Of a stretch of 64,000 nt of DNA, positions 1 through 64,000 are shown piece by piece. The position numbers were made by a program, and so were the translations under genes. The DNA is from Caldilineaceae bacterium (GTDB lineage Bacteria; Chloroflexota; Anaerolineae; Caldilineales; Caldilineaceae). The stretch is taken from the NCBI GenBank assembly GCA_022824025.1, contig JAJEBF010000014.1, positions 124,001-188,000 of the forward strand, written 5' to 3'. A model generated the notes under the pieces. The model was not told where the DNA came from. It did no database searches and worked only from the letters and a program-made list of their open reading frames with translations. How positions within the stretch are numbered: position 1 is the first letter of the stretch; every line of letters begins with the position of its first letter.

Positions 1-1
1 T

Positions 2-1117
2 GAGATTCCTGTCGGGCAGGTCATCGGCCTGATTGCCGCTGAAGGCGAAGAGTTGCCTCCGCCGCCGGTGGAGAGCCGCGCCAAAGACGCGCCCGTCGAA
101 AAACAGAGCGCGGATCCGCCGCTTCCTTCCAGCCCTGTCGCCGCCCGTATCGCCGCCGAACACGGCGTCGACCTCGCCGACGTTCAGGGCTCCGGCGGCC
201 GCATCTCCAAGGAGGACGTGGAGGCCCACATCCGTTCAGCAACCTCCGCCCCGCGCGTCCTCGCCTCGCCCAAAGCCCGCCGGCTCGCACGCGAACGCGG
301 CATAGACCTGGCATCGCTGACCGGCAGCGGCCCCGAAGGCGCCGTCCTTGCCGCCGATGTCCCTCTTGCAGCGCAACCTCTGCCCGCCGCGCCGCCCCAA
401 CCTGCGCCTGCCCTTCCCGGCGCCCCCGCAGCGGCAGAACCGGAGCCGCAGGCCGTATCGCGCATGTGGCAGATCATGGCCCAACGCCTTACCGACAGTT
501 GGACCACAGTCCCGCACTTCTACCTCGTACGAGAGGTGAGCGCCGATCAGCTGATCAACTGGCGTAACCTCCTCGCCGCCGACGAGGCCGAAGGGACGAA
601 AATCACCTACACCGACATGCTCACAAAGCTGGCCGCGCTCTCGCTGGCCCGTTATCCCCGCGTCAACTCCTACTGGAATGACGGCGAAATCCTGATCAAT
701 CCGCACATCAACGTCGGCCTGGCGGTCGCCGTCGAGGACGGGCTCCTCGTGCCCGTAATCCACAATGCTGACAGCCTGCGCGTCGACGAGATCGCCGCCC
801 GCCGCGCCGACCTCGTCTCCAGGGCCGCCAGCGGCGGACTGGTCCCCGATGACTTTGCCGGCGGTACTTTCACCATCAGCAACCTCGGCATGTATGGCGT
901 CGATGCCTTCAACGCGATCGTAAATCCGCCCCAGGCCGCCATCCTCGCGGTCGGCCGCATCGCCGACCGCGTCGTGGCCGTGGACGGACAGCCGGCCGTT
1001 CGCCCGATGATGACCCTGACCCTTTCCTGCGATCACCGCGCCGTCGACGGCGCCCGAGCCGCCCAATTCCTGGACGCCTTTGTCAACCTGATCGAAGAAC
1101 CCTTGCGGGCGCTGTAG
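2..1117 (+). CDS. Dihydrolipoamide acyltransferase (E2) of a 2-oxoacid dehydrogenase complex, 5' truncated by window edge
   Basis: E2 core subunit that transfers an acyl group from lipoyl-lysine to CoA. The reading frame is already open at base 2, and the first ~18 visible residues (EIPVGQVIGLIAAEGEE) look like the end of a lipoyl domain, so the lipoyl lysine lies outside the window. Two peripheral-subunit-binding domains follow (about visible residues 45-77 and 88-120), joined by Pro/Ala-rich linkers, then the catalytic domain from about residue 155. It ends with the active-site motif DHRAVDG. Two subunit-binding domains is more than the usual one; the second E2 in this window (13186-14565, minus strand) has the same arrangement. 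The E1 genes for this copy are presumably upstream. The acyl substrate cannot be told from sequence alone. Confidence 0.9.
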   Translation, partial: EIPVGQVIGLIAAEGEELPPPPVESRAKDAPVEKQSADPPLPSSPVAARIAAEHGVDLADVQGSGGRISKEDVEAHIRSATSAPRVLASPKARRLARERGIDLASLTGSGPEGAVLAADVPLAAQPLPAAPPQPAPALPGAPAAAEPEPQAVSRMWQIMAQRLTDSWTTVPHFYLVREVSADQLINWRNLLAADEAEGTKITYTDMLTKLAALSLARYPRVNSYWNDGEILINPHINVGLAVAVEDGLLVPVIHNADSLRVDEIAARRADLVSRAASGGLVPDDFAGGTFTISNLGMYGVDAFNAIVNPPQAAILAVGRIADRVVAVDGQPAVRPMMTLTLSCDHRAVDGARAAQFLDAFVNLIEEPLRAL

Positions 1118-1170
1118 GTTCACGCCCTTGCAAGAAAACGACAACCTTCTAATAGGGAGATAAGAGATTC

Positions 1171-2052
1171 ATGCCGCGCATTAACAGAGCCATCGAGCTG
1201 CTGGAAGCAGGACAGCCCGTCTACTACTCAGGCGTCCGCGGTGGACTGACCTACGAAAACGGAACGGCCCATCGAGACACTTGGGCCGATTACCTGATGG
1301 TCGAATTTGAGCATGGCGCCTTCGATCCGGTCGGGCTGAGTAACTTCATGCGCGGGCTCGTCGATGCCGGCGAGACCAGAAGCGGGCACCGGACGCCGGC
1401 CGTCATCTGCACCTTGCCCACCGACGGCACGGACGAACACGTCATGCGCGCCAACGCATGGATGGTAAAACAGGTTCTGGCGCGCGGCGTACACGGCATC
1501 CTGCTCTGCCATGCCGAAACGCCCGGCGCCGTCCGCGCCTTTGTCGAGGCCTCCCGCTATCCCGTCCATTCAGTTGGCGTTTCCGACGGCCCGAACGGGC
1601 TCTCGCAAGGACGAAGAGGCGCCGGCGGACAGGGCTCGGCCGCCGCCATCTGGGGCCTCACGCCGCAGGAATACGTCCAAAAGGCTGACGTCTGGCCGCT
1701 CAATCCTGAAGGTGAAATCTTGCTCGGCCTCAAAATCGAGAACCGCCGCGCCCTGGCAAACGCCGAAGCCAGCGCTGCTGTGCCCGGCATCGCCTTCGCC
1801 GAGTGGGGGCCAGGCGACATGGGCATGAGCCTGGGACACCCTGACGCGCACGACCCGCCCTATCCTGCCGAAATGAGCGCCGCCCGCGCCCGCGTCAAGG
1901 CCGCTTGCGACGCCTCCAATGTCTTCTTCCTCAACGGCGTCCGACCCGACGACGTAAAGGAACGCATCGACGAAGGCGTCATGATCGGCTCCGCAACCGA
2001 GGAAGCGGCACGCCTCGGACGCGAGTATTCCCAGCGCCAGATGCCGTGGTAA
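1171..2052 (+). CDS. HpcH/HpaI-type class II aldolase / citrate lyase family protein
   Basis: Likely a metal-dependent aldolase of the HpcH/HpaI TIM-barrel family, which cleaves 2-keto-3-deoxy acids to pyruvate plus an aldehyde. Family-like stretches are LMVEFEHGAFD near residue 45, GILLCHAETPGAVRAFVE around residues 107-125, and a late Gly-rich AEWGPGDMGMS segment. At 293 residues it is longer than typical HpaI (about 260). A ribosome-binding site (GGGAGA) lies 12 bases before the ATG, and the gene follows the E2 gene after 53 bases in the same direction, so co-transcription is likely. Role in breakdown of a sugar-acid intermediate is inference; the true substrate is unknown. Confidence 0.75.
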   Translation: MPRINRAIELLEAGQPVYYSGVRGGLTYENGTAHRDTWADYLMVEFEHGAFDPVGLSNFMRGLVDAGETRSGHRTPAVICTLPTDGTDEHVMRANAWMVKQVLARGVHGILLCHAETPGAVRAFVEASRYPVHSVGVSDGPNGLSQGRRGAGGQGSAAAIWGLTPQEYVQKADVWPLNPEGEILLGLKIENRRALANAEASAAVPGIAFAEWGPGDMGMSLGHPDAHDPPYPAEMSAARARVKAACDASNVFFLNGVRPDDVKERIDEGVMIGSATEEAARLGREYSQRQMPW

Positions 2053-2133
2053 GATAAAATATGGGTACGATTCAGATTTCATAGCCTGGTCCATGTCAGC
2101 AAGAACGCAACCGTAGAAGGGCTCTACTATCCT

Positions 2134-3240
2134 ATGCACCGACAACAACGGCAGCGCGCGAGTCAAATGCTCGACGAAACCGGGGTCGACCTGGCTCTGT
2201 TTTCGGATCGCGACAGTGTGCGCTGGTTAACCGGCCTCGATCTGCCCGCGCCGGCGCTCCTCCTCTTCGAGCGGGGTAATTTCGCGCTTCTGGCCGACGA
2301 AGGCTTTGCCGGCGCCGCCGCTTTTGCCGCTGAACCCGGTTGCGCCTACGTCCCCATTGTCGGCTATACAATCCAGCAACCGATCGATGCCCCAGCGCGG
2401 CTCGCGGAGGCGCTGCGCGACCTGCTTGCGGAACTCAGCCGACCATCAGGTCCCGTCGGCGTGGAGGAAAAGAGCCTGCCCCTGGCCCTGTGGCAAACAG
2501 TCCGCGAAGCGCTGCCCAACTGTGAACATCGCTCGCTTGAGGGCAGCCTGCTGCCGCTGCGAGCCGTCAAAACCGATGAGGAACTGGCCCGAATCCGCGA
2601 AGGCTTCCGTCTCGTTACGATCGGCCACCAGGCCGGCCGCAAGGCAGTACGGCTCGGCCAGCGCGAAATCGATGTCTGGACTGACGTGCAAACTGCCGTC
2701 GAGCGGGAAGCCGGCATGTGGATGCAGATGGGCAATGACTGCATCGTCGGACACCGGCCGGCCAACATTGGCGCCGCCCCGCTGGACTACGACATCATTG
2801 CCAATGACTCACTGATTCTTGACCTGAGCGTCGTCGTTGACGGCTACTGGACCGACAGCTGCGCCACCTACTATGCGGAGCGGCCCACCGCCCAGCAGGT
2901 CGAAATGCACAAGTTCGTTGAAGAAGCTCTCGCATACGCCGTCTCTCTTATCCGACCCGGCGTAGTCGCCCAGGATGTCGATAGCAAGGTGCGCAGCTAC
3001 ATGGCGGCCGGCGGCTACGAAGTTTATCCCCACCACACCGGCCACGGTATCGGGCTGACCGGCCACGAAGCGCCCCGTATTGTCCCCTACAACCAGGAGC
3101 GGCTTCAAGAAGGAAATGTGATTATGCTGGAGCCGGGCATCTATATCCCCGGCGTAACCAGCGTACGACTGGAAGATGCCTTCCTGGTCACTTCAGACGG
3201 CGTCGAACCCCTTAGCCATCACGACAAGGGCCTGCCGTAG
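2134..3240 (+). CDS. M24 family metallopeptidase (Xaa-Pro peptidase / creatinase-like)
   Basis: A 368-residue two-domain protein. The N-terminal creatinase-like domain (about 1-130) opens with a LALFSDRDSVRWLTG segment. The C-terminal pita-bread domain carries the five metal ligands expected of dinuclear M24 enzymes: two Asp in ILDLSVVVDGYWTDS, His in HHTGHGIGLTGHE, Glu in LEPGIYIPG and Glu in VRLEDAFLV. Such proteins cleave X-Pro dipeptides, or act on creatine-like and related amide substrates. It follows the aldolase gene by 81 bases. All ligands are present, so it should be active. Which substrate it uses cannot be decided here. Confidence 0.88.
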   Translation: MHRQQRQRASQMLDETGVDLALFSDRDSVRWLTGLDLPAPALLLFERGNFALLADEGFAGAAAFAAEPGCAYVPIVGYTIQQPIDAPARLAEALRDLLAELSRPSGPVGVEEKSLPLALWQTVREALPNCEHRSLEGSLLPLRAVKTDEELARIREGFRLVTIGHQAGRKAVRLGQREIDVWTDVQTAVEREAGMWMQMGNDCIVGHRPANIGAAPLDYDIIANDSLILDLSVVVDGYWTDSCATYYAERPTAQQVEMHKFVEEALAYAVSLIRPGVVAQDVDSKVRSYMAAGGYEVYPHHTGHGIGLTGHEAPRIVPYNQERLQEGNVIMLEPGIYIPGVTSVRLEDAFLVTSDGVEPLSHHDKGLP

Positions 3241-3514
3241 CATTTAGTGGGTTCCAGGAACGCCCCGGTCTCGGTCCAGCAACGCGCAAGGGCCCGTCTA
3301 ATAGACCCTTGAGCCAGCCGCCGGCCGGCGTTTCTGGTCCCTTCAGTTCTGGTCTCGCCTCGTCGAAACGTTCTCTACCCCCTAGATAAGCAGCGAGCGA
3401 CGCCGATTTTTCGGAAGGATACTCCATCCCCCCATGGAGGCGGGTCTGTTGTCGGCCCAGATCAGATGATGAGAGCAGGGAAAGTTGATGTTTGAGAGGA
3501 GAATCTGAAAAGAA

Positions 3515-5692
3515 ATGGTCCCAGTGGCTCTATCCCTAAACAATCTAAAACGGCTGCCGCCAACCTACCGGCTCCTCCCAACCCTGGTTGCAGTGGGGAT
3601 TGTTCTCACCCTGACTTTTGTTGTCGTACTGACGCGTTTCTATCGCCTTTCCGAAATCCCCCCGGGGATCATCAACGATGAAGGGGCAAATGGTGTAGAC
3701 GCCCTAAGAGTTTTGCACGGCGAACACGCTGTGTTTTTCGCCGAGAGGGCGAGCGGCCGCGAGGCCATGGCCGTCTACGCCACCGCTCTTGCTACTCGCT
3801 TGCTCGGGCCTTCTCTACTGTCATTCCATCTGCCTGGCGCCCTCGCAAGCGCCGCGACAGTTTTTGTCGTATTCCTCCTCGGTATGCTTCTGTTCGGTAG
3901 AGATTCAGGAGCCGGGAAATCCAACCTCTGGCGCGGACTGATCGTGGCAGGAATTGGCGCCGGCCTGCTTGCGGCTTCACTGGGCCAGACCTTCCTGGCG
4001 CGCGGCGGCTTTAGAGCCAACTTCCTGCCGCTGGTTCTGTCCCTCAGCCTCGCGCTGCTTTGGTGGGCATGGGGGAAAAGCTCGACGCAAGGCAGTTCTT
4101 GGTGGTGGCTGGCGCTGTCAGGCGCCTGCGCAGGTCTCTTGCCCTATACCTATATCCCCGCCCGCTTCACGCCCCTCCTATTCCTCTTACTTGGTCTGAG
4201 TTTCCTCTTTCCTCTTTGTCCGGCCACCAGATCGATCATCCGGGCCAACTGGAAGAAGGCCTGCCTCTTCACCACCGCCGCCGGCCTGGTGGCCGCGCCG
4301 ATTCTTATCTACTTCATTCTAAATCCCAGTGATTTCTTCTTTCGCAGCAAGGAAATCTCGCTGACGCAGGATGGTCAACGCACGATCTGGGCAGCATTCC
4401 TCACCAATGCGATGGACTATCTCCTGGCATTCGGTGTACGCGGTGACCGCAACTGGGAGTACAACTTCGCCGGCAGGCCGCTGTTGAACGCCTGGGAAGC
4501 CCTCTTCTTCTGGATAGGTGTCGGCATGTCTCTGTGGCGCTGGCGTCAGCGGCCCGCCTACCGCCTTCTCGTCATCTGGCTGGCTGTACTGATTGTGCCC
4601 GCAATGCTTACCTTCAATCGAGGCTTGGGTCCCAACTCCTTGCGTATCATCGGCGCCGCCCCTGCCGCCTTCCTTCTCGTCGGCGTCGGCATGTGGGAAA
4701 CGACGCGTCTTGCCAAGCGGATTCTCCCCAATTTCAATCGGACTCTGGGCGCCGCCTTGGTTGGAACGACCATCGTCAGCCTGATTACTGTGCAAGGCGT
4801 TATTTCGTTTCGTACATACTTCCACGAGTGGCTGGGCACGCCTTCTTTTTACGCCGCCGCCGACGCAGAACTTGCCGAAGTCGCGAGCGTCCTGAACGAA
4901 CAAGGCGCCGATTCCGATACCGTCTATCTGATCCCCTACAGCCTGTCAAACGGGCATTTCGGCTTCGACTACCTCTACCAGGGCGAAGCGCCTGCCCATG
5001 TCATCCACGCAACCACCACGCACCTGCCCCAGAATATCCAGGCAATCCTGAACTCTCACCAAGGCGCCTCCACCGTCAATGTCATCGACTGGAACGACGA
5101 CCTGAGTTGGATCGGCGGCGGCGAAGAACACACGCTCGCACTCCTCCAAAAATACGGAACCCACCTGGCCAGCCAGGAGTACCCTTACTTCCAGATACAC
5201 ACCTTTGCCGATGTCTCTCTTGAACCGACCTGGACATTTTACGACGAACTGGGGCCTCCGATCGTCAACTACGACGGCGGAATCTCCTTGCTGGGTATCG
5301 CCTTGGGGCATGGCGAGTCGCAACACCCAATTCAGCAACCAATCGATCTTGGCCCCCAACGCTCCTTCTGGATGGCGATGCAATGGCAGACCGCACCCAA
5401 GCTCCAAACCGAATACGCGATATCCCTGCGTCTACACAATGATGAAGGCCGCGGGGTATACCAGAAAGACATCGTTCTGCTCAACCCAAACCGTTCCCGG
5501 ACCAATGACTGGAGGCCCGATAGACCTGTCGAACTAATCAGCCATATTGAGATTCCCCACCATCTCGAATCCGGCCAATACGAACTGCGTCTGGTCGTCT
5601 ACGACTACGAGACCCTGAAACCAACCGTCGAACTAGGCGTCTGGGAACCGGAAGCAGTCATCACCAAATTTCAGATTTCCGGCCTGCAGTGA
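3515..5692 (+). CDS. GT39-like polytopic membrane glycosyltransferase
   Basis: A 725-residue membrane protein of the dolichyl-phosphate-mannose/ArnT-like (GT-C, PMT_2) type, expected to transfer a sugar from a lipid carrier on the outer face of the membrane. TM1 lies at about 20-42 and is followed by YRLSEIPPGIINDEG, whose acidic pair sits where GT-C enzymes keep their catalytic Asp/Glu. Around 10-12 hydrophobic segments run to about residue 420, followed by a soluble C-terminal region of about 300 residues. A GAGGAG box lies 15 bases before the ATG, rather far, so the start is only probable. Closely related in order and sequence to the next gene, indicating tandem duplication. Confidence 0.8.
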   Translation: MVPVALSLNNLKRLPPTYRLLPTLVAVGIVLTLTFVVVLTRFYRLSEIPPGIINDEGANGVDALRVLHGEHAVFFAERASGREAMAVYATALATRLLGPSLLSFHLPGALASAATVFVVFLLGMLLFGRDSGAGKSNLWRGLIVAGIGAGLLAASLGQTFLARGGFRANFLPLVLSLSLALLWWAWGKSSTQGSSWWWLALSGACAGLLPYTYIPARFTPLLFLLLGLSFLFPLCPATRSIIRANWKKACLFTTAAGLVAAPILIYFILNPSDFFFRSKEISLTQDGQRTIWAAFLTNAMDYLLAFGVRGDRNWEYNFAGRPLLNAWEALFFWIGVGMSLWRWRQRPAYRLLVIWLAVLIVPAMLTFNRGLGPNSLRIIGAAPAAFLLVGVGMWETTRLAKRILPNFNRTLGAALVGTTIVSLITVQGVISFRTYFHEWLGTPSFYAAADAELAEVASVLNEQGADSDTVYLIPYSLSNGHFGFDYLYQGEAPAHVIHATTTHLPQNIQAILNSHQGASTVNVIDWNDDLSWIGGGEEHTLALLQKYGTHLASQEYPYFQIHTFADVSLEPTWTFYDELGPPIVNYDGGISLLGIALGHGESQHPIQQPIDLGPQRSFWMAMQWQTAPKLQTEYAISLRLHNDEGRGVYQKDIVLLNPNRSRTNDWRPDRPVELISHIEIPHHLESGQYELRLVVYDYETLKPTVELGVWEPEAVITKFQISGLQ

Positions 5693-6106
5693 AACCATAA
5701 GATGGCCCCCTGAGTTACTCAGCCGGGCCATCCTCCCTTTACCGGAAATTGGCAGGGACAACTGCTTCGCCAACGTCTGCCTGCAGCGCATCCTAACCCT
5801 CGGCGTATTTCCGACAAGCTACCCTCTGAACACCGATCTCTGACCACTGCAGTTCGCGTGCGGTCCACATTTGGGGCATTCAAACGAAGCAGACTGCCGG
5901 TCTCGGTGTCATTCCCCTGAGGCAGCTTGAAACGCCCCTATGCTCTGCGCCCGCCCGTTCCCTCCCCCTTGCGATCGTACCCAATCTGTGGCTAAGTAGA
6001 TGCATTGCGGCAGCTGCCCCACCACCATGCTGTTCTGGGCAAATCCCTCTCGACCGAGCTTGGGCCAAAGTGGTTCCGCCCAAAAGAGAAACAAAGAACC
6101 CACAAA
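5693..6106. other. Intergenic gap between the two GT39-like genes
   Basis: About 410 bases with no supported gene. It opens with a strong two-part hairpin (5701-5732) just after the upstream stop codon. The remainder shows no convincing coding frame, tRNA or promoter. The downstream frame is open for another 34 codons before the chosen ATG, but that extension lacks the hydrophilic start seen in the paralogue and has no ribosome-binding site. Confidence 0.6.
5701..5732 (+). terminator. Hairpin after the first GT39-like gene
   Basis: GATGGCCC pairs with GGGCCATC (8 bp), enclosing an inner CTGAG/CTCAG stem. It starts 8 bases after the stop codon. There is no strong T-tract, only CTCCCTTT, so it may be an mRNA-stabilising hairpin or a weak terminator. 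Confidence 0.5.
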
Positions 6107-8326
6107 ATGTCCGACGCCTCTGAACTACCGCAGAGCCCGCCAAACGCCTTCCGGAAAAAAATATCCGACAACAGGCATGTTAGGCTTGTGGTATGGATTA
6201 TCGTTCTCGCGCTGGTGTTGGCAGTCTGGCTGCTGCGTTTCTACCGCCTAAGCGAACTTCCGTCCGGCATCCAGAGCGATGAGGGGGCCGATGGCGTATA
6301 CGCTCTTCAGGTCCTGCAGGGAGACCACGCCATATTCTTCCCTGAAAAGGCGAGCGGCCGCGAGGCAATCGGAGTTTATGCAATTGCTCTGTCCACTGCC
6401 TTTCTGGGACGCACCTTGCTGGCCTTCCATCTCCCCACTGCTCTGGCGAGCGCAGGTACTGTCTTTCTCGTCTTCTGGTTGGGACGCCTGCTCTTTGGCC
6501 AGGATATGGAGACCGGCCGCAGCGCTCCCTGGCGAGGGCTCCTTATCGGCGGCGTCGCCGCAGGTCTGATGGCGGTTTCCGTGAGCCAGGTCTTCCTCTC
6601 ACGCGCTGCCCTCAGAGCCAACTTCCTGCCGCTTCTCCTCACGCTGTCTTTGGCATTTCTCTGGCTGGGCTGGAGGCAGCGGAGCTGGAAAATGGTCGCG
6701 CTGGCCGGTCTTTGGACCGGCCTTCTTCCTTACACCTACCTTGCCGCCCGTTTCACACCGTTTCTCTTCCTCCTCCTGGGTCTCAGTTTCCTCAAACCAC
6801 TTGGTCCTGTCTCCAGGGACAAGTGGCGGGCAGAGCTGCCTTTGTTAGGCCTGTTCCTGGGCACAGCAGGCCTCGTAGCCGCGCCTATTCTCATTCACTT
6901 CGCCCTGAATCCTGATCACTTCTCGATCCGGAGCGGCCAGCTCTGGGTTTTTGGTGAAGAGCAAGGGGGCCTCGTTTCAGTAATTCTGGACAACGTCTGG
7001 GAATACCTGCTTGCCTTCGGTTTCCAGGGCGACCTGATTACACGCTACAATTTTGCCGGGCGGCCCTTGCTCAACTTGTGGCAAGCCTTGTTTTTCTGGA
7101 TTGGTGTTGTCGTCGCCGTTTGGCGCTGGCGCAACCCCGCCCTCCGCCTCCTGCTCATCTGGCTCTGCGTAATGACCTTCCCAGGAATGCTGGCCGCGAC
7201 TCGCGGTATGGGTCCTAACTTTCTGCGCATGTCCGGGGCTGCCCCAGCCGTCTTCCTGCTCATCGGTGTCGGCATATGGGAAGCCATCCAATATCTTGCC
7301 CCGCATTTCGCCGCCCTGCAGACTCGCGCTCGCTTCAACTTCCCGGTGGACAGTACACCGTCAGTCGCCGCGGTGGGAGTCCTCATCGCAACTGCCGTCC
7401 TGCTTCAGGGCGTGGACTCCTACAGAACCTTCTTCAGCAAATGGGCGGGAACGCCTGCCTACTCTCGCGCCTATCATACCGAGTGGACCGATGCCGCCCG
7501 CTTCTTGAACGCGCAGCCTTACGAACAAGGTGTCGTCTACATTCTGCCCTATCCCAGCCTCAATGAGCATTACGCCGACGAACATTTCGGATTCGAATAT
7601 CTGTATCAAGGAGAACTACCCGCCCGTATCATTCACGCGACCACGCCTCACAATCTGGCCCAAAAGATCGAGTCCGCGCTCAGCCTGGAGGAAAATCTCT
7701 CAACTGTGAAGTATCTGGACTGGGACAATGAAGTAGTGGGTGGAGATGCCAGGGCCGACGCGCACGCAATCGCCCTGCTGGACAAGTACGGATTGTTCCA
7801 GGACAGCGAGGAGGTCGACGACTTCCTGATTCACACCTTCGATGATCTGTCACTGGACCAGCCTTGGCGGTTCTACGAGAATATCCAACCGCTGGAGATT
7901 CAATTCGACGGCGGCATTTCGCTCAATGGACTTACCAATGGTCGGGGAGTGGACCCCCCACCGTCGCATCAAGAGCTCACCACGGATGAATCTCTCCCTC
8001 TGTGGGTCGCCCTCCTCTGGCAAACCGCTCCGGGACTGGAAATCGAGTACTCCATCTCTCTTCGCCTACATAATTCCGCCGGCGATAGAGTGCACCTGCA
8101 GGACTTCGTCCTCCGCGACCGCTTCACCAATACGACCCGCGACTGGACGCCGGAAGAACCAGTCGACACCTTCCATTACCTCGATCTGCCGTCTGATCTT
8201 CCACCAGGCCAGTACGAACTGCGCCTGGTCGTATACGACTTTGAATCACTGAAACCGACTGTCGAACTCGGCGTATGGGAACCGGAGACCACAATCGCCC
8301 ATCTGCAGATTGGCGAGCCCAACTGA
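6107..8326 (+). CDS. GT39-like polytopic membrane glycosyltransferase, tandem paralogue
   Basis: A 739-residue GT-C-type membrane protein paralogous to the preceding gene. Both share the YRLSELPSG...DEGADG-like first loop with its acidic pair, KASGREA, the LPYTYLAARFTPFLFLLLG segment, the GFEYLYQGELPARIIHATT segment in the soluble part, and a nearly identical C-terminus (QYELRLVVYDFESLKPTVE). The ATG at 6107 (MSDASELPQ) gives a short polar N-terminus before TM1, as in the paralogue. No good Shine-Dalgarno is visible. Acceptor and sugar are unknown. A lipid-linked donor and extracytoplasmic active site are inferred from the family. Confidence 0.8.
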   Translation: MSDASELPQSPPNAFRKKISDNRHVRLVVWIIVLALVLAVWLLRFYRLSELPSGIQSDEGADGVYALQVLQGDHAIFFPEKASGREAIGVYAIALSTAFLGRTLLAFHLPTALASAGTVFLVFWLGRLLFGQDMETGRSAPWRGLLIGGVAAGLMAVSVSQVFLSRAALRANFLPLLLTLSLAFLWLGWRQRSWKMVALAGLWTGLLPYTYLAARFTPFLFLLLGLSFLKPLGPVSRDKWRAELPLLGLFLGTAGLVAAPILIHFALNPDHFSIRSGQLWVFGEEQGGLVSVILDNVWEYLLAFGFQGDLITRYNFAGRPLLNLWQALFFWIGVVVAVWRWRNPALRLLLIWLCVMTFPGMLAATRGMGPNFLRMSGAAPAVFLLIGVGIWEAIQYLAPHFAALQTRARFNFPVDSTPSVAAVGVLIATAVLLQGVDSYRTFFSKWAGTPAYSRAYHTEWTDAARFLNAQPYEQGVVYILPYPSLNEHYADEHFGFEYLYQGELPARIIHATTPHNLAQKIESALSLEENLSTVKYLDWDNEVVGGDARADAHAIALLDKYGLFQDSEEVDDFLIHTFDDLSLDQPWRFYENIQPLEIQFDGGISLNGLTNGRGVDPPPSHQELTTDESLPLWVALLWQTAPGLEIEYSISLRLHNSAGDRVHLQDFVLRDRFTNTTRDWTPEEPVDTFHYLDLPSDLPPGQYELRLVVYDFESLKPTVELGVWEPETTIAHLQIGEPN

Positions 8327-8380
8327 AACGCCGCCTTAACGCCGTACCGATATCAATGTGGCTCACTGCCCTTATCTCCC

Positions 8381-8409
8381 TTAACAAAGTTGAGTGCCTG
8401 CGTTATATT
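8381..8409 (+). promoter_or_regulatory. Sigma-70-type promoter for the small membrane protein
   Basis: TTAACA (8381-8386), 17-base spacer, TATATT (8404-8409). It would start transcription near 8416, giving a leader of about 95 bases before the GTG at 8511. It lies directly after the upstream glycosyltransferase stop. Confidence 0.55.
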
Positions 8410-8510
8410 TTATTGGAAGGCTGCAACTCCCCTTCCTTAGCATACGCAAAGTAGCTTCAAACCAAGTCTTGGTGCACGAATAGCTTTTCGGAGTCTAGAG
8501 GAGGAGAACA

Positions 8511-8918
8511 GTGAAACCGTTGTTTTCAATCGTTCTGAAGGTCTTGGCGGTCCTGGTTTACGTGCAGTATATCGCCTCCCAGTTCTACGATCCGACCGGG
8601 GACGCCGCCGCTGATACAGTCTACCGCATCCTTGATCCGCTCCTGGTGGTGGGTATGATCATTGTGGTCTCCTATGCCTACCAGCGTAAACGGACAGTGG
8701 ATGCCTCTTCAGAGGTAGCCGTCACCAGAGAATACCTGGAGGCAAACGTAGTACTCTATATCAGTGTTGCTCTGTTCTTCGGCCTCCTTTGGAACTGGAT
8801 TGGATTCCAGTTCTCCAATCCTGAGAACTCCGCCGGCTGGCTATGGGGCGTCCTTGACCTGGCTCTGCCCCTACTCTTTTACGTGACCAGTGTGCAACTC
8901 GTCAAGAGTGGGGAATAG
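8511..8918 (+). CDS. Small membrane protein of unknown function
   Basis: A 135-residue protein with about four hydrophobic segments (roughly 5-22, 42-60, 78-100 and 112-130) and little else. The GTG start is supported by a strong GAGGAGGAG ribosome-binding site 6 bases upstream and by a promoter at 8381-8409. I do not recognise the family. It has its own promoter and sits between a glycosyltransferase and a Gfo/Idh/MocA oxidoreductase without obvious functional link to either. Charge pattern and length suggest a simple integral membrane protein, not a transporter. Confidence 0.65.
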   Translation: MKPLFSIVLKVLAVLVYVQYIASQFYDPTGDAAADTVYRILDPLLVVGMIIVVSYAYQRKRTVDASSEVAVTREYLEANVVLYISVALFFGLLWNWIGFQFSNPENSAGWLWGVLDLALPLLFYVTSVQLVKSGE

Positions 8919-8999
8919 CCGCCCCTAACGATTCAGTGCGCGCTGCTCCTGGCAACAAAGCGCGCGCAACGACCCACTTCATCCTATAAAGGACCCCTC

Positions 9000-10265
9000 A
9001 TGGACAAGATCCCTCTCGCTATCGTGGGCTGCGGCGGAATGGGCCATCGCCATCTGTACGGTTTGGCCGAGCTTCAGAACGCCGGACTCTCTCCGTTTGA
9101 ACTGGTCGGCGCCTGCGACCCCGTGCGGGCCAACGCCGAATCGCTCGCCGACGACGCCGAGGAGCGCCTGGGTAAACGCCCTCAAGTCGTCGAATCCCTG
9201 GAGGAGCTCGAAGCCCTCGGCGTGGTGGCCGTCGACATTACCACCACGCCCCGCTACCATCATACGGTCGCCGAAGAAGCGTTGGAACGCGGTTGGCACG
9301 CCATGGTCGAGAAACCCGTCGGCCTGACCGTCCGCGCCAGCAATCGCATCCGCCAGGCCGCTGAACGCAGCGGCCGCATCCTCAGCGTCGCCGAAAACTA
9401 CCGCCGCGATCCCATGAACCGGCTCGGCAAAGCGCTGCTCGACGCCGGCGTGATCGGAGCCCCCCGGTTGATGATTCACAACACCATCGGCGGCGGCAGC
9501 CATATGACCATCTCCGTCTGGCGGCACCAGAAAAACGAGAGCGGCGTCCTGCTCGACGTCGGCGTCCACTTTGCCGACATTCTTGAATTCTACCTCGGGC
9601 CCGTTCACTCCGTTTACGCCCAGTCCCGGCTGCACGAGCCCATTCGCTACAACCCCGCAGCCGGACCCGCAGGACAGTCCTCCAGCAACCCCGCCGGCGT
9701 CTACGGAAAGTGGCAGAAGCAGATGCCCGCCGAGTTTGAGGCCACCGCCGAAGACGCCTCCTACGCCACCCTCCTCTTCGAAAGTGGCGCCGTTGCCCAG
9801 TACATCGAAGACCACGCCGGCCACGGTCAGGGCATGTGGACAAGACAGATCCACGGATCTGAAGGCTCGCTCGAACTCCCCTCCGACCGCTCCGGCCAGC
9901 TCATCACCCTCCACAAAGACGGCGAATCGATCTGCGACGCCAGCCTGCTCGACCTGGCGCCGGACTTTCACCTCGAGCCGATCACCGCTGCCCTATTCGG
10001 CGGCGGACGCCTCTGGGGCTACCAATTCCCTTTCCCCGAAACCGATCGCAAACTGCTCGCAGTCGAATATGGCGAACTGGGCCTCGCCATCGAGGATGGC
10101 GGCCCTATCGAAGTCGATGCCACACAGGGAACGCGGTCGGTGGCGCTCTCCTACGCTATGCTGGAGTCCAGCGTGGCCGGACGCGCCTTATCAATGGAGG
10201 AAGTGCTGGCAGAGAAGGTAAACGCCTACCAGTCAGAGATCGACGAAGAGCTGGGCCTGGCATAA
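9000..10265 (+). CDS. Gfo/Idh/MocA family NAD(P)-dependent oxidoreductase
   Basis: A 421-residue two-domain dehydrogenase, probably acting on a sugar or cyclitol. The N-terminal Rossmann fold starts with LAIVGCGGMGHRH (GxGxxG-like). The family lysine is in MVEKPVGLTV near residue 105, and the C-terminal alpha/beta domain includes LLDVGVHFADILEFY, with the conserved D...H pair near residue 190. Longer than the usual 330-390 residues because of extra sequence around residues 215-250. The ATG at 9000 is preceded by AAAGGA. It converges on a flavin-dependent oxidoreductase at 10534. Substrate unknown. Confidence 0.85.
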   Translation: MDKIPLAIVGCGGMGHRHLYGLAELQNAGLSPFELVGACDPVRANAESLADDAEERLGKRPQVVESLEELEALGVVAVDITTTPRYHHTVAEEALERGWHAMVEKPVGLTVRASNRIRQAAERSGRILSVAENYRRDPMNRLGKALLDAGVIGAPRLMIHNTIGGGSHMTISVWRHQKNESGVLLDVGVHFADILEFYLGPVHSVYAQSRLHEPIRYNPAAGPAGQSSSNPAGVYGKWQKQMPAEFEATAEDASYATLLFESGAVAQYIEDHAGHGQGMWTRQIHGSEGSLELPSDRSGQLITLHKDGESICDASLLDLAPDFHLEPITAALFGGGRLWGYQFPFPETDRKLLAVEYGELGLAIEDGGPIEVDATQGTRSVALSYAMLESSVAGRALSMEEVLAEKVNAYQSEIDEELGLA

Positions 10266-10533
10266 CAAACCTGCGCCCAGCTCTTCCTCGTGCAGTTCAA
10301 TTATTTGTTTGGGGGGAGGCTGCAACGCGCGCCAAATCGCAACCCGGGCCATCCATTCCGCTGCGCAAGCGTGTTCCGCCAACCGAAAAGGGAGCCGCGC
10401 CGCGCCAACTCTTGCCGCTCCGGCATCAGAGGTAGGCCGGCGCAAAATTCCTCCCGCCTCCCCCTTGGGGCAGTTCTGCGCGTGCGAAAAATCGCTACCT
10501 GCGCTTCAGCCTGTTTCAAACCACCCACCGCTC

Positions 10534-11601
10534 CTAAAGCGCCGGTATCACCTCATTCTTCAACAGCTCCATCGAGCGCAGCCAGCGCGGCTTGTCATCC
10601 CAATCATGGCCGATGGCCAGCAGCGTGCCGAATCCTCCCGTCACGTCACAGATCTCCTGCAACCGGCGGATGCACTCGTCCGGGTCCCCCACGATCGCCA
10701 GCCGTCGCACAGCATATTCCGCCGTAACCTCTTCATCCGGCATCTCCGGGTCCTCTTTCCAACCGTCAAGCCTTCCGGGCCCGATCAAGTTGATCAGATA
10801 TTCGAATGAACGGCCAAAGGCGCTGTTCAAGGCAAACTCGAACGCCTCCTCATTCGAATCGCCCACAAATATATTGCGCGCCACCCGCCAAATGCTCCGG
10901 TCCGGTTCGTCCCGCCCGGCTTCGCGCGCCCCCGCGCAAAACGTCTCCCAGTGCTCCGCCAGCGTGGCCATCGGTACCAGGTTCGTGCTCACCGGGAAAA
11001 ACCCGCGCTGCCCCGCCATGCGCGCGGCCATCGAGGTGCCCTTCAACACTGCCATCGCCACCGGCGGATGCGGCTTCTGATAGGGCCTCAGAATCTCGCC
11101 CAGGCCAATGTCCGGGCGGGTCTCATCAATATGGATATGCCAGTAGTCACCCTTGAAGTCGAAAGGCGCGTCCGTCGTCCACAGCTTCAGCACCATGTTG
11201 ATGCTCTCGACCGTCATCAGCCCCAAAGTCCGAGGATCAGCGGGCAGGTCGAACAGGCTCAGGTCCGTGGGAATGCCGGTCTGACCAAAACCGCACATCA
11301 GCCGGCCGCGCGAAAGATGGTCCAGCATCGACAACCGCACTGCCACATTGACCGGATGATGAAAAGGCGCAATGGTCACCCCCGTCCCAAACTTGATCGT
11401 GCTTGTACGCGCCATCGCATTGGCGATGAACACATCGTTCGAGGGCATCGGCTCCCATTTGACCGAGTGATGCTGGCCGATCCACGCCTCCGAATACCCA
11501 AGCGCTTCGGCCCGCACGATCAACTCCATGTCCTCCTCAAGACTCTGCGTAAAGTCCTTCTCAGGCGGGTGAACAGGCATCATGAAATAGCCGAGTTCCA
11601 T
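10534..11601 (-). CDS. LLM class flavin-dependent oxidoreductase (bacterial luciferase-like)
   Basis: A 355-residue TIM-barrel flavin-dependent monooxygenase-like protein. Family features are the start MELGYFMMPVHPPEK, RAEALGYSEAWIGQHH near residue 35, a GTGVTIAPFHHPVNVA segment, and DHLSRGRLMCGFG. Such enzymes use reduced FMN (or F420) to oxidise diverse small molecules. I chose the ATG at 11601 because GGAGAAGAG lies just upstream and the protein then starts at the first beta-strand. The open frame continues 39 codons further but reads as noise. It follows the rhamnonate-dehydratase-like gene by 92 bases on the same strand. Substrate unknown. Confidence 0.85.
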   Translation of the reverse strand: MELGYFMMPVHPPEKDFTQSLEEDMELIVRAEALGYSEAWIGQHHSVKWEPMPSNDVFIANAMARTSTIKFGTGVTIAPFHHPVNVAVRLSMLDHLSRGRLMCGFGQTGIPTDLSLFDLPADPRTLGLMTVESINMVLKLWTTDAPFDFKGDYWHIHIDETRPDIGLGEILRPYQKPHPPVAMAVLKGTSMAARMAGQRGFFPVSTNLVPMATLAEHWETFCAGAREAGRDEPDRSIWRVARNIFVGDSNEEAFEFALNSAFGRSFEYLINLIGPGRLDGWKEDPEMPDEEVTAEYAVRRLAIVGDPDECIRRLQEICDVTGGFGTLLAIGHDWDDKPRWLRSMELLKNEVIPAL

Positions 11602-11693
11602 CGTCTCTTCTCCAGTTTTGTGGGACGGAATGTTGTGTCGTTGCTCGCCCGTAGCCAGCCCCGCGCGCCTGGGCGCTTCTACCTCGCCTCGGC

Positions 11694-12860
11694 TCAGACG
11701 GTGACCTGCTCCAACCACGCCTCGTCGATTTCAAGCCCGAACCCCGGCGCGTCGCTCGGACGCACGTACCCATCCTCGATCACTGCCGTTCCCGGCAGCT
11801 TCACCATCTCTGCCAGCGGCACGCCCGGCGCGGAAACGCCTTCCGAACGCTCTCCCCATGTCACCGCCGGCATTGCCATCGATAAGTGTTGGCCGAAAGG
11901 ATAGTTCATGCCGGCATGCGCGATGACCGAAATGTGATTTGCCTGCGCCAGATGGCAGATCTTGGCCGCAGCAGTGATCCCCCCGCACCAGAGCACGTCC
12001 GGCTGAAAAATGTCCACCAACCGCTTGCCCGCAGCCGCCGCAAAGGGCGCCAGATTGTACCAGTGTTCCCCCGTTGCCAGCGTCTGCCACGGGACCCGCC
12101 GCCGGATCGATTCGTACCCCAGCAGGTCCTCCGGCTGGATATAGTCCTCCAGCCACTTCAAGTTGTACGGCCGCATCCGCTCTGCCACCCGCACTGTGTA
12201 CTCCGGGTCGTAAGCGGTCCACCCGTCCAACATCAGTTCTACATCGTCGCCGATGGTTTCGCGCGTGCTTGCCACCAGCTCCTCCATCTTATTCAGTCCC
12301 TCCAGGCCCTGTTCAGGTCCCCATGGGCTGAACAGCTTTGTCGCCTTGAAGCCCAGCTCCATGTACCATTCCTGGTCGAAACCGGACGCATAGCAAAAGA
12401 TCTTTTCCTTCTGCGGCCCGCCCAGCAGCTCGTACACCGGCAGCCCCAGCAACTTGCCCTTGAGGTCCCACAGCGCCACGTCCAGGGCGCTGATCGCGTA
12501 ACTGGTGATGCCTGTCGGACTGAAGGCCGCCGAAAGCCGCACCATCATGTCCCACAGCTTCTCGGTCGCCATCGCGTTCTCACCGACCAGGTTCGGGCCG
12601 AAATGCTCGTTGATCATGCGCACCGCGACCGGGCCGTATAGGGAGATGCCGAATCCCTGTGTTCCGTCCTCGGCTGTTACCAGTACGGCAGGCCTCTTCC
12701 ACGGGGCCATCGATACGTGCCCCTCACCGTTGGGATAGCGGGGATAGCGCGCCATCGGCCGGTTCATATGCACCGTCTCCGCCCGGCTCGGCCTGCGCGG
12801 CTCCGTCTGCGGCCGCGCCTCGGCCGCAATCTCAAATGCTCGGATCTCTTTGATTTTCAT
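11694..12860 (-). CDS. Enolase-superfamily sugar-acid dehydratase, L-rhamnonate dehydratase-like
   Basis: A 388-residue mandelate racemase/muconate lactonizing-type enzyme expected to dehydrate an acid sugar. The capping domain contains RPMARYPRYPNGEG and AEDGTQGFGIS, which resemble L-rhamnonate dehydratase as I know it. The barrel contains ALDVALWDLKGKLLGLPVYE, and metal ligands Asp in LMLDGW, Glu in WLEDYI and Glu in TGEHW. The general-acid region is AHAGMNYPFGQH. With the 2-oxoacid dehydrogenase genes upstream it may belong to a deoxy-sugar-acid pathway, but the exact substrate is inference. ATG at 12860 starts a typical MKIKEIRAFE strand. Confidence 0.85.
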   Translation of the reverse strand: MKIKEIRAFEIAAEARPQTEPRRPSRAETVHMNRPMARYPRYPNGEGHVSMAPWKRPAVLVTAEDGTQGFGISLYGPVAVRMINEHFGPNLVGENAMATEKLWDMMVRLSAAFSPTGITSYAISALDVALWDLKGKLLGLPVYELLGGPQKEKIFCYASGFDQEWYMELGFKATKLFSPWGPEQGLEGLNKMEELVASTRETIGDDVELMLDGWTAYDPEYTVRVAERMRPYNLKWLEDYIQPEDLLGYESIRRRVPWQTLATGEHWYNLAPFAAAAGKRLVDIFQPDVLWCGGITAAAKICHLAQANHISVIAHAGMNYPFGQHLSMAMPAVTWGERSEGVSAPGVPLAEMVKLPGTAVIEDGYVRPSDAPGFGLEIDEAWLEQVTV

Positions 12861-12921
12861 TGTCGCCCCAATTTCTGTGAAGGAACGCCCTGCAGCCAGG
12901 GATCGGAAAAAACAGTAGACC

Positions 12922-13098
12922 CTAACCCTTAAGGTCCGAAACCGTAATCCCCTTGAGAAAGGCGTTCTGGGAGAAAAAGAAAAGGATTAGGCAGGGAAGA
13001 ATGATGATGAGCGCTGCCGCCATGTAGAGGTGCCACGGCGTACCCCGATAAGCCACATTGAAGTTCGCCAGGAACAACGTCAACGTGAAGTTCTCCGG
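12922..13098 (-). pseudogene. Remnant of a MalG-type carbohydrate ABC transporter permease (C-terminal end only)
   Basis: Read on the minus strand, the last ~58 codons give PENFTLTLFLANFN, a hydrophobic segment MAAALIIILPCLILFFF, and FLKGITVSDLKG followed by a stop. This is the characteristic end of MalG-like sugar permeases (compare GIATTGLKG at the end of the intact permease at 24883). Immediately upstream is an in-frame TAG, and before it the sequence no longer resembles a permease. No start codon or ribosome-binding site supports a functional small protein. It lies between the E2 gene and the enolase-family gene, suggesting a sugar transporter once stood here and was deleted. Confidence 0.75.
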
Positions 13099-13185
13099 CG
13101 TCTACTCGACAGCAATGAAATAAGACGGCCGAACTGTGACCTGTATGTTGAGTCCCGCCCGCGTCGACTGCCGGTCCGACAGCCG

Positions 13186-14565
13186 TCACGCTGTCAGCCA
13201 CAAGACTGGCTCGCCAACGAATTCGCGCACCGTATTCAGAAAACGCGCCGCCGGCGCGCCGTCCACCACGCGATGATCAAACGTCAGACTGAGCGCAACC
13301 ATCTGCCGGGGAACAACCGCTCCCTCGTGCACGGCAGGCTTGCAAACGATCCGGCCAATGCCGAGTATCGCGGCCTGGGGCAGGTTGATGATCGGCGTAA
13401 ACGCGTCGACGCCATACATCCCCAGGTTCGTGATCGTGAACGTCCCTCCCTGCATCGCCTCATTGCCCAAGCGTCCCTGGCGCGCCCCCTCGATCAGGCT
13501 GGCCGTCTCCTCCGCAATCCGGCGCAGAGACTTTGCCGCCGCGTCCCGCAGCACCGGCGCCAGCAACCCCTGCTCACTTTCGACCGCAAACCCGATGTGA
13601 ACGTCCCTGTGAAGAATCAACCCGTCGTCTCGCCAACTTGCGTTCAGCATCGGGTGTTCCTGCAATGCCGCTGCGGTCAACTTGAGGTATATGTCATTGT
13701 AACTCGGGACGGGCAAGCCGCGCCGGGCGTAGCTTTCCTTCAGTTGCCCACGAAAAGCGACCAGTTCGGTGGCGTCGGCCTCGGTTGTCAACGTAACAGG
13801 AGCCGTCGATTGCGCCCCCTCCGCCATACGAAGGGCAGTAATCTGGCGAATTCGGCTGTGCGGTACAATCTGCGTTGCCTCTTCAACCTCCTGCGTCTGC
13901 TGCTGCCGCCCCGCGATCGCGGCCTCCACATCCTCTCGCTGAATGCGGCTGCCCGGCATCTCCGCCGCCAGCGCGGCCAAACTGATCCCGGCCTCCTCCG
14001 CAAGACGCCGCGCCACCGGGCTCGCGTCTACCTCCACGCCGACCGGCTGCATCTCCGCCGCGGCCCGTACGTCACGTTCCACGATTCGTCCCGTGCGGCC
14101 GCTGCCCGTCAGCTGCGTCCAATCTACGCCCAGCTCCTCTGCCACGCGTCTTGCCCGCGGGCTCACCGTCGGCGCGCCGCGCCCGTCCCCGCGCCCTTGC
14201 CGCGATGCCGGCCCCGTTTGCGCGGAAGATTTCGCCGCGCCGGCCTGCGCCCCAGGTGTCCCCTGCCCCTCTTGCGGCACAGGTTTCAACGCCTCGCCGC
14301 CCTCCGCCGGCAGCGATTCCCCGGCCTGCACAATGTAGCCAAGCAGCGCGCCTACCGGGATCACGTCTCCCGGCGCAGGCGCGCTGGCGGGAAGATGCAG
14401 GATGCCGGCCTCGAAAACCTCCACCTCCTGCGTTGCCTTATCTCCCTCTACTGTAAACAGCAGGTCGCCCGCCTGCACTTCGTCGCCATCCTGCTTCAGC
14501 CATTCGCCGAAGACGCCCTCCTCCATCGTCCATCCCAGGCGCGGCATCGTCACTTCGTAGGCCAT
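13186..14565 (-). CDS. Dihydrolipoamide acyltransferase (E2) of a 2-oxoacid dehydrogenase complex
   Basis: A 459-residue complete E2. The N-terminal lipoyl domain (about 1-78) has the lipoylation site in VEGDKATQEVEV (Lys43). Two peripheral-subunit-binding domains lie at about 130-165 and 182-216, separated by Ala/Gln/Gly-rich linkers. The catalytic domain runs from about 235, with LTFDHRVVDGAPAARF holding the active-site His and Asp. It lies downstream of E1-beta and E1-alpha on the same strand, completing E1-E2. No E3 (dihydrolipoamide dehydrogenase) gene is in the window, so that subunit is presumably shared. Substrate class (pyruvate, branched-chain or acetoin-like) is not resolved. Confidence 0.93.
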   Translation of the reverse strand: MAYEVTMPRLGWTMEEGVFGEWLKQDGDEVQAGDLLFTVEGDKATQEVEVFEAGILHLPASAPAPGDVIPVGALLGYIVQAGESLPAEGGEALKPVPQEGQGTPGAQAGAAKSSAQTGPASRQGRGDGRGAPTVSPRARRVAEELGVDWTQLTGSGRTGRIVERDVRAAAEMQPVGVEVDASPVARRLAEEAGISLAALAAEMPGSRIQREDVEAAIAGRQQQTQEVEEATQIVPHSRIRQITALRMAEGAQSTAPVTLTTEADATELVAFRGQLKESYARRGLPVPSYNDIYLKLTAAALQEHPMLNASWRDDGLILHRDVHIGFAVESEQGLLAPVLRDAAAKSLRRIAEETASLIEGARQGRLGNEAMQGGTFTITNLGMYGVDAFTPIINLPQAAILGIGRIVCKPAVHEGAVVPRQMVALSLTFDHRVVDGAPAARFLNTVREFVGEPVLWLTA

Positions 14566-14637
14566 CGGATCTCCCCTATTGCACAGTTCGGGTCTTGGAC
14601 GTGATGGTGAAACCGTTCATGCCGGAGTCGGTCATGC

Positions 14638-15615
14638 TCACTCAGCCAGCAGGTCACGAATGCTCTGCTCGATCTCCGCCGCCTCCGGGACAATCGCCTC
14701 CTCCAGCGTCGGGCTGTACGGCGTCGGCACATGCGCGCCGTTCAAGCGGCGAATCGGCGCGTCCAGATCGTCAAATCCCCGGTCAATGACCTGGGCCGAA
14801 ATCTCCGCTCCCACGCCGCATGGCTGAAAAGTCTCATCCACAATCAACAGCCGACCCGTCTTATGCACCGACGCCAGTACGGTCTCCATGTCCAACGGCG
14901 CGATCGTGCGCGGATCGATCACCTCGCACGAAATGCCCTCCTCCGCCAGCCTCTCGCACGCAGCCAGCGTCTTGTCTACCATCGAGCCAATCGCCACCAG
15001 CGTACAGTCCGTCCCCTCGCGCGCAACGCGCGCCTGCCCAAACGGGATCGTGTACTCGCCTTCGGGCACCTCGCCCCGGTTGAATAGCAGCGACTTGTGC
15101 TCCAGAAAGAGCACCGGATCGTCGCTCTGCAGCGCGGTGGCAAACAGCCCCTTGGCGTCAGAGGGAACTGAAGGCACCACCACCCGAAAGCCGGGCAGGT
15201 GCGCGAAGATCGGGTAGTAGCTGCCCGAATGATGCGTCGCCGCCGAATGCCCGATCCCGATCGCCCCCCGCAGGAGGATCGGCATCTTCAACCGCCCGCT
15301 GCTCATGTACTGCATCTTCGCGATCTGGTTGACCAGCTCGCCGAACGCGTCAAGAATGAAATCGAAAAACATGAAGTCAACAACTGGTCGCGTTCCCGTC
15401 ATGGCCGCGCCCGCGCACATGCCAACAAAACCGCGTTCGCTTATCGGCGTGTCGCACAGACGCTCCGGTCCGTACTTGTCAAACAGACCTACTGTGGTAT
15501 TGAAATTGCCGCCCCGCGCGCCTATCCCCTCACCCACAACGAAGATCGATGGATCGCGGGCCATCGCGCTGTCCAACGCCTCCAATGTGGCTTCAACGAA
15601 AGTCAACTCTCGCAT
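14638..15615 (-). CDS. 2-oxoacid dehydrogenase E1 component, beta subunit
   Basis: A 325-residue thiamine-diphosphate-dependent E1-beta, which pairs with the E1-alpha encoded just upstream to decarboxylate a 2-oxo acid and acylate E2 lipoyl groups. Typical features are MRELTFVEATLEALDSAMA at the start, VVGEGIGARGGNF near residue 30, FDFILDAFGELVNQIAK around residue 85, and the C-terminal transketolase domain with VIDPRTIAPLD and LLIVDE. The start at 15615 is used because homology begins there. The E1-alpha stop lies only 5 bases upstream, implying translational coupling. Confidence 0.93.
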   Translation of the reverse strand: MRELTFVEATLEALDSAMARDPSIFVVGEGIGARGGNFNTTVGLFDKYGPERLCDTPISERGFVGMCAGAAMTGTRPVVDFMFFDFILDAFGELVNQIAKMQYMSSGRLKMPILLRGAIGIGHSAATHHSGSYYPIFAHLPGFRVVVPSVPSDAKGLFATALQSDDPVLFLEHKSLLFNRGEVPEGEYTIPFGQARVAREGTDCTLVAIGSMVDKTLAACERLAEEGISCEVIDPRTIAPLDMETVLASVHKTGRLLIVDETFQPCGVGAEISAQVIDRGFDDLDAPIRRLNGAHVPTPYSPTLEEAIVPEAAEIEQSIRDLLAE

Positions 15616-15620
15616 GGCCT

Positions 15621-16586
15621 TCACCTCTGGCTGAATACATGTTCGCTGACCGTGTCCGCCTCCGGCCACGGACTGTTGCGGGCAAACTCCTCCGCATCCG
15701 CCACCATCTCCTTCACTTCCGCCTCAATCGCGGCAAGCGTCTCCGGGCCCGCCTCCTCATTTTCCAGCAGCCACCCGTTATAGCGCGTGATCGGATCGCG
15801 CGCCTTCCACGCCTCTACCTCTTCCGGCGTGCGATATCCGGCGTCCCGCATTCCCTCCGCGTGCGCACGCGTCCGATAGGTTCGGCATTCGATCAATGTC
15901 GGCCCTTCGCCCCCGCGTGCCCTTTGTATTGCTTCCCCCGCAGCTTCGTAGACGGCCAAAACGTCGTTCCCATCTACAGTCAAACTCTCCATCCCGTAGG
16001 CCGGTCCTCGATTGCCCACGTGGGGGTTGCCTGCTGAATAGGCAAATGGCACCTCGGTGGCGTACATGTTGTTTTCACACACGAATAACGTCGGTAGCTT
16101 CCAGATGCTCGCCAGATTCAGCCCCTCGTGAAACGCCCCGTTATTCACCGCGCCGTCGCCAAAGAAGGCAACGCCAATCTGGTCGCTCTTGAGCAGCTTG
16201 AAAGAATAGCCCGCGCCCGTCGCCTGCAAAATACAGGGCCCGACAATGCCGCTCGTCCCCATCATCCCCACCTCCGGCTTAAAAAGGTGCATACTGCCTC
16301 CCCGCCCCTCTGAACAGCCGGTCGAACGTCCAAAGAGCTCAGCGATCACCTCGTGCGGGCTTACCCCCTTTGCCAGCGCGTGGCCATGCCCGCGGTGCGT
16401 GCTGAACACCGCATCGTCAGGCCGCAGATGCGCGCACACACCGGTGGCAATCGCCTCTTCCCCCACATAGGTATGGCACGCCCCGTGTATCAGTCCCATC
16501 TGATGCGAGCGCGCCAACTGCTCTTCCGTGTAACGAATAATGAGCATCTCTCGGTAGAGCGCCAGCAGTTGCTCGGATTCAGGCAT
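15621..16586 (-). CDS. 2-oxoacid dehydrogenase E1 component, alpha subunit
   Basis: A 321-residue E1-alpha. The thiamine-diphosphate motif is seen as FFGDGAVNNGAFHEG through to CENN, with the active-site HRGHGHALAKG loop earlier (near residue 60). The ATG at 16586 (MPESEQLLALYREML) has GGAGGTGGGC 3 bases upstream, which settles the start over the two in-frame ATGs further up. The upstream SDR stop at 16672 is about 85 bases away. The protein resembles acetoin/pyruvate-type E1-alpha in length, but substrate preference is not deducible. Confidence 0.93.
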   Translation of the reverse strand: MPESEQLLALYREMLIIRYTEEQLARSHQMGLIHGACHTYVGEEAIATGVCAHLRPDDAVFSTHRGHGHALAKGVSPHEVIAELFGRSTGCSEGRGGSMHLFKPEVGMMGTSGIVGPCILQATGAGYSFKLLKSDQIGVAFFGDGAVNNGAFHEGLNLASIWKLPTLFVCENNMYATEVPFAYSAGNPHVGNRGPAYGMESLTVDGNDVLAVYEAAGEAIQRARGGEGPTLIECRTYRTRAHAEGMRDAGYRTPEEVEAWKARDPITRYNGWLLENEEAGPETLAAIEAEVKEMVADAEEFARNSPWPEADTVSEHVFSQR

Positions 16587-16671
16587 GATGCCCACCTCCA
16601 TGATGATGCGGGGACCGGGTTGCCGCCGTCCGAAACGCCCAACCCATATCCCCGCGATAGCTCGAAAAGTC

Positions 16672-17487
16672 TCAGGACGGGACAACGGCCGGCATGCCCG
16701 GATGGGAGCCGCTCACATTCTTCGCCAGATTGCCCCCGTCCAGGGGAATCAGCGCCCCCGTCATCCAGGCCGATGCATCGGAAGCCAGAAAGATCGCCGG
16801 CCCCTTGATGTCGTTGGGATGACCCATCCGGCCGATCGGCAATCCCCGCAGATAGGAGGCGCCCAGCGCGGGATCGGCCGCGATCCGTACTTCCAAATCC
16901 TGGTTCATGATCTGTGCGCACACGATCGCGTTGACGCGCACGCCCAGGCTGCTCCATTCCGTGCTGAGCTCCCGGGTCATCGCGGCCACCGCGCCCATCG
17001 CCATGCTGTAGGCAATGTGGCCGCGGCCCAGCGCTGTAATACCGGCTATCGAAACGATACTGAAAATGCTGCCGCGCCCCCGCGCCATCATCCGCCTCGC
17101 CGCCTCCTGCGTACAAATGTAGCGGCCCACAACCAGATTCTGCATCACCTGCTGAATCTGCTCCTCGGTCAGCGTCAACGGATCAGTGCGTATTCCCTCG
17201 CCCGCGATGTTGCTGAGCACGTCGACCTGCCCGAATTCGCCGTCGACCTTCTCGAACATCGCTCGAATCTGGTCCGGTGCCGAAATGTCGCAATTGATCG
17301 CAAGAGCCCGCACGCCCAGCCGTTCGATCTCGTGCGCCGTCTCCTGCGCGCCAACCTCATTGATATCCAGCAGCGCCACGTTTGCTCCGGCTTCGGCAAA
17401 GCCCAGGGCCGTGACGCGCCCCATTCCACTGGCCGCTCCCGACACGATCGCAACACGGCCGCTCAGATCGAAAATTGGGTGGGTCAT
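16672..17487 (-). CDS. SDR family protein with altered catalytic motif
   Basis: A 271-residue short-chain dehydrogenase/reductase fold. The cofactor loop is VSGAASGMGRVTALGFA near residue 16, and Asp/Asn positions (LDIN, NCDIS, SNIAGEG) follow as in classical SDRs. Serine is present in SIVSIAGI, and Tyr in HIAYSMAMGAVAAM. The canonical YxxxK lysine is replaced by Met (codons TAC AGC ATG GCG ATG), so normal catalysis is doubtful. C-terminus has LASDASAWMTGALIPLDGG. It sits between the hydroxyacid dehydrogenase and E1-alpha genes on the same strand. It may bind NAD(P) in a non-enzymatic or altered role. Confidence 0.88.
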   Translation of the reverse strand: MTHPIFDLSGRVAIVSGAASGMGRVTALGFAEAGANVALLDINEVGAQETAHEIERLGVRALAINCDISAPDQIRAMFEKVDGEFGQVDVLSNIAGEGIRTDPLTLTEEQIQQVMQNLVVGRYICTQEAARRMMARGRGSIFSIVSIAGITALGRGHIAYSMAMGAVAAMTRELSTEWSSLGVRVNAIVCAQIMNQDLEVRIAADPALGASYLRGLPIGRMGHPNDIKGPAIFLASDASAWMTGALIPLDGGNLAKNVSGSHPGMPAVVPS

Positions 17488-17501
17488 TCGGGCGTTCTCC
17501 T

Positions 17502-18479
17502 TTAATTCTTCGACGAACTCACGACTTCATTAACCGGCGCCCGCGGGCGCTCCCCGCGCAAAACGCGGACCACCTCCTCCGCGCCCTGTACCCGCACATC
17601 GACTTTGGATTCCTCAGAATACCACCCCGCGTGTGGCGTCAGCAAGATGCGTTTCTCCGCCAGAAAGGGGTGGTCGGCCGCCACCGGCTCCTCTGCCAGC
17701 ACATCCAGCGCCGCGCCGGCAATCTGGCCGTCCCGAACCGCTGCCAGCAGCGCCTCCTCGTCAATCAACCCACCGCGCGCGGCATTCACCAGGAACGCCG
17801 TCGGCTTCATCATCCCCAGCGTCTCCGCATTGATCAGGTGGCGCGTCTCGTCCGTCAAAGGCGAATGCAGCGAAATAAAGTCTGACTCGCGCAACACCGT
17901 CTCCAGGTCTACCAATTGTACCCCCAACTTCGCCATCGCCGCCGCGTCCACATATGGATCGCAGGCCAGCACCTTCAGCCCAAGCCCCAGCCCTTTGGCC
18001 GCCGTCGCCTGACCAATCCTGCCGCAGCCAATGACACCCAGCTTCTGATCACCGAAACGGTGGAGCACGCCCCCGGCCTCGCTGTCCCAAATACCCCGCC
18101 GCGTTGCATCTAAAAGACCGGGCAATCCACGCGCCTGGGCCAGCGCCAACGCGATCGCGTGTGTAGATACCTCGTCAACTGAGTAATCCGGCGCATAGGT
18201 CACCCAAATGCCGCGCTCCGTGGCGGCCTCGATGTCGATCGCATCCAGCCCTGTACCCACGCGACAGATCAGCCGGCAGCGTTCCAGGCTCCTGATCAAG
18301 TCGGCCCCAACCGGCTGGATTGTCACCATCAGGGCATCGCATCGCCGCGCTGCCTCCCGGGCCTCCTCAGTATCCAGGCTGACGGCATGCTCTATCTCCA
18401 GACCGGCAGCGCTGAGAATCTTTCTCTCAATCTCAATGTCCCCGAAACCGGGGTACGCGATCACGACCTTTGGGTTCAT
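17502..18479 (-). CDS. D-2-hydroxyacid dehydrogenase (phosphoglycerate dehydrogenase/CtBP-like)
   Basis: A 325-residue NAD-dependent dehydrogenase acting on a D-2-hydroxy acid or its 2-keto form. The Rossmann domain is marked by LGVIGCGRIGQATAAKG near residue 145. The catalytic Arg lies in NAARGGLIDEEAL, Glu in DVLAEEP and His in LTPHAGWYS. First gene of the minus-strand block that continues through the SDR and E1-E2 genes. The stop is 14 bases before the SDR start. A link between keto-acid reduction and the downstream E1-E2 complex is plausible but inferred. Confidence 0.9.
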   Translation of the reverse strand: MNPKVVIAYPGFGDIEIERKILSAAGLEIEHAVSLDTEEAREAARRCDALMVTIQPVGADLIRSLERCRLICRVGTGLDAIDIEAATERGIWVTYAPDYSVDEVSTHAIALALAQARGLPGLLDATRRGIWDSEAGGVLHRFGDQKLGVIGCGRIGQATAAKGLGLGLKVLACDPYVDAAAMAKLGVQLVDLETVLRESDFISLHSPLTDETRHLINAETLGMMKPTAFLVNAARGGLIDEEALLAAVRDGQIAGAALDVLAEEPVAADHPFLAEKRILLTPHAGWYSEESKVDVRVQGAEEVVRVLRGERPRAPVNEVVSSSKN

Positions 18480-18962
18480 CGTTTCTTCTCTTAAGACTTT
18501 TCGTATGGGATGAAGGTGGGGGGATTACTAAAGTGAATGACCTGTCAGCGGCGCACTCACCGAGTAGCACGCGGCAAGCGCCCGTGCAAAGGAGCTTCAA
18601 CTCGTTCTGAAAAAGGACTTCGTAGTGGCAGCCAAAGGTTCAAACCGTGCCCCACCACGCAATGAGAGATGCGTCTACCTTCGGGGCCGGCATGTCGACC
18701 AATCTCGGAAGCAACAATTGCTCATTCGAGAACCACTCTTGAATCAGAACGAAAAAAGGTCGTGTGCCCGAAGATTTGCCTTCCGTTTCTCCACGGACCA
18801 ATCAACATCTCAATGGCGAATTATTGTGTAAAACTGCGCATAATGCAAACACTGCCCAGCCGTCTATAGCAGCCCGCCTCTTCCCCCGGGCGGCCTCAAG
18901 CATCGAATCTACTTCCCGTGCATTGAGTGGCGGTATAAACCTTGCCAGCGCCGTAAAGCGCG
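18480..18962. other. Intergenic region between two minus-strand genes
   Basis: About 480 bases. Short open frames exist on the plus strand (for example 18625-18831) but show no family resemblance or ribosome-binding site. It should contain the promoter for the 18479 gene; I see only weak candidates on the minus strand. A GGTTCAAACC sequence at 18638-18647 resembles a tRNA T-loop but lacks matching stems. Confidence 0.5.
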
Positions 18963-20219
18963 CTAACCCGTCGATACGTCCTTCAGACTCGATGCATCGC
19001 TGATCTCAATGTGGACATCGGCTCTCGCCAGCACCTCCGGCCGCAACGCCGCGCCCAAACCGGGCCTGTCGGGAAACTCCAGATGCCCGTCCCGGATCAC
19101 CAGCGCCTCCGTCATCACATCGTTGTACCAGCCCTCCGTGTATGCTCGCACCGTCTCCATGATCATCGCATTCGGCGCATGAGCGGCCAGATGCGCGGCC
19201 GACCATAGCGCCACCGGGCCTATCGTGTCGTGCGTGGTGAAGGGAAGGTAATAGGTATCCGCCAGCGCCGCGATCTTTCTTGTCTCCGTCAGGCCGCCGG
19301 TCCAGGCCATGTCAGGCATCACGATGTGCGCCGCGTTTTTCTCAACCACCTGCCGGAAACCAAACCGTGTGAAAAGCCTCTCGCTCACGCACAAGGGAAC
19401 CTTTGTCGCCGCCGCCAGGCGCGCATAGGAATCAACGTTGTCAGGAGGTATGATCTCCTCCAACCACATAATGTCGTACGGTTCCAGCGCGCGGCCAATG
19501 TCGATCGCAATTGGCAGATTCCAACGCGCATGGCCCTCAATTGCGATCCGCATCTTGTCGCCAACGGCCGCCCGAATCTGCTGAACCGGTTCCAACCCGC
19601 GTTTGAGATCTTCCGGGTCCAGGTAGTGACCAACAGGCCCCACCGCGCCGACCCCCGCGCGCTGCCCAACCGGCCCCCCCAAAGAGACGCCGAACTGGTC
19701 CCACGGCCAGATCTTCATGGCCCGAATGCCCGAAGCCAGCAGCTCCTGCGCCAGTTCCCCTGCCCGCCCTTCCATCCACGCGTGGTAATCCATGTGAGGC
19801 CCATGGCTGACACACGTGTTGTAGATAGGAATCCGATCACGGTTGCGCCCGCCGAGCAAATTGTATATGGGCTGGCCCGTGTACTGACCCAGCAGATCCC
19901 ACAGAGCCACATCGACTGTGGAAATGGCGCGCGTCTCCGCGCCGGCAAAGCCAAAGAAATTCACTGTCGCAAACATGTTGTTCCAGTGATTCTCTATGTC
20001 GAAGACCGAGCGCCCCACCAGCAGGTTGGCAAATACATCATGGATCACCGCGGCAACCGCCCGCGGCACATAATACGTCTCCCCCAATCCAATCAGCCCC
20101 TCATCGGTGTGGATGCGCAGCCACAACGTATTGAACTGCTCCTCAAACCAGATCGTCTCCAGCTTCTGGATTTTCAACTCTGCCTCCTCCTCTCTCTTCA
20201 CGGCTTTCTGGGCGGTCAA
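18963..20219 (-). CDS. Enolase-superfamily (mandelate racemase/galactonate dehydratase-like) enzyme
   Basis: A 418-residue enolase-superfamily protein. The capping domain has HTDEGLIGLGETYY, and the barrel starts with STVDVALWDLLGQYTGQPIY. Putative metal ligands are Glu in IAIEGHARW, Glu in WLEEIIPP and Glu in VSERLFTRFG. The catalytic base region is TTHDTIGPVALWSAAH. The first ligand is Glu where many relatives have Asp, and the KxK region reads KIWPWD. Compared with typical ~385-residue members it has an extra ~20-residue Gly-rich loop near residue 175. Probably an acid-sugar dehydratase. Start at 20219 is tentative; the first ~15 residues are polar and of low complexity. Confidence 0.82.
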   Translation of the reverse strand: MTAQKAVKREEEAELKIQKLETIWFEEQFNTLWLRIHTDEGLIGLGETYYVPRAVAAVIHDVFANLLVGRSVFDIENHWNNMFATVNFFGFAGAETRAISTVDVALWDLLGQYTGQPIYNLLGGRNRDRIPIYNTCVSHGPHMDYHAWMEGRAGELAQELLASGIRAMKIWPWDQFGVSLGGPVGQRAGVGAVGPVGHYLDPEDLKRGLEPVQQIRAAVGDKMRIAIEGHARWNLPIAIDIGRALEPYDIMWLEEIIPPDNVDSYARLAAATKVPLCVSERLFTRFGFRQVVEKNAAHIVMPDMAWTGGLTETRKIAALADTYYLPFTTHDTIGPVALWSAAHLAAHAPNAMIMETVRAYTEGWYNDVMTEALVIRDGHLEFPDRPGLGAALRPEVLARADVHIEISDASSLKDVSTG

Positions 20220-20319
20220 CCGCTAGCGGCTTCCCTTGTGCGGGGGGACACCCCCCTCAACGCCCCCCGCGGGTCACGCCCCGCACCGAATGTGAGGCCA
20301 GTGCGAAGGTGGCGTCCCG
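20220..20319. repeat. Dispersed palindromic repeat, copy A
   Basis: A ~100-base element with a near match at 47722-47824. It starts with a CCGCTAGCGG palindrome (20220-20229), then a conserved 53-base core (20232-20284) that begins TCCCTTGTGCGGGGGGA and ends GGGTCACGCCCCGC. GTGCGGGG and CCCCGCAC can form an 8 bp stem. Similarity continues weakly to GGTGGCGTCCCG. It abuts the start codon of the minus-strand gene at 20219. No open frame is conserved between the copies over its full length. Confidence 0.75.
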
Positions 20320-20650
20320 GTCCAAATCACCAGAAACCGACTTCCGGTGACGCCTCGTATCTCTTCTGCTCACTCCCACCCTAAGGCGCCAGGAAACGTC
20401 AGCCACCGCTGCCGCAGATTCCACCCCCTGCGCTTCTCACCCCAAGTATGGACTGCAATGGTGACTTCCTGTGCGATTGACAGGTCAAAACCGGAGAAAG
20501 TATACTCGTGATAGGCGAAATCTTAGCATAGCCCCGGACTGCCCGCAACCGGTTTCGGGGCGGCAAACAAGCCCGAAGACGCCTCTCCATTTGCAGCCGC
20601 AGCAGGCTGCGGAATAGCGTTCCGGGCAGAAGAAAACTAAGGGCCAACCA
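20320..20650. other. Intergenic region upstream of hydroxyacid dehydrogenase
   Basis: About 330 bases between divergent genes. It contains the plus-strand promoter at 20477-20506 and a leader of about 140 bases with a GCAGCC..GGCTGC hairpin near 20596-20611. No gene seen. Confidence 0.6.
20477..20506 (+). promoter_or_regulatory. Near-consensus sigma-70 promoter
   Basis: TTGACA (20477-20482), 18-base spacer, TATACT (20501-20506). Predicted start near 20513, about 140 bases before the ATG at 20651. One of the best promoter matches in the window. Confidence 0.75.
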
Positions 20651-21706
20651 ATGTCCGAATGGAGCCACCTTCAGGATTTTCGCGTCGTGCGCCTCAACGC
20701 CGCGCTATCGCCAATGTCCCAGTTTGAAAGGGATCTCTTCCGCGAACACCGCCTCCACCCCCTGGAGGCCGAGGCAAACAGCCCCGCCACCATCGTTCCC
20801 CGCGTCGCCGACTGCGATGCCATCTTTGTCGTCTCCACCGCGCTCCCCGAAAGCGTGATCGAGAGCCTCAGCCGCTGTCGCGTGATTTCACGACTCGGTA
20901 CCGGCACCGACAAAATCGATGTTGCCGCCGCGACCCGCAAAGGGATTCTTGTCACCAATGTCCCTACTTTTTGCGTCGAAGAGCAGGCCGACCACACGAT
21001 GGCACTGCTCCTGGCTCTGCTTCGCAAGCTGCCGCAAATGTCCCAGGCTATGACACAAGGCGCCTGGAATACGGCTCGGCGCCAAGCTTCTGCCAATCAG
21101 CGCCTCGACGGCTCAGTCCTCGGCCTGATCGGCTTCGGTAACTCTGCACGCGCCGTCGCGAAAAGGGCCCGGGGATTCGGCATCCGCGTCATCGCCACCC
21201 GCCGCAACATGGAGGCGCCCACAGACCTCGCTGACAAGCTCGGTGTCGAAATGATGGCCCTCGAAGATCTCCTTCAAAAGGCCGACTACGTCTCCCTTCA
21301 CCTTCCCCTGACCGATCACACCTACCATCTCCTCGACAGAACCATGCTGCGCAAAATGAAGCCCGGCGCCTACCTGATCAACACATCGCGCGGCGCCATC
21401 GTCGATGAAGAGGCGCTCGTGGAGATCCTGCGCGAGGAAAGACTGGCGGGTGCGGGGATCGACACCTTCGAGGGCATCGATGTCTTTGTCGAAGAGGAGA
21501 AACCGCCCGACCACCCCCTGCTGTCGCTCGACAATGTCATCCTCACCCCCCATGTCGGCGCCATCTCACTGCAGGCCATGCAGGACGTTTCTACCGGGGG
21601 CATCGCCAACGCCGCAGCCGTGCTGAGCGGATTCTGGCCCTCCCCTGACAACCTTGTCAACCCGGAAGTCGTGCCCAGGTTTCCTCTCGCCGAACCCAAT
21701 GCCTGA
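20651..21706 (+). CDS. D-2-hydroxyacid dehydrogenase family protein (CtBP-like)
   Basis: A 351-residue NAD-dependent 2-hydroxyacid dehydrogenase. Rossmann motif LGLIGFGNSARAVAKRA near residue 157, catalytic Arg in NTSRGAIVDEEAL, Glu in the FEGIDVFVEEEKPPD segment and His in LTPHVGAISLQAM. Distinct from the paralogue at 17502: the middle GxGxxG reads GFGNSA. Preceded by a strong promoter at 20477-20506 and an AAGGG box before the ATG. A single-gene transcription unit facing away from the catabolic block. Substrate unknown. Confidence 0.88.
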   Translation: MSEWSHLQDFRVVRLNAALSPMSQFERDLFREHRLHPLEAEANSPATIVPRVADCDAIFVVSTALPESVIESLSRCRVISRLGTGTDKIDVAAATRKGILVTNVPTFCVEEQADHTMALLLALLRKLPQMSQAMTQGAWNTARRQASANQRLDGSVLGLIGFGNSARAVAKRARGFGIRVIATRRNMEAPTDLADKLGVEMMALEDLLQKADYVSLHLPLTDHTYHLLDRTMLRKMKPGAYLINTSRGAIVDEEALVEILREERLAGAGIDTFEGIDVFVEEEKPPDHPLLSLDNVILTPHVGAISLQAMQDVSTGGIANAAAVLSGFWPSPDNLVNPEVVPRFPLAEPNA

Positions 21707-21869
21707 TCCAACCGGCTAACATCCCAGCCTGAAGCGCCAGCGAGGGATTTCAACACGACTTCGGTCTCCCGCCCCGCTCCTCTATGGCCCCGCGCAACCA
21801 TAACGGTCTTTCGCGCGCCACGACCTGCCCGGCTTCTGACAGCCAAATGGTAAACGAACCAAAAAAGAT

Positions 21870-21899
21870 TTGCACTGGCTAACGTATCTGTTGTATTGT
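21870..21899 (+). promoter_or_regulatory. Candidate promoter for the ferredoxin gene
   Basis: TTGCAC (21870-21875), 18-base spacer, TATTGT (21894-21899), 85 bases upstream of the ferredoxin ATG. Moderate match. Confidence 0.45.
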
Positions 21900-21983
21900 G
21901 GCTTTGGACCGTAGGCAACAGCGAAGTTAGATGTTAGCGGTTTACGTCCAAGTTTTTCTTTTTCTGACAGAGGAGTCAACCCA

Positions 21984-22259
21984 ATGACCCATGTGATCTT
22001 CGACCTTTGCATTCGGGACGGCGCCTGCGTGGAAGTTTGCCCCGTGGAATGCATTATCCCAGGCATGCCGGAAGACGAGTGGCCCTGGTACTATATCGAT
22101 CCCGAAACTTGCATCGACTGCGGCGCTTGCGTACCCGAATGTCCGACAGACGCCATTCTCGCCGAAGAAGATCTGCCGGAAGAGTACGCCTACACAACCG
22201 AACTGAATGCCATGTACTTCGAGGAAGGTCCCGGTTACGAAGCCCTCGACATGGTTTGA
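21984..22259 (+). CDS. Ferredoxin with two iron-sulfur cluster motifs (7Fe-type pattern)
   Basis: A 91-residue acidic electron carrier. The first motif has Cys9, Cys15, Cys19 (followed by Pro) and Cys23. The second, CIDCGACVPECP, holds Cys43, 46, 49 and 53 and is a canonical [4Fe-4S] motif. At the second cysteine position of the first motif an Asp/Gly replaces Cys, as in Azotobacter-type 7Fe ferredoxins, so that site may hold a [3Fe-4S] cluster. The C-terminal ~30 residues (EEDLPEEYAYTTEL) are acidic. GAGGAG lies upstream of the ATG, and a strong terminator follows at 22389. Probably monocistronic; partners unknown. Confidence 0.92.
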   Translation: MTHVIFDLCIRDGACVEVCPVECIIPGMPEDEWPWYYIDPETCIDCGACVPECPTDAILAEEDLPEEYAYTTELNAMYFEEGPGYEALDMV

Positions 22260-22388
22260 CAGAGCTTGACTTCTTCGCGCGGGTCCGCTCTGTTCTTGTC
22301 GGCGATCGCTGAAGACGCGACGTTTTCGCCCACACCTTTCGCGGCAAAACGTCCCGCTTCAATGCCGGTTCGTTCGAAATGAAACATC

Positions 22389-22413
22389 GCCCCTGCCCTC
22401 GCAGGGGCTTTTC
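22389..22413 (+). terminator. Rho-independent terminator
   Basis: GCCCCTGC (22389-22396), loop CCTC, GCAGGGGC (22401-22408), then TTTTCT. It closes the ferredoxin transcript before the PIG-L gene. Confidence 0.85.
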
Positions 22414-22475
22414 TGTCCGCCCGCTTTCCCGCTGAATCTTCAGTTGACTCTTCCGATGTATCAGGAGGTATACCC

Positions 22476-23267
22476 ATGACCGATACCCGCGACCGCAAGC
22501 CACCGGACTGGTCGGAGGTCGAACGCGCCCTCATTATCATGGCCCACCCCGATGACCCCGACTTCTCCTGCGCCGGTTCCGCAATCCAGATGGCGCGCCA
22601 GGGCATCGAGGTCACCTACATGATCTTGACCAACGGTGACAAAGGCAACCACAACCCTCTCGTCACCCGCCACCAGCTCATCCTCATGCGTAAAGAGGAA
22701 CAGCGCAAAGCGGCCGCCCTCTGCGGTGTCAAACATGTCCTGTTTATGGATGAGGAGGACGGATTTCTGCGCCCCACTCCCGAAATCCGCAAACGCGTCT
22801 GTCGCGAAATCCGCCGTATTCGGCCCCAGCTGATCATCTGCAACAGCCCCGATCGCTATGTCTCCGGCCGCGGGTACATCAACCATCCCGACCATCGCAA
22901 CGCCGGCCTCATCGCCCTCGAAGCCATCTTTCCCGCCGCTGACAACCCCATGTTCTATCCCGACCTGACCAACGAAGGCTACCCGCCCCACAATATCAGC
23001 CAGCTCTACATAAGCCACGGTGACCAGACCGATGTTGAAGTGGACATTACAGATGACCTTGAACTGAAGATCAAGGCGATCCTCTGCCATGAAAGCCAGT
23101 TCGACGACCTCAAAGCCACCGAAAAGCGAATGCGGGAGTGGGGCGGCGAGGAACAGGAAGACGGTACCAAGCGCCACTTCGAGCGCTTCCAGCAACTGGA
23201 TTTCCGCAGTCGACCGCGGCGAGGACCCAAAGCGGACGACAAAAACGCCCAAAAATCGGATTCCTGA
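22476..23267 (+). CDS. PIG-L family (LmbE-like) zinc-dependent N-deacetylase
   Basis: A 263-residue deacetylase of the family that removes acetyl groups from N-acetylglucosamine-type conjugates (MshB, BshB, LmbE). The zinc motif is [14 protein letters not shown] near residue 18, and a later [17 protein letters not shown] supplies the second metal His. In the first motif the usual E after HPDD-x is D (HPDDPD). A strong GGAGGT box precedes the ATG. The C-terminal ~35 residues are basic and lysine-rich. Whether it serves thiol biosynthesis or detoxification cannot be told from context. Confidence 0.88.
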
Positions 23268-23275
23268 AACAAAAA

Positions 23276-23305
23276 GAGTGGAGGGGAACCCCCTCCACTC
23301 CCTTA
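23276..23305 (-). terminator. Terminator for the sugar ABC operon (possibly bidirectional)
   Basis: GAGTGGAGGGG (23276-23286) and CCCCTCCACTC (23290-23300) form an 11 bp stem with a 3-base loop. Read on the minus strand it is followed by TTTTTGTTTC, and so ends the ABC transcript after 23354. On the plus strand it lies 9 bases past the PIG-L stop. Confidence 0.85.
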
Positions 23306-23353
23306 ACTGCCGTTGTTCTGTCAATCGGATGACGGCGCATCCGACACAAGCTA

Positions 23354-24769
23354 CTACTCTACCTCACCCATCAACTCTTCCTGCAACTCATTCGCGGTCT
23401 CCGTCAACGCGTCAAGCGTCGCCTGAATGTCCGCGCCCTGCATGATCTCGTTGAAGGCAGTCTCTGCAGCGTCCCGGACAGCCTGGTAGGAGATCAACTG
23501 CGGCTCATACGCGCCATAACCCAACAGGGCCAGCGCCTCGCCGTACTGAGGATTCTCGTCTACGTATCCGCTCAGGTGCGCTTCGGTTCCCGCACGCGTC
23601 GGGAAGTAGTTGCTGGCCTCCACCCACCGCGCCTGCACCGCCGGAGACGTGAACCACTTGATGAACAACCAGGCCGCCAACTCCTGTTCCGGCGCCCCCG
23701 CTGTGATCATCACATCCGCGCCGTAGATATTCTGCACCGGATTCTCTGTCGTGTGCGGAATCGCCGTGACGCCCCATACATCCATGTCGCGTCCCTGCTC
23801 CTCCGCAATCGTCACCATATCATTTGCGTAGAACGGCAGACCAGAACTGGACCCTGTCGTAAAGACCGCACGCCGCGCCGCGAATTCAGGATTCGGGTAC
23901 CCTTCGGTGAAGAAATAGGCGCAGCCGTTGTCCAGCATGCGCTTCAGCATCGTCAAGCTGTCGATCGTGGCCTGACTGTTGTAGACATAGCCCGTGTTGT
24001 CTTCGTTCAACACGTTTCCGCCGCGAGCGAATGTCCACGATGCCGTCGCGGAAGCGTCATCTCGCAAAATGTAGCCGCCCGTGCCGTCGCCGTTTGCCTC
24101 CGCGGCAGCGCACGACATCGCCTCAAACTCTTCCGGTGTCGTCGGCGGCCCGTCGAATCCCAACTCCTCCAGCCATGTCAGATTGTAGTAGAGCACCTCC
24201 ATCGACCGGTTGGGCGGGAAGCCAAGTCGCTGGCCGTCAAAGACCGGATGGACGCCCTGCTCGACGAAACTGGCGAAGTAGTCAGCCTTCTCGTCAGCGG
24301 ACAGACCCCACGTCGGATCGTCGATGAATGTGTCGAAGTCCGCCAGGACGCCGTTCAACTGGTAGAACGCCTGATCATTCTGGTAGCCTACCAGCAGACT
24401 GGCAGGCTGCTCACCCGATGCCGTGCTGGCGTTCACCTTGTCCCGAATGTCGTTGTAACCGCCCTGATTCTGGGCGTCAAGGACGATGCCGCACTCATTG
24501 TTGGCGTTGAAATCCTCAACAATGACCGCCAGCTTCTCCTCGCGGGAACCGCTGTGCTGGTGCCACCAGACGATGGTCTGACCGCGCGGGTCAATGCCCG
24601 CCAGGGGGCCGTCGGCCGCCGGCGCGCAGGGTCCCGTATCCATCGCCTCTTCCGCAGCTGCCTCCTCCTCCATCGCTGCCGGCGCTTGAGCCGCCGGCGC
24701 CGGGCACGCGGCGAGTACAAGGGCGGCGACCAGCAGCGTTGCCAACATCCACATGCGTTTTGTATTCAT
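23354..24769 (-). CDS. ABC transporter extracellular sugar-binding lipoprotein
   Basis: A 471-residue family 1 solute-binding protein. The signal peptide [20 protein letters not shown] ends in the lipobox LVLAAC, predicting lipid-anchored Cys21. An Ala/Glu-rich linker follows (about 22-45). The mature domain has IVWWHQHSG, a conserved [10 protein letters not shown] hinge region, and [18 protein letters not shown] near the C-terminus, typical of carbohydrate-binding family 1. AGGAGACC precedes the ATG. It is the 3'-most gene of the minus-strand importer, after the two permeases. Confidence 0.93.
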
Positions 24770-24882
24770 TGGGCTTGGTCTCCTGTTTGGGTTGAATCCT
24801 GAAACGTAAAATCCGATTTAGAAAGTCGCTGCCCATCCCTCTTGGACGCGAGTTTTCCTACACTCAGTCTGAACCGCCTACA

Positions 24883-25776
24883 CTACCCCTTCAAGCCAGT
24901 GGTGGCGATTCCCTCGATAAAGTGGCGCTGCGTAAAGAAATAGAGAACCACGATTGGAAGCATCGTGATTATCGCGCCCGCCATCTGCAAATGCAGCAGC
25001 GCGCCTGCCTCGTCCAAAAACGAAAGCAATCCGTACGAAATCGGCCGCCAGTCCGGGGTCGTCGTTACCAGTATCGGCCACGCCAACGCGTTCCAGGCGC
25101 CAACAAATCCGAATAGGACCAAGGTCATCACCGCCGCGCTCGAAAGCGGCAGTACCACTCGAATCAAATAGCGCAAATGGCCCGACCCGTCGATTTGCGC
25201 TGAATCCCACAACTCGCGCGGGATCTGCTGAAAAAACTGGCGCAGCAAAAAGATTCCGAACGCGCTCGCCATAAAGGGAATCGTCAGCGACGGCCAGTTG
25301 TTCAACCACGGGACGGGGCTGATTCGCCCCAACCAGGAAACCGTAATAAAGTTCGGCACCCAGGTGATCGCCTCCGGCAGCATCAGCGTCGAAAGCAGCA
25401 ACGTGAACAGAAAACTCTTGCCGGGGAACTCCATCTGCGCGAAAGCGTAGGCCGCCAGCGCGCAAAACACAAGCGCTCCGCCAACCGAAATCAGTGTGAT
25501 CTTAACGCTGTTCATGAAATAGAGCGAAAACTGGGCGTCATGCCAGGCCTCGACATAATTGCTCCACTGCGGCGTCGTCGGCAACGCCCGGCCGCCCGTC
25601 GCCTCCGTCAGGTTCATCAATGAAACACTGACCGTATAAAGAAAGGGCAGAACCGAAACCACCGCCCCAAAAATCAGGACCGCGTAAATCAGCAGCTTGT
25701 TGAGCGCGGCGCGACGCGTTGCCAGATCGACCAGCCGGGCGCCGACCGGCCTTCCTGCCATGGCATCACTAACCAT
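24883..25776 (-). CDS. Carbohydrate ABC transporter permease, MalG type
   Basis: A 297-residue inner-membrane permease with six predicted TM segments. The cytoplasmic EAA loop that contacts the ATPase is [20 protein letters not shown] near residue 200, and the end is GIATTGLKG, typical of MalG. Its ATG overlaps the stop of the MalF-type gene by 8 bases, indicating translational coupling. It precedes the binding-protein gene by 113 bases. No ATPase gene is nearby, so a shared MsmX/UgpC-type ATPase is likely used. Imported sugar unknown. Confidence 0.93.
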
Positions 25777-27487
25777 AGAAGACTCTCCTGCTGGCTATCC
25801 GGTTGTTAACCAGCGTGATCACCATGATGATGATCAAGAGCAAAATCGCCAGCGCGGACGCGTATCCATATCTCGTGTCCCGCTTGAACGCCTGAAATAT
25901 GACGATGCTTGCCGTATCCGTCGTGCCCAAAGCCGCCGCCTGCCGCAACACGAATATGTGGTTGAATGCCTTGAATGTTCCGATCACCGCATACAATGAC
26001 AGAAAGTAGATCGTCGGCGATAGCAGCGGCAACGTCACATGACGAAACTGTGCCCAACCCCCTGCCCCGTCGATATCAGCGACTTCATACAGCTCGTTGG
26101 GTATCGCGCCAAGCCCAGCCAGGAAAATCACCGTGTCGAAACCGACATACGTCCAGATGCCGTAAAGCATAATCGCGACCAGCGCCAGGCTCGGGCCGGA
26201 GAAGATCGGCCCCAGGTCAAACCTCCCTCCAGTGATCATCTCGATAATCCCGGCCGGCTCGCTCAACCAGAGCAATGGCTCCGCGCCGAACAGATCCAGG
26301 AAACCGTTCAGCGGCGCCGTCGGCCTGTTGGAAAATATGATACGAAAAACGGCCGCCGTGCCCACGAAGGGCGCCACGTAGGGCAAGAAGTAGAGCACGC
26401 GGAAAAACGTCTGCCCGCGAATCTTCTGAAAAAGCAGCGCCGCCAGTATCAGCGCCAGCCCGAGTTGAATCGGCACCGTCCCCATTACGTAGAAGACAGT
26501 CGCCATCAATCCATTCCACCAATCCTCGTCGCCCGCGTTGACAACCCGCGGCAACTCCGCAATCAACACCCACGCGCCGGCCATCAACGTCACCGCCCCC
26601 ACCAGCCGCAGCGCCATGCCCGTGTTGGAAGACCGCTGCCCCGCGCTCTCCCACAAGCGCCATGCCACCAGCAGCAGCAGAAATCCCGCGCTGATCGTCA
26701 CGATCTGAGACCAGATTTCCAACCCCGCGCCTTCTTCCATTGCCTCGGCATAGGCCGCGTTGATCTCCTGCCACGTCAACCACAGTAGGGCCGCGCCGCC
26801 TATCAATCCGATGCCGGCGCTGAAAAAAGGCATGAAATATATGGGTTCGCGACTGTCCCGGGCCATCCTTCGATTGACGTGCAACCCCCAGGCCGCCCCC
26901 GCAGCCAGCAGGACGACGGCAACCCAAAGCGCGATCTGTACCTTGGGCAGCCACCAGGTCTCCACGACCAGACTGCGGAACGCCTCCTGCGTGTTCGCTT
27001 GCCCCCGCAGCTTTGAAGGAATCAACAGCATCTCAGGAAGCAGAATGAACACGAAACGAGCAAATAGGGCTGCCCCGGTTGCTGTCAGAAACCCGGGCAA
27101 TGCCCAGCGCAACGCATCCGTCTGCTCCTCCCGCTGCTCACGGACGGCGCGACCAATCGTGCGCGCTGCAAAGTAGACCAGGGCGGCGGCTATCCAGAAC
27201 GTCAGAATGTATATGAGGTTGTCTATCGCTTTGACGTAGTTGCCCAGACCGTCATACGTGCCAACGATCTTGTTCAGACCGCGCAACGTGCTCTCATACG
27301 CGGCAAAGGCGAGGGGAAACAGGCCAAAAAGACCAATGATGATGAAGGCGGGGGCCAGAAACGAATAGGCCAACAGCATCTCGCGCAGACGCCTGCCCTG
27401 CCGCCCGCGATACCAACTCGGGGCGGCTCGCGCCTGCTGTCCGAGATCACTGCCAAATGCCGCAGGTCGAGAAGCTGTACTATCCAC
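25769..27487 (-). CDS. Carbohydrate ABC transporter permease, MalF type, with large N-terminal membrane insert
   Basis: Core permease features lie in the second half: [20 protein letters not shown], the EAA loop [20 protein letters not shown], and C-terminal TM segments ending [12 protein letters not shown]. Between TM1 ([20 protein letters not shown]) and this core are about 270 extra residues with several additional hydrophobic segments, making the protein about twice the usual ~300 residues. The frame extends upstream past an ATG at 27547, but a consensus promoter overlaps that codon (27548-27576), so I favour the GTG at 27487; 27520 (GTG) and 27379 (ATG) are alternatives. Confidence 0.85.
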
Positions 27488-27547
27488 GTGGAGGCCGCTT
27501 TCCCAGATCTTCAGAGCCACTGCGCCGACGTCGGATTTTCCGTCCAT

Positions 27548-27576
27548 AGTATAGTGCAAGCGAAGCCTAGCGTCAA
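27548..27576 (-). promoter_or_regulatory. Consensus-like promoter of the sugar ABC operon
   Basis: On the minus strand: TTGACG (27576-27571), 17-base spacer, TATACT (27553-27548). Predicted start about 27541, so the ATG at 27547 could not be in the transcript. Supports a downstream start for the permease. Confidence 0.7.
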
Positions 27577-27686
27577 CGAATGTGCCCTGAGTTGGCCGCG
27601 CCACGCCCAGATTCCCACTGAAACGAATATAGCCCGCGGCCAACCGCCGCCAGCCTGCCATAGCCAGCCCCAATCTTCGCGAACCT

Positions 27687-27733
27687 GCATTAACATTCGG
27701 TTAATGCAAAGTCAACGTTGAGAACATTCGGTT
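27687..27733. promoter_or_regulatory. Candidate operator pair upstream of the sugar ABC operon
   Basis: A perfect inverted repeat GCATTAAC-ATTCG-GTTAATGC (27687-27707) contains ACATTCGGTT, and the same decamer recurs at 27724-27733, exactly 31 bases apart (three helical turns). LacI- or GntR-type regulators bind sites of this kind. A second, weaker minus-strand promoter (TTGACT, 17 bases, TAATGC) overlaps the palindrome. The regulator gene is not in the window. Confidence 0.5.
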
Positions 27734-27767
27734 GTCTTCCTTCCTCCTTCCGCAATCATGCTCAGGC

Positions 27768-28448
27768 TCAATCGACAAGCAGCCTTCCAATCTCGCAGGT
27801 TTCCGCATTGCAAAACCACAAGACGCCTTCATGTATCGTCATCCCGTGCACTTCGTCCGGCGCCTCAACTCGGATCACGTCATAGATTCGCCCGCTTCCC
27901 GGGTCCAGCAGACACACTGTGCCCGCCGATGTATCCGCTGCCCATAGCTTTCCATCCTCCGACCAGGCGATTCCGTGCACCCGCAAACCCGGCGCCCGAA
28001 AGCAACCCGTCTCCTGCCACCCTTCCGGATCCATCACATGCACCATCTGTGACGGCGGACTGGCTACATACAGCCTCCCTTGCCGCCACTCCAACCCGTG
28101 CGCGCCTGTCTCCTGGGCATCCGTCGCGCTTTCCCGCCAGGCCACCACACCCGCGCCGGGCGTGCTGTACTTTGCCACCGTCCGGCCTGTCTCCGCGTCC
28201 AGCTTCGCAATCTTCCTGTCATAGGTCGACGCAATCCACACATACCCCCCGCCCACCGTGATCCCGCTCGACCGATCCGTATCGGTCTGGACGTCCAACA
28301 ATACCTCTCCCGTCTCGTAGTCCTGCCGGTAGAGCCGATTGTTTCCCTGGTCAATACACCACAGACCATCGCTGCTTGCCTGCAGCCCGTTGGGATGCGG
28401 CCCCGGACTGGAAAACCGCTTCTCTACCTGCGCAATCTTGACCGGCAT
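27768..28448 (-). CDS. Beta-propeller protein, SMP-30/streptogramin-lyase-like
   Basis: A 226-residue protein built of repeats of the type GLWCIDQGNNRLYRQDYETG, YVWIASTYDRKIAKLDAETG and LWAADTSAGTVCLLDPGSG, i.e. propeller blades as in SMP-30/gluconolactonase, Vgb or YncE families. No signal peptide is seen. The start at 28448 is chosen because GAGGAG lies 9 bases upstream; the open frame extends 42 codons further without support. It precedes the sugar ABC operon on the same strand and may act on the imported sugar (lactonase) or simply bind a ligand. Function uncertain. Confidence 0.7.
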   Translation of the reverse strand: MPVKIAQVEKRFSSPGPHPNGLQASSDGLWCIDQGNNRLYRQDYETGEVLLDVQTDTDRSSGITVGGGYVWIASTYDRKIAKLDAETGRTVAKYSTPGAGVVAWRESATDAQETGAHGLEWRQGRLYVASPPSQMVHVMDPEGWQETGCFRAPGLRVHGIAWSEDGKLWAADTSAGTVCLLDPGSGRIYDVIRVEAPDEVHGMTIHEGVLWFCNAETCEIGRLLVD

Positions 28449-28782
28449 GGCTATGCTCCTCTCTCTTTCGGATAGAATTCGAATCTGCCTCACTCTACGC
28501 TGGTCCTTCGGATTCCGTACGATACAGGCCAACCGACTCGCCGTCAAATCAGAATCCAACACCATGGTCAGCAACCAGCCCGTGCCAGCTCACTGAATTC
28601 TCCAACCTCCGTAAGGGCACCTTTTATAGGCTCTCTCCTCGTCGATCCTCCTTGCGTGCGCCGCCCCGCGGCGCTTCTCCGTCCAGACACAGACCATCCC
28701 CCAATCCCCGGAATCCCCCCAAATCTTCGTCCAGACAAGAACCATCCCCGTCCAGCCAACTGCAGTAAGTTAGGCCCGAAAA
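28449..28782. other. Intergenic region with a degenerate direct repeat
   Basis: About 330 bases between divergent genes. A 22-base unit CGTCCAGACACAGACCATCCCC (28680-28701) recurs with 2 changes at 28728-28749, 48 bases apart, followed by a partial CGTCCAGCC. No gene recognised; short minus-strand frames across it have no family resemblance. Confidence 0.55.
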
Positions 28783-28811
28783 TTGCATCGCCTCCCCGTC
28801 CCAACTATAAT
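28783..28811 (+). promoter_or_regulatory. Promoter for aspS
   Basis: TTGCAT (28783-28788), 17-base spacer, TATAAT (28806-28811). Predicted start about 28818, 118 bases before the aspS ATG. No T-box-like specifier structure was recognised in the leader. Confidence 0.7.
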
Positions 28812-28935
28812 TGAGCATCTTGAGATGCGCGCCGGGACGGAATCCGCGCAGCGCGCCGTGAGCGAAAAGCGCTTGCCAGCGCTGTGCCTGCGTTCCCCGC
28901 GCAACGAAAACGTTCCACCACTACGGAGCACGACT

Positions 28936-30807
<1,872 letters not shown>

Positions 30808-30943
30808 GGCGCAAAACGCGCCCTGCCGAAGAAGAGACCTGCCCCCGCGGCCAGAAACCGATACGCTGCTTCGCAAGTCCCGGCCTGTAACTGTCCAGCG
30901 TCCCTGAAACCTGTTCCAGGCCCAAACTGCCTGAAATCCACGT

Positions 30944-30972
30944 TTGTCAGGCATGCGCAGTTGTGCTATATT
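30944..30972 (+). promoter_or_regulatory. Promoter of the 6S-like RNA
   Basis: TTGTCA (30944-30949), 17-base spacer, TATATT (30967-30972). Transcription would start near 30979, exactly where the closing stem of the RNA begins. Confidence 0.75.
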
Positions 30973-30978
30973 TTTCTC

Positions 30979-31167
30979 GCAACCCTGCAGTGTCCGTGAT
31001 TGACTAGTTTGAGGGCGAACCAACAACAAACTCAAGGGAGCTAGGCAAAGGTCTGTGGATGTGATAGCCCGCCCCACGAGGGTAGGGCAAGACGGAAGCG
31101 ACCAGCCGGCGCCCACCTGCGAACCTCGGTTCGTACCCACTGGATCACACGACTTTGCGGGGTTGGA
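30979..31167 (+). ncRNA. ssrS: Probable 6S RNA
   Basis: A ~190-base RNA bounded by a promoter and an intrinsic terminator. Its ends form a long interrupted helix: CAACCC (30980-30985) with GGGTTG (31160-31165), then UGCA with UGCG, GUC with GAC, and GUGAU (30996-31000) with AUCAC (31144-31148). A large open middle region follows, as expected of 6S RNA, which mimics an open promoter and binds RNA polymerase. The 5' part CAGTGTCCGTGATTGACTAG and the 3' hairpin GCGAACC-TC-GGTTCGT resemble positions of known 6S RNAs as I remember them. No covariance search was possible. It lies directly upstream of the PHP gene. Confidence 0.7.
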
Positions 31168-31171
31168 ACAG

Positions 31172-31200
31172 CGTCCGGGGCCACCCGGACGTTTTTCTTT
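31172..31200 (+). terminator. Rho-independent terminator of the 6S-like RNA
   Basis: CGTCCGGG (31172-31179), loop GCCA, CCCGGACG (31184-31191), then TTTTTCTTT. A strong classical terminator located 70 bases before the PHP start codon, so it ends the RNA, not a protein gene. Confidence 0.9.
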
Positions 31201-31269
31201 TCCAGACCCGCGGCTCCTGTCAACAGACGTGTGCATACCCTTGGACAGCAGCAATCGGAACCAACTGCC

Positions 31270-32169
31270 ATGGAAACCCAGCGCGACAGTTTACGCCAGC
31301 CCTATCCGGTAGACCTGCAGGTCCACAGCATCTGCTCTGACGGAACCGACACGCCGCAGGAACTGATCGCCAAAGCAGCAGCTCTCGGCATCCAGGTTCT
31401 TGCCGTGACCGACCATGACAGCGTTCTCGGCGTTGCCGACGCCCTCAAACATGGCGCCAAAGCCGGAATCCATGTTCTCCCGGCCGTCGAATTCAGCACC
31501 GCCCGCGACCGCGAAAACGACTTCCGCGACTTCGACATCATCGGCTACGGCATCGACCCGGCCAATCCCACCCTGATAGCAACACTGAACCGCCTCAAAG
31601 AAAGCCGCATCGAACAAAAATCGCGCCAGGTCGAACGCCTTCAGAGCTACGGAGTGCATGTGCCCGTCGAGGAAGTGTTGGCCCTCGCCGGCGGCGTTCC
31701 CGGCCGCCCCCACATCGCCCAGATAGCGCTCAAGTACAATCCCGACAGATTCTCCTCCTTGAACGACGTCTTCCAGCAGTACCTCGCCTCAGACGCTGAA
31801 AACTCCACAAACGTCCCCCGTTCCTTCATTCTCAGTGTCATCGACGCCATCGAACTCACCCATGAGGCCGGCGGCAAGGCCGTCCTCGCACACCCAGGTA
31901 TCTACCGCCGCATCCGCAGCCTCGAAGAGTCCCTGGCGCGGCTGACAGATTTCGGCCTCGACGGCCTCGAAATCCACTACCCCTACGCCGACGAAGGAAG
32001 GGACTCGACCGATAGACCGATCGAGTGCTTTGCCGAGCTGGCCGTCCGCTTTGGCCTCTTCCAAACCGGCGGCAGCGACTACCACGGCGAAAGAAAGCCA
32101 AATCGACTCGGCGAAGCAGGCCTCGAATTGGAACAATGGCAACAGCTGCAGGACATGAATGGATGGTAG
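31270..32169 (+). CDS. PHP domain metal-dependent phosphoesterase (RNase AM/YciV-like)
   Basis: A 299-residue PHP protein. Motifs: DLQVHSICSDGTDTP near residue 15, VTDHDS near 45, AVLAHPGIYRR near 200 and GSDYHGE near 270, matching the four metal-binding clusters of the family (5'-3' exonuclease or 3',5'-nucleotide phosphatase activity). In the first motif the usual HxH reads QxH, so one metal ligand is altered. Start ATG 31270 is preferred over an upstream in-frame ATG (31231) because homology begins just after it. Its stop overlaps the start of alr. Confidence 0.88.
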   Translation: METQRDSLRQPYPVDLQVHSICSDGTDTPQELIAKAAALGIQVLAVTDHDSVLGVADALKHGAKAGIHVLPAVEFSTARDRENDFRDFDIIGYGIDPANPTLIATLNRLKESRIEQKSRQVERLQSYGVHVPVEEVLALAGGVPGRPHIAQIALKYNPDRFSSLNDVFQQYLASDAENSTNVPRSFILSVIDAIELTHEAGGKAVLAHPGIYRRIRSLEESLARLTDFGLDGLEIHYPYADEGRDSTDRPIECFAELAVRFGLFQTGGSDYHGERKPNRLGEAGLELEQWQQLQDMNGW

Positions 32170-33338
32170 CCCCCAGCCCCTCCGCCCCACAACAACGACT
32201 GCAAAAACCGCTGCGGCCAACCTGGCTGGAAATCGACCTCTCAGCCCTCGCCGCGAATATCTCCGAACTCCGCCGCCGCATTGGGCCGAGCCGTCTGCTC
32301 TACGCCGTCGTCAAAGCGAACGCCTACGGCCACGGAGCCGACCTGATCGCCCCCGCCGCCCTGGAGGCCGGCGCAGACCGCCTCGCCGTCGCCGCGGTCA
32401 ACGAAGCCATCTCCCTACGTCAGGCCGGCGTCCGCGCCCCAATCCTCCTGCTCGGCTACACACCGCCTGAACTGACCCCAATGCTGCTCGAATACGACCT
32501 CGCCGCCACCGTATACGAAGCCCGTGCCGCACTCGCCTTCGCCCAGGGCGCGGCACAATACGGCCGGCCCCTGACAGCGCACCTCAAAGTGGACACCGGC
32601 ATGCGCCGCCTCGGAATCGACCCCAAAGACGCCCCCGAGCTCTGCGCGCGGCTCGCCTCCAACCCCAACATCCATCTCGAAGGCATCTACACCCACTTCA
32701 GCACCGCCGACGAAGCGGACAAACAGTACAGCCTCGAACAGCTGCGGCGCTTCAACACGCTCCTGCGGAAGCTCGCGCGTGCCGGTATCCGTCCCTCCAT
32801 CGCCCACGCCGCGAACTCCGCCGCCGTGCTGGACCTGCCGCAGGCCCACCTGGACGCCGTCCGCTGCGGCATCCTTCTATACGGCCTTTCCCCCAGCGAC
32901 CACGTGCCTGCCCCCGCCCCCATGCAGCCCGTTCTTGCCTGGAGAGCCCGCATCGCCCAGGTCCGCAACCTGGACGCCGGCGAGCCCGTATCCTATGGAA
33001 ATACATGGCGGGCGCCCGGCCCCCGCACCGTCGCCGTCGTACCGGTCGGATACGCCGACGGCTTTCCCCGCAGCCCCCGAACCTGGAAGACCGTCCTCAT
33101 ACGCGGCCGCGAACTGCCTGTCATCGGCCGCATCTGCATGGACCACTTCTTCGTCGACGCGACCGAGCTCGTTGCAGCCGGCCTGTCCGTTTCTCGCGAC
33201 GATGAGGTTGTGCTGATCGGCGAACAACAGGCCGTATCCATCTCGACCGAAGACGCAGCCGCCCGATTGAAGACAAACAACTACGAGGTCATCAGCCGCC
33301 TCATGGCGCGGCTGCCCCGCATCGCGATTCGGTCCTAG
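32163..33338 (+). CDS. alr: Alanine racemase
   Basis: A 391-residue PLP enzyme making D-alanine for peptidoglycan. The PLP lysine lies in YAVVKANAYGHGA near residue 50. Barrel motifs include TGMRRLGID and FSTADEAD, and the C-terminal beta domain has VAVVPVGYADGFPRS and GRICMDHFFVD. It starts 7 bases inside the end of the PHP gene (translational coupling) with only a weak ribosome-binding site. The presence of Alr suggests the cell makes a D-Ala-containing wall, or uses the enzyme catabolically. Confidence 0.95.
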   Translation: MVAPSPSAPQQRLQKPLRPTWLEIDLSALAANISELRRRIGPSRLLYAVVKANAYGHGADLIAPAALEAGADRLAVAAVNEAISLRQAGVRAPILLLGYTPPELTPMLLEYDLAATVYEARAALAFAQGAAQYGRPLTAHLKVDTGMRRLGIDPKDAPELCARLASNPNIHLEGIYTHFSTADEADKQYSLEQLRRFNTLLRKLARAGIRPSIAHAANSAAVLDLPQAHLDAVRCGILLYGLSPSDHVPAPAPMQPVLAWRARIAQVRNLDAGEPVSYGNTWRAPGPRTVAVVPVGYADGFPRSPRTWKTVLIRGRELPVIGRICMDHFFVDATELVAAGLSVSRDDEVVLIGEQQAVSISTEDAAARLKTNNYEVISRLMARLPRIAIRS

Positions 33339-33374
33339 CCGAATCCTTCAGTTTCCGTTGGAAGTAACCGAACA

Positions 33375-34076
33375 ATGAGCGAAGCAGACCCCCAACGAAA
33401 AGCCAAAGCCCGAAAAGTCTACGAACTCCTCCTCCAGGAATATGGCGCGCCCGAATGGCGGCCCCGACGTTCAGGCTTCGAGCAGCTCATTCACACTATC
33501 CTCAGCGCCAACACAAATGATCGCAACGCCGCCACAGCCTTCGAGACACTCAAACAGCGCTTTGAAGGCGACTGGGACGCTGTGCGCGCCGCCCCCCTCG
33601 ATGACATCAAAGAAGCCGTCCGCGTTGCCGGCATGTACAACCAGAAGGCCCCCCATATCGTCGAGACTCTCGAAATCCTGCACAGAGAAGAGGGCCGTTA
33701 CAGCCTGGAACAGATCCGCGCAATGGAGCCTGCAGCCGCCCAAACCTACTTGCAACGCTTCCCCGGCGTCGGCCACAAAACCGCCAGCATCGTCCTCCTC
33801 TTCAGCTACGGCATGCCCGCCTTCCCAGTCGACACCCATGTTCAACGCCTGACCCAGCGACTCGGCATCAGCGGAAGGCGCGCCTCCGCGCAGAAAATCA
33901 AGGCTGTCTGGGAGCAGCTGCTGGCCCCCGACACCTTCTTCACCCTCCATGTCAACCAGATTCAGCATGGCCGCACGGTCTGCAAAGCGCGTAACCCTCG
34001 CTGCGCCGTCTGTGTGTTGAACGCCGATTGCGACTTCCATGCCCGCCGCGGTGACTGGACTCCCGACCCATCCTGA
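33375..34076 (+). CDS. nth: Endonuclease III (DNA glycosylase/AP lyase)
   Basis: A 233-residue base-excision-repair enzyme for oxidised pyrimidines. The helix-hairpin-helix with catalytic Lys is FPGVGHKTASIVL near residue 135, and the catalytic Asp is in PVDTHVQRLTQRLG. The iron-sulfur loop has Cys spacing C-x6-C-x2-C-x5-C (CKARNPRCAVCVLNADC). The usual LSAQTTD reads LSANTND. Complete with all key residues. It converges with rpsT and shares a terminator with it. Confidence 0.95.
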   Translation: MSEADPQRKAKARKVYELLLQEYGAPEWRPRRSGFEQLIHTILSANTNDRNAATAFETLKQRFEGDWDAVRAAPLDDIKEAVRVAGMYNQKAPHIVETLEILHREEGRYSLEQIRAMEPAAAQTYLQRFPGVGHKTASIVLLFSYGMPAFPVDTHVQRLTQRLGISGRRASAQKIKAVWEQLLAPDTFFTLHVNQIQHGRTVCKARNPRCAVCVLNADCDFHARRGDWTPDPS

Positions 34077-34097
34077 TCCAAACTGGCGAACGCGAAA

Positions 34098-34126
34098 AAG
34101 CCGCCTGCAACGCACACAGGCGGCTT
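34098..34126. terminator. Bidirectional terminator between nth and rpsT
   Basis: AAGCCGCCTG (34098-34107) pairs with CAGGCGGCTT (34117-34126), 10 bp. On the minus strand it is followed by TTTTTCGC (for rpsT); on the plus strand by GTTGTC (for nth). Stronger on the minus side. Confidence 0.8.
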
Positions 34127-34200
34127 GTTGTCGAGAACTCGACGCGGACGCCAATTCAGTCAGCGCCAACGCACTCTCTCAGCTGGTACTGACCAGCCTC

Positions 34201-34467
34201 TTATTCCGCTAAAGACTTATTCAGCTGGCTCGTCAACCTGCTCTTGCGCCGGGCCGCATTGTTGGCATGGATCGCGCCGTGCTTGGCGGCCTTATCCAAT
34301 GCCATGGAGGCCCTTCGCACCGCCTCAAGCGCCTCAGGATCCGACTCCTCTATGAGTACGCGAGCATTCTTGACCGCAGTGCGCGCAGCGCTGCGGTAGC
34401 TCCGATTGCGTTCACGGCGTCGCACGTCCTGTCGCATCCGCTTGGCGGCTGATCTGATTATCGGCAT
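34201..34467 (-). CDS. rpsT: 30S ribosomal protein S20
   Basis: An 88-residue basic, helical protein of the small subunit. Starts MPIIRSAAKRMRQDVRRRER and ends with GAIHANNAARRKSRLTSQL, the S20 signature. The ATG at 34467 has GGAG 9 bases upstream (GTGGTGGAGAAACAG). A promoter at 34535-34564 and a terminator at 34098 frame it as a monocistronic unit. Confidence 0.96.
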   Translation of the reverse strand: MPIIRSAAKRMRQDVRRRERNRSYRSAARTAVKNARVLIEESDPEALEAVRRASMALDKAAKHGAIHANNAARRKSRLTSQLNKSLAE

Positions 34468-34958
34468 CTGTTTCTCCACCACGGCCCCGCAGGCCGCTCC
34501 GTCTGATTCTCCTTCAATTCCGGCAAGTCCCCCTATTCTAGCAAATCTGAAGGCCAAAAGCCAATTTCAAACCGACTGAACGCGGCCCCATTTCGGGTCT
34601 CCCAGGAAAAGCGGTCCCCATGCCTCAACATGAATTCCCGGAAACAGCCTCAAACTCGCGCCTGCTCTGCCCCGCCCTCATATCGCTGCCTCGCTGCATA
34701 AACGCGCGCCCATCCCCCATGTTCGCCGCGCTACGTTTGCCCGCCCCGCCTCCCCTTGAAGAGGCCCCCCTTGTAGGCGCCCAGTTTCTTCCGCGCAGAA
34801 CTCCTCTTATGATCAAAAACGCCAACACGTCCCTCGCTCTTTTCCCCCTCAGTTCCCCCGCCCTGCCATCATCGCCAAAATGTGGCGCGTTTCCCCCATT
34901 TGCGCTACAGTAGGCGCGGTATAGGTCAGCTAACCATACCCATTCTACGAGGCCTCTA
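34468..34958. other. Intergenic region between rpsT and the enolase-family gene
   Basis: About 490 bases. It holds the rpsT promoter and leader (34468-34564). The rest, to 34958, has no supported gene; plus-strand frame 34620-34913 lacks homology and a ribosome-binding site. No clear promoter for the 34959 gene is seen beyond TTGCGC near 34898. Confidence 0.55.
34535..34564 (-). promoter_or_regulatory. Promoter for rpsT
   Basis: Minus strand: TTGGCT (34564-34559), 18-base spacer ending TGC (extended -10), TAGAAT (34540-34535). Leader of about 60 bases to the start codon. Confidence 0.65.
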
Positions 34959-36122
34959 ATGAAGATTTCCAAAGTAACGCCCATGGTGCTGGGCACCGAG
35001 TGGCGCAACCTGACCATCGTCAAAGTCGAAACCGACGAGGGCCTGGTCGGCGTGGGTGAATGTCGCGCCCTCAACCGCACCGACGGCGTGCTTGGCTACC
35101 TCAGCGAAGCCGCCCCCCGCTACATTCTCGGCGAGGACCCGTTCAACGTTGAAGCGCTTGTCGCCCGCATGTTCCGCGAAGACTTCGGTCGCGCCGGCGA
35201 AATCACCCAGACCGTTACTGCCCTCCTCGAAGTTGCCTGCTGGGATATCATCGGCAAGGCGCTCGATCAACCGGTCTATAAGCTGCTCGGCGGCGCAGTC
35301 AGGTACCAGATTAAGGGCTACGCCAACGGTTGGTATACCGGTGAACGCACGCCCGACGAGTTCCACGCCGCCGCCAAACGAGTGCTCGACAAGGGCTACC
35401 GGGCCCTGAAATTCGATCCCTTCGGCGCCGGTTTCTACGAGATGGAACGCGCTGAGAAGAACTATGTCATCAGCCTCGTCGAAGCTGTGCGCGACGCCGT
35501 CGGCCCGGACGTCGAGATCCTGATCGAAATGCACGGCCGCTTCAACCCCGTGACCGCCGTTGAATTTGCCCGCGAACTCGCCCCCTTCAAGCCTTCCTGG
35601 CTCGAAGAACCGGTGCCGCCGGAAAATATCGCCGCCCAGAAAAAGGCAGCCGATGCCATCGCGCCTCTGGGCATCCCTGTCGCTACCGGCGAACGTCTGC
35701 ATACCATGTACGAATACCGCGAACTGTTCGAGCTGCAGGCCTGCGACATCATTCAACCCGACATTACACACTTCGGCGGCATCCTCAATACCAAAAAGCT
35801 GGCAGCCTGGGCCGAAGCCTACTACATGCTTATCGCTCCCCACAACGTGGGCGGACCCATCTCGACCGCAGCCGCGCTGCATCTTGCTGCCTGCACGCCC
35901 AATTTCAAGATCCAGGAACATTTCAACGACTTTGCCGAAGCCTACGTGAAAAAGGCCGCGCCCGGCAATCCCGAAATCGAGGATGGCTACTTCGCCCTCC
36001 CCTCCGGGCCTGGCCTCGGCGTCACCCTGGACGAAGACGTTGTCGCCGCCAACCCGCGCCGTCGAGTCCACTTCAACCTCTTCGCCGAAGACTGGCATCG
36101 CCGCTCAGCCGAAATTGACTGA
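34959..36122 (+). CDS. Enolase-superfamily sugar-acid dehydratase, galactonate dehydratase-like
   Basis: A 387-residue acid-sugar dehydratase. Capping domain: VETDEGLVGVGECRAL. Barrel: EVACWDIIGKALDQPVYKLL, ALKFDPFG, putative metal ligands Glu in LIEMHGRFN, Glu in WLEEPVPPE and Glu in VATGERLHT, and the general acid/base stretch IAPHNVGGPIST. Resembles D-galactonate dehydratase but has Glu for Asp at the first ligand. It starts a plus-strand run with an aldehyde dehydrogenase, next to uronate isomerase and a mannonate-type SDR, so a sugar-acid pathway is likely. Exact substrate not known. Confidence 0.87.
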   Translation: MKISKVTPMVLGTEWRNLTIVKVETDEGLVGVGECRALNRTDGVLGYLSEAAPRYILGEDPFNVEALVARMFREDFGRAGEITQTVTALLEVACWDIIGKALDQPVYKLLGGAVRYQIKGYANGWYTGERTPDEFHAAAKRVLDKGYRALKFDPFGAGFYEMERAEKNYVISLVEAVRDAVGPDVEILIEMHGRFNPVTAVEFARELAPFKPSWLEEPVPPENIAAQKKAADAIAPLGIPVATGERLHTMYEYRELFELQACDIIQPDITHFGGILNTKKLAAWAEAYYMLIAPHNVGGPISTAAALHLAACTPNFKIQEHFNDFAEAYVKKAAPGNPEIEDGYFALPSGPGLGVTLDEDVVAANPRRRVHFNLFAEDWHRRSAEID

Positions 36123-36182
36123 CAGTCCTCGCGCCTCACGAATCCTGATTTTCCAAAAAACCTGATCGGAGCCTTCCTTTCC

Positions 36183-37772
36183 ATGTCAATGCAACCACTA
36201 CTGATCAACGGTGAATTTCGCGCCGCCGCCAATCCAACCGGCAGCTACCATTCGACCAATCCCATGACGGGCGATAAGTTGCCCTGGTCATTCCCCTACT
36301 CCGAGTGGGATGATATCGAAGCGGTCCTGCAGGCGGCTGCCGAAGCTGTTTCCGAGCTCCGTAGCGCCCCCCGGCAGCTCCTGGCAGATTTCCTCGACAC
36401 CTACGCCGACCGCATCGAACAGAGAAGCGATGTCCTCGTCGAAGCCGCGCACCTGGAAACCGGCCTGCCCGCGCCCACGCGCCTTCAATCCATCGAACTT
36501 CCCCGCACCACCGATCAGCTGCGCCAGGCCGCGGCAGCCGTTCGCGCCCGCTCCTGGACACAGGCAACCATCGATACCGATGCCAACATCCGCTCCTTCT
36601 ACGGTCCCCTGGAGGGTGCAGTCGTCGTCTTCGGGCCGAATAACTTTCCCTTTGCCTTCAACGGCGCAGCCGGAGGAGACTTCGCCGCCGCCATCGCCGC
36701 CGGCAGCCCGGTCATCGCCAAGGCGCACTCCAGCCACTCCCGCACAAGCCAGCTGCTCGCGGAGGCCGCCCTCGAAGCGATCGGCATCACGGGCGCGCCC
36801 AAGGGGCTTGTACAGCTGATCTATCGCTTCAAACCGGAATACGGCTACGATCTGGTTGCCGATCACCGTGTGGCGGCCGTCGGTTTCACCGGCAGCCGCA
36901 GCGGCGGAATGCGGCTGAAGGAAGTTGCTGACCGCCTCGGCAAGCCAATCTACCTGGAAATGTCCAGCATCAACCCCATCCTCATCTTGCCCGGCGCACT
37001 TTCTGAGCGCTCCCAGGATATCGCCGAGGAGTTCTTTACATCCTGCACCATGGGGACCGGTCAGTTCTGCACCAATCCCGGGCTTGTCATGACCATGGCC
37101 GGCGCAGAGGCGGAGACTTTTGTCGAGCAGTCCGCAGCGCTGTTCGACGACGGCGCAGCCGGCGTCTTGCTCAACCGCGGCGTCTCGGAAGGCATGGACG
37201 AATCGATCCGGATCCTGACCAGCAACGGGGCAGAAGTGGTCGCCGGCGGCGCAGCCGCGGATGCGCCCGGTTATTTCTACGAAAACACACTGCTCACCGT
37301 GTCCGGGGAACAGTTTCTCGCCAATCCCCAGGATATGCAGACCGAGGCCTTCGGGCCGTCCTCGCTCGTCATTCTGGCCAGGGACGCCGACCAGATGGCG
37401 CAGATCATCCAGTGCTTCGAAGGCAACCTCACCGGCTGCCTCTACACAGACAGCGCCGGCGCCGATGATGAACTGTACGACCGCCTGGCGCCGCAACTGC
37501 GCGCCAAAGTCGGCAGGCTCCTGAACGACAAAATGCCCACCGGCGTGGCCGTCACACCTGCCATGAACCACGGCGGCCCCTTCCCGGCCACCGGACATCC
37601 CGGCTTCACCTCCGTCGGCATTCCCTCTAGCATTCGCCGTTTTGCCGCGCTTTACAGCTACGACAACGTGCGTCAACACCGTCTTCCGCCGGAGTTGCAA
37701 GACAAAAATCCAACCGGAAAGATGTGGCGCCTCATTGACCAGCAGTGGACACAGGACGACATCGGCGCCTGA
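36183..37772 (+). CDS. NADP-type aldehyde dehydrogenase (2,5-dioxovalerate dehydrogenase-like)
   Basis: A 529-residue aldehyde dehydrogenase of the ketoglutarate-semialdehyde/2,5-dioxovalerate family, which completes oxidation of pentose or hexaric acids to 2-oxoglutarate. N-terminus MSMQPLLINGEF; cofactor segment GFTGSRSGG near residue 235; catalytic Glu in YLEMSSINPILIL; catalytic Cys in TMGTGQFCTNPG near 295. It is separated by 60 bases from the upstream dehydratase, consistent with an operon for a sugar-acid route. All catalytic residues are present. Assignment to this subfamily is by length and order of motifs; substrate is inferred. Confidence 0.87.
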   Translation: MSMQPLLINGEFRAAANPTGSYHSTNPMTGDKLPWSFPYSEWDDIEAVLQAAAEAVSELRSAPRQLLADFLDTYADRIEQRSDVLVEAAHLETGLPAPTRLQSIELPRTTDQLRQAAAAVRARSWTQATIDTDANIRSFYGPLEGAVVVFGPNNFPFAFNGAAGGDFAAAIAAGSPVIAKAHSSHSRTSQLLAEAALEAIGITGAPKGLVQLIYRFKPEYGYDLVADHRVAAVGFTGSRSGGMRLKEVADRLGKPIYLEMSSINPILILPGALSERSQDIAEEFFTSCTMGTGQFCTNPGLVMTMAGAEAETFVEQSAALFDDGAAGVLLNRGVSEGMDESIRILTSNGAEVVAGGAAADAPGYFYENTLLTVSGEQFLANPQDMQTEAFGPSSLVILARDADQMAQIIQCFEGNLTGCLYTDSAGADDELYDRLAPQLRAKVGRLLNDKMPTGVAVTPAMNHGGPFPATGHPGFTSVGIPSSIRRFAALYSYDNVRQHRLPPELQDKNPTGKMWRLIDQQWTQDDIGA

Positions 37773-37846
37773 CGCCGGCAAACTGAAACGGGCGACGATG
37801 CAGTCGATGCAGTCATCGCCTTCGCGCGAGGGGGAGCGGGTCGGCC

Positions 37847-39289
37847 CTAGAGCCCGTACGCCTCCTTCGCCAGCCCATATGCCAGGGCGTGCGCCATGGC
37901 ATAGGCGTCCTCGTCATCAATCTGGCCTTCCACCAGCAACCCGGCAAGCCAGTCACAGGCGATGCGCCGCCACAGTTCATGCCGGGAAGGAATCGAAGCA
38001 AACGCACGCGTGTCGTCATTGAATCCGACCGAGTTGTAAATGCCTGCTGTCTCCATCACCTGGGCAAAGAAATTTCGCATCCCGTTGATGCTGTCGTAGA
38101 ACCACCACGGCGGGCCGATACGTAGAATCGGATAATGCCCCGCCAGCGGAGCAAGCTCCCTGGCGCTGGTTGACTCGTCCAATGTAAACAGAATCAGTCG
38201 CAGGGAAGGATGGGAGCCAAATCGGTCCAATAAGGGTTTCAGGTTGCGTGTAAAGTCGAGCGCATGGGGGATGTCCGCGCCCTTGTCCGCGCCGAAGCGG
38301 CTGAAGACAGCGTGATTGTGGTTGCGAATCGAGCCTGGGTGAAGCTGCATCACCAAGCCGTCCTCGCTGCTCATGCGGGCCATCTCTACGAGCATGTGTC
38401 CCGTAAAGCGCCGCGCGTCGTCGGCGGACGCCTTGCCCGCCAGCCCGCGCTGGAAGATAGCCTCGGCCTCAGCCGGCGACAGTACCTCGGTATATGGTGT
38501 CTCCGCCGCATGATCCGTGGCCGTCGCGCCCATCTCCTTGAAGAATGCGCGCCGGCCTTCAAGGGCTGCTATGTAGCCGCCGTAGCCGCCAATGTCCATG
38601 CCTGATACTGCCCGCAGCAGCTCAATCTGCTCCTGCCAGTCCGGCTGATCGAGACCGTTCACAACCTTGTCAGGACGAAATGTCGGGAAAATCCTGCCGT
38701 TCCAGTCCGACTCTCTGATAGCCTTGTGGTGTTCAAGCGTGTCGGTGGCCGCGTCGGTCGTGGTCAAGGCTTCCACCCCGAACTGCTCGTACAGCTTTCG
38801 CGGCGTGAAGTCAGGCGCCGCCAGCCGCTCGGCAATCCTGTCGTAAACTGTCTGCGCATTCGCCGGCGTCAGCTTCTCGGTGATGCCAAACAGATCGTGA
38901 AGCTCGTCCCGCAGCCACAACCCGGTCGGCGTGCCCTGAAAGAGATGATAGTTTTCCGCAAAGGTCTGCCATATTTTGCGGTGGTCCGTCTCGACCGCGC
39001 TCGCATCCTCCCCTTCGTTTACAGATACGCCCTGCGCTTCGAGCGGAACGCCCTGGGAATAGAGCATCCGAAACACATAATGGTCCGGAATCAGAAAGAA
39101 CTCCGCCGGGGATTCGAAATGGTAAGAAGCCTCGGCGAAAAGCTGCGGGTCCACATGACCGTGCGGGCAGATCAAGGGGAGTTCGGCCACGCTCTCGAAC
39201 AAGGCCCGCGCCGCGCGGCGCTGTTCACTGCTGCCGCTGAAATAGCGATCAGCCCGTTCAGGCATATAATTGCGTAAAGACGGTTTCAC
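37847..39289 (-). CDS. uxaC: Uronate (glucuronate/galacturonate) isomerase
   Basis: A 480-residue enzyme converting D-glucuronate or D-galacturonate to the keto-uronate. Start MKPSLRNYMPERADRYFSG; metal motif ICPHGHVDPQLF near residue 40; MQLHPGSIRNHN near residue 320; RAFASIPSRHELWRR near the C-terminus. First gene in the hexuronate module; converges with the aldehyde dehydrogenase gene and diverges from the SDR at 39470. A tandem GATGCAGTC repeat lies just beyond its 3' end (37797-37814). Confidence 0.93.
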   Translation of the reverse strand: MKPSLRNYMPERADRYFSGSSEQRRAARALFESVAELPLICPHGHVDPQLFAEASYHFESPAEFFLIPDHYVFRMLYSQGVPLEAQGVSVNEGEDASAVETDHRKIWQTFAENYHLFQGTPTGLWLRDELHDLFGITEKLTPANAQTVYDRIAERLAAPDFTPRKLYEQFGVEALTTTDAATDTLEHHKAIRESDWNGRIFPTFRPDKVVNGLDQPDWQEQIELLRAVSGMDIGGYGGYIAALEGRRAFFKEMGATATDHAAETPYTEVLSPAEAEAIFQRGLAGKASADDARRFTGHMLVEMARMSSEDGLVMQLHPGSIRNHNHAVFSRFGADKGADIPHALDFTRNLKPLLDRFGSHPSLRLILFTLDESTSARELAPLAGHYPILRIGPPWWFYDSINGMRNFFAQVMETAGIYNSVGFNDDTRAFASIPSRHELWRRIACDWLAGLLVEGQIDDEDAYAMAHALAYGLAKEAYGL

Positions 39290-39469
39290 GGAAATTTCCT
39301 TTCTCTGTTACCGAGCCGGAATATAGGATTGACGTAAGAGGCAGTTGAATCAATGCAAGACCATCCTGCGCCCGTTTCCCACTGATTATAGCTGAACAAA
39401 ACCGCAAGACGCGAGGAGGACCCAATCCCGGAACAATCCTGCCTCGCTCCTCACAGTTAGGAGATCGCC

Positions 39470-40315
39470 ATGAGTATCTGGGAACAGTTCTCACTGAATG
39501 GAAAAGTTGCCGTCGTCACCGGCGGCACCGGCGTCCTCGGCGGCGCAATGGCGCGCGGTCTGGCCGCAGCCGGCGCGCGCGTGGCCGTCATGGGCCGCCG
39601 CGGCGACGTTGCTCGTCAGGTCGCCGCCGACATCGTATCCGCCGGCGATGAAGCCATCCCTCTGCCCGCCGACGTTCTCGACGAGGAAAGTCTGAAATCA
39701 GCCTGCCGGACCCTCATCGACAGCTGGGGCAGCGTAGACATCCTGATCAACGCCGCAGGCGGCAACCGCCCCGACGCCACCGTCTTCGGAGACCTCACCT
39801 TCTTCAATGTCCCGCGCGTCGCGCTCGAAGGCGTCGTCGGTCTCAACTTCACCGGCACCGTTCTCCCTATCCAGGTTTTCGGCGAACCCATGGCGCGACA
39901 AGGCAATGGCTCCATCATCAACATCTCCTCCATGGCCGCCCAAAAGGTGCTTACTCGCGTCATGGGCTACTCCGCCGCCAAAGCAGCCGTAGACAACCTG
40001 ACCCGCTGGCTGGCCGTGGACCTCGCCCAAAAGCACGGCGCCGGGCTGCGCGTCAACGCGATCGCCCCCGGCTTCTTCATCGGCGAACAGAACCGGGCCC
40101 TCCTGACCAATGTGGACGCCCCGCCCCGCCCCGACGGGGCCCCGACCCTCACCGAACGGGGCCAGCAGATCGTCGACCATACGCCCATGGGCCGCTTCGG
40201 CGAGCCCGATGAACTGATTGGCGCCGCCATCTGGCTGGCCAGCGACGCATCCCAATTCGTCACCGGCGTTGTCCTCCCCGTAGACGGAGGTTTCTCAGCC
40301 GCCAGCGGCATCTGA
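39470..40315 (+). CDS. SDR family D-mannonate oxidoreductase-like (fructuronate reductase)
   Basis: A 281-residue SDR. Cofactor loop VVTGGTGVLGGAMARGLA, Asn in INAAGGNRPD, catalytic Ser in NISSMAAQKV and YSAAK in GYSAAKAAVDNL, ending LPVDGGFSAASG. It resembles SDR-type D-mannonate oxidoreductases that reduce fructuronate to mannonate, the step after uronate isomerase. A GGAGA box precedes the ATG. Genes for mannonate dehydratase and KDG kinase/aldolase are not seen nearby unless the 34959 enolase takes that role. Function is probable, from context and similarity. Confidence 0.82.
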   Translation: MSIWEQFSLNGKVAVVTGGTGVLGGAMARGLAAAGARVAVMGRRGDVARQVAADIVSAGDEAIPLPADVLDEESLKSACRTLIDSWGSVDILINAAGGNRPDATVFGDLTFFNVPRVALEGVVGLNFTGTVLPIQVFGEPMARQGNGSIINISSMAAQKVLTRVMGYSAAKAAVDNLTRWLAVDLAQKHGAGLRVNAIAPGFFIGEQNRALLTNVDAPPRPDGAPTLTERGQQIVDHTPMGRFGEPDELIGAAIWLASDASQFVTGVVLPVDGGFSAASGI

Positions 40316-40396
40316 TCACACGCGGCAAGATGCCCTGCCAGAGCGGGACGCGCGCCGCGCGCCGCCCGCCCGCAGCGCTTCCCCTCCCCCTGTTTC

Positions 40397-40425
40397 TTGC
40401 CCCGCGCACTGAAGAAATGTATATT
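40397..40425 (+). promoter_or_regulatory. Promoter for glnS
   Basis: TTGCCC (40397-40402), 17-base spacer, TATATT (40420-40425). Leader of about 90 bases before the ATG at 40520. Confidence 0.6.
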
Positions 40426-40519
40426 GTCTTACAGTGACTAGAAGGAATGACAAGCCGGTCTACACCCGCTTCTGATCCGTCCGCAACCGGCGGCGCGTCC
40501 GTTCGCCCAGGGAGTTACG

Positions 40520-42211
40520 ATGAACGAATCATCTGAATCGGCCAGGGATTTCATCCGCGAAGCGATATCCGAAGACTTTGCCGAGGGTCGCTTTAATGGC
40601 CGATTTCAAACACGCTTTCCCCCAGAGCCAAACGGCTACCTGCATATTGGGCACGCCAAAGCCATCGGCCTCAACTTCGACGTGGCCGAAGAGTTCAACG
40701 GCCGCTGCAACCTGCGCTTCGACGACACCAACCCTCTCAAAGAGGAACAGGAATTTGTCGAAGCGCAGCTGAAGGACATCCGCTGGCTTGGGTACGAACC
40801 GGCCAGCGTCCTTTACGCCTCCGACTACTTCGACCAGCTCTACCAGTGGGCGCTACAACTCGTCCGCGAAGGTCGCGCATACGTCGACGATCTCAGCCAG
40901 GAAGAGATTCGCGCCCACCGCGGCACCCTGACCGAACCTGGCGCAAACAGCCCCTATCGAGATCGCTCAATCTCCGAAAACCTCGACCTGTTCCAGCGCA
41001 TGAAGGCAGGCGAATTCCCTGATGGCGCACGCGTCCTGCGCGCCAAAATCGACATGAGTTCGCCCAATATCAACCTGCGCGACCCCGTCATGTACCGCAT
41101 TCGCCATGCAGAGCACCAGCGCACCGGCGACAACTGGTGCATCTACCCAATGTACGACTGGGCCCATGGCCAGTCCGACTCCTTCGAAGGCGTCACCCAT
41201 TCCCTCTGCTCGCTCGAGTACCTCAACCACCGCCCGCTGTACGACTGGTATCTCGAGTCTTTGGGGGTTTACCACCCCCGCCAGATCGAGTTCGCAAAGC
41301 TGGAGTTCACATACATCGTGACCAGCAAGAGGCGCCTCCTGCGTCTCGTCGAAGAAGGTTATGTGAGCGGCTGGGACGACCCCCGCATGCCCACCCTGGC
41401 CGGACAACGCCGACGCGGCGTGCCCGCCAAAGCGCTGCGCGACCTCTGCCGCCACGTTGGCGTCGCCCGCACCAACAGCACAGTCGAAATCGAGCTGCTG
41501 GAGCACTTCATCCGCCAGGAGCTGAACCAGACCGCCATGCGCGTGATGGGCGTCCTCGATCCTCTTCCAGTCGTGATCACGAACTACCCCGAATCCGAGA
41601 CCGAATGGCTTGACGCAGTCAACAATCCCGAGGACGACAGCGCCGGCGTCCGCAAGGTCCCCTTCAGCCGCAATCTCTACATCGAGCGTGACGACTTCAT
41701 GGAAGACCCCCCGCGCAGGTTCCATCGCATGGCCCCCGGCCGCGAGGTCCGTCTCCGCTGGGGTTACTTCATCCGCTGTGAAGAAGTGATCAAGAACGAC
41801 GACGGGGAGGTTGTCGCCCTCCACTGCACCTACGATCCCGAAACCAGGGGCGGCTACGCGCCCGACGGCCGCAAAGTGCGCGGCACAATCCACTGGGTGA
41901 GCGCCGACCATGCCGTTCCCGTCCAGGTGCGCCTCTATGACCGTCTCTTCAACGCCGAAGATCCCTTTGACGCGCCCGAAGGCCAGGACTTCATCGCCAA
42001 CCTGACGCCCGACTCTCTGACCGTCCTCGAAGGCGTGCAACTGGAACCCAGCGTGACCGACTTGGCAGTCGGCCAGACCGTGCAGTTCGAGCGCAAAGGC
42101 TACTTCTGCCTCGATCCCGACAGCGAGGAAAGTCAACTCATCTTCAACCGCACGATCACCCTGCGCGACACATGGGCGCGCATGCAGTCAAGGAAGGGCG
42201 GCCGTCGTTAG
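40520..42211 (+). CDS. glnS: Glutamine--tRNA ligase
   Basis: A 563-residue class I synthetase charging tRNA-Gln directly. HIGH motif in [18 protein letters not shown] near residue 40, KMSKS-like loop [11 protein letters not shown] near residue 260, and C-terminal anticodon-binding beta barrels. Length and order match bacterial GlnRS. Presence of GlnRS means this lineage need not rely on GatCAB for Gln-tRNA. The upstream promoter suggests its own transcription unit. Confidence 0.96.
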
Positions 42212-42352
42212 CTTCCAGGGCTTGCCGTGGCAGTAAGTCCATTCGGGCTCCGTCGATCTTACGGGCTCTTTCGGGTGGATCTGATCAGTTTCAGGTCCCG
42301 AAATCCTTCGACTCCTGCGCTTCCCTGCTCTGTACACGAAAGGACTTGAACA

Positions 42353-42751
42353 ATGCCAAACGGGGGTATTGCGCGACTACTTGAGAATCGCCGTGCGGCA
42401 TTCTATGAGTTCGGCGAAAGGGGATGGGGCGATACTCCGGAGGAAAGGCAAGTTGAAAGCGCGCTGAGAGCCCAATTTGAACTTGAAGATGTGGTACTCA
42501 CCCTGCTCGTCCAAGCCAAAATCGATGGTGAACGGGCCGGTGCATCGCCGGCAGAGTACAGTCTGAGCCCCCGACAGATCAGCGAAAGGATCGGGATCTT
42601 CTCCAAAGCGGTATGGGGCGCCAACACAGACGAAATCGTCTGCGGCATCCTGGGAAAACTGATTTCTGATGGGCTGGTCGCAAAATGCGACGACGCTACA
42701 GGCGGCGCCGGGGGGGCCAAGGCATACACGGTTTTGGACGTGACCGATTGA
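42353..42751 (+). CDS. Small protein with putative winged-helix C-terminus
   Basis: A 132-residue protein not recognised. The N-terminal ~50 residues are acidic and helical; the C-terminal part (LSPRQISERIGIFSKAVWG, then ISDGLVAKCDDATGGAGGAK) looks like a helix-turn-helix followed by a wing. AAAGGA precedes the ATG. It converges with the DUF429 gene. A DNA-binding or regulatory role is only suggested. Confidence 0.6.
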   Translation: MPNGGIARLLENRRAAFYEFGERGWGDTPEERQVESALRAQFELEDVVLTLLVQAKIDGERAGASPAEYSLSPRQISERIGIFSKAVWGANTDEIVCGILGKLISDGLVAKCDDATGGAGGAKAYTVLDVTD

Positions 42752-42760
42752 CCCTGCCCG

Positions 42761-43537
42761 TCACCTCCGCTTCGGTGGCTTTGGAACCAGGATGTGCCCC
42801 TCCTCCAACGAACCATATTTCCTTGCCGCCCTCGGCCCGTGCCACCACAAGAATGAAGCAATGTACGCGCAAGTTACCGCGTCCAGCTCGTCCTCATACG
42901 CCTGCATTGCAGACCCGCGCAACCCGTGAACGTCCGTGCCTTTCAGCAGCCGCCTGGTCCTCCGCAGCCGCGGATTCGCCTTCCTCAGCTTTCTCAGCAG
43001 CGAGCGGTACCGGTCCAATTCCGACCAGCGCTCCTCAAAACTTCGCCCCCGCCCCCGCTTGTACTTGAGAGTGCGGTCCAGCCCAAACAACGCGACCAGC
43101 GCCGGATGCGGATATACCTCGCACACCAGCCGCGCCTTGGTGCGCCGGGGAACAACATCGGACTCTGAGAACTTGAAGCGCTCCGACAGCGCCGCCGTCA
43201 GGGCCTCCCCGCGCACGACGCCGTCGCGGGCCAGCAACCTCCGGTTCGCCGGGTACGCGCCCGCCTGAAAACGCTGCCAGTCCGCCGAAAGCGCTCGGTC
43301 GCACGCCCTGATTCCCGTCTCGTTCGGCACCCGCAGCGGCGCATCCACCGCCACAATCGAACCGTTCCGCCGCGACAGGTGCGCGCCAACAAAATCGACG
43401 ATCTCAGACAACTTGACCAGGCTGCCCGTACTCGCCACCAAACGGCCCTTCCGAATCACCGCGACGCCGGACGGGTTCCTGTCGCCCCACGCCAAATCAA
43501 TTCCGATAAAGGAGGGCTTCCCTCGTTTCTTTGCCAT
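42761..43537 (-). CDS. DUF429 (RNase H-fold) domain protein
   Basis: A 258-residue protein with the DUF429 pattern: FIGIDLAWGDRNPSGVAVI near the start, VAVDAPLRVPNETGIRACDR near residue 65, and EDELDAVTCAYIASFLWW near 215. Acidic residues are placed as in RNase H-like nucleases. A basic middle (KYKRGRGRSFEERWSELDR) suggests nucleic-acid contact. Function of the family is not established. Confidence 0.8.
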   Translation of the reverse strand: MAKKRGKPSFIGIDLAWGDRNPSGVAVIRKGRLVASTGSLVKLSEIVDFVGAHLSRRNGSIVAVDAPLRVPNETGIRACDRALSADWQRFQAGAYPANRRLLARDGVVRGEALTAALSERFKFSESDVVPRRTKARLVCEVYPHPALVALFGLDRTLKYKRGRGRSFEERWSELDRYRSLLRKLRKANPRLRRTRRLLKGTDVHGLRGSAMQAYEDELDAVTCAYIASFLWWHGPRAARKYGSLEEGHILVPKPPKRR

Positions 43538-43663
43538 TCAGGACCTCCCTCTGTTGCGCTGACACGCACTCTCTTTCCCCCTCCAGGCTCCCGACGGGCG
43601 AATCCGGTTGGCGGGCCCGATTCCCGATCGGCCTGCCCCCCGGGGTACAGTCCCCCAACGTGG

Positions 43664-44779
43664 TCAACTGCCCCGCCGCAGGCAGACCTTGTCCACAGTC
43701 ACCTCCTCCAGATACGCCTCGTCCACCACCGCGCCGTGTCCCGGGCCGTCCGGAACGGTCAAGGTGCTGTTGCTGTTGAGCGTAAAAGGATTGCTGACAA
43801 TATCCCGCTTGTAATAACGGTCGTTGGCGCTGATATCGCCCGGCAGCGTAAAGTTGGGCAGGCTCGCCAGCGCCACGCTGGTCGCCCGTCCGATCCCCGT
43901 CTCCAACATGCCCCCATGCCACACGGGAATGCCCGCCTCTTTGCACATGTCATGCACGGCCACGGAATCGGCCAGCCCGCCAATCCGTGATGGCTTGACG
44001 TTGATCACGCCGCACGCATTCAACTCCAACGCCCAGCGCGCGTGATCCGGCGATACGATACTCTCGTCCAGGCAGACGGGCGTCTCAATCAGCTTGGCCA
44101 GCTTGGCATGGTCAAATATGTCATCATGGTCAAGCGGTTGTTCGTTCAGCAGCAGATCAAACGGGTCCAGCTGCCGCAGATGTTCCGCATCCTCCAAATG
44201 ATAGATACTGTTGCCGTCTACTTGCAGCAGCAACTCCGGCCAGCGTTCCCGTACCGCACGCGTCGGCTGAACGTCCCATCCCGGCTTGATCTTCAGCTTG
44301 ACCCGCTGGTAGCCGTCCTCCAGGTACCCCTCCACCGTGTCCAGCAGCTCGCCAACGCTCGCCTGAATCGGGACACTCACGCCGACCGCCACCTCCTCCC
44401 GCGTGCCGCCCAGGAGTTCGGCCAGCGAAACACCCTTCGCCCGCGCAAAGAGGTCCCAAACGGCAAACTCCAGGCCCGCTTTCGCCATCCGGTTGGCGCG
44501 CACACGCTTGAAGATCCCCCGCACATCCTCCGGCCCGGCAATCTCCGCCTCCAGCAACATCGGCCCCAGAAACTCCCGCTGCATCATCAACGCCGTGTGA
44601 TACGTCTCCTCGTTGTACCACGGTCCGTCACTGACCGGCGACTCGCCCCAGCCCGTGGCCCCGTCTGCGTCCACTCGGACGATGACGGCATCGCTTCCCT
44701 CGTGCCGCCAGCCGCTGGTCTCAAAGGGGCGCACGTAAGGCATATGTATGCGGCGCAGTTCAATTCGATCGATTTTCAT
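43664..44779 (-). CDS. Enolase-superfamily enzyme, N-succinylamino acid racemase / o-succinylbenzoate synthase-like
   Basis: A 371-residue protein of the NSAR/MenC2 group. The KxK pair is seen in VKLKIKPGWDV, metal-ligand Asp in LLQVDGNSIY, and the second catalytic Lys in INVKPSRIGG; WHGGMLETGIGRA is typical of this group. The ATG at 44779 begins at homology (MKIDRIELRRIHMPYVRPFE). No other menaquinone or lysine genes are adjacent, so racemisation of N-acyl amino acids is as likely as a role in menaquinone synthesis. It follows the Gfo/Idh/MocA gene by 395 bases. Confidence 0.87.
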   Translation of the reverse strand: MKIDRIELRRIHMPYVRPFETSGWRHEGSDAVIVRVDADGATGWGESPVSDGPWYNEETYHTALMMQREFLGPMLLEAEIAGPEDVRGIFKRVRANRMAKAGLEFAVWDLFARAKGVSLAELLGGTREEVAVGVSVPIQASVGELLDTVEGYLEDGYQRVKLKIKPGWDVQPTRAVRERWPELLLQVDGNSIYHLEDAEHLRQLDPFDLLLNEQPLDHDDIFDHAKLAKLIETPVCLDESIVSPDHARWALELNACGVINVKPSRIGGLADSVAVHDMCKEAGIPVWHGGMLETGIGRATSVALASLPNFTLPGDISANDRYYKRDIVSNPFTLNSNSTLTVPDGPGHGAVVDEAYLEEVTVDKVCLRRGS

Positions 44780-45174
44780 GGCTGGATTCCTGTTTTCCTG
44801 AATTGTGGAATGTTCGAGGGGCAATGAAATGGCGCTGCCCACTGGGAACGGGGCCGCGCCCCGCGGCAGAGATCGCCGGCGCCTATCCTTCCATTTGAGC
44901 GCAATCTGGTGGGACGCGAACTGGTTGCCGCCCAGGAGCGTTCAGTTCAACGCCGCGTTGAAAAAGATCGGCTTTTCATCGGGGGAGCCTTCGCGACAGA
45001 GCCGGCGTTGTCCTCATGGGGGAAGCGGGCGAGGAGTGTATCTTCAAGGGGGGCAGCCCGCCGGCGCTGATTCCTTCTCATCCCCGACCAGAAAAGTTGA
45101 CGGTCCAGGGACTGACCGTACCAGAAACCGGCCCGCGGGCCGCCCCCCCTCTGAACGTTCTTACGTTCTGTCTT
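44780..45174. other. Intergenic region, nothing recognised
   Basis: About 395 bases between two minus-strand genes. GC-rich, with no supported coding frame, tRNA or clear promoter. GAACGTTCTTACGTTC at 45154-45169 is a small repeat of ACGTTC of unknown meaning. Confidence 0.5.
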
Positions 45175-46374
45175 CTACGCCGCGTATACGCAGTCTACCT
45201 GGCGTTTGCTTGCCGCCGACTCCAGAATCGCGTCGCAAATCACCGCGTTGCGATAGCCGTCCACAAAATCGGCGCCGATGGGAGACACCGCGCCGTCATT
45301 GACAATGCAATCCAACAGATGCGTAATCTCATGCACAAAGGCATGTTCCCAGCCGATCATGTGCCCCTGGGGCCACCAGTTTTCCCACCAGGGGTGGGAC
45401 GGCTCAGAAACAAGCACATTGCGGAAACCCTGGGCCTCAGCCGGTTCGTCGCCTACCCAGAAGATCTCCAGCTCATTCAAACGTTCCAGGTTGAAGACGA
45501 TGCTCGCCTTCTCGGCATTGATCTCAAGGCGCTGACCGTTCTTGCGCCCTGCCGCAAAACGGCTGGCCTCAACCGTGCCAATCGCGCCGTTATCAAACTC
45601 GAGCAGCGCCGTGAAGGCATCGTCCACGTCCACCTTGCCCATCGTGCCGTCGTCCCAGGGCCGGTCTTCAATGAAGGTGCGCGTCATACCCGAAACACTC
45701 TTCACCTCGCCCACCAGGTAACGCCCCAGATCGATAATATGCGCCCCCAGGTCTCCCAGCGCGCCGCTGCCCGCCGCCGACTTCTGCAACCGCCAGATCA
45801 TCGGCAGGTCGTAGTGCGCCATCACCCACTCCTGCAGATACACTGCGCGGAAGTGGTAGATCTTCCCCAGCAAACCGGAGTCTACCAGCTTGCGAATCTG
45901 ACGGATCGCCGGCACGAAGCGATAGTTGAAGGCCACCATGTGCTTCACATTCGCCTTCTGCACAGCCTCCAGCATGCTCTGCGCCTCATCCGCCGTCCGC
46001 GCCAGCGGCTTCTCGCACAAAATGTGCTTGCCCCGCTCGGCCGCCAATATACACGGATCCGCGTGCGCGTCATTCGGCCCGCCGTTGTCAAAGAGCTGAA
46101 TGTCATCGTTATCCAGCATCGCCCGCCAGTCCGTGTAATAGCCCTCGTAGCCGTAACGCCGCGCGGCCTCCGCCACGGCATCCTCGTTTCGTCCCGCAAT
46201 ACCAACCAACCTCGGCACTGCCGGCGGCGGATACATCATATGCGCAATGTTCAACATCGCATGGCTATGGGCCTTGCCCATAAAGGCGTATCCCAGCATC
46301 CCCACACCGATCTCCGGGGCGTCGCCTTCTGCACGCGCTCCGGCCATCGAAGTGAATCCGGATCCTTCACTCAT
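45175..46374 (-). CDS. Gfo/Idh/MocA family oxidoreductase
   Basis: A 399-residue NAD(P)-dependent dehydrogenase, probably sugar or inositol. Rossmann start VGMLGYAFMGKAHSHAM near residue 24, conserved Lys in CEKPLARTADEA near residue 117, and GDLGAHIIDLGRYLVGE with the catalytic D/H near residue 205. It lies 110 bases downstream of the sugar-phosphate-isomerase-like gene on the same strand, a pairing common in inositol- and sugar-catabolic clusters. Start at 46374 is uncertain by ~10 residues. Confidence 0.87.
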   Translation of the reverse strand: MSEGSGFTSMAGARAEGDAPEIGVGMLGYAFMGKAHSHAMLNIAHMMYPPPAVPRLVGIAGRNEDAVAEAARRYGYEGYYTDWRAMLDNDDIQLFDNGGPNDAHADPCILAAERGKHILCEKPLARTADEAQSMLEAVQKANVKHMVAFNYRFVPAIRQIRKLVDSGLLGKIYHFRAVYLQEWVMAHYDLPMIWRLQKSAAGSGALGDLGAHIIDLGRYLVGEVKSVSGMTRTFIEDRPWDDGTMGKVDVDDAFTALLEFDNGAIGTVEASRFAAGRKNGQRLEINAEKASIVFNLERLNELEIFWVGDEPAEAQGFRNVLVSEPSHPWWENWWPQGHMIGWEHAFVHEITHLLDCIVNDGAVSPIGADFVDGYRNAVICDAILESAASKRQVDCVYAA

Positions 46375-46484
46375 AGGTCAGTCCCTCTTCTGTTCTCTGA
46401 TTTCTGGCGTCAATTGTCGACCGCCTTCCGCCCGCCCGCATCTTGACGAACAGCCGGCTGAACTGTCGGCGGTCCCGTCAGCTT

Positions 46485-47483
46485 CTATTCGGCAAAGGCC
46501 GCGTCAAAAGCGATCTCTGACGGCGGGAAGTCGATCTTGCGAGTGTATGCGCAAGACTCCGTCGCGCCATGCTCGCGATCCATGCCCGCATCCTCCCACT
46601 CAATCGATAGGGGGCCGTTGTATCCAATGTCGTTCAACGCCCGCATGATCGCTTCAAAGTCGATATTCCCGCGCCCAACGGAGCGGAAATCCCAATACCG
46701 GCGGTGATCACCGAACTCGGTATGGCCGCCAAAGACGCCCGCCTCTTTGCCCCCGTCCGCCCAGCCTACATCTTTCATATGCACGTGAAAAATGCGATCG
46801 GCGAACGTTCGGATAAACGCAACGTAATCCACGCCCTGGTAACCGAAATGGCTCGGGTCGTAGTTGAAACCGAAGGCTTCGTGGCCGTCCAGAGCGTCGA
46901 TTGCATTCTGCGCGCTCACAATGTCAAACGCGATCTCCGTCGGATGAACTTCCAGTCCGAACTTTACGCCGTTCTCGCTGAAAACATCCAGAATCGGAGT
47001 CCACAGCTCGGCAAAGAGCGCCAGTCCCTTTTCCAGAAAGTCGAGCGGGTTCGGCGGGAACGAATAGACCAGATGCCAGATCGGCGAACCGGTGAATCCA
47101 GGCACGACCTTCACGCCCAGCTTGGCCGCCGCCCGCGCTGTATTCTTCATCTCCTCCGCCGCGCGGGCGCGCACGCCGTCCTCCGACCCGTCGCCCCAAA
47201 TGCGCGGCGGCAGTATGCTCTCGTGGCGTTCATCGATCCTGTCGGCCACGGCCTGGCCCATCAGGTGATTGCTGATCGCATAGCACTGCAACCCGTGCTT
47301 GTTCAGCGTGTCCCAGCGTCCCTGTACATAGCTGTCGTCCTCAAGGGCCTTGTCCACCTCAAAGTGATCGCCCCAGCAGGCAAGCTCCAATCCGTCATAT
47401 CCAAACGATTTTGCCTTTTCGCATATGGTCTCGAAGGGCAGATCAGCCCACTGACCCGTGAAAAGGGTGACTGGTCGCGGCAT
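46485..47483 (-). CDS. Sugar phosphate isomerase/epimerase (xylose isomerase-like TIM barrel)
   Basis: A 332-residue member of the AP endonuclease-2/IolE-like family, which isomerises or epimerises sugars and cyclitols. Markers: [15 protein letters not shown] at the start, GFTGSPIWH near residue 150, [12 protein letters not shown] near residue 195, [14 protein letters not shown] near residue 225, and [10 protein letters not shown] near the C-terminus. AAGGAGGAAC precedes the ATG (strong). Operon-like with the Gfo/Idh/MocA gene. Promoter at 47596-47624. Confidence 0.87.
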
Positions 47484-47595
47484 GCGTTCCTCCTTGAATT
47501 CGTTGAAACAGTCTGGTTTACAATCTGGGAAATCCGAGTGGAATGGTCACTGTGCGCTCTGGCCGTCCCCGCAAGAAAACGATTGCAGGGGACCA

Positions 47596-47624
47596 AATAT
47601 ATTGAACTATCGTCACAGCAACAA
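47596..47624 (-). promoter_or_regulatory. Promoter for the isomerase-oxidoreductase operon
   Basis: Minus strand: TTGTTG (47624-47619), 17-base spacer, TATATT (47601-47596). Leader of about 106 bases to the ATG at 47483. Confidence 0.55.
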
Positions 47625-47681
47625 CAATTCGTAACTGCTAAGGCCATCGCCGTATCGCGTACCTGAACGGAACGAGCAAAG

Positions 47682-47693
47682 GGTTCGCGAACC
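47682..47693. promoter_or_regulatory. Perfect palindrome, candidate operator
   Basis: GGTTCGCGAACC is a perfect 12-base palindrome about 58 bases upstream of the promoter at 47596-47624. CG-centred palindromes of this kind are bound by LacI-family regulators. No regulator gene is in view. Confidence 0.4.
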
Positions 47694-47721
47694 ACTCACT
47701 TCTCAGCTTTTGGGGAGGTCG

Positions 47722-47824
47722 CCCGCAAGCGGGCTCCCTTGTGCGGGGGGATTCCTCCAACAACGCCCCCCTGGGGTCACGCCCCGCTGCGACCATGCCG
47801 CGGCGTTACAAAGTTGGCGCCCCG
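47722..47824. repeat. Dispersed palindromic repeat, copy B
   Basis: Second copy of the element at 20220-20319. Small hairpin CCCGCAAGCGGG (47722-47733), then a 53-base core (47735-47787) with TCCCTTGTGCGGGGGGA and GGGTCACGCCCCGC ends identical to copy A, and a weaker tail ending TTGGCGCCCCG. GCGGGG/CCCCGC pairing is preserved while the loop differs, suggesting the secondary structure is kept. Confidence 0.75.
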
Positions 47825-48021
47825 CGCAACCAGTCTTGCGACCAGGGCAGTTACGCCGCGTTCCGACTCAGGCCGCCATGCGATCACACGCCTTAAACTG
47901 ACACGGCCTGCAAGCGCCTGGTGACTCCGCAAGCCACCCAAGACACAAAATCGCGTCCCCGCCGAAAACGCCGGCAAAACCTGCCCAGGGGCTGCGCAAC
48001 CCCCTTCCTCAAATTTCGCCT

Positions 48022-48050
48022 ACTATACAACCATCGTCTTGATATGGCAA
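48022..48050 (-). promoter_or_regulatory. Minus-strand promoter facing a 530-base untranslated stretch
   Basis: TTGCCA (48050-48045), 17-base spacer, TATAGT (48027-48022). Predicted start about 48015. It would transcribe through repeat copy B toward the gene starting at 47483. Confidence 0.55.
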
Positions 48051-48320
48051 TCCCGCGCCCACTCCGGCAGAAGCGCCGGCCTCGCCCTCTCCTCCGGTCC
48101 GCCCCACTTCCCGCCCCGCGGCGCATCCCCGTCACGGTTCTTGTCCGCACCCCAGCCAAATCAAAACTTCAGATGTCATTCAAATTGGAATCCGGCCGGA
48201 ACCCCAGCCTTCATACTTCGAGAAGGAACCACCGCGCCGCGTCGTTACCCCGAGGCAGTCCCAGCCTCACAGAAGACAACGCGCGCATTGACAAGAAGCT
48301 GCAAAAGCCTGCGTCAAGCC

Positions 48321-49409
48321 TCAGTTTCCGCTCCCAACCCATTCGAAATCCCGCGCCTCTCCAGGACCGCTTGCCGCCTCAAGGCTGCGCTCCCCTTCCG
48401 CGCTTGTCAACACACGCACGATCGAAGCCTGCCACCTGTACGTGACGTCCCGATCCGGCGGCGGCGCCCACTGGCTCGGCAAACGATAACTGGTTGCCTT
48501 CGTCCAAACGGGCGGCGGCAACTCAAACAATCCTTCCAGCGGCCAGATGTAAAGAACGTACCATTCATTCTCCTCCAACAGGCCCCCGCTCAACCACCGA
48601 AAGAGCACATCCTCAGATTGATCAATCTCCTCGCCGTCTTCCGGCCCAAGCAACTGGAGGGGCAGGTACATCTCCCCCGAACCTCCCTCTTGATGCGGCG
48701 ATACCGTCCCGCCCGACGCCAGAATCGTTGACGGTACGCCCGAAACTGGCAACTGCAGCGCCTGGTCGGGCCGGATTATGTCGTCGGGGCCAATCCCGTT
48801 CGCCTCCTGAATCGCCGCCACGGTTGTGCCGAATCGCACCGCAATCGAAATCACCGTATCGCCTGGCTGCACAATATAGCTGAAAACGGTCGAAATCGTC
48901 GGCGCGGTCTCCTGGCTTCCACTTTCCGAGATCGACGCCGGTATCGGAATCATCAGCACGTCACCCACCCGGATCAACGTGCCGCTCAGATTGTTCGCAG
49001 CCTGAATCTCTTCCACTGTGACCCCATAACGTCCCGCAATGCCAATCAGCGTCTCCCCCGACTGGACAGTATGGCGTCCAACGAACGCATCAGCCCGTTG
49101 CCCGTCCGTCTCTGCCGTCGGCTCCGTGTCCACTCTCGCCGGCGACGACGGGCCGGGGCTCGACTCCGATCCGTTCGGCAACGGCAGGCTGACGCCCAGG
49201 CTGCCAAACTGCCACCAACCGATAACGATAGCCAGCAGAACCGCGACCAGTACCGCGTCGCGTAAATTGAGACGCGCCGGCCTCACCCGCGGCGTTCCGG
49301 TCAACTCATGACCGCAAAAGTAACAGGTTTCAGCGTTCTGCGCGACCCGGGATCCACAATTCGAGCAGCGGCGCCCCGCTGTAACTGTTGAGCCTGCATC
49401 CTGTGTCAT
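48321..49409 (-). CDS. Zinc-ribbon, membrane-anchored protein with two LysM domains
   Basis: A 362-residue protein. A zinc ribbon (Cys15, 18, 29, 32) is followed by one TM segment (about 48-66), a Pro/Ser/Thr-rich linker, two LysM domains (about 113-156, HTVQSGETLIGIAGRYGVT; and 172-216, YIVQPGDTVISIAVRFGTT) and a C-terminal domain of about 120 residues with Trp-rich strands (EENEWYVLYIWPLEG). The zinc ribbon is predicted inside and the LysM domains outside the cell, so it could tie peptidoglycan or glycan binding to a cytoplasmic partner. Function unknown. Confidence 0.82.
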   Translation of the reverse strand: MTQDAGSTVTAGRRCSNCGSRVAQNAETCYFCGHELTGTPRVRPARLNLRDAVLVAVLLAIVIGWWQFGSLGVSLPLPNGSESSPGPSSPARVDTEPTAETDGQRADAFVGRHTVQSGETLIGIAGRYGVTVEEIQAANNLSGTLIRVGDVLMIPIPASISESGSQETAPTISTVFSYIVQPGDTVISIAVRFGTTVAAIQEANGIGPDDIIRPDQALQLPVSGVPSTILASGGTVSPHQEGGSGEMYLPLQLLGPEDGEEIDQSEDVLFRWLSGGLLEENEWYVLYIWPLEGLFELPPPVWTKATSYRLPSQWAPPPDRDVTYRWQASIVRVLTSAEGERSLEAASGPGEARDFEWVGSGN

Positions 49410-49541
49410 TCGAAAGAGTTTGGCCTGGGAAACCGTTCGTTGAATGCCAGTAAAATATCACCGGCCAACTGCTCGCGGGAACAGGCGGCTTTCACCCTCG
49501 CCTGCTTCGGAGGGTTGGCCCGCCGCAAATTGCGAAAACGC

Positions 49542-50567
49542 CTACTCCGGCGCAAAGACGATCTTTACGCCCTCGCGGCGCTCGAAAAGGTCAAACGCCT
49601 CCTGCCATTCATCCAAGGCAAGTCGGTGACTGATCAACGGACCGGTCTGCAGCTGGCCCGTGGCCATCAGCGCCAGTGTCTTGCGCCACGAGCTGGCGAC
49701 TGTCGCGAAAGTGCCCTGCACCTGGACTTCCTTGATGCAGACCTGCTCCAGGTCCCACAACACCGGCCTGCCAAATAGCCCCACCTGCACGTAGCGCCCC
49801 CGATGCCGGACCAGGTCAAGCGCTGTCTGCGCACCGGGCCCCGCGCCTGAACACTCAAAGGCGACATCAACCCCGAGGCCGTCCGTTCGCTCCGCCGCAG
49901 AGCCGGCCAGATCGTCCCTTCCCGCCACCAGGACTTCGTCCGCGCCCAACTGCTCTGCCAGCGCCAGCCGCGCCCCGTCCGTTTCCGTCCCGATAACCAG
50001 CGCCTGCGCCCCCGCCGCCTTCACAACCTGCAGCATCATCAGCCCGATCGCGCCCGGCCCGGTGATCGCCGCCACATCCCCCGGCTCCACCTTCGAGTTT
50101 TCCAGCGCATGCACGCAGCAGGCCAGCGGCTCCGTCAGCGCCCCCGCCCACTCATCCACACCCTCCGGCAACAAATGCAGCGAACGCGCAGGCACAAGCA
50201 CGTAGCGCGCAAAAGCCCCGTTCACGCCGCTGCCAATCGATGCCCGCCGCGGGCAGTGGTTCGGCATGCCCGCCCGGCAATAGGGACAGTGACCACAGAG
50301 CGTATAGTACGGCTCACTGGTTACCGAGGTACCGGTCGCCCAGCGCGTCACGCCGGCCCCCACGTCCACCACCTTCCCCGCGACCTCGTGGCCGAGGATG
50401 ACCGGTGGCCGGCACGGATATTCGTCGTGATAGATATGTGCGTCTGTCCCGCACAACCCGGCTGCCGCAACCTCAATCACCACATGGCCCGGCGTCGCGG
50501 TCGGCTCCGGCGCGTCCAGCAGACCCACCTGGCCCACGCCCGCCCGCAGTTTGGCTACACCTCTCAT
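49542..50567 (-). CDS. Zinc-dependent medium-chain alcohol dehydrogenase (sorbitol/threonine dehydrogenase-like)
   Basis: A 341-residue MDR enzyme, likely acting on a polyol or sugar acid. Catalytic zinc site: CGTDAHIYHDE followed by GHEVAGKVVDVG. Structural zinc Cys: CGHCPYCRAGMPNHC. NAD-binding GPGAIGLMMLQVVKAAGA. Start at 50567 begins at homology (MRGVAKLRAGVG). With the neighbouring phytanoyl-CoA-dioxygenase gene (115 bases upstream) it may form a small catabolic unit. Substrate unknown. Confidence 0.88.
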   Translation of the reverse strand: MRGVAKLRAGVGQVGLLDAPEPTATPGHVVIEVAAAGLCGTDAHIYHDEYPCRPPVILGHEVAGKVVDVGAGVTRWATGTSVTSEPYYTLCGHCPYCRAGMPNHCPRRASIGSGVNGAFARYVLVPARSLHLLPEGVDEWAGALTEPLACCVHALENSKVEPGDVAAITGPGAIGLMMLQVVKAAGAQALVIGTETDGARLALAEQLGADEVLVAGRDDLAGSAAERTDGLGVDVAFECSGAGPGAQTALDLVRHRGRYVQVGLFGRPVLWDLEQVCIKEVQVQGTFATVASSWRKTLALMATGQLQTGPLISHRLALDEWQEAFDLFERREGVKIVFAPE

Positions 50568-50681
50568 TACGCCCCGCCCCTCACCATCCGATTCTCCCGT
50601 CTCCTGACCTGAGAGCCTCCTGCGGTTTCGCAATGCCGCCGCGAACAAAATCCACCGCCTTGCGGAGGCCGGCCCGTTCCG

Positions 50682-51503
50682 TCAATCGTGTGCAGAATAG
50701 ATCACGGGATTCAGCGGCGTGTCAATCGGTTCGCCTACACGCGCGCCCGGCAGCCAGCGATCCCAGTCCCGCTGCTGATTCTCATTCTTTGGCGCGGCCA
50801 CCTGCATCCCGTCTTCCATGTATATGATGGTCATCACTGCCCGCATCGCCTCGCTCCCGTTCGGCCCCGCCCGGTGAAATGTCCACCCCGAATGAAAGCT
50901 AACCTCCCCCAACGCGTAGGCAGAAACATGCTTCGGATAGTCATGCAGAGTGCGTCCAATCTTCAGTTCGCTCTCATCACTGATCGAAAGATCCCGATGC
51001 CGCAACAGATTGTGGCTGCCAACGCAAAACGATAACGGGCCCATCTCAACCGGAACCGGCTGAAGGGGAATCCACGCCGTCACTGTATTATCGTTTGACA
51101 GCGGCCAGTAGAACTGATCGACATGCCACGGCGTAAACCCTCCGCCGGGCTCCTTGTACAGAGCCTGATCATGATACATCCTTACCCCGTCAACGCCCAT
51201 CAATTCCGCCGCGATCTTCCCCAACCGCCGGCAGAGTACAAACTCTTTCACCTTCTCGCTGTGCTCCCACAAATTCGCGATCTGTAAGAACGCCTTGCCG
51301 TACGTGTTCCGCTCCGCCAGCGGCAAAGTCTGCCGGTTCAACACATGGACCAAACGCGTGAACTCAGTCCCGTACGCCTCCAGCACCGCCCCCGACAGCA
51401 CATCGGGCAGCTTGACAAAACCGTCCCTCCGGTAGGCGGCCACCTGCTCCTCGGTCAACGCATAATCGGCATTCAGTTCATCCATTGCCTGCTTCTTTCG
51501 CAT
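50682..51503 (-). CDS. Phytanoyl-CoA dioxygenase family protein (2-oxoglutarate/Fe-dependent)
   Basis: A 273-residue non-haem iron oxygenase. Iron ligands are in GFTPWHVDQFYWPLS (HxD near residue 140) and in FHSGWTFHRAGPN (His near residue 215). The 2-oxoglutarate-binding Arg is likely the R shortly after. Such enzymes hydroxylate small molecules, often in environmental bacteria with many paralogues. Start at 51503 or an internal ATG at 51485. Confidence 0.85.
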   Translation of the reverse strand: MRKKQAMDELNADYALTEEQVAAYRRDGFVKLPDVLSGAVLEAYGTEFTRLVHVLNRQTLPLAERNTYGKAFLQIANLWEHSEKVKEFVLCRRLGKIAAELMGVDGVRMYHDQALYKEPGGGFTPWHVDQFYWPLSNDNTVTAWIPLQPVPVEMGPLSFCVGSHNLLRHRDLSISDESELKIGRTLHDYPKHVSAYALGEVSFHSGWTFHRAGPNGSEAMRAVMTIIYMEDGMQVAAPKNENQQRDWDRWLPGARVGEPIDTPLNPVIYSAHD

Positions 51504-52138
51504 GCCTGCAGTTCGAGGCCTCCTGCATCCTCAGCCCGGCTGCAACCTTCCAGAAAGTTCCCTGCCCAAACCAAAACCGGCCCTTGAGGAGCCCAAAAAT
51601 TGAGTGGTCAAAGACGACACGCATATGAATCACATATACCCATCCTGATTATAATCGAACCAGGGAGAAAAAGCATTCACCCCTTCACAATGGGTCCAAT
51701 CCACTCCCGGCGCGGCCAGCAGAATCTGATGGCAGGCGACGGCCAATCTCCCAAACCTTGCCTGAAACGCACCCCCTTTTCCCCGCCCACATGTCCATGC
51801 CCATCAGCATGCACGCGCGCCGCCTCCATCGCGTCCGTTCCCGCAGTTCCCCCGCAGTTCGCCCCGCCACTCACTCCCAAATCACCGTTCAATCAACATC
51901 CCCCGTCCTGCCAACAGCCCAAGACTCGCCTCCATTCTGGGACTACCCCCTTCACTATGCTGCCTTCGTGCGCTTAAGGGGTTATAATCACACCTATGGC
52001 AGGCCGGCCCTCGCCTCCCGCCTTATCGATCAACGACTGGTTGCCTTTGGCCGGTTATTCTCCTTTGACGCTGAGGCCGGGTTAGCCAACGGATTCCCGT
52101 TCATCGTCCCGCTCGAAAACGCTGCCAGGTGAATTTCC
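51504..52138. other. Intergenic region, nothing recognised
   Basis: About 635 bases between divergent genes. An open frame at 51758-52132 on the plus strand ends just before folK-folP but has no recognisable family or ribosome-binding site. The folK promoter should be here; no consensus pair was found. Confidence 0.5.
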
Positions 52139-53599
52139 ATGACCCACACAGCCTACATCGCTCTTGGCGGCAACATAGGAGACCGCGCCGCCTACATCCA
52201 CGACGCGCTGGACCACATGGCGTCCTACGCCACTGTTGTCGAGACATCACATCTCTACGAAACAGACCCCATGCTGGTCACCGATCAGCCGCTCTTCCTC
52301 AATGCTGTCTGCCAAACCTCCACAGAGCTCACGCCTTCAGAACTCCTGCGCGCCGTCAAACACACGGAGAAAACGCTCGGTCGAACAAAGTCGATCCGCT
52401 ACGGGCCCCGCGTCATCGACCTGGACATCCTGTTCTTCGACGATACAGTCGTTGAAGAACCTGATCTGATCATTCCCCACATCGGCATCCCCGAACGCGA
52501 CTTCGTCCTGGCCCCCCTTCTGGACCTCAACGCCACTCTGCGCCACCCCAGGTTGGACGTGACCGTACGCCAACTCTGGCAGCAGCTTGCCATGCCCCGC
52601 CCTCCCCGTGTGATGCCGGTCGCTGAACGCATCTGGCGCTGGAGCCAGCGCCCCGGCATTATGGGCATTCTCAACATCACGCCGGATTCCTTCTCCGGCG
52701 ACGGCCTGAACGCAGCCCAGGACCCGGTCGCCGCCGCACTGACCCAGGCCGCCAACTTTGTCGACGCTGGCGCAGACGTCCTCGACATCGGCGGATACTC
52801 CACCCGGCCTGGGCATGTCGACATTTCCGCAGCGGAGGAAATCGAACGCGTCGTTCCGGTTATCGACGCCCTGCGCCAAGCCTATGACCTGCCCCTCTCG
52901 GTCGATACCTTTCGCGTTGAAGTCGCCCAGGCCGCCCTCAATGCCGGGGCATCCTGGATCAACGATGTTTCAGGCCTGCTCCTGAAGTGCCAGGACGAAA
53001 ACGCGGCGCAAGATGGAGCAGAAGGCGCCCGCGTTTCTTCAGCGCCCGGTCAGCCCGCCTCGCAAGGAATGGCCGCCCTGTCGGCCCGTCGCCGCGTCCC
53101 CCTTGTCCTCATGCAAAACCAGGCCCCGCTTAGCGCCATTCCGGTCCGCGCATGCCCCGACAACAGCCCCGCGCCGTCTCTTCCGCTCCCTTCCAACGAC
53201 ATTGTCGCAGACGTCGCTCGCGACCTGGCGACCGCGACCGAGTTGGCCCGACGCGACGGTGTGCCCCGCTGGCATCGTATCATCGATCCGGGAATCGGCT
53301 TCGGCAAGTCCCCTGCCCAACATGCCGAACTGATCAACCGCCTCGATGAACTGCAAGCGCTGGACTATCCACTTCTCTTCGGCTGCTCGCGCAAGGGCTT
53401 TCTCGGTAAAATGGCAGGCGGCGCCGCGGTGGAAGACAGGCTGCCGGCAACGATCGCCGCCAATGTCATGGCCCTGGAGCGCGGCGCAAACATCCTGCGC
53501 GTCCACGACGTGCGCGAAAACGTGCAAGCCGCCAGAGTCTTCAGCGCAATTCTACACGGTTACACCGACCCGGAGGTACCTTCACTTTTCCGCAGCTGA
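52139..53599 (+). CDS. Bifunctional HPPK-DHPS (FolK-FolP fusion)
   Basis: A 486-residue fusion catalysing two successive steps of folate synthesis. HPPK (about 1-160): YIALGGNIGDRAAYI at the start and RYGPRVIDLDILFFDD near residue 90. DHPS (about 175-486): MGILNITPDSFSGDG, LDIGGYSTRPG, RIIDPGIGFGKSP and FGCSRKGFLG. The DHPS part has an insertion rich in Ala/Gly/Gln (about residues 283-310) and an unusual LVLMQNQAPLSAIP stretch in place of LVLMHxRG. The fusion is known in some bacteria and eukaryotes. Confidence 0.94.
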   Translation: MTHTAYIALGGNIGDRAAYIHDALDHMASYATVVETSHLYETDPMLVTDQPLFLNAVCQTSTELTPSELLRAVKHTEKTLGRTKSIRYGPRVIDLDILFFDDTVVEEPDLIIPHIGIPERDFVLAPLLDLNATLRHPRLDVTVRQLWQQLAMPRPPRVMPVAERIWRWSQRPGIMGILNITPDSFSGDGLNAAQDPVAAALTQAANFVDAGADVLDIGGYSTRPGHVDISAAEEIERVVPVIDALRQAYDLPLSVDTFRVEVAQAALNAGASWINDVSGLLLKCQDENAAQDGAEGARVSSAPGQPASQGMAALSARRRVPLVLMQNQAPLSAIPVRACPDNSPAPSLPLPSNDIVADVARDLATATELARRDGVPRWHRIIDPGIGFGKSPAQHAELINRLDELQALDYPLLFGCSRKGFLGKMAGGAAVEDRLPATIAANVMALERGANILRVHDVRENVQAARVFSAILHGYTDPEVPSLFRS

Positions 53600-53613
53600 G
53601 GAGCGGCTACGCA

Positions 53614-54069
53614 ATGCGATTCCCCTTGACCCTGACCAATCTTGACGGACGTACCGCTGTGGTCGTCGGCGGTGGAACTGTCGGCGAGCGCAAAGTGCGC
53701 AGTCTGCTCGCGGCGGACGTCCCCGTTCGCCTGATCAGCCCCTCGGCAACCGAGCAGCTGACCGACTGGGCCGATTCGGGCAAACTCGAGTGGAACCGCC
53801 GGCGCTACCGCGACGGCGACGTGGACGAGGCCGGCCTCGTTTTCGCCGCCACCAACGTACGCGCCGTCAACCGCGAAATCGCGTCGGCCGCCCACAGACA
53901 CAACCGGCTCGTAAACGTGGCCGACGCGCCTGCCGAGGGAAACTTCCACTCGCCTGCCGTGCTGCGCCAGGACGACATCATCGTCTCCGTCAGCACCGTC
54001 TCGGCCCGCCCGCGCGCAGCCACATCCACCCGAGACCGCATCGCGGCGCTATTGGAGCCAGACCAATGA
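53614..54069 (+). CDS. Precorrin-2 dehydrogenase (siroheme synthase N-terminal, Met8/CysG-N type), short form
   Basis: A 151-residue NAD-binding protein: GRTAVVVGGGTVGERKVRSL near residue 12, FAATNVRAVNREIA near residue 85, DAPAEGNFHSPAVLRQDDI near residue 110, matching the dehydrogenase of siroheme synthesis. The ferrochelatase/dimerisation domain usual in CysG-N is shortened or missing. It is followed by uroporphyrinogen-III methyltransferase after 64 bases, so the two act in sequence (precorrin-2 made, then oxidised). Chelation may be done by another protein. Confidence 0.88.
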   Translation: MRFPLTLTNLDGRTAVVVGGGTVGERKVRSLLAADVPVRLISPSATEQLTDWADSGKLEWNRRRYRDGDVDEAGLVFAATNVRAVNREIASAAHRHNRLVNVADAPAEGNFHSPAVLRQDDIIVSVSTVSARPRAATSTRDRIAALLEPDQ

Positions 54070-54133
54070 TCGCACGGCCTGTAAGCAACCGGCTTCTCTC
54101 TCCCCCACGCGCCCGCGCCGGAGAGCGCGCCAA

Positions 54134-54925
54134 ATGACCGGCAAGGCATTCCTCGTCGGGGCGGGACCCGGACGCGCTGATCTGATCAGCGTGCGCGGCC
54201 TGAATCTGCTGCGATGCGCCGACGTAGTCGTCTACGACCGCCTGGTCGCGCCTGAACTCCTGGACGAAATCCCATCCCAGGCCGAACGAATCTTCGTCGG
54301 TAAAATGGGCTTCGGGCAAAGGATGATGCGGCAAAGCGAAATCAACGCGCTTCTCGTCGAACGCGTGCGCTCCGGTTTGCAGGTCGTTCGTCTGAAAGGA
54401 GGGGATGGATTCGTCTTTGGCCGCGGCGGCGAAGAGTGCCTCGCGCTCGCCTCAGCCGGATTGAACTTCGAAGTTGTGCCCGGGATCAGCGCAGCCGTCG
54501 CCGCGCCCGCCTATGCCGGCATTCCCGTCACAGACCGCCGCCTCGCAAGCGCATTTACCGTGATCACCGGCCACGAAGACCCCGCCAAAGAAGAGTCCGC
54601 CATTGACTGGTCTCTCATGGCCAGAACGCCTACCCTCATCGTCATGATGGGCGTCCGCTCCGCCGCCAGAATCTGCGACGCGCTCATCGCACAAGGTCGC
54701 GACCCGGGCTCGCCCGCCGCCGCCATCGCAAACGCAACCACCGCCCAGCAGAGGGTGGTCCGCTCTAGCCTCGCCGAACTCGCCAGCTCCATGGCCTCGG
54801 CCGGCATCCAGGCCCCAGCTGTGCTCGTGTTTGGCGAAGTCGTCGCCCTGCACGACCGGCTTGACTGGTTTTCCCCCGCGGAAGGCGGGCAAGGTTTCCT
54901 GCCAATCGAACAGCGGGACCAGTGA
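54134..54925 (+). CDS. cobA: Uroporphyrinogen-III C-methyltransferase
   Basis: A 263-residue SAM-dependent methylase that makes precorrin-2 for siroheme or cobalamin. Features: LVGAGPGRADLISVRGLNLL at the start, VVYDRLVAPELL, VVRLKGGDGFVFGRGGEE, and VVPGISAAVAAPAYAGIPVT. Complete. Operon-like with the preceding dehydrogenase gene. Supplies siroheme for sulfite or nitrite reduction (none seen in the window). Confidence 0.93.
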   Translation: MTGKAFLVGAGPGRADLISVRGLNLLRCADVVVYDRLVAPELLDEIPSQAERIFVGKMGFGQRMMRQSEINALLVERVRSGLQVVRLKGGDGFVFGRGGEECLALASAGLNFEVVPGISAAVAAPAYAGIPVTDRRLASAFTVITGHEDPAKEESAIDWSLMARTPTLIVMMGVRSAARICDALIAQGRDPGSPAAAIANATTAQQRVVRSSLAELASSMASAGIQAPAVLVFGEVVALHDRLDWFSPAEGGQGFLPIEQRDQ

Positions 54926-54988
54926 AACGCGCCATCTAGTCCCGCGTCAACTGCCCTTTACCCCGGCGCCGCGCCTGCCGCGCCGCCG

Positions 54989-56626
54989 CTACTCGCGATA
55001 ATGGCAACCGACACTATGCCGGTTGGCCCACGCTGCATTGGCGACGATGATCGCCGCCCGCACTGCATTGCGCAACCCGATTAAATCGTCTGTCAACGCC
55101 TGGCTGCGGTAAAAGCGCTCAATCTCATTCTCCAGCGTCCGCAGTTGGCGCACCGCTCGCGCCAACCGTCGCGTCGTGCGCACCAGCCCCACGTAGTTCC
55201 ACATGATTTGCTGTAAAGCCCTCATGTCCTGGCTGATCAATGCCGGGTCGGCCGCGCCGTCCTCCGCGTAACTCCATTCAGGAATGTCATCGGCATTGTG
55301 TAGTTCGGCCGGCTCCCTTCCCCGCTCTTCGGCCAGCCAGTTGCCGCCCCCGCCGCCGGCCTCCCTTTCCCCGCCGGCCCCAAGCCGGGCTTCAATGTGA
55401 CGGGCCGCGCGCCGCCCCCATACAAGCCCCTCCAGCAGCGACGCGCTCGCCAACCGGTTGGCCCCATGCACGCCAGTACACGATACTTCGCCGACACTGT
55501 ACAGACCGTCCACCGTTGACCGGCCCCACTCGTCTACCCAGATTCCGCCGCACGAATAATGCGCGGCCGGCACCACCGGCACAAGGTCTTTCGCGATGTC
55601 CACGCCGAATCCCAGCGCCCGCGCCCGGATCGTCGGAAAATGCGACAAAATCTCGCCCTGGTCGATATAGGACCGCAGGTCCAGGTAGACGTTCGAAACG
55701 CCGCGCGACAGCATCTCTCTGTGAATGGAACGGGCGACCACATCGCGCGGCGCCAGGTCCTTCCATTCCGGCGCATGGTTCTGCATGAACGGCTGCCCGT
55801 CCCTGTGCGCCAGCCTTGCGCCCGCGCCGCGCACCGCCTCCGATACCAGAAAATGGACCTGGCCCTGATGGTAAAACGCGGTCGGATGAAACTGAACGAA
55901 CTCGGCGTTGATCACCCGCGCGCCCGCCCGATACGCCATCGCCAGACCGTCGCCCCGCGCGCCTCGCGGGTTCGTTGTGCGCAGAAAGATCTGACCCAGA
56001 CCGCCGGTGGCCAGCACCGTGAACCTGGCTATCGCGCGCTTCACCTGTCCGCTCGCCCTTTCCAGCAAGTACGCGCCCACACAGGAGCGCCGCCCATAAA
56101 CCGCCAACCGGTTTCGGCCATGATGATCAGGCGTCAGCAGATCCACTGCAGTATGCCCCGTCAGAAGGGTCACCTCGGGATGGTTCTCCAGCGCGTTTAG
56201 AAGCGCCGCCTCGATACTCTTCCCTGTGGCGTCCGCGGAATGGATGATCCGCGGCAGACTGTGCCCCCCCTCGAGCGCCAGCGACAACGCCTCCTCGCCA
56301 TCGCGATCAAATGCCACCGGCGCGCGCGTCAGCAGCACCTCGCGCACTGCCTCAGGCCCTTGCTCGGCCAGAATGCGGACCGCGGCCGGGTTGCAGTGGC
56401 CTGCGCCGGCCCGGCGCAAGTCCTCCGCAAGCAGCGCGACGCTATCACCCCTGCCTACGTAGATGATTCCGCCCTGCGCCAAATATGTGTTTGAACTGTG
56501 TGGCTTTTCCCCGCGGGTGACGAGCGTCACCGCCGCGCCGGCGTCTGCCAGCTCCAGAGCTGTCGTCGCGCCCGCAATGCCCGTGCCAATGATCAAGACG
56601 TCGCAGGTCAGCAGATCATCCGCCAT
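54989..56626 (-). CDS. nadB: L-aspartate oxidase
   Basis: A 545-residue FAD enzyme, first step of de novo NAD synthesis (aspartate to iminoaspartate). FAD-binding VLIIGTGIAGATTALELA at the start; catalytic region HPTAFYHQGQVHFLVSEAVR; GARGDGLAMAYRAGARVINA; HYSCGGIWVDEWGRSTVDGL. Ordered upstream of nadA and nadC on the same strand. Confidence 0.95.
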   Translation of the reverse strand: MADDLLTCDVLIIGTGIAGATTALELADAGAAVTLVTRGEKPHSSNTYLAQGGIIYVGRGDSVALLAEDLRRAGAGHCNPAAVRILAEQGPEAVREVLLTRAPVAFDRDGEEALSLALEGGHSLPRIIHSADATGKSIEAALLNALENHPEVTLLTGHTAVDLLTPDHHGRNRLAVYGRRSCVGAYLLERASGQVKRAIARFTVLATGGLGQIFLRTTNPRGARGDGLAMAYRAGARVINAEFVQFHPTAFYHQGQVHFLVSEAVRGAGARLAHRDGQPFMQNHAPEWKDLAPRDVVARSIHREMLSRGVSNVYLDLRSYIDQGEILSHFPTIRARALGFGVDIAKDLVPVVPAAHYSCGGIWVDEWGRSTVDGLYSVGEVSCTGVHGANRLASASLLEGLVWGRRAARHIEARLGAGGEREAGGGGGNWLAEERGREPAELHNADDIPEWSYAEDGAADPALISQDMRALQQIMWNYVGLVRTTRRLARAVRQLRTLENEIERFYRSQALTDDLIGLRNAVRAAIIVANAAWANRHSVGCHYRE

Positions 56627-56733
56627 TGGATCTCACTGGGTTTGCTCGCGTCCCTCTCGGCAATCCGAACCCCATCCGGTAAGCCCTGGGTTCCCTTGCC
56701 TGCCATCAAAGCTCGGCAAGTGTCCCCGCAGGG

Positions 56734-57897
56734 CTAACCGATCTCCACCATCCGTTGCACCGACCGCGCCGCCCGCGCCAGAATCTCCTCAGGAACGCTG
56801 ATCTCGTACTGCATCTTCTCCAGCGCCGCCAGCGTATCCTCCATCGTAATCTGGCCCATGTGCGGGCACCGCACAGAGCATAGGCGCAGCATCTCCTTCT
56901 CCGGGTTGGCGCCGATGATATTGTCCCCCATCGAGCACTCCGTCAGAAGCAGATAGCGGGGCGCGTCCGTCTCCTCAACGTGCCGTATCATCGCCGTCGT
57001 GCTGCCGGTGAAGTCCGATGCTGCCACGACCTCCGGGCTGCATTCCGGATGAGACAGGATCACAACATCCGGATACTCGGCGCGCACCAGCCGGATGTCA
57101 TCCACCGTGAACTTGTCATGCACCTCGCAGCGGCCATGCCAGCCAATCAGGTCGAAGTCCTCCCCATCCAGCGGAATAACCGGTTGGCCGGTCTCCGGAT
57201 CGCGGGCGCCTCCCCCTTCCAAATCTAACGAGATCGGCGTCGACACGCCTTTGTCGTCATGCCCGGAGTCTGGCCCGGCAGAAACCGGGAAGATAATCCG
57301 CTTGCCCGTCTCATCGGCCACGTTTTTCGCCAGGTACTCATCCGGCAGAAAGATCACGCTGTCAGAGTCCAGCGAATTGACCACGGCCACCGCATTGCCG
57401 CTCGTGCAGCATATGTCCGTCTCCGCCTTCACATCAGCATAGGTATTTACATAGGTCACCACCGGCACGCCAGGAAACCGCTCCTTCAGCTCCCGCACAT
57501 CCTCGGCGGTGATGCTGGCCGCAAGCGAACAGCCCGCCTTCTCGGCGGGAAGCAGCACGGTCTTGTCCGGGCTGAGAATCTTGGCGGTCTCCGCCATGAA
57601 CTCCACGCCGCAGAAAACGATCACGTCCTTATCGGTCTGCGCCGCCATCCGGCTCAGAAACAGCGAATCGCCGACAAAGTCCGGAATCGAATGAAAGAGG
57701 ATCGCTTCCATATAGTTGTGCCCCAGAATAACCGCGTTGCGCTCCTTCTTCAGAAGGTTGATCTGGGCCGCCAGCTCCGCTTTGATCCGCAACTCAACGT
57801 CCAGCGCTACATCGCTAAGCTTCCGCGCCAGCGCTTCGTACATCAACTTGGCGTCTGTGATCTCCGCCAGCCGGTTTTCCAACGTTGTCCCTGTCAT
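56734..57897 (-). CDS. nadA: Quinolinate synthase
   Basis: A 387-residue [4Fe-4S] enzyme condensing iminoaspartate with DHAP. HNYMEAILFHSIPDFVGDS near residue 55 and Cys ligands in VFCGVEFMAETAKI, SHPECSPEVV and SVRCPHMGQITM. The region after GKRIIFP has about 40 inserted residues (PVSAGPDSGHDD ... DGEDFDLIG) before GWHGRCEVHDKF, where most NadA go directly from GK to the WPG/CxVH segment. Start at 57897 (MTGTTLENRL) has GAGGT upstream. Coupled with nadC and nadB. Confidence 0.94.
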   Translation of the reverse strand: MTGTTLENRLAEITDAKLMYEALARKLSDVALDVELRIKAELAAQINLLKKERNAVILGHNYMEAILFHSIPDFVGDSLFLSRMAAQTDKDVIVFCGVEFMAETAKILSPDKTVLLPAEKAGCSLAASITAEDVRELKERFPGVPVVTYVNTYADVKAETDICCTSGNAVAVVNSLDSDSVIFLPDEYLAKNVADETGKRIIFPVSAGPDSGHDDKGVSTPISLDLEGGGARDPETGQPVIPLDGEDFDLIGWHGRCEVHDKFTVDDIRLVRAEYPDVVILSHPECSPEVVAASDFTGSTTAMIRHVEETDAPRYLLLTECSMGDNIIGANPEKEMLRLCSVRCPHMGQITMEDTLAALEKMQYEISVPEEILARAARSVQRMVEIG

Positions 57898-57984
57898 GTT
57901 TGCTACCTCACTCCCTCCCGCCACTGACCTCTGTCCACTGCAGTTCTGCCCAATGCAGTCCCAGTATTTGTCTACCCTTCTCAG

Positions 57985-58917
57985 CTACGCCGCCATCTCC
58001 AAATCGAAACTGATGTCCAGCGCCGGCGCCGAATGGGTAAGCGCCCCAACCGAAATAAAATCCACGCCCGTCGCCGCAATTTCAGAAACGTTCTCCAAGA
58101 CCACGCCCCCTGAAGCCTCAAGCGGCGTTCGGCCCGCGGCAATCCTGACCGCCTTCCTAATCTGGTCCGGTACCATATTGTCAAGTAGAATGCGGTCTAC
58201 GTCAAGCGTCAGCGCCTCCTCCAACTGAGCAAAATCCGCCACTTCGACCTCGATAGCGATGTCCTGGTATCGACTCCGAATCCCCTCAACGGCCGGCGCG
58301 ATCCCCCCCGCGGCCGTAATGTGATTGTCCTTGACCAGCGCCATGTCAAAGAGGCCAAAACGATGGTTGCTTCCTCCCCCCAGCGCCACAGCTCTTTTGT
58401 CGAACAGCCTCAGCCCCGGCGCGGTCTTTCTCGTATCCAGAATCACCGCGCCCGTGCCTCGGGCCGCCTCAACGTAGCGCCTCGTCAACGTGGCAATGCC
58501 CGACATTCGCTGCAGAAAGTTCAGCGCCACCCTTTCCGCCGTCAAAAGCGTGCGTGCGCAGCCGGAGGCCCAGGCGACTTCGGTACCCGCCGCGACCTCC
58601 TCCCCGTCCCCGACGCAAGGGCGGAACGAAACCGGCTGTCTATTGCCGGCTGCAGAAAGGCGCGCCGATCCATCACCCTTACCCACCGATAGTTCGGGCC
58701 CCGCCAAATCTCCGTTCGCCTGACTCTCCGCAAGCATTAAGTACGTCAGACCTGCAACATCCAGCCCGGCCACGACGCCCGCAGCCTTCGCCAAGAAACG
58801 ACCCCTCGCCTGCTTCCCGGCCGGAATCGTTGCCAGCGTGGTCACGTCTCCACCGTCGATATCTTCAGCCAGAGCCGACTGCACCGCCGGCCTGGCGCGG
58901 TCCAGGAACCAGTCCAT
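57985..58917 (-). CDS. nadC: Nicotinate-nucleotide pyrophosphorylase (carboxylating)
   Basis: A 310-residue enzyme making nicotinate mononucleotide from quinolinate. Markers: LAEDIDGGDVTTLATIPAG near residue 15, NFLQRMSGIATLTRRYV near residue 125, DTRKTAPGLRLFDKRAV near 150, KDNHI near 185, EVEVADFAQLEEAL near 215. A Ser/Gly-rich insertion of about 25 residues (near 68-92) lengthens the N-terminal domain. The ATG at 58917 has GGGAAGC upstream. Completes nadB-nadA-nadC. Confidence 0.93.
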   Translation of the reverse strand: MDWFLDRARPAVQSALAEDIDGGDVTTLATIPAGKQARGRFLAKAAGVVAGLDVAGLTYLMLAESQANGDLAGPELSVGKGDGSARLSAAGNRQPVSFRPCVGDGEEVAAGTEVAWASGCARTLLTAERVALNFLQRMSGIATLTRRYVEAARGTGAVILDTRKTAPGLRLFDKRAVALGGGSNHRFGLFDMALVKDNHITAAGGIAPAVEGIRSRYQDIAIEVEVADFAQLEEALTLDVDRILLDNMVPDQIRKAVRIAAGRTPLEASGGVVLENVSEIAATGVDFISVGALTHSAPALDISFDLEMAA

Positions 58918-59297
58918 ACGCTTCCCTTGGAAGAGGCGAGCGCCTCCAGGATCGTCCAACTTGTAGGGGTTCACCGGTAGAATACCACCAGGGCCGATTC
59001 CATTCAAACCCAGCCTTCTTGGGGGCGCGCTTTCTTGAAATGGAGTAGCCTGCAGAAGCGGGCGGCAGGCCAGGTAACGCATTCCCGCAGCCAGCCTCAC
59101 TTCGCCGTTGCCCTTCTTCGCGCCTCTACGCGTCCCTTCACGGATCAAACTGCCGTTGCCGTCTGCCGTTGCCCCTCTCCGTGCCCCTCCTCCGCAGACC
59201 CTACGCCGCGAGGATCCGCGTCCGCTTTGCGCGCACCGGCTGTTCGGTTACACTGAAACCCACATTCCGCCCAGCCGTATTGATCAATGAAACGTCG

Positions 59298-60383
59298 ATG
59301 ATGAGCGAATCAATACTGTCAGACACTATCGCCCCTCCCCCCGCCGGACAGCACGCCGCGGCGCCGGTTTCCATGTCCGTTTCCAGCCTGAAGTTCGACT
59401 GGCTCATGACCGCCCTCAGCGCCCTCTTCGTAGGCGGCCTCTACCTCGACGGCTGGGCCCACAACCACGGTCGCGTTGACGAATCCTTCTTCACCATCTG
59501 GCACGCCTTCTTTTACAGCGGCTACCTGCTGGTTGGGATTGCCTTCGCCGCTGCGACAATCTCCAACCTGATGCAAGGCTACCCCCTGCCCCTGGCAGTG
59601 CCCCGCGGCTATCGGCTCACAGGTATCGGCCTCTTCATCTTCGCCGCCGGCGGCGTCGGCGATATGGTGTGGCACATTCTCTTCGGCATCGAAGATGGTA
59701 TCGAAGCCCTGTTCAGCCCAACTCACATCATGCTCGGCATCGGCATCGGCCTTACCGTCACCGGCCCGCTGCGCGCTGCCTGGCGCAGGCGCGCGGAAGA
59801 CGCCGGCTGGCGAAAACTCGCCCCTGCAGTGCTCTCACTGGGCATCTTTCTCGCCGCCCTTACCTTCTTCATGATGTTTTTCTTTCCCGTTACCGTACAG
59901 CTCGGAACGCCCGGAACCGGCCGCGGCTACTTCCATGATGATCTCGGCAAAACCGCCGGCCTGGTCGGCGCCATCCTTACCGCCGCCGCCCTGACAGGAC
60001 CCACCCTCCTGGCCCTCCGTCGCTGGCGGCTGCCCTTGGGAGCCGTCGCCGCCGCCCTCGGGCTGGCTATCCTGGGAGCCACAATCGTCGATTACGAAGG
60101 ACCCCGCATGATCTGGCTGGCGCTCGGCATGGCGGCGGCAGCCCTGGTTGTAGACTACCTGGCCTGGCGAGCCCAGCCGAGCCGCCGCCCCGAATCCCTC
60201 CGCTGGCTCGCGCCCGCCATCCCCTTCCTGCTTTACGCCGGCTACTACGCCGTCCTCCTCCCAACCACAGGCACAACCTGGTCCGTTCATATGTGGACCA
60301 GCACAATCATCATTCCAACCCTCGTTTGCTGGCTGCTCAGCTACCTCCTTCTGCCTCCGCTACCTCCGGAACCCCAACCGTGA
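59298..60383 (+). CDS. Uncharacterised polytopic membrane protein
   Basis: A 361-residue protein with about nine to ten TM segments from residue ~35 on, including [19 protein letters not shown], a conserved-looking [13 protein letters not shown], and [20 protein letters not shown]. Histidines and acidic residues inside predicted helices hint at metal or haem contact, but I do not recognise the family. Tandem ATGs at 59298 and 59301 follow only a weak ribosome-binding site. Its TGA overlaps the GTG start of the next gene. Confidence 0.72.
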
Positions 60384-61138
60384 ACCTGCCCGCCCTGACT
60401 ACAGAACAGATGAGGGAAGTCGACCGGTTGATGGTCGAGAAGTTTGGCATTCAGCTTTTCCAAATGATGGAGAACGCCGGCCGCAACCTGGCCCTGCTCG
60501 CCGGACGCCTCCTCGCCAGCGATGACGATGAAGACGACCTCCTCGACCGGCCCATCGTCGTGCTGGCCGGCCCCGGCAACAACGGCGGCGGCGGCCTGGT
60601 CGCCGCCCGGCACCTCCTCAACTGGGGGGCCTGGGTCCAAATCGTCCTGACCCATCCTCCCGGTGAACTGCCCCCAGGTGTGATGAAGAGTCAGCTGTCG
60701 ATCCTGCAGCAAATGCACGCGCCCCTCGCCTGGGCAGAGGAGGGCTGGGAGCTCCCCCCTGCCGACCTGGTTATCGACGCCCTCATCGGCTATGGCCTCT
60801 CCGGCATGCCCCGCGGCCGCGCCGCAGACCTGATTCATCTCGCAAACAGCAGTGTCGCGCCGATCCTCAGTCTTGACGCGCCCAGCGGCCTCGACACCAC
60901 CAGCGGCGCTCTTTACGATCCGCACATCTCCGCCGCCGCAACCATGACCCTGGCCCTGCCAAAACTCGGCCTCCTGCACCAACGCGCCCGCGCCGCCTGC
61001 GGACGCCTTTTCCTCGCCGACATAAGCGTCCCGTCAACACTCTTTGAACAACTCGGCCTTGACGTGCCCCCTCTCTTTGCCGCAGACACTGTCATCCCCC
61101 TCAAGGTTGTGGATGGCTCTGCCCGCGTCGCGGAGTAG
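60380..61138 (+). CDS. nnrE: NAD(P)H-hydrate epimerase (YjeF N-terminal domain)
   Basis: A 252-residue enzyme that epimerises damaged NAD(P)HX for repair. YjeF_N signature: [40 protein letters not shown] near residue 75, and [16 protein letters not shown], plus [13 protein letters not shown]. The C-terminal dehydratase (NnrD) domain is not attached. GTG start overlaps the upstream TGA by 4 bases (GTGA), indicating translational coupling; an alternative is the internal ATG of MREVDR. Confidence 0.9.
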
Positions 61139-61144
61139 ATCACG

Positions 61145-61717
61145 GTGACAGATTTTCTTAGCCTTCTCTCATCCAACCTGGTCTTCGTGATCGCCTACCT
61201 GCTCCTGTTCCTCGGCATTGTCGGCGCGATGGTCCCTGTCCTGCCAGGACCGCTCCTGATCTGGCTCGGCGCATTCGCCTGGGCCTGGGCCGACGGCTTC
61301 ATCCGCATCGGCTGGCCCACTCTGCTCGTCCTGGCGATCCTCACCATCGTCTCCTGGGCGGCCGATCTGGGCCTGAGTTTTCTCAGCAGCCGCAAATCGG
61401 GCGCCGGTTGGCGTTCTATCGCTGTCTCCATTCTCGGCGGGCTTCTCGGCGCAATCCTGCTCGCCAGCATCCCTGTCGTCGGCGCCTTCATCGGCGCCGC
61501 CATCGGCTCGGTCTCCGCGCTGTGGCTGATGGAATACCGCCGCGCCCAGGTGACCGCCCCAGCGGCAGGCAACGCCCCCCTGAATCCGCAGCGCAGCAAG
61601 GCCGCCGCTACCCGTGCCGTAAAAGGCTATGTAGGCGGCTTTCTTCTCGCCATGGTCGTCCAGTTCGCGTTCAGCGTCATCATGCTGACAATTTTCGCCT
61701 GGCAGGCCTTTCTGTAG
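61145..61717 (+). CDS. DUF456 domain membrane protein
   Basis: A 190-residue protein with four to five TM segments. DUF456-like pattern: LLFLGIVGAMVPVLPGPLLI near residue 20, ILTIVSWAADLGLSFLSSRK near 55-75, and SILGGLLGAILLASIPVVGA near 100. Function of the family is unknown. GTG start, 6 bases after the epimerase stop. Confidence 0.8.
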   Translation: MTDFLSLLSSNLVFVIAYLLLFLGIVGAMVPVLPGPLLIWLGAFAWAWADGFIRIGWPTLLVLAILTIVSWAADLGLSFLSSRKSGAGWRSIAVSILGGLLGAILLASIPVVGAFIGAAIGSVSALWLMEYRRAQVTAPAAGNAPLNPQRSKAAATRAVKGYVGGFLLAMVVQFAFSVIMLTIFAWQAFL

Positions 61718-61731
61718 ATGGGCGGATAAAA

Positions 61732-62385
61732 GTGCGAGCCGTTATCTTCGTAAACGGGGAGATTGACAACTACCAAATCCTGGCGCGCTGGCTGCGCGAA
61801 GACGACTTTCGCATCGCCGCCGACGGCGGCGCCCGCCATCTGGAGGCCCTCGACCTGGCCCCGCATGTCATCGTCGGCGACATGGATAGCATCGACGAGC
61901 CCCTCCTCACCCGTCTCCAGCTAAGGGGCGCCTCCATAGAAAAACACCCCGCAGCCAAAGACGCCACCGACCTGGAGCTGGCGATCGCACGCGCGGTCCG
62001 CGATGGAGCCGCTGAAATCCTCTTGCTCGGCGCCGTCGGCGGACGCCTCGACCAGACCCTCGCCAATCTCCTCATTCTCGCCCGACAGGCAGGGTCAGTG
62101 CCCGTCGCCATCGCCGAAGGAGACCAGCTCGCACGCGTCCTGCGCGGTCCCCAAACTCTGAACCTGACCGGCCCCGCCGGCGCTTACGTCAGCGCAGTCC
62201 CCCTGAGTGAGGAGGTGACCGGCGTTACCTACCGCGGACTCGAATACCCGCTTCACAACGCTACCCTCAGTCTCGGCAGCACCCGCGGCGTCAGCAACAC
62301 CCTGGCCTCGTCACCCGCACAGATCACCATCGAAACCGGCATTCTGCTCGTCACCCAGCAGTTCCCATCACCGGCAGAACCGTAG
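61732..62385 (+). CDS. thiN: Thiamine diphosphokinase
   Basis: A 217-residue kinase converting thiamine to thiamine diphosphate, the cofactor of the E1 enzymes here. Signatures: IAADGGARHLEALDLAPHVI, VGDMDSIDEPLLTR near residue 53, KDATDLELAIARAV near 80, LLGAVGGRLDQTLANLLIL near 105. GTG start 15 bases past the DUF456 stop. Complete. Confidence 0.9.
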   Translation: MRAVIFVNGEIDNYQILARWLREDDFRIAADGGARHLEALDLAPHVIVGDMDSIDEPLLTRLQLRGASIEKHPAAKDATDLELAIARAVRDGAAEILLLGAVGGRLDQTLANLLILARQAGSVPVAIAEGDQLARVLRGPQTLNLTGPAGAYVSAVPLSEEVTGVTYRGLEYPLHNATLSLGSTRGVSNTLASSPAQITIETGILLVTQQFPSPAEP

Positions 62386-62428
62386 AGCCCTCGCCAACTT
62401 GCCCGTCTCGGCTGCCGTATCTTGCGCG

Positions 62429-63253
62429 CTAGGCCTGCCCTGCGGACGAACTGCCTGCCCCTTCCTGTTCGGCACCCGTTTGCCCATGAACGGCGTCGCC
62501 TGCCCCCCTTGCCAGGACGCTGGCGGCCCCCAATGCAACGATTAGCGCCGCCAGCTGCGTGACCCGCACCGACCCCAGGAGCCCCGCGTCCGCCGCAAAC
62601 CCGTCCGCCCCCAGCCGCAGCAACGCATAGGCCAGCGCCGCCTGAACCGCGACGCGGAACGGCCTGTCCCACCTGCCCCACAGCAAGAAACCGCCCACAA
62701 TGGCCATCATGCCCATCGCCCGGTACAGCGCGACGGGATGACGAACAACACTCCCCCCGGATGAGGCCAGATCGGACGTGCCTCCAAGAAGGGCCAGCGC
62801 CCCCTGCATCGCGCCCCCCGGCTCGCCGGCGGCGCCCACCACTGCGCCCGTCAGAAAGTTCGAGACCTCCAACACCGCCCCGCCCGCCAGCAACCCAAAA
62901 ACCGCCGCAACCCCGACCGGCTTGGGATCTGCCCCGACCCGGATCAAGTACAAATACCCGGCAACAGTTGCCCCGATAACCCCCGGCCACAACAAAAGCC
63001 CGCCGGGCCGGATGCTTGCCAGGAGCAACGGCTCCGCGCGATAGACCTCCCAGAACTGGACTGCATGCGCCAGCCGGGCTACAATGACACCCGCGGCCAG
63101 CCCAATCGTGCCCAGATTCCAGATCATGTCCAGATCCAGACGCAGACGCCTGCCCACCTGAGCCATAAAGGACAATCCGAACCAGGCCGCGACAATCGCC
63201 AGAATTTGCGCCGTTGGCAGCGAAAGCGGACCAAGAGGCAATGACGGATACAA
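62429..63253 (-). CDS. Prolipoprotein diacylglyceryl transferase-like membrane protein, divergent
   Basis: A 274-residue protein with about seven TM segments and the overall order of Lgt: ARLAHAVQFWEVYRAEPLLL near residue 65, RPGGLLLWPGVIGATVAGYL (GGLxxHGG position), a NFLTGAVVG stretch (GRIGNFxNxE position), RHPVALYRAMGM, and a C-terminal VRVTQLAALIVAL. The catalytic His of HGG and the Arg of GRIGN appear replaced, so it may be an inactive or repurposed relative. TTG start at 63253 is supported by GAAGGAG 5 bases upstream; no other start has a better box. Confidence 0.72.
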   Translation of the reverse strand: MYPSLPLGPLSLPTAQILAIVAAWFGLSFMAQVGRRLRLDLDMIWNLGTIGLAAGVIVARLAHAVQFWEVYRAEPLLLASIRPGGLLLWPGVIGATVAGYLYLIRVGADPKPVGVAAVFGLLAGGAVLEVSNFLTGAVVGAAGEPGGAMQGALALLGGTSDLASSGGSVVRHPVALYRAMGMMAIVGGFLLWGRWDRPFRVAVQAALAYALLRLGADGFAADAGLLGSVRVTQLAALIVALGAASVLARGAGDAVHGQTGAEQEGAGSSSAGQA

Positions 63254-63377
63254 AGTGACTCCTTCGCTGTAGCCGGCGCAAGAACAATGAAATACCAAGA
63301 CCGGCGCCGAACGCCATGTAGTATACTATGTTCCTGTTGAGGCCAAACTCGGACCGGCCACCGATAGCGTAAATCCC

Positions 63378-64000
63378 ATGAACCTGGAACACATTCGCAA
63401 CTTCTGCATCATCGCTCATATCGACCACGGCAAAAGCACGCTGGCCGACCGCCTGATTCAACATACAGGCACCGTGACCGACCGCGAAATGAAGGAACAG
63501 CTGCTCGATTCGATGGACCTGGAACGCGAAAAAGGTGTCACAATCAAAGCCAGCGCCGTCCGCATGATCTACCGCCGCCAGTCAGAGGGCGCACCCTCCG
63601 CCGACTTTGAATTAAACCTGATCGATACGCCTGGACACGTCGATTTCACCTACGAAGTCAAACGCGCCCTCCAAGCCTGTGAAGGCGCCGTCCTCGTCGT
63701 CGACGCCTCCCAGGGCATCCAGGCGCAGACCGTCGCCCATCTCCTGGCCGCGATGGAACTCGACCTCACTATCGTCCCGGTTCTCAACAAAATCGACCTG
63801 CCTGCCGCGGTACCCGACGAAGTTGCTCACGACATCGAGGATCTTCTCGCCGTTCCCGCCTCCGACATCCTTCGAATCAGCGCGAAAGACAGTGTCAATA
63901 TCGAAGAAGTGCTTGAAGAGGTCGTGAAGCAGGTCCCCCCGCCGCAAGGAGACGCCGGCGAGAAGCTGCAGGCGCTCATCTTCGACTGCCATTACGACCC
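63378..64000 (+). CDS. lepA: Elongation factor 4 (LepA), 3' truncated by window edge
   Basis: 207 visible residues of a ribosome back-translocating GTPase. [19 protein letters not shown] gives the P-loop (residues ~10-25), [14 protein letters not shown] is switch [17 protein letters not shown] is switch II, and [11 protein letters not shown] is the NKxD motif. The ATG at 63378 is the start of the conserved MNLEHIRNF segment. Continues beyond the window. Confidence 0.95.

Follow-up and report, generated by a model that had tools for sequence, protein, structure and literature searches.

A single 6S RNA gene next to aspS in a Caldilineaceae bacterium, with a shifted hairpin in its 3' bubble strand

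Introduction

What is encoded by a stretch of roughly 190 bases lying between aspS and a PHP-domain protein gene in a member of the Caldilineaceae, a family that we take to belong to the phylum Chloroflexota? An earlier note, made from the letters of this DNA, had described there a promoter, an interrupted closing helix of about 19 bp around an open middle, a hairpin and a terminator. It had concluded that these make up the 6S RNA of the lineage, and had proposed the RF00013 covariance model and the pairing in related genomes as checks. 6S RNA is a well-known small RNA that mimics an open promoter and thereby holds RNA polymerase. Its presence in the Chloroflexi has already been reported (Wehner 2014, as cited in PMC7726162), and the finding described here is the correct annotation of an already known RNA. 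The RNA is the bacterium's ordinary 6S RNA, save for a small lineage-specific change in one hairpin. The window referred to below is the whole 64,000-nt stretch of DNA that was analysed; feature coordinates are collected in Table 1.

Results

Identity and structure of the RNA. When the whole window was scanned against Rfam 15, the sole match was to RF00013 (6S/SsrS), at 30979-31167 on the forward strand; it is full length (model positions 1-187 of 187) and scores 61 bits against a curated gathering score of 46.4. Nothing else in Rfam approached its cut-off at this locus; an AgvB match at 31169-31197 (17.6 bits, cut-off 56) was rejected, as it comprises the terminator hairpin only. The genome carries one copy of 6S RNA, which reaches 156 bits with a lineage model that includes this sequence in its building set. 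Its size of 189 bases, closing helix, bubble, helix P2 and terminal arm are those of the RF00013 family, whereas the lengths of the bubble differ slightly and the terminal arm contains several non-standard pairs, the Rfam score being a moderate one. The folding energy of the whole RNA is -79.6 kcal/mol (z = -3.39), a stability reached by none of 200 shuffles.

Table 1. Positions of the 6S RNA gene, its parts and its neighbours in the window
Feature	Position	Strand	Basis or remark
aspS (aspartyl-tRNA synthetase)	28936..30807	+	Pfam tRNA-synt_2, GAD, tRNA_anti-codon
Promoter TTGTCA-17-TATATT, extended -10 (TGNTA)	30944..30972	+	site search and conservation
6S RNA (ssrS), Rfam RF00013	30979..31167	+	covariance-model match, 189 bases
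Closing helix P1, 5' strand	30980..30997	+	double-sided changes in 12 of its 17 pairs; 89% pairing over all cells
Helix P2, 5' strand (downstream duplex), predicted pRNA template	31013..31021	+	inner six pairs 98% paired
Predicted template base of the first pRNA nucleotide	31024..31024	+	putative, by alignment only
Upstream duplex and terminal arm (GGGAGC...GCGCCC and interior)	31036..31114	+	91% pairing in the five outer pairs
3'-bubble hairpin UGCGAAC-CUCG-GUUCGUA, shifted register	31118..31135	+	alignment comparison
Helix P2, 3' strand	31128..31138	+	31129-31133 common to the 3'-bubble hairpin
Closing helix P1, 3' strand	31149..31165	+	paired with 30980-30997; same P1 covariation
Intrinsic terminator	31170..31202	+	stem and T-rich tail
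PHP-domain protein gene	31270..32169	+	Pfam PF02811; 3' neighbour of 6S

The closing helix of the earlier note corresponds to P1; of its 17 pairs in the Rfam layout 16 are standard, and the other is the mismatch U13-U176. The middle, on the other hand, need not be open as the note had it: helix P2 can form there between the 5' strand GGGCGAACC (31013-31021) and the 3' strand GGTTCGTACCC (31128-31138). This structure is kept in relatives by compensatory change. In a MAFFT alignment of 46 sequences, made on sequence without structure fitting, pairs 37-158 and 38-155 of P2 alternate G-C or C-G with U-A, and double-sided changes occur in 18 of the 31 pairs examined (P1, P2 and the pairs at the start of the upstream duplex, the terminal arm lying outside this pair-by-pair test). 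Across these helices 89.7% of cells are paired, a measure biased in favour of the tested structure, since the latter derives from the way in which the first sequence matched the Rfam model. The covariation score is 0.318 versus 0.168 in shuffles, double-change cells number 152 versus 60, and all five covariation measures lie above every one of 500 shuffles. Such shuffles ignore relatedness, unlike the control in which partners were slid by 1-3 columns; there, pairing falls to 36-47%. Together with the RF00013 score, the compensatory change supports the note's identification of this RNA as the lineage's 6S RNA.

Promoter and terminator. The promoter that the note had read is indeed present, with TTGTCA at 30944-30949, a 17-base spacer, TATATT at 30967-30972 and a TG upstream of the latter; it is the only promoter-like site within a 501-base stretch, for which shuffles predict 0.1. 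Position 1 of the 6S model falls at 30979, and its distance of seven bases from the -10 element fits a transcription start point there. In 52 of 53 copies the extended -10 TGNTANNNT is found 3-11 bases 5' of the 6S gene, where about 3 would be expected. The terminator stem likewise starts where it had been placed, at 31170, five bases past the 3' arm of the closing helix, and is followed by a T-rich tail, terminator-like sites being common enough by chance that 0.6 would be expected in the stretch searched; a similar hairpin with a T-run stands 3' of 48 of the 53 genes. These conserved signals would fit an independent transcription unit of the size usual for 6S RNA, about 150-240 bases.

Distribution among relatives. 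Of 61 genomes, comprising this one and its 60 relatives, 53 gave an RF00013 match, with one copy per genome, and in 49 the score exceeded the gathering score. Among the eight Rfam-negative genomes, four (G027, G031, G036 and G046) were clearly matched by the lineage model, which had been built from 46 of the matched sequences, so that the idea of relatives devoid of 6S RNA was partly rejected. Only a weak match to this model was found in G039 (E 0.15), while G024, G028 and G033, which are less complete assemblies, matched neither RF00013 nor the lineage model; in G027 the gene is interrupted by a run of N. The four copies missed by RF00013 at E 0.001, L086 (G046), L087 (G027), L088 (G036) and L089 (G031), score 50-76 bits with a model built from the class, and L088 and L089, from the g16 genus, are the most divergent.

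The gene neighbourhood. The conserved neighbour of the 6S gene is the upstream aspS and not the PHP gene. Judged from short fetched flanks, aspS lies immediately 5' of 6S in 38 loci, which comprise all 17 from the genus and 21 others from the family and class. PHP and alr, by contrast, stand 3' of 6S only in the loci of this genus, and the link to the PHP gene that the title of the earlier note had drawn is incidental for that reason. Relatives of the PHP protein in genomes named Caldilineaceae are 81-95% identical. A contig labelled Latescibacteria (L043, OX638377.1) encodes a PHP protein 71% identical to that of the window, with no 6S match within the fetched 8.9 kb; the assembly may be mislabelled, or the gene may have been transferred. 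In B. subtilis, bsrA (6S-1 RNA) is described as sitting between aspS and yrvM (PMC11077062). Since aspS flanks 6S both there and in these Chloroflexota loci, the neighbourhood spans two phyla, and it is either an old arrangement or a repeated coincidence.

The bubble strands. In the 5' strand of the bubble, CCAACA is nearly invariant among the 46 aligned sequences, and the motif GAGCCAACA resembles the pRNA template region of B. subtilis. From the positional match of CCAACA to the B. subtilis pRNA start, we predict a pRNA 5'-GUUGGUUCGCCCUC, beginning GUUGGUUCG. The 6S-1 pRNA of B. subtilis is given as 5'-GUUCGGUCAAAACUA (PMC12005410), and the two starts are similar, GUUCGG there versus GUUGGU predicted here.

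The hairpin of the 3' strand, which the earlier note had also recognized, is present as GCGAACC/GGTTCGT at 31119-31125/31128-31134. Each of the two bubble strands contains one copy of the heptamer GCGAACC (31015-31021 and 31119-31125); GGUUCGU (31128-31134) can thus pair with either copy, which provides the basis for a switch between P2 and the hairpin. Outside the genus, the majority of the 36 sequences in the alignment have a hairpin ACCUGC-NNNN-GCAGGU that overlaps P2 by three bases. In all ten aligned sequences of the genus this register is broken at two positions, and the hairpin UGCGAAC-CUCG-GUUCGUA, or a close variant, overlaps five of the six inner positions of P2; this sequence type is found in 17 of 17 genomes of the genus. 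Two other Caldilineaceae genera also have a shifted hairpin that competes with almost the whole inner P2, UGCGAAC-CCAG-GUUCGCA in G017 and, by eye in one sequence, the similar GCGACU-CUCG-GGUCGA in G027. In that same single sequence the hairpin pair A145-U152 appears by eye to have become C-G with loss of the matching P2 pair, a change that favours the hairpin. The difference in energy between P2 and the hairpin lies between -3.5 and +2.7 kcal/mol in the shifted forms and between -7.6 and +3.2 kcal/mol in the others, and does not decide between the two helices in either. In an aspS tree the three genera with the shifted hairpin are placed apart, with weak support, which would allow for one to three origins.

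Discussion

Family membership, structure, conservation and the promoter and terminator signals come directly from the present analysis; polymerase binding, pRNA synthesis and release would follow the pattern of known 6S RNAs (PMC8876501). Situated between aspS and the PHP gene, the 6S gene would have a promoter of its own, and its product most likely takes the form of a rod whose internal bubble mimics an open promoter. In stationary phase this RNA would bind and retain RNA polymerase that contains the main sigma factor. On the return of nutrients the polymerase would copy the 5' bubble strand into the short predicted pRNA, whose synthesis would open helix P2; the freed 3' strand of P2, GUUCG, could then close on CGAAC of the 3' bubble, and this closure may help to eject the polymerase, as in E. 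coli. Taken as a whole, a single Caldilineaceae 6S RNA gene with its own promoter and with the proposed hold and pRNA-driven release of polymerase is almost certainly the right reading of the locus.

Another kind of RNA could in principle present a similar outline, as Ms1 RNAs, which bind core polymerase without a sigma factor, are described as structurally related to 6S RNA (PMC9130861). Yet the full-length match is to RF00013, with no other Rfam family near its cut-off, and the bubble holds a conserved motif resembling a pRNA template. In addition, a HAD hydrolase gene has been described next to Ms1 in most species, whereas no such flanking gene was found here, the neighbours being the PHP gene and aspS, the latter as for B. 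subtilis 6S-1; an Ms1-like RNA is accordingly very improbable. Even less credible is the idea that the RNA acts in cis as a regulatory leader for PHP, as might be suggested by its location on the same strand about 100 bases 5' of that gene's start codon: a terminator separates the two, and the RNA persists in genomes in which no relative of this PHP gene was found next to it.

Within the 6S reading, the shifted hairpin is the feature that departs from the usual pattern. In E. coli an extended 3'-bubble hairpin is reported to form once P2 opens and to contribute to release, while the 6S RNAs of B. subtilis and A. aeolicus are said to be without one (PMC8876501). The E. coli hairpin is alike in that it joins the 3' bubble to the 3' strand of P2 and is possible only after P2 opens, according to the same source; it differs in having nine pairs versus seven here and in belonging to a different phylum. 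By analogy, the putative role of the shifted hairpin in release resembles that of its E. coli counterpart. The 3'-bubble hairpin of B. subtilis, on the other hand, is described as short and preformed in the free RNA, with a collapse helix being used (PMC8876501), whereas the hairpin here takes over most of the inner P2. We raise as a tentative idea, leaning somewhat against it, that some Caldilineaceae have changed the release switch by moving the hairpin several bases, from ACCUGC/GCAGGU to UGCGAAC/GUUCGUA, and so acquired one of the E. coli type outside the Proteobacteria, possibly more than once. A search of the literature, which was not exhaustive, found no account of this shifted hairpin.

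The present work contributes an annotated 6S RNA from a family that is little studied and mostly uncultured, together with a lineage model that detects 6S copies missed by Rfam. Accounts of the step at which 6S RNA releases RNA polymerase differ between E. coli and B. subtilis, and the shifted hairpin of the Caldilineaceae offers a natural comparison for this step.
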